DNA of 35,592 bases from Candidatus Methanoperedens sp. (GTDB lineage: Archaea > Halobacteriota > Methanosarcinia > Methanosarcinales > Methanoperedenaceae), in NCBI GenBank assembly GCA_021409285.1, contig JAGFND010000013.1:1-35592 (forward strand), given 5' to 3'. Positions 1-35,592 of the stretch are shown here, in pieces; the first letter of the stretch is position 1; every line of letters starts with the position of its first letter. A program made the translations under genes and the position numbers. The notes under the pieces were generated by a model. It ran no database searches. It saw only the letters and a program-made list of their open reading frames with translations, and was not told the DNA's origin.

Positions 1-1181
1 TATCCAGAGGTAGCGTAAACTGTAAGTCCTTGAGGCATTGCGCTACCTTTGATATATAAATCGCCGATAACAACATTCCCGGATGGGTTGTTCTCAGTTG
101 CATTATCCATCATTGAATTGCCAGCCCACGCATTCCCGCTGTTTCCAATAGTATATGTGGGGCCTGATGATATGGGCAGGGAGATGGTAACAGTAAAATT
201 CTTGGTACTCACTGAACCATGGCTATCACTAACATTGATTTGCCAGTTATAAGCTCCGACATCGCCGATAACAGTAGTCCATACCAGAACCCCAGTAGTT
301 GTATCAAATGTTCCTTTGGTAAAGTTGCGGTCAAATATTCCTATATCGTTATCAGCGTCCGAAAAGCCTGCATCTATTTTGAGCATATCCCCGTGGGTGA
401 GCGAATAGCTATCTTGAATTCCGCTAATGATTATGGCATTGTTCGCGACCTGCACATCCTGAGATACCGAACCTGTACTCACTGATCCTGAATTGTTATA
501 TGAATAAACTGTTATGTTGCTCCATTTATGTGCTCCAACCGAATTATTGAAATAATTATTAGTAGTTCCATTAAACCATGTCCCGTTCATGCTCACGTTG
601 TAGCTGTCTGTTCTAATTCCAGCACCTGCCTGCCAGGTATGATTAATCCAGAAATTTCCTTGTGTGCTTGCAAGGTTCACAGGACTTAGGGGAGTATAAT
701 TTATATTTACACTACCATTAATTACATTTAGATCGACATAATTCGCAAAAGGATCACTAATTTTCACATTGGAAAGATTTATCCCAGATTGCCCTGATGA
801 ACCTAATGCAGTAAAATTGATTATAATAAATGTTTCGGGGGTGGATACATTAAAATGGCCTATAATGGCGCCGAAGATATTTGAGACTGTACCGAGAGAA
901 TTATTTATCATACCGTTATTGAAAAATGTACTCGCTCCATTCTGTTTAAAAAGATTCCCCTCCTTAATACTATTTACATTAAATATGGTTTTGTTAAATT
1001 CGATGTTTAATTGTGCTCCAGCAATAGCAGTACCTCCCGGGTCAATAGAGACATTCAAATCAAAAGTCTGCCCCTGACTAACAATTTTGTTTGAAGGGAT
1101 AACTGCTACAGTAGCAGCAGATGCAAGTCCTATTAATACTGCAAATGTCATTACCAAGAAGCAAGATTTTCTAACTTCCAT
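1..1181 (-). CDS. Secreted cohesin-domain surface protein (C-terminus beyond window)
   Basis: The frame stays open from an ATG at 1181 to the left window edge, so about 393 residues are visible and the C-terminus is missing. GGAG lies about 8 nt before the ATG. Residues 1-23 form a signal peptide (MEVRKSCFLVMTFAVLIGLASAA). Residues about 24-150 look like a cohesin fold: a beta-rich stretch opening with IPSNKIVSQGQTFDLNVSI, then GAQLNIEFN. Next comes an FN3-like block containing NFWINHTW, then an Ig- or cadherin-like block (DADNDIGIF, GVLVWTT). There are many N-x-S/T sequons (NVS, NHT, NGT, NIT, NFT), so the exported protein is probably heavily N-glycosylated. In archaea such modular proteins sit on or in the S-layer. 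The adjacent glycan cluster fits this but does not prove a link. Domain names come from sequence resemblance only. Confidence 0.75.
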   Translation of the reverse strand, partial: MEVRKSCFLVMTFAVLIGLASAATVAVIPSNKIVSQGQTFDLNVSIDPGGTAIAGAQLNIEFNKTIFNVNSIKEGNLFKQNGASTFFNNGMINNSLGTVSNIFGAIIGHFNVSTPETFIIINFTALGSSGQSGINLSNVKISDPFANYVDLNVINGSVNINYTPLSPVNLASTQGNFWINHTWQAGAGIRTDSYNVSMNGTWFNGTTNNYFNNSVGAHKWSNITVYSYNNSGSVSTGSVSQDVQVANNAIIISGIQDSYSLTHGDMLKIDAGFSDADNDIGIFDRNFTKGTFDTTTGVLVWTTVIGDVGAYNWQINVSDSHGSVSTKNFTVTISLPISSGPTYTIGNSGNAWAGNSMMDNATENNPSGNVVIGDLYIKGSAMPQGLTVYATSG

Positions 1182-1592
1182 ATTTTTCACTCCTTTAATA
1201 TCCCATTGTCGACCTTTTATGAATTATAAGAAAAAACCTATAAATCATACAACAATATGATAATGATCATTATAATATTTAAAATTTTCGATCATTTAAT
1301 AGTCAAAAATCTGCACAGTTTTAAAATTCAAAAGAAGTTGGTTTGGATTCCTGTAACCTTATGGATGTATAAACGCCTATCCTTTTCAGCTACCTATACA
1401 CCATACTTGAAGTATACAGAGGCATGTTATCGTTTTTTGGTCTATGAACTCAAACAAAAACATCCAATTTTTTGGTCGTGTAAAAGTAAATAATTGGACA
1501 CACCAATATGGCAATTCAACTGGAAACGGAGAAGGATGACCAACTTTCTTAGCGGACTTTGCTCGTATCACTGAAGCAATGTTTATTTCTGA
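1182..1592. other. Intergenic, no recognised gene
   Basis: About 410 bp lie between the 5' end of the surface-protein gene and the 3' end of the cytochrome gene. The part near 1182-1320 is AT-rich and should contain the surface-protein promoter. A plus-strand frame at 1257-1493 has no credible start context and no recognisable product. Nothing else is seen. Confidence 0.5.
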
Positions 1593-2075
1593 TTACTGTT
1601 TGCCTTTGCGCTGGCGATATACTATTGCCATTACTACTACAAAGAGCGCTGCAATTGTTCCGATTGCTTCAAATCCGGACGACTTCGGTGCTGGTGTTGT
1701 TGTTGGGTGGTCGTTTGCATCGCCCGGAAAAGTCAGGCTTTTTATTTCCTGCAGGTTCGTCCAGCCGTCGCCATCCGAGTCGGCGGTTTCGATTGCTGCA
1801 AAATCGCGCCCTGATGAGGCATAAGATAACCCGTATGAGTTTCTTGCGTCCCCTCCTTCCGGACTATTGTGGCAGAGATTACACGCATCTATTCTTGAAC
1901 CTGCTGCCGCTGGATATGTTGTTTCAAATGTTGACAGATAGTTTTGTCGAGCCATTACTTGTGGAGCTAACAATAACATAGCTGCAAAGGCTATGCACCA
2001 GATTATCTCCCTGTTCTTCCGTCTGTTCTGATGGCCAGTTCTGGCTGCAACTAACTTGATTTCCTTTCTGCTCAT
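1593..2075 (-). CDS. Membrane-anchored monoheme c-type cytochrome with PGF-CTERM-like tail
   Basis: This 160-residue protein has a charged N-terminus and a hydrophobic export segment (about 24-42, IIWCIAFAAMLLLAPQVMA). A single heme c motif CNLCH lies at residues 65-69. A calcium-loop-like DSDGDGWTNLQE follows at about 99-110, similar to thrombospondin type 3 or EF-hand loops. After a TTTPAP linker comes SGFE, a hydrophobic helix (about 136-153) and a basic end (RQRKGKQ). That layout resembles the archaeal PGF-CTERM signal processed by archaeosortase, although the usual PGF is SGF here. It is probably an extracytoplasmic electron-transfer protein tethered to the membrane. Its first 51 residues and its leader DNA recur near 34.2-34.5 kb in front of a methyltransferase. 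The exact redox partner is unknown. Confidence 0.75.
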   Translation of the reverse strand: MSRKEIKLVAARTGHQNRRKNREIIWCIAFAAMLLLAPQVMARQNYLSTFETTYPAAAGSRIDACNLCHNSPEGGDARNSYGLSYASSGRDFAAIETADSDGDGWTNLQEIKSLTFPGDANDHPTTTPAPKSSGFEAIGTIAALFVVVMAIVYRQRKGKQ

Positions 2076-2180
2076 ATTTTTACCTTTTTCTGTTTATACC
2101 CCATTCGTGCCAATTTTTCTGCCCCCCATTTTATCTCTGTTAAGCCATTCGTTCACGGATACTTAAGCTTTATCCTTGCA
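1921..2180 (-). repeat. Duplicated leader segment, copy A (cytochrome 5' region)
   Basis: Read on the minus strand, this segment runs from the untranslated leader through codon 51 of the cytochrome gene. It is clearly homologous to 34211-34480 on the plus strand. Shared blocks include GAACGAATGGC, GGTATAAACAGAA and GGTAAAAATATGAGC in or just after the leader, and CTATCTGTCAACATTTGAAAC at the end, after which similarity stops abruptly. Confidence 0.85.
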
Positions 2181-2330
2181 TGTGACCGTTACATTACATG
2201 TTGGTGCAATCAAGGCAATTCGATGAAATCAAACATCGAACCTGAATAAACTCCCATAGTATGCATAGTATTCTTGTCCTTATTCGGTCCCGAAGAATAG
2301 AAGTGAAAATTTTTATAAAACATGATAATC

Positions 2331-3569
2331 TTACTTTTTCCACTCGCATGGGATTTCAAACAAACCCGCATTATTTCCTTTTTTTATCACATTGAAGGAA
2401 AACTGTTTATCAAGCCAATCATATGGAACATGTTTGATACTGTGGGCTGCAACAGTTAGTTTGAATTTTCCCTCCATCATACTCAGGTTATGGATACACA
2501 ATTTAATTTCATTCGTGCCCTGTTTACTCATGACATCAAATCCTTTAATCTCTGTATTGGTACCATAACATAACATATCACTGTCAAAATATATTGCAAT
2601 TCCAATCACAAGGTGATCCACTGTTGCATTTACATCATAGTTTATTAGTATCGTCATCGTGTCGCCTGAATTGAAAACGGCGTTCTCTTTTCCAAATTTG
2701 TCAATGAACTTAACACTGGTGATTTCAACTTTCTTGTTCCCCCACCGCGTTTTTTTCTCTTCAATTTTTCCATCTACACTTTTTTGTTCCTCTTTTTTCG
2801 ATTCAGACTGTAGATTTTTAGCATGTTTTGCCTTATCATCGACACCATACACATATTTATCAATGATCTCATTCGTATCCCCGAAAGCCACCTGTTCGCC
2901 ATGGCGCAACAACAATGCCTTGCTGCAAAAGCGCCGGACTGAATTCAGGTCATGAGACACGAACACTATCGTTTTCTTCTCTTTTAGATACCTCTGGAAA
3001 ACATCCAGGCACTTCTGCTGGAAATCCATATCTCCAACAGCCAGCACCTCATCCATCAATAAGATCTCAGGATTGGTCTGTACTGCTGTTGCGAAAGCCA
3101 GCCTTACCTGCATACCTGAGGAAAGGTTCTTGAGCTTTGCATCCTGGAACTGTTTAAGCCCCGAGAACTCAAGGATTTCCTCAAGTTTGCCATCGATCTC
3201 CCTGTCGGATAGGCCCATGATCGCAGCATAGATGTAGATATTTTCCTTTGCTGTGAGGTCTGGCTGGAATCCCACACCCAGTTCAAGAAATGGAGTGATC
3301 TTTCCTATTATCGTTATTGAACCGCTGCTTGGCCTCAGGATGTTCGCAATGATCTTAAGAAGCGTGGACTTTCCGCTGCCGTTTTCGCCAATTATGCCCA
3401 CAGCTTCGCCTTTCTTCACTGTGAAATTGATATTCTTAAGCGCCAAAAATTCTTCATACCCTTTTTTGCCATAGAGGACACCGGTAATATGTTCAAAGAG
3501 GGTACTCCTCTTTTCGTGAGGGATCCGAAATATCTTACCCAGATCGCTCACTATTATGGCTTCTGCCAT
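2331..3569 (-). CDS. wzt: Polysaccharide ABC exporter ATP-binding protein (Wzt/TagH type)
   Basis: This is the nucleotide-binding subunit of an ABC exporter for lipid-linked glycans. The 412 residues show Walker A GENGSGKST (61-69), signature LSSGMQ (149-154), Walker B ILLMDEV (169-175) and the switch histidine in VSHD (206). After about residue 250 there is a charged linker, then a beta-rich C-terminal domain (about 280-412). This matches the Wzt/TagH class with an extra C-terminal domain, which in Wzt proteins reads the end of the glycan. The ATG overlaps the stop of the permease gene by one base (TAATG), so the two are translationally coupled. The substrate is inferred to be the surface polysaccharide built by the upstream genes. 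Confidence 0.9.
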   Translation of the reverse strand: MAEAIIVSDLGKIFRIPHEKRSTLFEHITGVLYGKKGYEEFLALKNINFTVKKGEAVGIIGENGSGKSTLLKIIANILRPSSGSITIIGKITPFLELGVGFQPDLTAKENIYIYAAIMGLSDREIDGKLEEILEFSGLKQFQDAKLKNLSSGMQVRLAFATAVQTNPEILLMDEVLAVGDMDFQQKCLDVFQRYLKEKKTIVFVSHDLNSVRRFCSKALLLRHGEQVAFGDTNEIIDKYVYGVDDKAKHAKNLQSESKKEEQKSVDGKIEEKKTRWGNKKVEITSVKFIDKFGKENAVFNSGDTMTILINYDVNATVDHLVIGIAIYFDSDMLCYGTNTEIKGFDVMSKQGTNEIKLCIHNLSMMEGKFKLTVAAHSIKHVPYDWLDKQFSFNVIKKGNNAGLFEIPCEWKK

Positions 3570-4342
3570 TACATCTCCTCCGCGAATCCGGGTTCAAGCC
3601 TTAAGAATATCAAGTAGCCAATAACAAATACCAATAGCGTAGCTGCGATGATAAAAATCCCATCTCCAGGGATTGGCGCGGTTGAATATATCACTGAACC
3701 TCTTAGCATATCGATGATGCGGGTCATTGGATTCAGCATTATGATCCAGAGGTATTTCTCCGGGATGATCGAAAGGGGATAGATGATCGGTGCTGCAAAA
3801 AAACCGGCCTGCAGGATGACCGCCCAGATATATTGTACGTCGCGATAATACACATTTAGCGCTGCAATACCAAACGACAGGCCAAGGACAAGCAAGAATT
3901 CAACAAAGAGAACTGCCGGAAAATAAACAATCAACCTCCCTGGCACAACAGCAAACACGAGCATGAAAATCCCGAATACGACAAATTCCAGTAATGTCAT
4001 CAAAAGCGCCGTAATGCATGAGCTTATTACCAGCACTTCTCGAGGAAAATAGACTTTTTTCACAAGACTGGGCTTGCCAAGGATGCTGTACAAACTCATT
4101 GTGGTTCCCCTGCTCAGCAGATTCCAGGAAATGATACCCATGAGCAGGAAAAGCTGGTAATGCTCCACATTTACCCTCATGAGATTTGTGAAAACAATAT
4201 ATAATACGACCAGCATGAGCAGCGGTTCGAGCAGCGACCAGAAAAAACCAAGTACAGAGTTTTTATACCTTAGCTTGAAGTCGCTTATCGCCAGCTTATA
4301 TGTCAGGTGGCGGTAATTCCAGATATTGGTTGTGAAAGTCAC
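3569..4342 (-). CDS. wzm: Polysaccharide ABC exporter permease (Wzm/TagG type, ABC-2 family)
   Basis: This 257-residue integral membrane protein has about six hydrophobic spans, including SVLGFFWSLLEPLLMLVVLYIVF near the N-terminus and a final span near FIIAATLLVFVIGYLIFLRL. The N-terminal cytoplasmic DFKLRYKNSVLGFFWSLLEP is typical of Wzm/TagG permeases. The loop with LNPMTRIIDMLRG is also typical. It pairs with the ATPase encoded immediately downstream, which overlaps it by one base, to move lipid-linked glycan across the membrane. The 6-nt gap from the preceding glycosyltransferase gene supports a single transcript. Confidence 0.9.
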   Translation of the reverse strand: MTFTTNIWNYRHLTYKLAISDFKLRYKNSVLGFFWSLLEPLLMLVVLYIVFTNLMRVNVEHYQLFLLMGIISWNLLSRGTTMSLYSILGKPSLVKKVYFPREVLVISSCITALLMTLLEFVVFGIFMLVFAVVPGRLIVYFPAVLFVEFLLVLGLSFGIAALNVYYRDVQYIWAVILQAGFFAAPIIYPLSIIPEKYLWIIMLNPMTRIIDMLRGSVIYSTAPIPGDGIFIIAATLLVFVIGYLIFLRLEPGFAEEM

Positions 4343-4348
4343 TTTTTC

Positions 4349-5368
4349 TTATCCTTTGTTCAATTTACTGCGAATGATGATTTCAAAATCTGACACCATT
4401 TTCTCCATCGAAAATTTTTCAATAATGGAGCGTGGGTCAACTGTTGTATCAATTGCCCTGCCAATAAGCTCTGCAAAGTCATTTTCATCTTTTGCAAGAT
4501 AACCGGAAAGGTTAGTCTCCTGATGGCTGCAATTATTGAATGTTACTGCGGGTCTTCCAAGCATTTGCGCTTCGATCACAGGAAGGTCCTCTCCTTCCCA
4601 TAGAGATGCGTTCACATACGCCCTGCAGGTATATAAATAATTATATACGTTCTCCACATAACCCAGTATTTTTATTTTTTTATTTTTTGATAACTTCAAA
4701 AGTTGTCTGACATAACCCGGGTCGGGCTGTATCCCAATTGCATATAGATAGACATCAGGATGGTTTTTTGAAAATACTTCAAATATCTTGAAAAGGGAAT
4801 GGATATTTTTATATCGCATATGCCTTCCCACGAACAGGATAAAGTTCCCATCAAGCTTCCTTGGAGAACAGGGAACCTCCATCCCGTAGGGCAGAACGTG
4901 CATTTCTTCCCTGAAATCATATCTTTTGATCAATTCCATCTTTATATATTCAGATATTGGAAAAACGACATCAACCCTTTTCAAGGAGAGAGCATTGAAA
5001 AGAGAACCTTTTGCCCAGAAGAGCTTATCTTTCAAGTTGTGCATTAAATGAAGATCAGGAAGCCCCGCATCATGCATGGCGTGAAAGAATTTTGTCTTTG
5101 ATGCGATCAGGTTCGAAGGGATAAAATGCGATGATATTACATCAAGATCCATTTTGTTCAGGATATTATGGGCCATCGGGATCCTTGAATTCCTCTGATC
5201 AAGTTTAAAAAAAGGGATATCAGTATTGAAATTGTTCCTTGATGAAATTAGCGTAACATTGTTCTTTTTGGAAAGCCCTTCTGCGAACCTGACCACAGCA
5301 GTATCTATTCCATTACCTTTGTCTAAATGATATGTAATGATCCCGATATTCAGCGTTTCCATGTTCAC
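4349..5368 (-). CDS. Glycosyltransferase family 4 (GT-B fold)
   Basis: This 339-residue GT-B glycosyltransferase probably adds one sugar to the surface glycan from a nucleotide-sugar donor. The N-terminal half starts NIGIITYHLDKGNGIDTAVVRF, an acceptor-domain glycine loop. The C-terminal donor domain shows ILFVGRHMRYKNIHSL (about 180) and EGEDLPVIEAQMLGRPAV (about 260), where the EAQML glutamate fits the E-x7-E type donor site of GT4. The longest start is GTG at 5368, overlapping the upstream TGA as GTGA. An ATG at 5362 is an equally likely start. Donor and linkage cannot be read from the sequence. Confidence 0.85.
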   Translation of the reverse strand: MNMETLNIGIITYHLDKGNGIDTAVVRFAEGLSKKNNVTLISSRNNFNTDIPFFKLDQRNSRIPMAHNILNKMDLDVISSHFIPSNLIASKTKFFHAMHDAGLPDLHLMHNLKDKLFWAKGSLFNALSLKRVDVVFPISEYIKMELIKRYDFREEMHVLPYGMEVPCSPRKLDGNFILFVGRHMRYKNIHSLFKIFEVFSKNHPDVYLYAIGIQPDPGYVRQLLKLSKNKKIKILGYVENVYNYLYTCRAYVNASLWEGEDLPVIEAQMLGRPAVTFNNCSHQETNLSGYLAKDENDFAELIGRAIDTTVDPRSIIEKFSMEKMVSDFEIIIRSKLNKG

Positions 5369-6462
5369 TTAACGTTATTATTTTGGAATGATTGTATAAC
5401 AGTGGATATTTGTTTTATAAATTCACTTGTATCAAAGTCTCTAGCCCTTTTCATAGAGGCATTTTTATATTTCTCAGGGTTATGGGATATTAGTTTCACA
5501 GCCTGCATGATCTCATTTTTATTAGCATCCACAAGTATCCCTGTTTCACCATCGATAATTGTTTCAAGATACCCTCCTTCTCGGACTGCTATAGTGGGCT
5601 TACCCGAAGCCATTGCCTCGACAGGCGTCATTCCGAAGTCTTCATCAATTGCTGTTGTAATATGTCCTTTACAGGTCGCATATAATTCCAATAACTCTTC
5701 TTCAGTGATACTCCCGATCAATTCCACGTTCTCTGGTAGATCTCTTTTGATCCATGATGCATATTTTGAGGCGTGGTCTCCAGTTGCATATCCTCCAACA
5801 ATCACTAACTTCTCATCCGGCATCTGTCTGAAAGCATTGATCTGCAGCTCGATGCGTTTTTCCGGGTAAAGTCGGTTAACAGAAAGCCAGAAATCCCCAT
5901 ACTTCTTAAATCTACATCTTGAGACATCGATAGCTGGAAATACAACTATAGAGTCACGGCCATAATATTTCTTGATCCTCCCCTGTACATTTCTTGATAT
6001 TGTGACGATATGTTGGATATGACCGGAGTAATACTTGCTAATCGGTTCATGGAGCGTTATCCATATTTTGAACAAAGGTCGGAATATAAAAGTAACCCTT
6101 CCTATAAAAACATCATGAAGATCATAGAAGATCCTGGTGGGTGTGAAGCAATACCACATATTAGGTTTATGCTTTTTCGCTGCAAAATGCGCCCAGTTCC
6201 CTGAGAAAATGAAAAAGTCATAATTTCCTGAGAAATTGCACAGGGCAAATCTCAGCGATGCACATATCTGCTTAATCGGGGCGAGCTTGATCATTCTTCC
6301 AAGGCTTATGATCTTCACATCCTCAAACCCCATCTTCCGAACAGAATCCTCATCCACGTCCGTAGTTATCACGTCTGCTCCCAGGCCGCGTGCAAGCGTC
6401 AGCACCAGCTTCTCACCGCCGCCTATCGCTCCTATGTAGTCGTGGAAGATTGCGATTTTCAT
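5365..6462 (-). CDS. Glycosyltransferase family 4, mannosyltransferase-like
   Basis: This 365-residue GT-B enzyme opens with MKIAIFHDYIGAIGGGEKLV, the glycine-rich acceptor loop of GT4 proteins. It also contains WYCFTPTRIFYDLHD, common in archaeal and bacterial mannosyl- or rhamnosyltransferases of surface glycans. The donor half has FWLSVNRLYPEKRIELQI (about 192) and EDFGMTPVEAMASGKPTIA (about 279), the second carrying the E-x7-E type donor motif. The stop TGA overlaps the next gene's GTG, so the two transferases are probably made together. Use of a GDP-linked 6-deoxysugar is only suggested by the gmd and reductase genes upstream. Confidence 0.85.
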   Translation of the reverse strand: MKIAIFHDYIGAIGGGEKLVLTLARGLGADVITTDVDEDSVRKMGFEDVKIISLGRMIKLAPIKQICASLRFALCNFSGNYDFFIFSGNWAHFAAKKHKPNMWYCFTPTRIFYDLHDVFIGRVTFIFRPLFKIWITLHEPISKYYSGHIQHIVTISRNVQGRIKKYYGRDSIVVFPAIDVSRCRFKKYGDFWLSVNRLYPEKRIELQINAFRQMPDEKLVIVGGYATGDHASKYASWIKRDLPENVELIGSITEEELLELYATCKGHITTAIDEDFGMTPVEAMASGKPTIAVREGGYLETIIDGETGILVDANKNEIMQAVKLISHNPEKYKNASMKRARDFDTSEFIKQISTVIQSFQNNNVK

Positions 6463-6987
6463 CGAATATCAGAACCGGTTTTTACAGATATCTTTCTGCT
6501 GTAATTATACAAGACGATGTTAATTTATGTATTCAAGTATCATGCATCACTAAAATATAATAATAAGTATCTTAATAGCTTTTATGGTTCTATTGTAGAT
6601 AATCCTTTTCTTAATCCGAACTCCGATTGCTTCCTTGCGAGGATATCCACATACCGCTTTGCCTCACCGTCTACAAGCTGCCTTCCCATACAAAGGGCCT
6701 TCCCAGGATACTCTGGTGGGAGACGTGGGACCCGGCATGCAGAGCCCGGTTGCTGTTGATGTAGTCAAGGTCCTGATGCAGATCACTTTAAATATCTTTT
6801 TGGTATGCGTTATCAATTATGCCAGAGCCATCCTTCTTTCCATATCTGCTATCGTGATCTTCAGCGCCGTTAACTCTTCTATGACACAGGGATCCGCTTT
6901 TAAAGAGAGTCAATCCTTAAAGTCATTTCCGTTCTTAGACTCACTATTTCTATTTTTGTTTCATTTCTCAGGCTGCCAATTTTCCCA
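6463..6987 (-). pseudogene. Decayed coding sequence inside the glycan cluster
   Basis: This 525-bp gap in an otherwise tight operon has no intact gene but shows broken minus-strand frames. Near 6890-6985 one frame reads GKIGSLRNETKIEIVSLR and then TEMTLRIDSL before a stop, a coiled-coil-like heptad pattern. A shifted frame at about 6810-6890 continues with PCVIEELTALKITIADMERR. Nearer the glycosyltransferase, about 6580-6715, another frame reads RQLVDGEAKRYVDILARKQ to a stop after GLRKGLSTIEP. At least two frame changes are needed to join these pieces. They may be remnants of one or two genes. No product is assigned. Plus-strand frames here look like shadows. Confidence 0.4.
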
Positions 6988-9187
<2,200 letters not shown>

Positions 9188-9709
9188 TCAAGCTCGATCT
9201 TGTTTTGATTCGATATAATCTCCCTGTATCTTCACGACCCCTGTGCTATCCATTGCCTCAGAGTACCTTTCCAGAGGTTCGTGGTTCAATTCCAGAAACA
9301 CATACCCCCATTTGAACTTATCAAGGATCAGTGCAGCTTGTTCTTTCTCACCAAGGATATACAATGCTGCTGCAAAAGCCTCAACTGTGGACAGTTTGAA
9401 TGGCTTCCCGAAATTCACTGAATTTGCAGCGACGAGAAATGGAAGTGCCCGGTGCCTGAACCTGTGCCTTTCCAGGATGGGGAACACACGTTCCACTTCT
9501 TCCCATGAGCAATCCAGAGCCACAATCCCATTCCCTGCAAAGTCGGCAGGGGAAAGTGCCTGTTCGGCAAATGGGTCAAGCAAGATTGCAGAATATGGAA
9601 GCTTTCCGGGTTCTTTATAAAGTTTTGCCAGGTTGAATCTTGCAAGCTTTTTTCCTGAGCATTTCCTGGGATCGCACTGGCCAGCATGATATAGATAAAG
9701 AGAGATCAT
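9188..9709 (-). CDS. tsr3: Tsr3-family rRNA aminocarboxypropyltransferase (DUF367)
   Basis: This protein of 173 residues matches the Tsr3 family, which transfers the 3-amino-3-carboxypropyl group of SAM to a hypermodified nucleotide near the P-site decoding region of small-subunit rRNA. It begins [19 protein letters not shown] followed by KKLARFN, the family signature. It continues with [12 protein letters not shown] and the long conserved block [20 protein letters not shown], then [12 protein letters not shown]. The fold is SPOUT-like, so no classic GxGxG motif is expected. The length is normal for archaeal members. It is read divergently from the HesB-like gene and probably has its own promoter. 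Confidence 0.9.
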
Positions 9710-9821
9710 ACAGTTGAATTGGCATTTTAGCTTAATATGATTTCCAGGGATTTTGGAAGTTAACTGACTATTAAAGGGAAACTATAAACCATTTTCAGGC
9801 CTTGAAGATAAATGAAAGCGA

Positions 9822-10091
9822 ATGAGGGAACTTTTTATTGATAATAAAGCCATCGAGTTCATAAAAAAGGCTCTGGCAAATGAAAATGCTGAGGGAGCAC
9901 GTTTATTCATTAGCGGCGGAGGATGCTGCAAACAGTTTGAGCTCATCCCGGTCAAGAAAGCTCTCAAGGGTGATGCGACCTGTGAGCGGGATGGGATAAA
10001 GTTATACATTGAAAAAGTCATATTTGACAATACAGAAAAGATAAATATAAAGTATCATGAAAGAAATGGATTACTTATTGATCTTGAATAA
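9822..10091 (+). CDS. HesB/IscA-like small protein lacking the C-terminal CxC
   Basis: This 89-residue protein resembles A-type Fe-S carriers. GARLFISGGGCC (26-37) matches the IscA segment around the first cluster cysteine, and KLYIEKVIF aligns with the following beta strand. The C-terminal CxC pair that completes the cluster site in IscA is absent, because the protein ends NGLLIDLE. Remaining cysteines are the CC pair and one in DATCERDG. It could bind a cluster differently or serve as a scaffold. It lies 41 bp before ahbC on the same strand, so a role in supplying or protecting the clusters of that radical SAM enzyme is a reasonable guess. Confidence 0.65.
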   Translation: MRELFIDNKAIEFIKKALANENAEGARLFISGGGCCKQFELIPVKKALKGDATCERDGIKLYIEKVIFDNTEKINIKYHERNGLLIDLE

Positions 10092-10132
10092 AACATATAA
10101 TTTGAAGACAATGCGGAAAAAAAGAGGATAAA

Positions 10133-11326
10133 ATGATAGGTATTTCAAAGCTTTACTGTGGGACTGTTGAACCTTCGGATGCGCTCAGATACGGGCGTGA
10201 TTCAAGCAAACTCCCTTCTCACTTACTGCAATTCTCAAGAGATAAAAAGCCAGTCGTGGTATGGAACATGGGCAGACGCTGCAACCTTAAATGCGTCCAT
10301 TGCTATGCCCAATCAAAAGATATCGAATATAAGAACGAATTAACAACTCAGCAAGGAAAATCCCTTATTGACGACCTTGCCCAGTTTGGAGTGCCGGTTA
10401 TCCTTTTTTCAGGCGGAGAACCGCTCATGCGCCCCGACCTTCCCGAACTTGCGCTGCATGCAAGATCAAAAGGAATGCGGGCTGTGATCTCGACGAACGG
10501 GACATTAATCGATAAGAAAATGGCAAAAGTCCTGAGAGAGATCGGACTTTCGTATGTCGGAGTATCACTTGACGGTATTAGAGAAACAAACGACAGGTTC
10601 AGAGGTTTCAAAGGGGCATTTGACCTTGCTCTTCAGGGTATGCGCAATTGCCTCGATGAAGGTATTAAAGTAGGTTTGCGCTTTACCATTAACAAAAAAA
10701 ACGTAAAAGATATCCCTGCGATCTTTGACCTTCTTGAAAAAGAGAATATTCCGCGTGTTTGCTTTTATCACCTTGTCTATTCAGGACGGGGTTCAAAACT
10801 TGTAAATGAAGATCTCACTCATGAAGAAAGCAGAAATACCCTTGATCTTATAATGGACAGGACAAAAGCCCTTCATGATAAGGGTTTCCCGATGGAGGTT
10901 CTTACAGTGGATAACCACTGCGACGGCCCGTATGTATATTTACGGATGCTGAAAGAAAATCCGGAGCGTGCAAAAGATGTATTTGAACTTTTGCAGATGA
11001 ACCAGGGTAATTCCTCTGGAATAGGGATAGCATGTGTTTCATGGGATGGTTCAGTACACGCAGATCAGTTCTGGCGGCATTATTCCTTTGGTAATGTTAA
11101 AGAAAGGAAATTCAGCGAGATATGGAAAGATCTGAGCAATCCCATTATGGCTGGCCTGAAAAACAGGAAGCACCTGATAAAGCTCAATGCTGACAGGTGC
11201 GCAAGATGTAAATGGTATGATATCTGCAACGGGAATTTCCGCGTTCGTGCAGAATCGATATATGGCAATATATGGGCTGATGACCCTGCGTGCTACCTGA
11301 CAAAAGAAGAGATAGGGTACGATTAG
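10133..11326 (+). CDS. ahbC: Radical SAM heme-biosynthesis enzyme, AhbC/NirJ family
   Basis: Probable 12,18-didecarboxysiroheme deacetylase of the archaeal siroheme-dependent heme b pathway, which removes acetate side chains to give Fe-coproporphyrin. The radical SAM motif CNLKCVHC gives C50, C54 and C57. SGGEPLMRPDLPE (SAM-binding GGE motif) follows. A C-terminal auxiliary cluster region holds C356, C359, C365 and C387 (CARCKWYDIC, then PACYL). The N-terminus, ISKLYCGTVEPSDALRYGR, is characteristic of AhbC/NirJ as recalled. AhbD, the next enzyme, is the main alternative. AGAGGAT lies a few bases before the ATG. The stop is TAG. Heme supply fits a cytochrome-bearing organism. Confidence 0.8.
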   Translation: MIGISKLYCGTVEPSDALRYGRDSSKLPSHLLQFSRDKKPVVVWNMGRRCNLKCVHCYAQSKDIEYKNELTTQQGKSLIDDLAQFGVPVILFSGGEPLMRPDLPELALHARSKGMRAVISTNGTLIDKKMAKVLREIGLSYVGVSLDGIRETNDRFRGFKGAFDLALQGMRNCLDEGIKVGLRFTINKKNVKDIPAIFDLLEKENIPRVCFYHLVYSGRGSKLVNEDLTHEESRNTLDLIMDRTKALHDKGFPMEVLTVDNHCDGPYVYLRMLKENPERAKDVFELLQMNQGNSSGIGIACVSWDGSVHADQFWRHYSFGNVKERKFSEIWKDLSNPIMAGLKNRKHLIKLNADRCARCKWYDICNGNFRVRAESIYGNIWADDPACYLTKEEIGYD

Positions 11327-11350
11327 CACTCAGAATGCATTCAGGCTCAC

Positions 11351-12598
11351 TTATATCCCCGTATTGAACCGCAGGATCGCTGCGATCCCTCCGAAGGCTG
11401 TCAAAAGCTGGTTTCCTTCTTCAAAATCACTTGATATAAATACTGTGTTCGTACCCATCTGGTCCGCTATCGAGGATAGATCATCAATGATATCAATTGA
11501 CTCTGTGATATTGAGACCTGAACCGCATTTTGTACAATTTCCCGGCTGATAATCTTCATCACTTAGCTTTTTTGTGATTGTTTTTTTCTCTTCATACCCG
11601 CAATTTCCGCATTTGATCGTGAGCCTTATTTTCCTCAATTCATCAGACAAAAGAAGCGTGTCAACAGAGCCCATTTGAAGATTCTTCCTCACTTGCTCTT
11701 CTCCGTACGAAGAAAGCCCTGAATCCCCGACAAGTTCTTTCATGAAACGCTCCATATACTTTTTTTCCTGGATGACTTCTACGTTTTGCAGTGCGTCTCC
11801 CAGTTTGTCAAAAAGCTCATAAAGTCCAGACTCGTCAGTGTATGCTACATCATAAAGGTCGATGATCTTTTTTTGCAATTCATGATGGAGGTATTCACCA
11901 CTGTGGAATTCTTCTTTAGTAGGCGATGGGCCACCTATGAAAATGCCTTCCATGTCTTTCGGATCAACTGCGAGGAATACACCATTTGCCGCTTCACCAA
12001 TGCGTGTATAGAATTCATTTATCGCAATTAACCGAAGTTGCTGAAACCTGTGGGAACTCTGCCCGCCTTTTCTCTGCTTACCCGGAACCATGGATGTAAG
12101 ATGCGCCATGGGTTCTATGTGTTTTCCGCGTAAAAGCCCTATCGATGCCTCGCGCCTGTCAAGAACAATAAGCCCATAGCTTTTCTTCTCATGGAGCATA
12201 TCTTCAAGGGGAATGAGAAGGAATGAAGAGTCGCAATGATATTTATATGAGATAATAGGTTCTGGCGGCTCGATGATGAAAGTTTCCATGTCTGTCTTGT
12301 TAGCACCTATATCCACGGCACCGCAAAAGATCACAACTCCGTTCTCAGGTGCCTTCGGAATGAGTTTGAGTCTTGAAAGCAGTGATTCAATAGCGCCCGT
12401 GACATTCTGTCTGGTTACTCTGGATTTTATGTTGGATGCCTGGCCGAATTCTTCCCTGAGCTGGCTTGATATTTCATGGATCTGCTTATCATGTGGAATG
12501 TAAAGCGAGATGAGTTCCGTCCCTCTTCCATGCTTATTTCGGAGAGCTTCAAGCGTCCGCTTAAATTCGTATTTTTTATGTGCTTCTGATTCGACCAT
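11351..12598 (-). CDS. prf1: Peptide chain release factor aRF1
   Basis: Archaeal class I release factor that recognises all three stop codons and triggers peptidyl-tRNA hydrolysis. Counting from the ATG at 12598 it has 415 residues, the usual aRF1 length. NIKS is at 56-59 (decoding), YxCxxxF as YHCDSSF at about 120-126 (stop-codon recognition) and GGQ at 178-180 (catalysis). A late zinc ribbon has CGNCGYEE and CTKCG. A longer reading from an ATG at 12637 would add 13 residues, but GAGG lies 8 nt before the 12598 ATG and no SD precedes the longer one. Convergent with ahbC, with a 24-bp gap between the two ends. Confidence 0.95.
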   Translation of the reverse strand: MVESEAHKKYEFKRTLEALRNKHGRGTELISLYIPHDKQIHEISSQLREEFGQASNIKSRVTRQNVTGAIESLLSRLKLIPKAPENGVVIFCGAVDIGANKTDMETFIIEPPEPIISYKYHCDSSFLLIPLEDMLHEKKSYGLIVLDRREASIGLLRGKHIEPMAHLTSMVPGKQRKGGQSSHRFQQLRLIAINEFYTRIGEAANGVFLAVDPKDMEGIFIGGPSPTKEEFHSGEYLHHELQKKIIDLYDVAYTDESGLYELFDKLGDALQNVEVIQEKKYMERFMKELVGDSGLSSYGEEQVRKNLQMGSVDTLLLSDELRKIRLTIKCGNCGYEEKKTITKKLSDEDYQPGNCTKCGSGLNITESIDIIDDLSSIADQMGTNTVFISSDFEEGNQLLTAFGGIAAILRFNTGI

Positions 12599-12688
12599 TA
12601 TGAGTTCCTCAGGAAAAAGGATTTTTTGCTCCTCCATATATTCTATGATAGATAAATGTTGAGGGCAAAACAGAGGAAAAAATATCTT

Positions 12689-14035
12689 TTACTCCTCTTT
12701 TCTTATTTTATCCACAATTTTTTCACGAAGTTCTGTCAATTCCCGGCTGAATTCTACGGGATATTCAGATGCATTATCAAGTTTTTTGTAAATATCCGGT
12801 AACTTTGAGATATTCTCTGAAGCGATCTGTCTTATCTTATCAAGGGAAGGCTTCTTGCAAACGATCTTTCCATTCTTGACTATCTGCGAAAGTATTGGTG
12901 CCGCATTTTTTATTATTTCATGATCAAGCGCGATAATATCTTTCACGAATTTTCCATCTTCAATTATGCGCCAAACACGTTTTTTTCCGGGAAGCGTCGC
13001 TTTTTTCGTTTCTTCAGAAAGTTTCATCTTGGGAATATGCTTTCCTCGTTCAATGACATCTGAAAGTTTGTATATCCCATCAAGGGCAGGGTTCGGACGG
13101 CCTGTAATGAGCTCTGTGCCCACACCGAACATGTCAATCCTTGCACCTTTATTCATAAGTTCATCTATTTTCCATTCATTGAGATCGCCGCTTGCAACTA
13201 TCTTTACGTAGCGAAGACCTCCATCATCAAGGATCTTTCGAACCTGTTTTGAGAGTTCGCACAGATCGCCGCTATCAAGTCTCACTCCCAGAAGTCTCTC
13301 GCCTTTTTCTTCGAGTTCTTTTCCAACAACGACCGCCTTCTTCGCTCCTTCTATACTGTCATAGGTATCGATAAGTAAAAAACATCTCTTTGGAAAAGCC
13401 GCAGCATAGGCGCGATAGGAATCAATCTCATGGTCAAAGCTTGTGACAAATGAATGTGCCATTGTTCCTGAAATAGGGATACCGAACTTTTTTCCAGCAA
13501 GAACATTGGACGTTGACGCGCATCCTCCTATATAGGTGGCACGTGTGGCTTCAAGAAATCCATCCCCCTGTGCTCTTCGTAGTCCGAATTCTGCAATTGC
13601 CCTGCCATGCGCCGCATGGACGATGCGTGTGGCTTTAGTGGCAATAAGTGTTGAGAAGTTCATTTTATTCAACACGAACGTCTCGACAAGCTGGGCTTCC
13701 ATGATATGTGCAGTGACCCTTATAATTGGCTCAAGTGGAAAAGCGAGACTTCCCTCAGGCATAGCAAGTATATCGCCGGTGAACTTGAAATCACGCAGAT
13801 GTTCCAGGAACACTTCGTCAAAATCCTGGGTTTTCAGATAATCTATATCATCATCTTCGAATCGCAGATTTTCAATATAATCCAGAATATATATCAACCC
13901 GGCGCTCACAAGATATGAACCTGATGGGATTTTCCTGACGAAATAATCAAAAGTGGCTATCGGATTATGACTGGATTTCCAGTACGCCTGCATCATTGTA
14001 AGCTGATAAAGGTCAGTTCTGAGGGCTTCACTCAT
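12689..14035 (-). CDS. pncB: Nicotinate phosphoribosyltransferase
   Basis: Makes nicotinate mononucleotide from nicotinate and PRPP in the NAD salvage pathway. The 448-residue protein starts LRTDLYQLTMMQAYW, the conserved family opening. It contains FDYFVRKIPSGSYLVSAGL, GCASTSNVLAGKKFGIPISG with TMAHSFV (the family histidine region), DTYDSIEGAKKAV, RLDSGDL and FGVGTELITGRPNPAL, which together form the type II phosphoribosyltransferase barrel. It may be cotranscribed with prf1, whose long-form ATG begins 51 bp downstream. Length and motif order are normal. Confidence 0.93.
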   Translation of the reverse strand: MSEALRTDLYQLTMMQAYWKSSHNPIATFDYFVRKIPSGSYLVSAGLIYILDYIENLRFEDDDIDYLKTQDFDEVFLEHLRDFKFTGDILAMPEGSLAFPLEPIIRVTAHIMEAQLVETFVLNKMNFSTLIATKATRIVHAAHGRAIAEFGLRRAQGDGFLEATRATYIGGCASTSNVLAGKKFGIPISGTMAHSFVTSFDHEIDSYRAYAAAFPKRCFLLIDTYDSIEGAKKAVVVGKELEEKGERLLGVRLDSGDLCELSKQVRKILDDGGLRYVKIVASGDLNEWKIDELMNKGARIDMFGVGTELITGRPNPALDGIYKLSDVIERGKHIPKMKLSEETKKATLPGKKRVWRIIEDGKFVKDIIALDHEIIKNAAPILSQIVKNGKIVCKKPSLDKIRQIASENISKLPDIYKKLDNASEYPVEFSRELTELREKIVDKIRKEE

Positions 14036-14127
14036 ATAATTAATGATGGGCTGGAATGATAATTAAAGGTATCTGATATGCAAGATAATTTCATATCAGT
14101 TGCGCACTAATCTGCGCGTGATCGATC

Positions 14128-14490
14128 ATGATAGCAAAGGTAAGAGGACATCATTTAATATGTCTAAATTTTTTCAGAGGAGAGGGATACTCAAAAGAGT
14201 ATATCAATAATATATACACAGTCCTTAAGAAAGAAAAAGCCGAAATAGTCGAGGGACCAGATGATGTGTGTATTGTCTGTCCTTATCTGAAAGATAACAA
14301 ATGTGGAAATAGTGAATATACAAATGAAAATATCATCATGCAAGATAAAGAGGCACTTTTCCTTCTTGAATTCAAACCAGGAATGGTGGTCGATTGGAAA
14401 ACGATCGCCGAAAAAATGCCTCATATCCTGGATAAGTGGAAACTACGATTTTGTAATGATTGCGGTTACCAGAAAGTATGTTTCGGTTAA
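14128..14490 (+). CDS. DUF1284 family cysteine-rich protein
   Basis: This 120-residue protein begins KVRGHHLICLNFFRGEGYS, the signature of DUF1284, a family of unknown function in archaea and anaerobic bacteria. Cysteines occur as CIVCPY, NKCGN and the C-terminal CNDCGYQKVCFG. That pattern is compatible with an Fe-S cluster or zinc, though no function is established. A GTGATC sequence just before the ATG is complementary to the 16S 3' end. A short GCGCA/TGCGC inverted repeat lies at 14101-14116, within 15 bp of the start. It is read divergently from the phosphoribosyltransferase gene. Confidence 0.75.
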   Translation: MIAKVRGHHLICLNFFRGEGYSKEYINNIYTVLKKEKAEIVEGPDDVCIVCPYLKDNKCGNSEYTNENIIMQDKEALFLLEFKPGMVVDWKTIAEKMPHILDKWKLRFCNDCGYQKVCFG

Positions 14491-14522
14491 TGAATGATGA
14501 GTTCATTATTTTACCGCTGCTA

Positions 14523-14837
14523 TCAATAATTATCCATAATTGACTTTAAAGCGTTCTTGTATTCGTATTTGAGAGAATACACATTATGTTCCCCCTTAAC
14601 ATCTATCCTTAATATCCCGAGTCGTGTATTCATGAGCCCGACCATGGCGGAAACCCCCCTATAATTGACATCAAATCCTTCTTTTGTAAGAAAATCAAAC
14701 ACATCCTGGGTCGTATATGGGCTGCTATTGAGGAATAATTTGAGAACGGATCTCCTGATGCCAGTTTCATCCCTTGTCAAATATTTTGTAAGTCTGGTTT
14801 TGACTTTTTCATTTCCTTCAATGCTCAGTCGGACCAC
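14523..14837 (-). CDS. Small winged-helix-like protein, DUF2551 candidate
   Basis: 104 residues without cysteine clusters or membrane spans. The middle segment (TGIRRSVLKLFLNSSPYTTQ, then DVFDFLTKEGFDVNYRGVSA) reads like a winged helix-turn-helix. The whole resembles the archaeal family DUF2551, seen mainly in methanogens. It could be a DNA-binding regulator, but no target is evident. It lies 74 bp downstream of the radical SAM gene on the same strand. The family name is from memory and not confirmed by search. Confidence 0.6.
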   Translation of the reverse strand: MVRLSIEGNEKVKTRLTKYLTRDETGIRRSVLKLFLNSSPYTTQDVFDFLTKEGFDVNYRGVSAMVGLMNTRLGILRIDVKGEHNVYSLKYEYKNALKSIMDNY

Positions 14838-14911
14838 CTTTTTCTACTAATCGATTTTTTGGAGTTTATACCTTTCCATTATGGTATCTTATCAACTATT
14901 GAAATAAGTAT

Positions 14912-15937
14912 TTAAATAGGAGTCCTTTCGACAATCATTCCTTTTTTCATCGGATATCGCTCGATTACCGAAACACTGCACCCTTTATTCTTTAATTCCT
15001 GTGAGAGGTCAGAAGCTATCCACCAGGCAGTTTCGATCGAGCCCTGAAGAACTTGATACATATCATCTGTCACTCCTTCGTCTATCAACAAGGATAGACA
15101 ATCCCCTTCAATAATGGCATAGACAAGCGTTCCGTCATCAGTTATCTCATCAAAATCCCTTGCTGTCCTTTTTGCGATCCGTTTGAATCTTTCTCTTAGC
15201 TGGACTGCATCTTTGAATACAGAAGAACAGAAATGGATCTTTTTTCCGCTAAGTGAAGAAGCCGCTTCTTTACTTCCCCGTGCAGCGGATGAAACATCAT
15301 CAAACGGCACAAATCCGCGCTTCTTGAGCTCACAGGCGTTGGTTTCTGAGAACTCAAGTTCATTAAGGTTCAGGAATCCTTCAACTTCGAGAAGCATAGA
15401 CAATATCCCGCCAAGATCGGAATGGAGACAAGGGATCTCTATCCCGGTTGAAATACCAAGATTATGTGCTGCGTGGATAGAATCCCTGTAATATGTCCGG
15501 TTGATGTTTTTCCATATATCAGGCGATGGATGGAACCTTATTTCATCGAGTCCTGCTTTTCCTAATGATTCGAGAACTCCTTTATTGGGAGATAGGGCCG
15601 TATATAAATGTATATGATGAGAGGATCCAAATTTTCCTTTGAGAAGTTTGATATAATGGATCACTCTTTCAAGCCTGAGCAAAGGCTCACCTCCAGTGAT
15701 GCCTGTTCCAAGAGCGTCCATTGAAGCAGCTTCTTCTATCAGGTCATCATCGTTTTCAACGCGCCGCTCATTTGCAAATACTACATCTTTTTCTTTCCTT
15801 TCATTGGAGACCGGGCAGTAAAAACAGTTCCTGCCGCATATACCAGTGACGAAAAGCACCATCTTTGCACCTTTATAACAAAGCTTGCATCCTTCGGGCA
15901 GGTAATTGAAAAAAGAACCAGAACCATCTTTTTCCAT
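14912..15937 (-). CDS. Radical SAM protein, COG2108-like
   Basis: 341 residues with a CGRNCFYC radical SAM motif (C34, C38, C41) preceded by an extra pair at C17 and C20 (GCKLC). The GGE motif follows as GITGGEPLLR. The arrangement matches the uncharacterised archaeal proteins related to pyruvate formate-lyase activase (COG2108). The substrate is unknown. The C-terminal third (DDGTLVYAIIEGDCLSLLID and beyond) looks like a separate small domain. The ATG follows the prenyl synthase stop by 2 bp, so the two are surely cotranscribed. Association with isoprenoid metabolism is possible but not demonstrated. Confidence 0.75.
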   Translation of the reverse strand: MEKDGSGSFFNYLPEGCKLCYKGAKMVLFVTGICGRNCFYCPVSNERKEKDVVFANERRVENDDDLIEEAASMDALGTGITGGEPLLRLERVIHYIKLLKGKFGSSHHIHLYTALSPNKGVLESLGKAGLDEIRFHPSPDIWKNINRTYYRDSIHAAHNLGISTGIEIPCLHSDLGGILSMLLEVEGFLNLNELEFSETNACELKKRGFVPFDDVSSAARGSKEAASSLSGKKIHFCSSVFKDAVQLRERFKRIAKRTARDFDEITDDGTLVYAIIEGDCLSLLIDEGVTDDMYQVLQGSIETAWWIASDLSQELKNKGCSVSVIERYPMKKGMIVERTPI

Positions 15938-15939
15938 AT

Positions 15940-16863
15940 TTATTTTGTGCGATTAATAATATATTCGCCAAGCTCTATGAGCCATCTTTTTGCAGGGCTG
16001 TCATAAAGTGATCCGATATGACTTTTTGCCATCTCAAGTTGTTCCTGCGCTGCTTCTTTTGCATGATCTAATGAATCAGCGACAAGATGCATAAGTTCCC
16101 CGTTATTGCATTTCATCATCTTTTCAAGTGTGATACCGGATCTTAAAGCATCAAGAACTACGATCGAGGGTCTTCCCATAAAAAGGTCTTTTTTCACAGG
16201 TTTACCCAGGTCATCTTCCTTTGAGATGCAGTCAAGGACATCATCCCGTATCTGGAAGGCAATCCCGATATGCTTTCCGAATTTTGACATGTTCTCTATC
16301 TGGGATTCATCTCCACCACCTACAAGACAGCCAACCTCGGCTGCTGAGCCGAATAATGAACCTGTCTTTCTGAACGCCAGATCCAGATAGCTCTGTTTGT
16401 CCCGGGCGAAATCAACAAGTTCCATAGCTTCCCCTTCACCCATGCAGAACAGGGAATCAGCGATTGCATGAATGAGCCTCGGATCGCGGGATGCGATCTT
16501 AAGTGAAAGCGCGGCAAGTATCTGGACTGTAAGAAGCGCCATGTCAGTACCCCACATTTTATGGATGGTATCCCGGCCACGTCTTTTTTCGGATTTATCA
16601 ATCACATCATCAAGGACAAGTGAGGATGAATGTATCAATTCAATTGAAGCTGCTGCAAAAGTTGCATCTGATTTCCTGCCACCCACCGCCTCGCAACAGA
16701 GTGTCACAAGCGCTGGCCTGATGCGTTTTCCTTTTGAACTTATTGCATATGCGACAGCTGCAGCAAGCTCAGGCGGCTTTATCTCAAGAAGAAGAGAAGG
16801 AAGCGCGCTATCCACAAGCTCAGTGCGCTCTGTCAATAATTGTTCGATATCCATTTCCATCAC
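15940..16863 (-). CDS. idsA: Polyprenyl diphosphate synthase (GGPP synthase type)
   Basis: Trans-prenyltransferase that extends allylic diphosphates with IPP, in archaea usually giving C20 or longer chains for ether lipids. The 307 residues hold the first aspartate-rich motif DDVID (85-89) followed by the arginines KRRGRD. The second is DDVLD (207-211), preceded by FQIR. GKRIRPALV near residue 45 is the IPP-binding region. The longest start is GTG at 16863 with an ATG one codon later, which is more likely. The chain length cannot be settled from these motifs. The downstream partner is the radical SAM gene, 2 bp away. Confidence 0.9.
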   Translation of the reverse strand: MMEMDIEQLLTERTELVDSALPSLLLEIKPPELAAAVAYAISSKGKRIRPALVTLCCEAVGGRKSDATFAAASIELIHSSSLVLDDVIDKSEKRRGRDTIHKMWGTDMALLTVQILAALSLKIASRDPRLIHAIADSLFCMGEGEAMELVDFARDKQSYLDLAFRKTGSLFGSAAEVGCLVGGGDESQIENMSKFGKHIGIAFQIRDDVLDCISKEDDLGKPVKKDLFMGRPSIVVLDALRSGITLEKMMKCNNGELMHLVADSLDHAKEAAQEQLEMAKSHIGSLYDSPAKRWLIELGEYIINRTK

Positions 16864-16917
16864 AAATTTAACTCATCCTAAATAGACTTTTCTTAATCTC
16901 ATTTTAAATAAGCCTTT

Positions 16918-18075
16918 TCAGATGTCCAATTTATGCATTCTTTCTACCGCTTCATTTATTCTTGCAACAGATTGCGTGAGTGCAAACCGCACATAACCTT
17001 CCCCGAATTCACCAAAGCCAATACCTGGGGTTGCGACTATTCCTGCTTTCTCAAGGAGCATTTTTGCAAAATCAGATGCGTCTCCATTTATGGGTACCCA
17101 TACATAGAAAGTAGCTTTGGGTTTTTTCACTGGAAGGCCAAGTCTCTTCAGACCTGCAATAAGAGCATCCCGTCTTTCTGTATATATCTTGTTCATATTA
17201 TGGACACATTCCTGCTGTCCTGTAAGAGCCGCGATACCGGCATCCTGGACAGCTTCAAATGCTCCTGAATCAACGTTTGTTTTCACTTTTCCAAGACCTG
17301 CCAGGATTTCAGGATTTCCGACAGCAAAGCCAATACGCCATCCGGTCATATTATACGTTTTTGAGAGTGAATGCACTTCGATCCCGACATCATTTGCCCC
17401 ATTCACATTCAGGAAACTTGGGGCTTTGTATCCATCGTGGGTCATTTCAGAGTACGCATTATCATGAATGACGATTATTTCGTTCTCGTTTGCAAAATCA
17501 ACTACATCCTCAAAGAATCTTATTGATGCTATAGCAGAAGTGGGGTTATTCGGATAATTTATGAACATGATTTTTGCTTTCCTGGCGATCCTGGCAGGGA
17601 TGGTATCAAGGTCCGGGAGAAAATCATTCTCAGATAGAAGTGGCATCTTGAAAGGTTTGCCATCGGCAAGGATCGATCCGATATTGTAGACCGGATAAGC
17701 TGGGTCTGGAACAAGTGAGATATCACCTGGATTTAAGAATCCAAGCGGGATATGTGCTAGCCCTTCTTTTGAGCCTATCAGGGTCAGGACTTCATTCTCA
17801 GGATTAAGGTCAACATTCATGGTCTTTTTATACCATGCTGATGCTGCTTTTCTGAATGACAGCATACCCTCATAAGATGGATATCTGTGCCTTGTGGGAT
17901 TTCCAACTGCTTTTCTCATCGCTTCCACAATATGCGAGGGTGTTGGCAGGTCGGGATCCCCTATGCTCAGATCGATGACATCCACTCCTTTTCTCATCAT
18001 CTCCCCTTTAGCTTTATCAATTGCAGCAAACAGGTAAGGAGGTAATGAATTGATTCTGTCAGCGTAGATGACCAT
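16918..18075 (-). CDS. dapL: LL-diaminopimelate aminotransferase (class I PLP aminotransferase)
   Basis: Probably makes LL-diaminopimelate directly from tetrahydrodipicolinate in lysine synthesis. The 385 residues show DLSIGDPDLPTP, SKEGLAHIPLGFLNPGD, FINYPNNPTSA (the conserved Asn that contacts PLP), HDNAYSEM and the Schiff-base lysine K239 in SLSKTYNMTGWRIGF. ADRINSLPPYLFAAIDKAK at the N-terminus is typical of archaeal DapL. Related class I aminotransferases with other substrates remain possible. The upstream region holds an inverted repeat with TTCGTCA half-sites and divergent small RNA genes. Confidence 0.8.
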   Translation of the reverse strand: MVIYADRINSLPPYLFAAIDKAKGEMMRKGVDVIDLSIGDPDLPTPSHIVEAMRKAVGNPTRHRYPSYEGMLSFRKAASAWYKKTMNVDLNPENEVLTLIGSKEGLAHIPLGFLNPGDISLVPDPAYPVYNIGSILADGKPFKMPLLSENDFLPDLDTIPARIARKAKIMFINYPNNPTSAIASIRFFEDVVDFANENEIIVIHDNAYSEMTHDGYKAPSFLNVNGANDVGIEVHSLSKTYNMTGWRIGFAVGNPEILAGLGKVKTNVDSGAFEAVQDAGIAALTGQQECVHNMNKIYTERRDALIAGLKRLGLPVKKPKATFYVWVPINGDASDFAKMLLEKAGIVATPGIGFGEFGEGYVRFALTQSVARINEAVERMHKLDI

Positions 18076-18132
18076 GGGCGCTCAAATGTTGTTTAAGGTA
18101 TATAAGATATAACATTTTTCAAAACCAGAATC

Positions 18133-18153
18133 TTCGTCAATTCCAATGACGAA
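18133..18153. promoter_or_regulatory. Perfect inverted repeat, candidate operator between dapL and sRNA-1
   Basis: Half-sites TTCGTCA and TGACGAA are exact reverse complements separated by 7 nt. The site is 58 bp upstream of the dapL start and 16 bp upstream of the TATA-like box of the first hairpin repeat. This is where a dimeric transcription factor could act on either promoter. No terminator-like T tract follows. Confidence 0.45.
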
Positions 18154-18168
18154 CTCCATATAGTAAGG

Positions 18169-18190
18169 TATATATACTATGAAATAGTAT
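18169..18190 (+). promoter_or_regulatory. TATA box and overlapping dyad of sRNA-1
   Basis: TATATATA at 18169-18176 lies 31 nt before the hairpin at 18200, the spacing expected for an archaeal TATA box and its start site. It overlaps an exact inverted repeat, ATACTAT-GAA-ATAGTAT (18174-18190). The second hairpin copy lacks this dyad, so the two promoters may be controlled differently. Confidence 0.5.
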
Positions 18191-18199
18191 TGTGTAATT

Positions 18200-18253
18200 C
18201 GTGGGCAGGAATCTTTTTTAATACACTAACCCCCACTCCCCAACCTGCCCACG
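18200..18253 (+). ncRNA. Candidate small RNA, hairpin repeat copy 1
   Basis: A 10-bp perfect stem (CGTGGGCAGG with CCTGCCCACG) encloses a 34-nt loop holding a CTTTTTTAAT tract and a C-rich part, CCCCCACTCCCC. The central 50 nt (18202-18251) are identical in copy 2, while the two outermost base pairs differ yet still pair in both copies. A TATA box sits at the expected distance. I infer a transcribed structured RNA read on the plus strand. No known RNA family is recognised. Confidence 0.65.
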
Positions 18254-18328
18254 TAACTTATTATCTAACTTAAGAACTGATTTGAACAATTTATTGATTC
18301 AGGAATAAAAAATGGTTTCAGATAGGTT

Positions 18329-18336
18329 TATATATA
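18329..18336 (+). promoter_or_regulatory. TATA box of sRNA-2
   Basis: TATATATA within GGTTTATATATAATGG begins 29 nt before the hairpin at 18358. Apart from the TATA box the upstream sequence is unlike that of copy 1, so each copy appears to have an independent promoter. Confidence 0.5.
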
Positions 18337-18357
18337 ATGGCATTGTACTTAGGTTTC

Positions 18358-18411
18358 GATGGGCAGGAATCTTTTTTAATACACTAACCCCCACTCCCCA
18401 ACCTGCCCATC
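18358..18411 (+). ncRNA. Candidate small RNA, hairpin repeat copy 2
   Basis: Same 50-nt core as copy 1 (here 18360-18409), with stem ends GATGGGCAGG and CCTGCCCATC. The outer pairs are G-C and A-T where copy 1 has C-G and G-C, so pairing is kept although bases changed on both sides. The repeat period is 158 bp. It lies downstream of a TATA box and is convergent with pheT, about 170 bp from its stop. Confidence 0.65.
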
Positions 18412-18495
18412 TTACTAATTGTTTGTAATTAACAATTCAGCGGAAAAGTACAAATATTACTCAGCCATTATATTATCTTGTTGAGTGTTTGAAAA

Positions 18496-18561
18496 ATGGA
18501 TATTGAGATTGATGAAGAAACAAAAAGAAAAGCCACAAAATGCCAGAAAAGAACTATATAA
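18496..18561 (+). pseudogene. Tiny 21-codon frame, possible truncated gene
   Basis: ATG to TAA encodes MDIEIDEETKRKATKCQKR followed by TI. The opening looks like a genuine protein start with acidic and basic residues and one cysteine, but it stops at once and no SD is obvious. It may be the 5' remnant of a small cysteine-containing protein next to the hairpin repeats. Confidence is low. Confidence 0.25.
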
Positions 18562-18578
18562 TCGCTATAAGATATAAC

Positions 18579-20183
18579 CTAATTCAATTTCAATTCAAAT
18601 CCGATGATAGGATGCTCAAGCCAGAAATTCGAGATGACCTCTGGATGTATTTCCCCGAAAACTCCTTTTCTCTCTCCATTAATTATTATATCAGCGCGCC
18701 TTCCTTCAATGAATGCCGGATCCTGTGATGCTGCAACCTCATATTCTATACGTCTTTCTCTCATAATGGCATTCACAACAGCCTGGATCTCGGTGAAATT
18801 TGCTTGCGGATGGATGGTCAAAGCTCCAAGGTGCTGATTCGTTCTGCAGAAATGGACAACCTCTCCCACCTCAAAGATACGCTGTGGAAGCTCACGATGC
18901 TTGTTTATTGAAAGTATCTCAAGGAGATTGGGTAAAATATTAGGACGCACTATTGTATGATCTTCACTTATCGGATACAATATATGGGTGATGCCATCTG
19001 CTTTTTCTCTTCGCATCAAATCAAATTGTACAACTTCATTTGTTAGAGTAAAAGGCATGACTTCAAAATAACCAAGGCCCACCATTATTTCATTTATTGA
19101 ATCCCTGAGTTTTGAGGCCGGATGAGTTTTGCCCGCAGTCGAAGTGCCCGGAAGTTCGGGTTTTATTTCATCGAATCCATATGCGATCGCTATGTCCTCC
19201 AAAAGGTCGCAGTTATGAAGGATATCGGAACGGTAAGCTGGCACAGCGACTTCGATATAATCGCCTGAAACGCTTGCTCCATATCTCATCATATGGAGAC
19301 AGGATATTATCCTATCTTCTGTGAGTTTAAGGCCGATAAGTTCCTCTACATCTCTTTTCGTTATCCTCATCATCTTTGGCTCAAGATGGGGTGTCTTTTC
19401 TTTTTCATTAATGACAACGGATTCTATCTTCCCTCCGCGCTCAGCAAGAGATGCCACAACGATATTTAATGCAATTGATACAGCAGATCTGTCAAGTCCT
19501 GTGATCTCGATGAACAGGTCTTTTGTCTCTTCAGTCACCCGCGATATCTCGCCGTTTATTATTGGCGGGAATGAAAGGACATTGCCATTCGCATCCATGA
19601 TGAGTGGAAATTTATCAAATTTCTCCAGGATGAAAGCAAATTTTATCCCTTTTGGATGTTTTTCAAGGATATCTCTCATGCTCAAAGGCTCTTTAAGATC
19701 CAGAGGAATGAACTTAAAATTTGGATCTTGCGCTATATATTTGAAAGGGGGTTTAATTTTTCCAAGGTCATGAACCCCTATTGAAACTTTTCTCCTGTTC
19801 CTGCCAACTGCCCAGTGTAGTGATTCCTGAAGTGCCATTAACGATTCGATGCTGCGTGAATTAAAATTCATCCCCCGTACCACTGCACAGGCAATCTGTG
19901 GGCGGATATTCATGATCTCCTTGTCTTTCATCACATTGACCCCGGAGGTTGTGACTTTGAAATCCCTCGATCCCGTTTCTATGTCAAGGAATCCTCTTAG
20001 CGCACGCGCCACTCCTTCGGTACTATACATGTCAGGTCTATTCGGGAAGAACTCGATATCAACATGGTCATCTTCTATTCGCTCAATATCGCACCCCATC
20101 ATCGGGATGCGTTTAATTACTGTATCTTTATCGATTCCTGAAAGCTCCTCGAGGTCATCATAATAAAGGGTAATAACTGGCAT
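18579..20183 (-). CDS. pheT: Phenylalanyl-tRNA synthetase beta subunit
   Basis: The beta chain of the heterotetrameric PheRS charges tRNA-Phe together with PheS, which is not in this window. The archaeal-type chain of 534 residues begins MPVITLYYDDLEELSGIDKD and has FFPNRPDMYSTEGVARALRG (B1 domain), the B3/B4 editing region, the B5 domain (ITKRDVEELIGLKL) and YFEVMPFTLTNEVV with RIFEVGEVV near the C-terminus. The ATG at 20183 is chosen over a GTG at 20192 because GGTGATC, complementary to the 16S 3' end, lies 6 nt upstream and covers that GTG. The stop is TAG. The gene appears intact. Confidence 0.95.
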   Translation of the reverse strand: MPVITLYYDDLEELSGIDKDTVIKRIPMMGCDIERIEDDHVDIEFFPNRPDMYSTEGVARALRGFLDIETGSRDFKVTTSGVNVMKDKEIMNIRPQIACAVVRGMNFNSRSIESLMALQESLHWAVGRNRRKVSIGVHDLGKIKPPFKYIAQDPNFKFIPLDLKEPLSMRDILEKHPKGIKFAFILEKFDKFPLIMDANGNVLSFPPIINGEISRVTEETKDLFIEITGLDRSAVSIALNIVVASLAERGGKIESVVINEKEKTPHLEPKMMRITKRDVEELIGLKLTEDRIISCLHMMRYGASVSGDYIEVAVPAYRSDILHNCDLLEDIAIAYGFDEIKPELPGTSTAGKTHPASKLRDSINEIMVGLGYFEVMPFTLTNEVVQFDLMRREKADGITHILYPISEDHTIVRPNILPNLLEILSINKHRELPQRIFEVGEVVHFCRTNQHLGALTIHPQANFTEIQAVVNAIMRERRIEYEVAASQDPAFIEGRRADIIINGERKGVFGEIHPEVISNFWLEHPIIGFELKLN

Positions 20184-20414
20184 TCTGATCACCCGAAAAA
20201 TGAGCGGATGATATATTAATTATTCTGTTTATTGAAATCAGGATTGAAATCAAAAGCCCAAATAGCAAAAATAAGATAATAGCAGTTTATATTTTGAAAT
20301 AAAGTATTAATTAACAATAAAAAACCATAATAAAACTCACCAAAGATAAAAAAATCAAAAAATGAATAAAATTATCGAGACATTTATACGGGCAGGGGAC
20401 GGAGATAATTTATA

Positions 20415-20564
20415 ATGCTTGAAACTTCTGAAGAAAGAGTACGATTATTAAAAGCAGGGATTTTCGGAAAAACCATAGAAAGGCTTTATTTAATAGGCAA
20501 TAATTTTAAAGTAGTAAACTATTCAACCGCAAGGTCTTCAATCAAAAAAAAAAAGGGATACTAA
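20415..20564 (+). CDS. Small basic protein preceding truD
   Basis: 49 codons starting MLETSEERVRLLKAGIFGKT and ending SSIKKKKGY. GGAG lies about 10 nt before the ATG and a TATA-like TTTATA is about 45 bp upstream. Similar short LETSEERVxLLKAG proteins occur in Methanosarcinales as far as I recall, but no function is known. Its frame crosses a run of 11 A (20544-20554) and stops immediately after. One extra A would carry it straight into the truD frame, which has no conventional start codon of its own. It may therefore be a separate small protein, or the N-terminal part of a fusion made by slippage. Confidence 0.6.
   Translation: MLETSEERVRLLKAGIFGKTIERLYLIGNNFKVVNYSTARSSIKKKKGY
20544..20554 (+). 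promoter_or_regulatory. A11 slippage run at the small-gene/truD junction
   Basis: Eleven consecutive A residues sit in the last codons of the 49-codon gene. Gain of one A in the DNA or transcript would change the reading from KKKKGY-stop to KKKKGILINSDNTIG and join both frames. Runs of this length are known to favour polymerase slippage and are also common sequencing-error sites. Confidence 0.45.
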
Positions 20565-21847
20565 TTAATTCGGATAATACTATCGGCATTAATCTATATT
20601 ACTCAAAAACCCCGGGGCTTGGAGGCCGTATACGAAGTGAGATCGATGATTTCCATGTCGAGGAGCTCACGAAAAGGTCTGAAACAACGAACGGGAAGTA
20701 CCTTATTGTTGAGCTTACAAAACGCAACTGGGACACACATCACCTCATGAAAGAACTCTCAAAGATAATGAGAGTAAGCCAGAACAGGTTCGGCTGGGCT
20801 GGCACCAAAGATAAGCGTGCCATCACAAAACAGAAAATAAGCATCTGGGACATATCCGAGAAAGAGCTTGGAAGAGTGCGATTAAAGGACGTTGAGCTAA
20901 AAGTTGTTGGGCGCTCTAACAGGAAAATAAGCCTTGGTGACCTGTGGGGAAATCATTTCAATATTACCATTCGTGAAATTGTATCATCAGTTGATGAAAC
21001 TCTGGTCAGGGTGAAGGCTACAACTGAAGAGCTAAATAAGGGTGTGCCGAACTTTTTTGGTGTCCAGAGGTTCGGAGAAAATAGACCAGTCACGCATGTT
21101 GTCGGTGAGGCCATCGTAAAGGGAAATTTCAAGGATGCTGCACTCATATATATTTCCAGGCCTTTTCCGGATGAGGCAGAGGATATACAGAAAGCGCGCC
21201 AGTTTGTCATGGATACTGGTGATTTCAAAGAAGGATTGAAAATGTATCCCATGCGCCTTCAGTTCGAGAAGGCAATGATGAATCACCTCATTGCCCATCC
21301 TGATGATCACGCAGGAGCTTTCAGGGTATTATCACCCAATTTGCAGAAGATGTTCCTGCATGCATATCAATCATATATATTCAATCTTATCCTTTCAAAG
21401 CGCATTAGCTATGGACTTTCAATAAACGAAGCTTATGACGGGGACATCGTTTGTTTCAAGAACGAAATGGGATTGCCTGATACTTCGCGCCTCCAGAAAG
21501 TCACATCTGGCAATTCATCCGGGATAAACAATTTGATAAAGAGGGGACGGGCATTCGTCACGGCGCCTCTTGTGGGTTATGAAAATCTGTTCGCAGGAGG
21601 CACACCTGGAGATATTGAAAAAAAAATTGTCGCTGAACTTAAGATAGATACTGAAGGTTTTAGGGTCCCTGCCAGGCCAGAACTAGCCTCAAAAGGGCTT
21701 CGCAGGGAGATCACCCTTCATTTTAGGCTTGAATTCAGTGTGGCAGATGATGAGATCAATACAGGACGATCAAAAGCAATGTTAAGTTTCTCATTGCCAA
21801 AAGGCAGTTATGCGACCACGATCTTGCGTGAATATATGAAGAAATAA
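20558..21847 (+). CDS. truD: tRNA pseudouridine synthase TruD (no canonical start codon)
   Basis: Isomerises U13 (and in archaea possibly other sites) of tRNA to pseudouridine. The catalytic motif GWAGTKDKRAITKQ carries the active-site Asp about 85 residues in. EIDDFHVEEL and NFFGVQRFGENRPVTH are further TruD motifs, and a TRUD insertion domain follows. The first ATG in frame (20747) lies after essential motifs, so the true start must be upstream, but the frame from 20510 to 20747 contains no ATG, GTG or TTG. The coordinate given starts at an ATA codon that yields 429 residues, the usual archaeal length. A frameshift in the poly-A run or a non-standard start is required. Confidence 0.9.
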   Translation: MLINSDNTIGINLYYSKTPGLGGRIRSEIDDFHVEELTKRSETTNGKYLIVELTKRNWDTHHLMKELSKIMRVSQNRFGWAGTKDKRAITKQKISIWDISEKELGRVRLKDVELKVVGRSNRKISLGDLWGNHFNITIREIVSSVDETLVRVKATTEELNKGVPNFFGVQRFGENRPVTHVVGEAIVKGNFKDAALIYISRPFPDEAEDIQKARQFVMDTGDFKEGLKMYPMRLQFEKAMMNHLIAHPDDHAGAFRVLSPNLQKMFLHAYQSYIFNLILSKRISYGLSINEAYDGDIVCFKNEMGLPDTSRLQKVTSGNSSGINNLIKRGRAFVTAPLVGYENLFAGGTPGDIEKKIVAELKIDTEGFRVPARPELASKGLRREITLHFRLEFSVADDEINTGRSKAMLSFSLPKGSYATTILREYMKK

Positions 21848-21942
21848 CATGCATTTCATTCTGGAATATGAACATCTTGCTAAATTAATTTCAATCATGG
21901 ATACTTTAATAAAGAGGATTATTACTGAAAGCTCCCTGTTCA

Positions 21943-24273
21943 ATGGATGATATTCTTCATATTAAAAAAATCTATAGTTTAGAAAAATTCACACGGAATG
22001 CTGACCTCATTGTAGACGCCTTAAGAGACATACTGGGAAAGAAAAAACAAGAAGAGAACTTATGTTCATACAGTATCCGATCATCCAGACATCATAAAAG
22101 CATTACCCTTGACTGCAAAAATTGCAGACCTGGCAGAGCTTCTATAACAGATCATATTTGCCGTGAGAATATATTTAAGATCCTGATCTCGCAGCCTGTT
22201 GTTGACCGCCTTGTTCTCTCGCACCTTTATGAAAGAGATTATGAGATGGAAGATCTGGAATTCCTGTATATGCTTTCAAGATTCATCGACGGCATCCAGA
22301 TATATAAGAATGCATATATTGGAGATGATTGCGAAAAATATTCGGGAGAATGGAATAAATATATACAATCAGTCCTTGATGCAAGCATTTCAGACCCGGT
22401 AAAAGCATATCTTGACCTCAAGTCCATGATAAGGAGTTTGCAGAAATGCGAGGAACCTTTTGATATTGACTATGAAGCCTGCAAAGTCAAATTCAACCAG
22501 GTGCTTGAAAACATGATCTCATGTGTTCCACAGCTTGCACAAAAGATCAAAGAAATTAACAATAGACCCAGTTCATATTATTATGAAACTGTTATAAAAT
22601 CCCTGGTAAGACCTCGTTTCTCTTCATCGCGGATTTATGCCTCTCCTCCTTCAAATACTGAATTTCTTGAAAGCTATGAGGTGCAAAGAAAGACCGGCAG
22701 GATCATGCTGATCAGTATTTATAAGTTTACGGACAGGCCGGAAAGCCTGTATTTTTCCACTCCTGCTGAATATAACATGCGGCCAATAGAATTGGAGATC
22801 ATTGAAGCTGTCAGGAAAAAAATGATAAAGCACAGGCCAAATGACCTTAATTTCTCAGATCCTGCCAATTCAAGAGAATATTTCAGAAGGCTTGGAAAGC
22901 AGATGCTTGGAGAAGAAACACGTTTGATGTATATAAACCTCACTCCTGATGAGATAAATTTTTTCTCTGACATCCTTGCTAAATACACAACAGGTCTGGG
23001 TATACTGGAGGATATACTATCGGATGAAAGTGTGACCGATGTCTATGTGAATGCTCCTATTGATATAAATCCCGTACATATCGTAGTTGATGGCGAAGAA
23101 TGTCTCTCGAACATCTATCTATCCCAGGATGATACCGATTCAATGATCACGCGTTTCAGGGCAATAAGCGGCAGACCTTTCGGGGAGGCAAATCCTGTTC
23201 TGGATATGGATCTTGCTGAATTCAGGACACGCGTTTCTGTAATCGGGGATCCTTTATCAGCAGGTGGTCTTGCGTATGCATTCAGGAAGCATGCAACGAA
23301 TCCATGGACCCTGCCTAAACTCATAAACACAGGTTCAATGACACCTCTTGCTGCTGGTCTGTTGAGTTTCCTGATCGACGGCCAGTCATCCATTCTTGTT
23401 GCAGGTGGAGTTGGCGCCGGAAAAACATCGTTACTTGCAGCTATGCTTCTTGAAATACCACAGAAATACCGGATATTGACCATTGAGGATACACCTGAGC
23501 TGCCAATCGAGAACTTACAGAAACTGGGATGGAAAATACAGGGAATGAATACTAAATCCGCTGTCGGTGGATCTCATGCTGAGATTGCTCCTGATATGGC
23601 GCTTCGCGCAGCACTGCGAATGGGCAATTCAACACTTGTACTTGGCGAAGTAAGAGGACCTGAAGTAAAGGTTTTGTATGAAGCGATGCAGGTTGGTGCT
23701 GCCGGAAATTCTGTGATCGGGACAATTCATGGGGCCTCAACCAGAGCTGTCTTCGAAAGGATCGTTAACAGTCTTGGAGTTCCTGCACCATCTTTCAGGG
23801 CGACTGAAGTGGTTGTGGTATGCCAGAATGTAAGAGTAAGCGGAACGATGCGAAAGAAAAAAAGAGTAGTGCAGATAGCTGAAGTGACAGGGGGTGTATG
23901 GGAAGAAAAGCCAGATTCTGACGATATTTTCCGTGATATCATGTTATTTGAGCCATCTTCGGACGAGATAGCAGCGACTGACCTCCTGGATAAAGGACAG
24001 TCTGAACTTGTGAACAAGATAGCCCACAAATGGGGCATGAACATTGATGATGCACTCCTGAATATCAGGATGAGGGCCATGATTAAGGAGACCCTCGCAA
24101 ATGTCGGTATAGAACATCCACGATTCGTGGAAGCGGATATGGTGGGGAGAGCTAATAACATGTTCTGGTATTACCAGGAAAAAATGACGGATAAAGACGG
24201 AAAAGTGGACTTTCAGGAAGTATATGAAAGATGGATGGCCTGGTACAGTGATTTTGTTGAAAAAAATAAGTGA
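21943..24273 (+). CDS. Type II/IV secretion or archaeal type IV pilus ATPase (TadA/VirB11-like)
   Basis: A cytoplasmic hexameric ATPase that powers pilus or archaellum-like assembly. The 776 residues contain a long N-terminal part (1-330) with a cysteine pair (DCKNCRPG). A linker DESVTDVYVNAPIDINP follows. The ATPase core has Walker A GGVGAGKTS (about 488-496), the Asp box EDTPELP and Walker B-like LVLGEVRGPE (about 565-574), and the histidine box IGTIHGAS follows. It is longer than ArlI (about 550), as in other Methanosarcinales members. It overlaps the downstream TadC-like gene's possible GTG start, so they form one operon with the two pilin-like genes. Confidence 0.9.
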   Translation: MDDILHIKKIYSLEKFTRNADLIVDALRDILGKKKQEENLCSYSIRSSRHHKSITLDCKNCRPGRASITDHICRENIFKILISQPVVDRLVLSHLYERDYEMEDLEFLYMLSRFIDGIQIYKNAYIGDDCEKYSGEWNKYIQSVLDASISDPVKAYLDLKSMIRSLQKCEEPFDIDYEACKVKFNQVLENMISCVPQLAQKIKEINNRPSSYYYETVIKSLVRPRFSSSRIYASPPSNTEFLESYEVQRKTGRIMLISIYKFTDRPESLYFSTPAEYNMRPIELEIIEAVRKKMIKHRPNDLNFSDPANSREYFRRLGKQMLGEETRLMYINLTPDEINFFSDILAKYTTGLGILEDILSDESVTDVYVNAPIDINPVHIVVDGEECLSNIYLSQDDTDSMITRFRAISGRPFGEANPVLDMDLAEFRTRVSVIGDPLSAGGLAYAFRKHATNPWTLPKLINTGSMTPLAAGLLSFLIDGQSSILVAGGVGAGKTSLLAAMLLEIPQKYRILTIEDTPELPIENLQKLGWKIQGMNTKSAVGGSHAEIAPDMALRAALRMGNSTLVLGEVRGPEVKVLYEAMQVGAAGNSVIGTIHGASTRAVFERIVNSLGVPAPSFRATEVVVVCQNVRVSGTMRKKKRVVQIAEVTGGVWEEKPDSDDIFRDIMLFEPSSDEIAATDLLDKGQSELVNKIAHKWGMNIDDALLNIRMRAMIKETLANVGIEHPRFVEADMVGRANNMFWYYQEKMTDKDGKVDFQEVYERWMAWYSDFVEKNK

Positions 24274-24281
24274 GATCATAT

Positions 24282-26225
24282 ATGGATGAGTATCAGAACT
24301 GGTATTGCCGGGCGTGTAAGGTCGCAGCAAAACATTTTAGCTGGATCGCCGGAGACATTGAGGAATTCAAGAAAAAAAGCCAGAGAACTGTGAGCCGGGA
24401 GTTTCTGGATTCACTGAATTTTGCTGGATTTGAGATAGAGCCATGGGAAGTGCATTTACTTGCTTATTCTGGTTCTCTGGTCGTGTTTTTCCTGCTCCTT
24501 GATCTGGATATCATCCTTTTAAGCATCGCCTCTTATGAAAAGACATCTATTCTGGTAGCTGCGGTATGTACTGTGTTCATCCCCTTTTCATGTATGATAT
24601 ATCTTTCTGAATATCCGAAATTCCATGCGAAATTCATGAAGATACGATCGCTTGGCGATATACCTGAGATTCAGAGCTATATCGTGATGTCGATGAAACT
24701 TGTGCCAAATATGGAGCGTGCGATAACGTTTGCGGCAGAATATTCCAGAAAGCCTCTGGCAAAAGACCTGAAAAAACTTATCTGGGATATCCATATACGT
24801 GTCTACAGCAGTACAGATGAGGCTCTTATTGCTTTTGCGAACCAGTGGGGGAAGAACAGTGAATATTTCAAACGTTCGCTGCATCTTATCAAGAGTTCAA
24901 CAAATGAACCTGATGAAGCCCAGAGGATAATGACCTTGAACAAGTCGCTTGATATTGTTCTTGATGGAACAAGAACTATGATGGACGGATTTGCGGCAAG
25001 GCTCAGATCACCCACATATATTCTTTATTCTATATTCATACTTATTCCACTTGCCCTTGTAGCATTGATACCCGCTTTAAGTATTGTGGGTATCAGGATA
25101 AATACGATAACTTTTATCCTGATATATGATATTTTTCTTCCTCTTGCGACTTTTATTTATTCCGAACATATCTTGCTCAAACGTCCAGCTGCTTTTTCTC
25201 CCCCTGCGATATCTGATAAACATCCTGCGCTCTCGAATATGCCAATGATTAAAAGAATATATGTCGCTGCTGCAATAGTGGCTGCTGCTGTTATTGGATC
25301 ATCAGGACTTATTTTGCTGTATTCAGGTAATCCTTTTGACATAATATCTCAGGAAGCAATGACAGGGCTTGTGCCTGTTACTTTTCCGATAATCTGGTCT
25401 CTAACTGCACTTATCACCGTATACTGCTTTGGAGTCTATATCCCCTATAAGAAAATACGCGATGATATAAAGCAAATTGAAAGTGAGTTCGCTGATGCCC
25501 TTTTCATTCTTGGAAGACGGATATCAGAAGGAAAATCAGCAGAGGAAGCCTTTGCTTATACATCAGGCACTATGAAAGGAACAAGGATCAGTGAAACGCT
25601 TGGTAATGTTGCTAGAAATCTCACAAGTATGAGAACAACACTTCATGACGCTATTTTCGATGAGGAATATGGAGCTTTCAAGGACATTTATTCTGATCGA
25701 ATACAGACAACGATGAAACTCTTTACTCAAAGCGTTCATAAAAGCCAGGAAGCTGCGGGGATGGCCATAATAAAACTTGCAGACCATTTAAAGGAACTGG
25801 AAGAAGTTGAGACTAATATTAGACGCTCGCTTTATGATGTGACATCGACCATGAGGTCAACGGCAATGATCTTTGCACCGCTTATAGGCGGCGTGACCCT
25901 TGCACTATCTGAGGTCATACAGAAAATCCTTATGAATATCGCAAAGGAATCACGGCTCTTGCCTGAAGAGATACAGATCGGGGATCTGATGAAACAGGCC
26001 GGGACTGCAATGAACCAGAGCATCCCTCCTGATATTTTTCTTCTTGTTATAGGGATATATATGGTCATGTTAGTGATAATCCTTACAAGATTTGCAGGAG
26101 GAATCGAATATGGCGGAGATAAGCCTCAGTTGATGTATGATATTGGGCAGATGATACCGGTATCGATTATGGTGTTCACGATAACAACTATTGTATCAAG
26201 GGTGATGTTCAAGGCTATAATATAA
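24282..26225 (+). CDS. TadC/GspF-like pilus membrane platform protein
   Basis: The membrane partner of the ATPase just upstream. It has about 647 residues with two T2SSF-type domains (roughly 100-240 and 405-550), each a helical bundle followed by hydrophobic spans. Membrane segments include SGSLVVFFLLLDLDIILLSI, YSIFILIPLALVALIPALSI and LLVIGIYMVMLVIILTRF. The ISEGKSAEEAFAYTSG stretch is typical of the GspF fold. The ATG at 24282 is preferred. A GTG at 24270 overlaps the ATPase stop and would add four residues. It anchors the assembly machine in the membrane. Confidence 0.88.
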   Translation: MDEYQNWYCRACKVAAKHFSWIAGDIEEFKKKSQRTVSREFLDSLNFAGFEIEPWEVHLLAYSGSLVVFFLLLDLDIILLSIASYEKTSILVAAVCTVFIPFSCMIYLSEYPKFHAKFMKIRSLGDIPEIQSYIVMSMKLVPNMERAITFAAEYSRKPLAKDLKKLIWDIHIRVYSSTDEALIAFANQWGKNSEYFKRSLHLIKSSTNEPDEAQRIMTLNKSLDIVLDGTRTMMDGFAARLRSPTYILYSIFILIPLALVALIPALSIVGIRINTITFILIYDIFLPLATFIYSEHILLKRPAAFSPPAISDKHPALSNMPMIKRIYVAAAIVAAAVIGSSGLILLYSGNPFDIISQEAMTGLVPVTFPIIWSLTALITVYCFGVYIPYKKIRDDIKQIESEFADALFILGRRISEGKSAEEAFAYTSGTMKGTRISETLGNVARNLTSMRTTLHDAIFDEEYGAFKDIYSDRIQTTMKLFTQSVHKSQEAAGMAIIKLADHLKELEEVETNIRRSLYDVTSTMRSTAMIFAPLIGGVTLALSEVIQKILMNIAKESRLLPEEIQIGDLMKQAGTAMNQSIPPDIFLLVIGIYMVMLVIILTRFAGGIEYGGDKPQLMYDIGQMIPVSIMVFTITTIVSRVMFKAII

Positions 26226-26288
26226 TGATGAATTCGCAGATATTCTTAAATATTCCAATATCTTTCACGGTGCAAAAATGGTGTTTTT

Positions 26289-26771
26289 ATGTTATATGAT
26301 AAATTCGAAAAAGATGAACGAGCAATTGAACTTCCGATCAATATCGTAGTAATGCTGGTCGTTGGCATGGCTGCTCTTGCGGCATTGCTGTCAATATTAC
26401 CAACTGCCAAACAAAACCTGAACGTCGATATCATAGAAATTTCTGTCGATAACAATGTTTCAAAAGGCAGCACTGCAAAGGTTGTTGGTGCAGGAGAACA
26501 TAATATTTCGGTAAAGGTTAAAGTATTCGATAAGAACAACAATCCAGTCCAGAAGTCAAGCGTTACTTTTAACGGAGGTGGCGGACTGGGAGCGAGTCAG
26601 ACCGATGATCTGGGTGAAGCTGTCATAAAACTCGGTCTGAATTCCGAAGGGACAAGCGTGACCATAAGACCGAACCAGCAGACCGCTGAGTTAAAGATGG
26701 TCGTTAAAGCTAACGGTTTCTACGACTATGAGGATGAACGGGCAGTTCTCCTGTATCAGACAAGAAAATAG
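26289..26771 (+). CDS. Pilin-like protein with Ig-like domain
   Basis: 160 residues. A short charged start (MLYDKFEKDERAIELP) leads into a single hydrophobic helix (INIVVMLVVGMAALAALLSI), the layout of type IV pilins and pseudopilins. The class III cleavage site is not canonical. DERA followed by IELP is the best candidate. The remainder is beta-rich and resembles an invasin/Big-1 type Ig domain (VKVFDKNNNPVQKSSVTFNG, then DDLGEAVIKL). It sits 63 bp after the TadC-like gene, so it is a likely structural subunit. The stop is TAG. Confidence 0.7.
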   Translation: MLYDKFEKDERAIELPINIVVMLVVGMAALAALLSILPTAKQNLNVDIIEISVDNNVSKGSTAKVVGAGEHNISVKVKVFDKNNNPVQKSSVTFNGGGGLGASQTDDLGEAVIKLGLNSEGTSVTIRPNQQTAELKMVVKANGFYDYEDERAVLLYQTRK

Positions 26772-26794
26772 ATCGAAATGATTGGCAGGAGATC

Positions 26795-27199
26795 GTGGCG
26801 ACTGGACTTCCCATAAAAATAGTAGTGCTAACCATAGTTGGTATGGTAGGTCTTGGAGCCATGCTCATGCTCATTAATAATAGCGAGAACATTATGCCAA
26901 GGCCGATGCATGCTGATATTTATGGTAATGAACTTGTTATATTGCCCACATCACCTGATGTGATCGAATGGAAAATCGAGGTATTAGCTTCCGGGGCGCC
27001 GGTGGAAAAAGCAAGCGTCGTCCTTTCAGGACTGGAGGCGGCTGCAATAAACAGGACGGATACAAAAGGAGAGACACTTATTTCTTTAAATAAAACCGAT
27101 CTCGTTCTGGACGCCAGCGAAGGATATCTCAAACTGGAGGTCAAGGCGCCGGGTTTCCAGGATTATTCAAATGATAATGCGATAAAAATCGTAAAATGA
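26795..27199 (+). CDS. Second pilin-like protein with Ig-like domain
   Basis: 134 residues if started at GTG 26795. The N-terminal helix GLPIKIVVLTIVGMVGLGAM parallels the preceding pilin-like protein, and the outer part (EWKIEVLASGAPVEKASVVL, then TDTKGETLISL) is again an Ig-like beta domain. The start is uncertain. GGAG lies only 3 nt before the GTG, and the frame is open further upstream as IDRNDWQEIV after the stop of the previous gene, resembling its charged pilin leader, but contains no standard start codon. The gene closes the operon and converges on the peroxiredoxin gene. Confidence 0.65.
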   Translation: MATGLPIKIVVLTIVGMVGLGAMLMLINNSENIMPRPMHADIYGNELVILPTSPDVIEWKIEVLASGAPVEKASVVLSGLEAAAINRTDTKGETLISLNKTDLVLDASEGYLKLEVKAPGFQDYSNDNAIKIVK

Positions 27200-27225
27200 T
27201 AAACAATTTGTGATTTATTTTGCCT

Positions 27226-27690
27226 TTAACCTTGTTTAGAATCTTCAAGAACCTTTATTATTTTCTCAATATCTGGAAGTTGTGCGATCGGGTAGACCTT
27301 AACAAACTCCACCTGCTGTTTTTCATCAATAATTATATTTGCTCTTTCAGAAAATCCTTCCTTTTCCCTGAATATGCCGAATAAATTCGCAATCTCACCA
27401 TGCGGCCAGAAATCAGAGAGGAGCCTTGTATTCTTAATACCGAGTTCTTTAGCCCAGGCTTTTTTCGATGGGACGGTATCCACGCTTATGCCCAGTGCAA
27501 CTGTGCCCAATTTCTCAAGAATCCCGTGATTCTTTTCAAGCGACTTCATCTGGTCTGCGCATACAGGTGTCCATGCAAGGGGATGGAAAGAAAGAAGAAC
27601 TCTTCTTCCTGTATACTGCGACAATTTCACCTTTTGTCCATCCTGATCGCTTAAAGTAAAATCCTTCGTCTTATCTCCTGTTTTAACCAT
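27226..27690 (-). CDS. Peroxiredoxin, AhpC/TSA family (BCP/AhpE-like)
   Basis: Reduces hydrogen peroxide and organic hydroperoxides with a peroxidatic cysteine, C44, in FHPLAWTPVCADQ (the family P-x3-T/S-x2-C motif). The start at 27690 gives 154 residues with AAGGAGG 9 nt upstream. A longer reading to 27723 adds a poor N-terminus. WPHGEIANLFGIFREKEGFS and ANIIIDEKQQV are conserved thiol-peroxidase segments. No second cysteine is present, so it is likely of the 1-Cys type or uses an external resolving thiol. Oxygen protection fits an anaerobe. Confidence 0.92.
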   Translation of the reverse strand: MVKTGDKTKDFTLSDQDGQKVKLSQYTGRRVLLSFHPLAWTPVCADQMKSLEKNHGILEKLGTVALGISVDTVPSKKAWAKELGIKNTRLLSDFWPHGEIANLFGIFREKEGFSERANIIIDEKQQVEFVKVYPIAQLPDIEKIIKVLEDSKQG

Positions 27691-27981
27691 ATTCAAATTC
27701 CTCCTTAATTTCCCGGATATCATGTTTGAAGTTTGAATTCATATATATTAAACATATCATCTTAAAACTGATTAAACTCAATTAATATTATTATTTTATA
27801 TGAATTAATATAGTCATATTGAGGCAAAAGTATAATAAGGGGTTCAACATATGAAGGTCGATAACTTTTGAGCGGAAAGTACTTAAAATATAGTGTTAAG
27901 TTATTATTTTGCTCTTAATTGTTCGATAAATGAATAATGAGGTTAATAAGAAAGAGCATTATACTTTTTCTGAAGTGAATT

Positions 27982-29178
27982 ATGGAATTATTTAAACAAC
28001 TGGGCATCAGTGAGCCCGTAATGAAATCAATAAAAGATGAAAAATTCGATAGACCAAGTGAAATACAGGAAAAATCAATCCCTTTGATCCTTGCAGGAAA
28101 GGATGTAATAGCAGGATCTGCTACGGGTTCCGGAAAAACTCTCGCATTCGGTTGCTGTGTCATCCAGCATTCTGAGAAGGGAAAAGGGACTCAGTCTTTG
28201 ATACTCGTCCCGACACGAGAACTGGCGGAGCAGGTCACGCAGGCCCTGATAAAATTCGCAAAATACAGGCCTCTGCATATTATTTCTGTTTATGGGGGCG
28301 TAGGGATCAATCCGCAGATCAGGGGATTAAAGACAGCAGATATCGTAGTGGGAACGCCTGGCAGGATACTTGATCATATTGCAAGAAGGACAATTGACCT
28401 GAGAAATGTGAAAACCCTTGTCCTTGATGAAGCTGACCGTATGTTTGATATGGGATTCAAAGATGATGTCGAAAGAATTATACTCAAATGCCCAGTAAAC
28501 CGGCAGACACTTCTGTTCTCTGCTACAATAACAAAGGATGTGGTACGTCTTTCGCGAAAACATATGAATAAACCACTTGAAGTTTCTGTGGATTCGTTCG
28601 TTGATCCTAAATTATTGGCACAGTGCTATTATGACGTTCCGGATAATATGAAATTTTCAATGCTTACGCATCTGTTAAAGCATGAAGATTCTAATCTTGT
28701 TATGGTTTTCTGCAATACAAAAAGGAATACTGACTATGTTGCAAAGAATCTCAGGTCTTCAGGAATTGACGCTGTCGCCATTCACGGCGGATTACCCCAG
28801 GGAAAAAGAAATAATGTAATGGATATGTTCCATTCCGGGAAAGCCTGTGTTCTTGTGTGCACGGATGTGGCTGCAAGAGGACTGGATATCCAGGGAGTTT
28901 CACATGTCTATAATTATGATATTCCCAGAGAGAGCAAGCAGTATATCCACAGGATCGGAAGGACAGCAAGAGCCGGAGCCGAAGGAAAAGCGATCAATAT
29001 CCTTTGCAGCAAGGATTATGAAAATTTCTCACAGGTATTGAAATATAATGATGTGGATATCCGGGAAGAAGCAATGCCAGCAATCGAAAAAATAAGATTG
29101 AAACTGCCCGAGCACAGTTATGGCGAAAGATCCTTCAATCGAAGACCACAGCAGATCAGAAGACAGAGAAGACGTTAA
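27982..29178 (+). CDS. DEAD-box RNA helicase
   Basis: An ATP-dependent RNA-unwinding enzyme for RNA folding or ribosome assembly. The 398 residues have the Q motif region (FDRPSEIQEKSIPLILAGKD), motif I ATGSGKT, motif Ia PTRELAEQ, motif Ib TPGR, motif II DEAD and motif III SAT. The second RecA domain has motif IV VFCNTKRNTD, motif V ARGLDIQGV and motif VI HRIGRTARAG. The C-terminus is short and basic (FNRRPQQIRRQRRR), compatible with RNA binding. It is monocistronic: about 290 bp of AT-rich sequence precede it and a strong hairpin terminator follows. Confidence 0.95.
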   Translation: MELFKQLGISEPVMKSIKDEKFDRPSEIQEKSIPLILAGKDVIAGSATGSGKTLAFGCCVIQHSEKGKGTQSLILVPTRELAEQVTQALIKFAKYRPLHIISVYGGVGINPQIRGLKTADIVVGTPGRILDHIARRTIDLRNVKTLVLDEADRMFDMGFKDDVERIILKCPVNRQTLLFSATITKDVVRLSRKHMNKPLEVSVDSFVDPKLLAQCYYDVPDNMKFSMLTHLLKHEDSNLVMVFCNTKRNTDYVAKNLRSSGIDAVAIHGGLPQGKRNNVMDMFHSGKACVLVCTDVAARGLDIQGVSHVYNYDIPRESKQYIHRIGRTARAGAEGKAINILCSKDYENFSQVLKYNDVDIREEAMPAIEKIRLKLPEHSYGERSFNRRPQQIRRQRRR

Positions 29179-29193
29179 TATTTTGATGCGGTA

Positions 29194-29236
29194 TACAGAT
29201 TCGCACCGGTTTTTTAATAACCGTGCAAATCTGTGG
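29194..29236 (+). terminator. Hairpin terminator after the helicase gene
   Basis: ACAGATTCGCACCGGTT and AACCGTGCAAATCTGT form a long near-perfect stem with a TTTTAATA-like loop, 15 bp after the stop codon. A T-rich stretch (TTTCTTTTTTTCT) follows directly. This is the clearest intrinsic-type terminator in the window. Confidence 0.75.
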
Positions 29237-29279
29237 TTTCTTTTTTTCTGAATTATTATATATTTAGAATTCGCAAACC

Positions 29280-29450
29280 TTTTATAGTATTGTAATCTTC
29301 CTGATTCTTGGAACCTGAGAGTGGTTCATGTTGATTTCATTTAATAACATGAGGCATTGTTGGAACAAAAGCTCCGGATGCATGCCTCGATATCGTAGCT
29401 AAATTCCGTATCGGGGCTCATTATTACTCATGTCGGGCTCCAGGCCAACT
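29280..29450 (+). ncRNA. Candidate structured RNA or leader upstream of the GT-C gene
   Basis: A TATA-like TTTTATAGTATT (about 29280-29291) is followed, about 25 nt later, by consecutive helices. They are GAACC/GGTTC (29311-29327), CATGTT/AACATG (29327-29351), and GTTGG (29359-29363) pairing with CCAAC (29445-29449). The last encloses GCCTCGATA/TATCGGGGC (29384-29392 with 29409-29417, one G-U pair). It could be a separate RNA or the leader of the gene starting at 29478. No known family is recognised and single-sequence folding is weak evidence. Confidence 0.35.
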
Positions 29451-29477
29451 TATATGAAGACGGGGAGATAACCTGCA

Positions 29478-30896
29478 ATGGATACCAACGCAAAAAATCT
29501 AATTAAGAAATATATGAATTATATTAACATAGAAAACATTTCAGAAAATAAAGTTTTGGTATTTTTATTCATTTTTTCGTTAGGTTTAAGATTATTGTAC
29601 GTTAACCCAGGAATCTTCCACGCTGATTCAATCGGTCTGACAAGGGCTGTTGAAAGAACATATGAAACTGGACACTTGTATGGCATGTTTAACGGCAGAT
29701 ATGGATCTGTCATTGTTAACCTTTTAACTTATATTCCTTATCATTTGATTACTGGCATAAATAGTGCAGAAAAATCCATCCTATTTTCAGATATTTTATT
29801 TGCAAGTTTCAGTGTTATAATGCTTTTTCTCTTTATTAAAAATATCTTTAAAAATAAAATAATTCCTCTCTTTACAGCACTCCTTTTTTCTATTAGCCCT
29901 ATATTTTTATCTATAACAACTTATGGCATATCACATGGAATTGAAATTTTCTTTATATTAACTTCATTTTTTCTTTTAAGTATTTTTCATGAAAAGAACT
30001 CCATTCATTACCTTGCATTGTCCTCATTTTCTATAGCATTTTCCATTATAGTAAGAGAATCGGCTATCATTTTTGTGCCACTGTACTTTTTGTTTTATCT
30101 AAATCCAGAAATCCGGGAGAATTTCATATCCATAAAGGATGAAGTTATAAAATTTAGAACCATATGTACTGTAATATTTCCTTTTTTAATCGTTTTTGGC
30201 ATAGGATTATATCTTTATATTTATGAAATAATTTACAGAAATATATTCATGACCGACCGTTTGGCAGTTTCTTTCATGGGTTTTTATTCCGAATCATTGC
30301 CAATTGCATTTGAGGATTTATTTTTTAACTTAACTATTATAGGAGTATTACTTGTAATTGGTGGGTCATTAATTCTTATAATTTCATACGAAAACAAATT
30401 TCATTTTATTTTTCTATTTTTATGGGCTCTCACCTTTTACTATTTTGGAAATCTTAACGCATATTGGTCCAGATTTTTGGCAATAGTTTCTGTACCTTTT
30501 TTTATATTCATGTCAATTGGGCTTGATTGGTTATACAAAAAAAATAAAGTTTTCAGTATGGTCATTTTCTTGATCTTAATAGTTTCTTTGTTCCAACAGA
30601 TTCAACCGATTATAGATTACAGGCATAAATTTTCTGGACAGAAGGAATATTCGCTATGGGTAAAAGAGCAAGTTCCACCCAATAGCATTATTATTGCTTC
30701 TGACGACAGTGGATTTATAAGTTATTATGCGGATTTAGAAACAAGGTCTCCCCCTGAAGATCTCGAAGATAATAAAAAATTAGAAATTTGGGTTGAACAA
30801 TTAAATATGACTCTAAAAAATAATATTCCCATATATTTAATTGGATCGGCATTCGCTTATGACGACAAGGCAATATTTCGTCATGTATTAGCTTGA
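29478..30896 (+). pseudogene. GT-C family membrane glycosyltransferase, 3' end cut off by an IS element
   Basis: A polytopic membrane protein of the PMT/ArnT type, which uses lipid-linked sugars outside the membrane. The first helix (KVLVFLFIFSLGLRLLYV) is followed by NPGIFHADSIGL, whose Asp at about 50 sits where GT-C enzymes have the catalytic loop acid. About ten further hydrophobic spans run to residue 370, then a soluble tail. The frame ends at a TGA lying inside the left inverted repeat of the IS at 30892. The sequence right of the IS continues in the same frame as a plausible C-terminus (see 32560-32703), so 472 of about 516 residues remain here. SD GGGGAG lies 13 nt before the ATG. 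AT-rich codons differ from the housekeeping genes. Confidence 0.75.
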
Positions 30897-30910
30897 CTTT
30901 GTCAGATTAG
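30892..30910 (+). repeat. IS left terminal inverted repeat
   Basis: CTTGACTTTGTCAGATTAG, matching the reverse complement of 32541-32559 at about 16 of 19 positions. Its TGA supplies the stop codon of the interrupted glycosyltransferase. Confidence 0.7.
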
Positions 30911-30988
30911 TTTTTATTAATAATAATCTTTTTTGTTTGTAATAAGTATTTATATTATAATATATAATATTATATTGAGGGATCATGC

Positions 30989-32368
30989 ATGAATTCGTCG
31001 AGTTTGTGCGTCAAGGATGTAAGAAATATAATACAAGAGTTAATGAAATTTCAAGAATATTACACGGAAAGATTTCGAACAAAGACACGAAATTTAAAAG
31101 ATCAAGCACTTCAATATTTGAAGGGTAAATTTCTTGAAAGAGGACGCGGAAATATGACAAGTTACGCGAAAGTTGTTCCAGAAACTAACAACCAGAAACT
31201 TCAGAATTTTATTTCAGATTCACCGTGGGACGAAAAACCCGTTGTCGAACAAATCCAATTGGATGTAACGAATCTAATAGGCGATAAAACCAATGGCTCA
31301 ATCCACATCGATGAATCAGGTGTAAAAAAAGATGGAAAGGAGTCGGTTGGAGTAAAAAGACAATATCTTGGTCGTCTTGGAAAGATCGAAAACTGCCAAA
31401 TGGGTGTTTTCCTTGGTTAGACAAATGGAAACCGAAGAACACTGATCGATGAACGATTATACCTTCCAGAAGATTGGGCAGATGATCCAATTAGGCGTAA
31501 GAAATGTGGTGTCCCGGAGGATATTGTTTTTAAAACAAAAGCTCAATTGGGCTTAGAAATGTTATTAGAAGCTCAAAAGCGAGGAGTCCCATTTGCCTGG
31601 GTAGGAATGGATTGTTTTTATGGCGAACAGCCATGGCTTCTCGATGAAATCGCTAACAAAGGAATGGTTTACATTGCCGACATACCATTTGATACTCAAG
31701 TATGGTTGGAAAAACCAAGAATAGAAATTCCAGAGAAAAAAGGAATTGTTGGACGAAATCCTAAACGACAAAAAATAATTTCAGGAGAGCCACAACCGAT
31801 TAAGGTGCATGAGGTAGCAAAACGATTGGATCCCTCTCGATATGCAAGAGTTTTTCTTCGAGAAACTGAGCGTAAAGAGCTATGGAGTATGGTGGCATGT
31901 CTGCGAGTTTTTCCAGTAAGGGATCAATTACCTGGAGTTGAAACATGGCTCATTATCCGCAAGGATGAAGGTGAAAATATAACGAAATACCAACTTTCAA
32001 ATGCCCCTGCTGATACCAGCACCGAACGACTTGGTCAAATGTCTTGCAGCCGTTTCTGGATTGAGAGGGCTCTGGAAGATGGAAAAGGTGAAGCTGGACT
32101 GGCAGATTATCAAGTACGCGGTTGGACTGGATGGCACCACCATATGGTTATGACAATACTGGCAATGTTATTTATTCTGCGAATGGTGGTTAAATGGGGA
32201 GAAAAAGCCGAGATGATATCGGTGCAGGATATCAAGGAAGTTCTTGAAGTGATATTGCCAAGAAATGAGATTACGGAGGATGAAATACTTACAATTATTT
32301 TGCAGAAACAGAGGGCAAGATTATCGGCAAGAAAATCACATCACCGTAGAAATGGATTTAGAGTATAA
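30989..32368 (+). pseudogene. IS701-family DDE transposase with in-frame amber codon 144
   Basis: One continuous 459-codon frame with a single TAG at 31418-31420. On both sides the sequence is transposase-like. The N-terminal part has LERGRGNMTSYAKVVPET and a first catalytic Asp in HIDESGVKKDG. The C-terminal part has VGMDCFYGEQPW (second Asp) and FWIERALEDGKGEAGLADYQ (Glu), the DDE set. Around the stop the residues read GVFLG-stop-TNGNRRTLIDERLYLP. The family usually has an aromatic residue here, so a Tyr to amber change is likely. Several neighbouring genes end in TAG, so ordinary termination is expected. The enzyme is probably inactive unless the codon is read through. Confidence 0.8.
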
Positions 32369-32540
32369 ATCCTGAATGACTGATGTCGATTGTTATGTTG
32401 AGAGTAGACTATCCCTCAGAGTTATGGTTTGTGGTGTTTTTCTGATAAAATTTCAATATGAGACAAACTTTTATCCTTTTGGTATTGATTTTCTTTTGTG
32501 TTTATGTGGATCCAAGATGGTTTTGAGAATGATTTAAGTA

Positions 32541-32559
32541 TTAATGTAACAAAGTCAAG
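32541..32559 (-). repeat. IS right terminal inverted repeat
   Basis: Its reverse complement starts CTTGACTTTGTTACATTAA, with the first 11 bases identical to the left end. The transposase stop is about 190 bp inside this end. Confidence 0.7.
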
Positions 32560-32703
32560 GTAACCAAAAAAACAAATGAATTCGAACGAGGTATAGAGAA
32601 AATGGTATATGATTTTGAGAAAAAACATATTGAATTAAAAGGTATTTGCGATGACTGTAAAGATTGGCATGAAGAACTTGATCTCTTAAATAAATATCTA
32701 TGA
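32560..32703 (+). pseudogene. Severed C-terminal part of the GT-C glycosyltransferase
   Basis: Immediately right of the IS the frame reads VTKKTNEFERGIEKMVYDFE, then KKHIELKGICDDCKDWHEEL and DLLNKYL before TGA. Joining it to codon 470 or 472 of the left piece across the IS gives one uninterrupted frame whether a 3-bp (GTA) or 4-bp target duplication is assumed. WHEELDLLNK resembles the short soluble end of PMT-like proteins. Alone it could start only at an internal ATG (32602), giving 33 residues, so it is better read as an orphaned 3' exon-like fragment. Confidence 0.6.
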
Positions 32704-32822
32704 CCTATGTTCGAGACTCGGATAAGAAATCTACAGGCATCGACATGGATACTCGTGGCTTTGCATTTCGGTCAATCGCTGGATTCCTCTTTTTCTTTTT
32801 AAGCGCAGGTTTATGATGTTCA

Positions 32823-33317
32823 ATGACATGGTTGAACAAGGTATTTAGAATGTTTCAAGGATTTTTCGAACTAAAGACTGCACAGGACTTGTTAGGCAAG
32901 CTGAAGTGTGAATATGCGCAATTAGAGAAATCGCCACTTGATCAAGACATAGCATTCAATCTTTTTATTACGGCGGAACATATATCTGATTGGTTATATC
33001 CGGAAAAAGCAGATTCTTATAAACGTTCAAACCTCCGAAACAGCAGTATATATTTGCAAGTATGCTCACATATTGCAAACGGGTCAAAACACTTTAAAGC
33101 AGAGGCAAAACATCATAAATCTGTTTCTCACACGTCTATATCAAAAGGATTATTCAATCCGGTTATATTTGCTCCTAATATTTTTGGGGGAAGCCTTATG
33201 ATTTATTTGGATGGGGATGCTGCACAGAAACTTGGTCATTCTATCAGCGCTGTAACTTTGGCCAAAGGAGTCTTGGAGTTTTGGGAAAAATACATGAATA
33301 ACCTCCCCCACCCATAA
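32823..33317 (+). CDS. Accessory protein of unknown function
   Basis: 164 residues, soluble, without a signal peptide. FNLFITAEHISDWLYPEKAD and YLQVCSHIANGSKHFKAEAK, followed by HHKSVSHTS, form a conserved-looking helical core rich in histidines. Similar proteins of unknown function are found sporadically in bacteria and archaea, as far as I recall. The histidines could bind metal, but no catalytic motif is recognised. It stands alone between remnants in the AT-rich region, so it was probably acquired by transfer. No good SD precedes the ATG. Confidence 0.55.
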   Translation: MTWLNKVFRMFQGFFELKTAQDLLGKLKCEYAQLEKSPLDQDIAFNLFITAEHISDWLYPEKADSYKRSNLRNSSIYLQVCSHIANGSKHFKAEAKHHKSVSHTSISKGLFNPVIFAPNIFGGSLMIYLDGDAAQKLGHSISAVTLAKGVLEFWEKYMNNLPHP

Positions 33318-33466
33318 AGAGAAGTAAGACAAAATTGTGGTAAAAAAGAAGAGTATGTTTTTTAAGGGTATAAAACCATTTACCTTTATGAGGTTGTGGT
33401 TTATACGTTGAATCTGAGGCTTACGAAATGTTTTTGAATACATGAGTTCCGAAAGAAGGAGTGGTT

Positions 33467-33562
33467 TTGATTAAAAAATTAAATGAAATAGTTTTGAAAC
33501 TATTAGAAATAAGAAAGGTATTATTGTTTCTGATAATAGTGCTTATTTTCTCAAGGATTTAA
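33467..33562 (+). pseudogene. Short hydrophobic frame, likely 5' remnant of a membrane-protein gene
   Basis: 31 codons from TTG 33467 with GGAG 5 nt upstream (a GTG two codons earlier is in frame). It reads LIKKLNEIVLKLLEIRKVLL and FLIIVLIFSRI. A basic start and one hydrophobic helix match the first helix of GT-C proteins such as the one at 29478, so this may be what remains of a related gene. The rest of 33318-33639 shows nothing recognisable. A genuine small membrane peptide cannot be excluded. Confidence 0.3.
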
Positions 33563-33639
33563 AAGATGGCGGTCTAATTTTCCACATTTTCAGCGGGATA
33601 AAGATTTAAAGATTGCAGTTCATAATTTAGGATGATAGA

Positions 33640-34083
33640 ATGTATTGTTCAAATTGTGGAGAAATTGTAAAAGAAGGGATTAACTTCTGTCCGAATTGTG
33701 GCAAGAAAGCGGATATGGATAGATTGATATCTAAAGAAATCGATAACAGTAAAGATAATAGGTCTCCATCGGTAGGTTTGACTGAGAAAGAATTAATACA
33801 ACCTAAAAAAAGATCAAATAAAAAAAATCCTATTCTTGCAGCATTTTTATCATTTATCATTCCTGGTGCAGGACAAATATATGATCAAGAAATAAGAAAG
33901 GGGATTATTTATTTGATAATATCGATAATTGTCCCAACTATGGCTTTAGGTTTATTATATGAAAATAAGAATATGTACATTACGATATTTGCATTCTTGA
34001 TACTGATTGCATATTTAATATTTAGTCTATATATTATTGTTGAAGCATATAGAACTGCAAAATTAACGACTATACAGTCTTGA
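33640..34083 (+). CDS. Zinc-ribbon membrane protein (TM2-like)
   Basis: 147 residues. A zinc ribbon at the N-terminus has C3, C6, C17 and C20 (MYCSNCGEIVKEGINFCPNCG). A charged linker follows. KKNPILAAFLSFIIPGAGQIY at about 67-87 begins a pair of membrane helices like the TM2 fold, and another pair (about 110-138) follows. Proteins of this build are common in archaea and mostly uncharacterised. They may sense or assemble other membrane components. The gene is intact and not coupled to neighbours. Confidence 0.75.
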   Translation: MYCSNCGEIVKEGINFCPNCGKKADMDRLISKEIDNSKDNRSPSVGLTEKELIQPKKRSNKKNPILAAFLSFIIPGAGQIYDQEIRKGIIYLIISIIVPTMALGLLYENKNMYITIFAFLILIAYLIFSLYIIVEAYRTAKLTTIQS

Positions 34084-34210
34084 TGTACTATAATTCGAAT
34101 ACTTTATAAACCCAAAAACGCAGCTCCGTATCCTTCAAATGCGGGGTTATGGTTTGTAGTTACGTTTACTTCGATAATGCGGAAGAAAGGAACTTAAGAC
34201 ACACAGAACC

Positions 34211-34480
34211 CGCAGGATAAGGACAAAGCTTATCTATCCGAGAACGAATGGCATAGAGACAAAATGTGGGTGGAAAAACTGGCACGTCTGGCAGGAATGG
34301 GCTATAAACAGAACGAGGTAAAAATATGAGCATAAAAGAAACCAAGTTAGCTATAGCCAGAAATAGTTATCAGGATGGACAGAAGAACAGGGGGATAATC
34401 TGGTGCATAGCCTTTGTTGCTATGTTATTATTAGCCCCATATGTAATGGCTCGACCAAACTATCTGTCAACATTTGAAAC
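34211..34480 (+). repeat. Duplicated leader segment, copy B (in front of a methyltransferase)
   Basis: Homologous to the reverse complement of 1921-2180. It covers about 115 bp of leader, the RBS context GGTAAAAATATGAGC, and 51 codons encoding the export segment. Similarity ends sharply after ...CATTTGAAAC, exactly where the methyltransferase-specific sequence starts. The copies have diverged by scattered substitutions and small indels, so this is not a very recent event. Confidence 0.85.
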
Positions 34481-35153
34481 CGACAGAAAGGATATTTCCT
34501 GTGAATTAGAAAGCTTTGATGATTATGAAATCTATCAAAAATTGCTCATCAATATTCCTGTCGACAGTAAAATTTTAGAAATTGGATGTGGCACAGGTAA
34601 TTTTTCAAATTATTGCACAGTCAAAAAACAAAGAATAATCTCCACAGACATTAGCTTAGAAAATATTAAATTTGCAAAAAAAAAATATCAAAATTTAACG
34701 TTCTTCACATCTGATGCTGAAATTCTTCCCCTTAAGAGAAGATCTTTTGATGTAGTGATCAGTATTGAAGTGATTGAACATTTATATGATCAAAGATCAC
34801 ATCTTTTGGAAGTCAAGAGAATATTAAAAGATACTGGAATATATATAATTAAAACCCCGAATAAAATTTATGATCGATTTGTGAATTTTCCTTATTATAT
34901 AATATTTAAAGGTGTCAAAAAAGAAAAACTTATGGAAATTCATCCTTCTACAAAATCATTATACAGTCTAAAACAGCTTTTACTAAAAATTGGATTTGAT
35001 ATTGATTTCTATTCATTAGGACAACTTTCAAAGGTTCAAGAAAACAAGATAGGAAAAATTTCAATAATTGCTAACAAGTTGTTATTCAGAAAATATTTCC
35101 CCCTCTATTTACAACCTTCTTTATTTTGCATCGCAAAGAAGAATTCATTATAA
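34326..35153 (+). CDS. Chimeric protein: cytochrome export leader joined to a SAM methyltransferase
   Basis: 275 residues. Residues 1-51 copy the N-terminus of the cytochrome at 1593-2075, including the hydrophobic export segment (about 24-42). From about residue 66 a class I SAM-dependent methyltransferase follows: motif I ILEIGCGTGNF (83-93), an acidic residue in STDISLEN, SDAEILPLKRRSFDVVISIE, VIEHLYD and LKDTGIYIIKTPNK, as in Methyltransf_11 enzymes of glycan clusters. An exported enzyme would lack SAM, so either the leader fails to export it, an internal start is used, or the gene is not functional in this form. Codon use is AT-rich. Confidence 0.75.
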   Translation: MSIKETKLAIARNSYQDGQKNRGIIWCIAFVAMLLLAPYVMARPNYLSTFETDRKDISCELESFDDYEIYQKLLINIPVDSKILEIGCGTGNFSNYCTVKKQRIISTDISLENIKFAKKKYQNLTFFTSDAEILPLKRRSFDVVISIEVIEHLYDQRSHLLEVKRILKDTGIYIIKTPNKIYDRFVNFPYYIIFKGVKKEKLMEIHPSTKSLYSLKQLLLKIGFDIDFYSLGQLSKVQENKIGKISIIANKLLFRKYFPLYLQPSLFCIAKKNSL

Positions 35154-35195
35154 CTTGCTAATAATTTTTGACTTCGAAGAACCTTCATTTACTAA

Positions 35196-35366
35196 AACTC
35201 ATCGTACTTGCGTGAAGTTTTTGTCGAAGGGATGACACTGCCCGACACAATGGTATATTTTGAATTTGAATTACTTGAAATGCTGACAACTCTCAGCCTT
35301 GCGCTGCTCGGATACGAAGGGTATTCTTTATTCAAAAGATACGCACATAAAAAACCTCCACAGTAG
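35196..35366 (+). pseudogene. Orphan C-terminal fragment with a membrane helix
   Basis: An open frame after a stop reads SSYLREVFVEGMTLPDTMVY, then FEFELLEMLTTLSLALLGYE and GYSLFKRYAHKKPPQ before TAG. An ATG at 35232 would give 44 residues. The composition (higher GC than the surroundings, one helix, a basic tail) suggests the severed end of a membrane-anchored protein. The parent is unknown. Confidence 0.3.
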
Positions 35367-35412
35367 TTTGCCCAAAGGTTGGAGGTTTAGGGGCTGCGTA
35401 AAATTAAGTTAG

Positions 35413-35592
35413 CAAATTTTATTAAGTAGAACATCCATATATAAATATATAGAGACTCAGAAAAAATATAGCTATTGGTTAAAAGCGATAGAGGGTTCTG
35501 ACGAAGTTCAAGCACGAAGATACGCAGCAGCAATGGCATTGGAAATGGGCTGGGGAGGCATATCAGAAGTTCAAAAACTCACCAGAATGTCA
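35413..35592 (+). CDS. ISAzo13-type transposase, start region (cut by window edge)
   Basis: The frame is open from 35413 to the right edge and reads YWLKAIEGSDEVQARRYAAA followed by MALEMGWGGISEVQKLTRMS. This matches the N-terminal pattern of ISAzo13 (Rhodopirellula-type) DDE transposases, in which an AAAEALxLGxGGIS-like segment precedes a helix-turn-helix. No ATG, GTG or TTG occurs before 35533 in this frame, so the 5' end may be degraded or use another start. The GGGGCTGCGTAAAATTAAG at about 35390 may be the left end of the element. Confidence 0.5.

Follow-up and report, generated by a model that had tools for sequence, protein, structure and literature searches.

Protein-titrating RNAs such as CsrB and CsrC display a repeated single-stranded motif on hairpins, and in Listeria the genes of the LhrC RNAs are arranged in tandem. 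The LhrC RNAs themselves are reported to be multicopy and to carry a UCCC motif (PMC4132741). The alpha-r14/cuckoo RNAs, known from Alphaproteobacteria (NfeR1, SmelA075), hold one and the same ultraconserved, pyrimidine-rich loop motif on strongly differing stems, and these bacterial constant-loop RNAs mask ribosome-binding sites with anti-Shine-Dalgarno loops (PMC10746234, PMC3927594). Among archaea, the intergenic sRNA154, sRNA162 and sRNA41 of M. mazei are reported to use loops or linkers in masking ribosome-binding sites (PMC5867862, PMC3510493). For Methanolobus psychrophilus, nine cold-induced, conserved sRNAs and a 'cold box' are reported. Function has been established for very few archaeal sRNAs and, to our knowledge, hardly any is conserved outside a single genus.

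We analysed a 35,592-nucleotide stretch of a Candidatus Methanoperedens genome (the window), in which two hairpins very probably belong to a multi-copy family of sRNA genes that stand alone and act in trans through their loop; both transcription and action in trans are inferred. In architecture the nearest described system is alpha-r14/cuckoo, since a constant loop motif on variable stems is also met in the archaeal family. However, the alphaproteobacterial motif is CCUCCUCCC (anti-Shine-Dalgarno) and several hairpins occur per RNA, whereas the archaeal loop of 28–56 nt consists of a U-run plus CUAACCCCCACUCCCCAA on a single hairpin, behind an archaeal TATA promoter and without an order-specific match to ribosome-binding sites. 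The use of unpaired C-rich motifs by several copies recalls LhrC, which is bacterial. The CsrB/CsrC motif is GGA, whereas the motif here is C-rich, with no binding protein identified. The three M. mazei RNAs resemble the window hairpins in being intergenic sRNAs, and they come from the same archaeal class.

Both hairpins (18200–18253 and 18358–18411; plus strand) lie inside the 503-bp gap between dapL and pheT, neighbours that a preliminary description of this DNA had named and that NCBIfam confirmed. The same description had reported an identical 50-nt core, which we located at 18202–18251 and 18360–18409, and outer base pairs that differ between the copies yet still pair (CG..CG in copy 1, GA..TC in copy 2), as the predicted folds bear out. 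Each copy folds into a 10-bp stem, with predicted energies of -18.2 and -18.5 kcal/mol (z -3.5 and -2.8) for copies 1 and 2, respectively. TATA-like boxes 29–31 nt before the stems were also found as described, and the flanks are indeed unrelated: identity between the copies is 21/60 upstream of the promoter and 24/60 downstream, versus 23/40 over the promoter itself. When the entire window was scanned for hairpin loops poor in G and rich in C, just these two copies came up, with none in shuffled sequence; together with the pairing maintained in homologues (below), this puts the hairpins well outside what chance would give. Neither hairpin matched any Rfam 15 family at the gathering threshold, and ARAGORN found nothing in them. 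Elsewhere in the window, adjacent ORFs at 30989–31420 and 31547–32368 match the first and last part of the DDE_5 transposase family, respectively, and the pair looks like a broken transposase gene.

Table 1 Features of the two window hairpins, their neighbouring genes, and stems of paralogues that carry the same loop.
Feature	Location	Strand	Basis or remark
dapL	16918–18075	minus	NCBIfam
Copy 1 TATA box TATATATA	18169–18176	+	starts 31 nt 5' of stem; same placement over-represented among 108 distinct upstream regions of homologues
Copy 1 5' stem arm CGTGGGCAGG	18200–18209	+	RNA fold, covariation
Copy 1 loop, 34 nt, zero G	18210–18243	+	sequence; kept class-wide, also in paralogues whose stems differ
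Copy 1 loop U6 run	18214–18219	+	sequence
Copy 1 loop C-rich element CUAACCCCCACUCCCCAA	18226–18243	+	sequence
Copy 1 3' stem arm CCTGCCCACG	18244–18253	+	RNA fold, covariation
Copy 2 TATA box TTTATATATA	18327–18336	+	TATATATA start 29 nt 5' of stem
Copy 2 5' stem arm GATGGGCAGG	18358–18367	+	RNA fold, covariation
Copy 2 loop, identical to copy 1 loop	18368–18401	+	sequence
Copy 2 3' stem arm CCTGCCCATC	18402–18411	+	RNA fold, covariation
pheT	18579–20192	minus	NCBIfam
Paralogue stem GTGGTCGGAA	L142/L143
Paralogue stem GCGGTGGTC	L144
Paralogue stem TGCGGGGGA	L141/L146
Paralogue stem TTGCACGGGTGG	L145/L152
Paralogue stem GGCATCTGAG	L150
Paralogue stem GTAAAGTGGCAGGTC	L176
Paralogue stem TGGGCATCCGG	L180

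The hairpin family is multi-copy and spread through the class Methanosarcinia. A pattern search found it in most genomes of the same genus, which exact loop matches in named contigs identify as Candidatus Methanoperedens, often several times per genome. A covariance-model search of relatives, the check that the preliminary description had put forward, was positive for 99 of the 100 genomes sampled from the order, covering 21 of 21 genera. A second covariance model (R2, with the 10-bp stem) gave strong matches in families that had been weak under the first; applied to a 295-genome sample of the phylum, it matched 54 genomes, all of them in the order or in one further family (f6) of the same class. 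Covariance matches were judged by score together with inspection of the sequence and promoter, as the E-values are rough. Copy numbers per genome are estimates from samples and not whole-genome counts: samples of 400 kb contained four convincing members in one Methanoperedens genome and a single one in a Methanolobus-like genome. The window's own genome holds further, diverged members, at L003:1957–2014 (G000:C20) and on its contigs 30, 33, 178 and 227, one of which lies ~450 nt from another copy on the opposite strand. Viral contigs gave no exact match.

Selection on an RNA stem, which the preliminary description had proposed from the two window copies alone, is supported by covariation among 56 distinct homologues. 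In these, 95.9% of pair cells held standard pairs, versus 86.2% with shuffled partners. Two-sided changes were observed in six of the ten stem pairs, with 81 double-change cells where 30 were expected, and the covariation score was reached by 0 of 500 shuffles, with no slid register coming near. On the promoter strand, G-U pairs outnumbered A-C combinations (36 versus 14, p=0.003), an excess that fits the promoter strand being the RNA. The commonest stem change between families runs from GGGCAGG/CCTGCCC to GAGCGGG/CCCGCTC, and other variants of the closing pairs include GT..AC, GAT..ATC and GGC..GCC. Tandem pairs were seen in several families (the window, L022, L023, L024, L033, L037, L041, L066, L090, L091 and L092). 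At the first four of these, the closing pairs are GT..AC in the first copy and GAT..ATC in the second, with loops near-identical within each genome; such position-specific closing pairs with homogenised loops look like the outcome of gene conversion or of repeated duplication of the core. A leaderless mini-ORF was considered and rejected: ATG or GTG stands at the stem start in 78 of 101 copies, but the frames range from 3 to 60 codons and are not conserved. The purine at this position is due to A-U/G-C exchange at that pair.

The loop is more constant than the stem that holds it. Its pattern, a U-run followed by (A)CUAACCCCCACUCCCCAA and almost free of G, is near-invariant across the class, with a conserved stretch of ~20 nt that includes fixed A and U positions. 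Loops have a median length of 35 nt; G makes up 1.3% of their bases and C 39%, and 97 of 101 contain a run of at least four U. A search of 12 genomes for complements of a 13-nt loop sequence unexpectedly returned more hairpins, with unrelated stems around the same loop and mostly with the same promoter spacing, and a search of 15 genomes with a loop 11-mer yielded many further hairpins of this kind. In 14 genomes the exact 11-mer occurred 63 times, versus 8 for its reversed control. Most paralogues with unrelated stems carry a TATA box. Some weaker paralogue stems, chiefly in the GC-rich genome G289, fell within the range of random controls and were not counted. The observed replacement of stems around one loop argues that the loop is the working part and the stem its holder; judged from sequence, function appears to reside in the loop, with the stem only presenting it. 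The emphasis that the preliminary description placed on the stem thus needs amending, in that the stem is under selection, as it held, but the conserved working part is the loop, which unrelated stems can carry. Since ordinary covariance models weight the stem, they partly miss a constant-loop design.

Within this pattern the loop varies by lineage and by copy. Methanosarcina-like genomes carry the C element twice per loop (L095, L097–L099, L102), and in family f3 it is extended. The most extreme multiplication was seen at L148 (G090:C1, near 2650395), where the loop contains several CCCCAACT repeats. At L180 and L181 (G094:C1, near 2616339 and 2617544), two similar hairpins with the stem TGGGCATCCGG lie 1.2 kb apart and have loops of ~65–85 nt with one or two copies of ACCCCCACTCCCC.

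The upstream geometry is regular. Across 108 distinct upstream regions, positions -34 to -27 relative to the stem form an A/T block, immediately preceded by a BRE-like run rich in A. The usual archaeal spacing from TATA box to start site places the start of transcription at the stem or a few bases before it, and transcripts of the family would begin there; this is an inference, made without RNA data. A run of five T within 60 nt downstream was present in 48 of 101 copies, versus 69 of 390 control positions. Taken together with covariation and vertical inheritance, the promoter at fixed distance supports two tandem small-RNA genes in the window, as first described, with transcription again inferred.

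Independence from neighbouring genes was also observed. For 74 of 111 copies the downstream gene runs on the opposite strand, which argues that the hairpin is not a leader, and neighbours, whose cluster identities were assigned by eye from sequence, vary between lineages and are constant within them. Examples are replication factor C for Methanolobus-like genomes, aIF5B for part of the Methanoperedenaceae, and a pair of glutamate-synthase-like genes for f2. That the hairpins are protein-binding DNA sites, or cis-regulatory leaders of the next gene, would be in keeping with their intergenic position near genes. We nevertheless regard this as highly improbable, given that two thirds of downstream genes are on the other strand, that neighbours differ between lineages, and that pairing is preserved through compensatory and G-U changes. 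The occurrence of several copies per genome, some in tandem and with inverted-repeat ends, could also suggest non-coding mobile or repetitive DNA, MITE-like or REP-like, that spreads by copying. This we can scarcely credit: each copy has its own promoter at a fixed distance, the G-U bias is strand-specific, and positions are orthologous within lineages, such as beside replication factor C. Moreover, unrelated arms surround a constant interior, whereas a transposon would be expected to conserve its ends. Inheritance is vertical and not that of dispersed transposon copies, and the MITE/REP reading is refuted in the main.

How might such genes work? We propose that each would be transcribed from its own TATA promoter into a short RNA whose 5' end lies at the stem or slightly ahead of it. 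The stem would clamp a long single-stranded loop with its U-run and near-invariant C-rich, G-free element, so that the loop would form the active surface and the stem merely display it; stems would drift or be replaced while the loop stays, because only the loop is active. The C-rich loop may then pair with G-rich sites in mRNA leaders and so mask ribosome binding, and the U-run may be a site for an archaeal Sm-like protein, although binding is inferred and the U-run is no more than suggestive. Pairing with G-rich leaders, with the U-run as the Sm-like site, is our first choice, but in the absence of RNA data we hold it tentatively, with confidence a little short of even.

Complementarity to start regions was assessed on two sets of 270 and 301 starts, with the anti-Shine-Dalgarno sequence as control; an earlier set had poorer start calls. 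Predicted binding of the loop was stronger at start regions than in coding sequence by ~0.6 kcal/mol, a margin similar to that of the anti-Shine-Dalgarno, and this speaks for pairing. Its base order conferred no advantage: on mean energy, 32 of 50 and 36 of 50 shuffles did as well, while the real anti-Shine-Dalgarno, as positive control, beat all of its own shuffles. As shuffled loops bind start regions equally well, the affinity derives from C content and not base order, and a generic anti-Shine-Dalgarno model was rejected. No recurrent mRNA with a near-perfect complement was found in 12 genomes, where the 13-mer complements inspected were hairpin copies or isolated sites. Pairing with rRNA was rejected too, since complementarity to the rRNA operon was no better than that of shuffles.

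The lack of any tuning of base order to ribosome-binding sites would suit a different role, in which the RNAs are decoys or scaffolds that titrate a conserved RNA-binding protein via the loop, as CsrB-type RNAs do CsrA. The ~20-nt stretch with fixed A and U, constant across the class, the doubling or repetition of the C element in some loops (such as the CCCCAACT repeats at L148) and the free exchange of stems all favour this. By contrast, the full motif hardly occurs outside the hairpins, so that mRNA sites through which the decoy's protein might regulate are not visible, and loop variants within one genome (such as ACCACCACCC...) would require a tolerant protein. We know of no archaeal protein with such loop specificity. 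Titration is thus a serious possibility that we stop short of calling probable. Returning to the family as a whole, we lean slightly towards the broader view of a class-wide archaeal family with a G-free loop on interchangeable stems, comprising 2 to perhaps 30 genes per genome, which in methanogens and anaerobic methane oxidisers alike serves as a global post-transcriptional hub through pairing or protein titration.

The family might be real and already sequenced under another name; candidates include sRNA41 of M. mazei and the M. psychrophilus sRNAs induced in the cold. This is a question of naming that excludes none of the mechanisms above; we consider it possible but rather doubtful. The masking of ribosome-binding sites reported for sRNA41 (PMC5867862) speaks for it. 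Identity with sRNA154 was rejected, as the best match to its published forward qPCR primer (two mismatches, at locus L199) lies in sequence without the C-rich loop motif. Identity with sRNA162 was rejected as well: it measures 191 nt, with three stem-loops and a 39-nt linker, and is found in Methanosarcina only (PMC3510493), whereas the family consists of single, class-wide stem-loops of 55–80 nt. In the literature found, neither a class-wide family of this kind nor stem exchange around a fixed loop is described. The preliminary claim of an undescribed family stands as regards Rfam, with novelty limited to Rfam 15 and that literature; transcripts of single members (sRNA41, the M. psychrophilus sRNAs) may already be on record. 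These results point to an RNA regulator that is widely shared among methane-making or methane-consuming archaea and has gone unrecognised, its transcription being inferred, and suggest an archaeal counterpart to the bacterial constant-loop, free-stem design. Near-universal in the sampled Methanosarcinales, multi-copy and with a fixed loop, it offers a single handle in the genetically tractable Methanosarcina.

One orthologue group, comprising Methanolobus-like genomes and two related genera, carries an additional upstream element. The palindrome TCATCATnATGATGA lies 52–61 nt before the hairpin match, 5' of the TATA box (L063 in G060, L073 in G091, L082 in G087, L115, L126–L128, L094, L105, L118 and L130). 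Allowing up to two mismatches, it was present in 10 of the first 13 copies scanned, against a background of 7 sites in 400 kb, and it was absent from paralogues with other stems. This suggests a regulated promoter, and the palindrome could serve as an operator for a transcription factor or correspond to the published 'cold box'. Separately, a HEARO RNA (RF02033) was identified at L095:971–1210 (minus strand), ~300 nt from a Methanosarcina-type copy.
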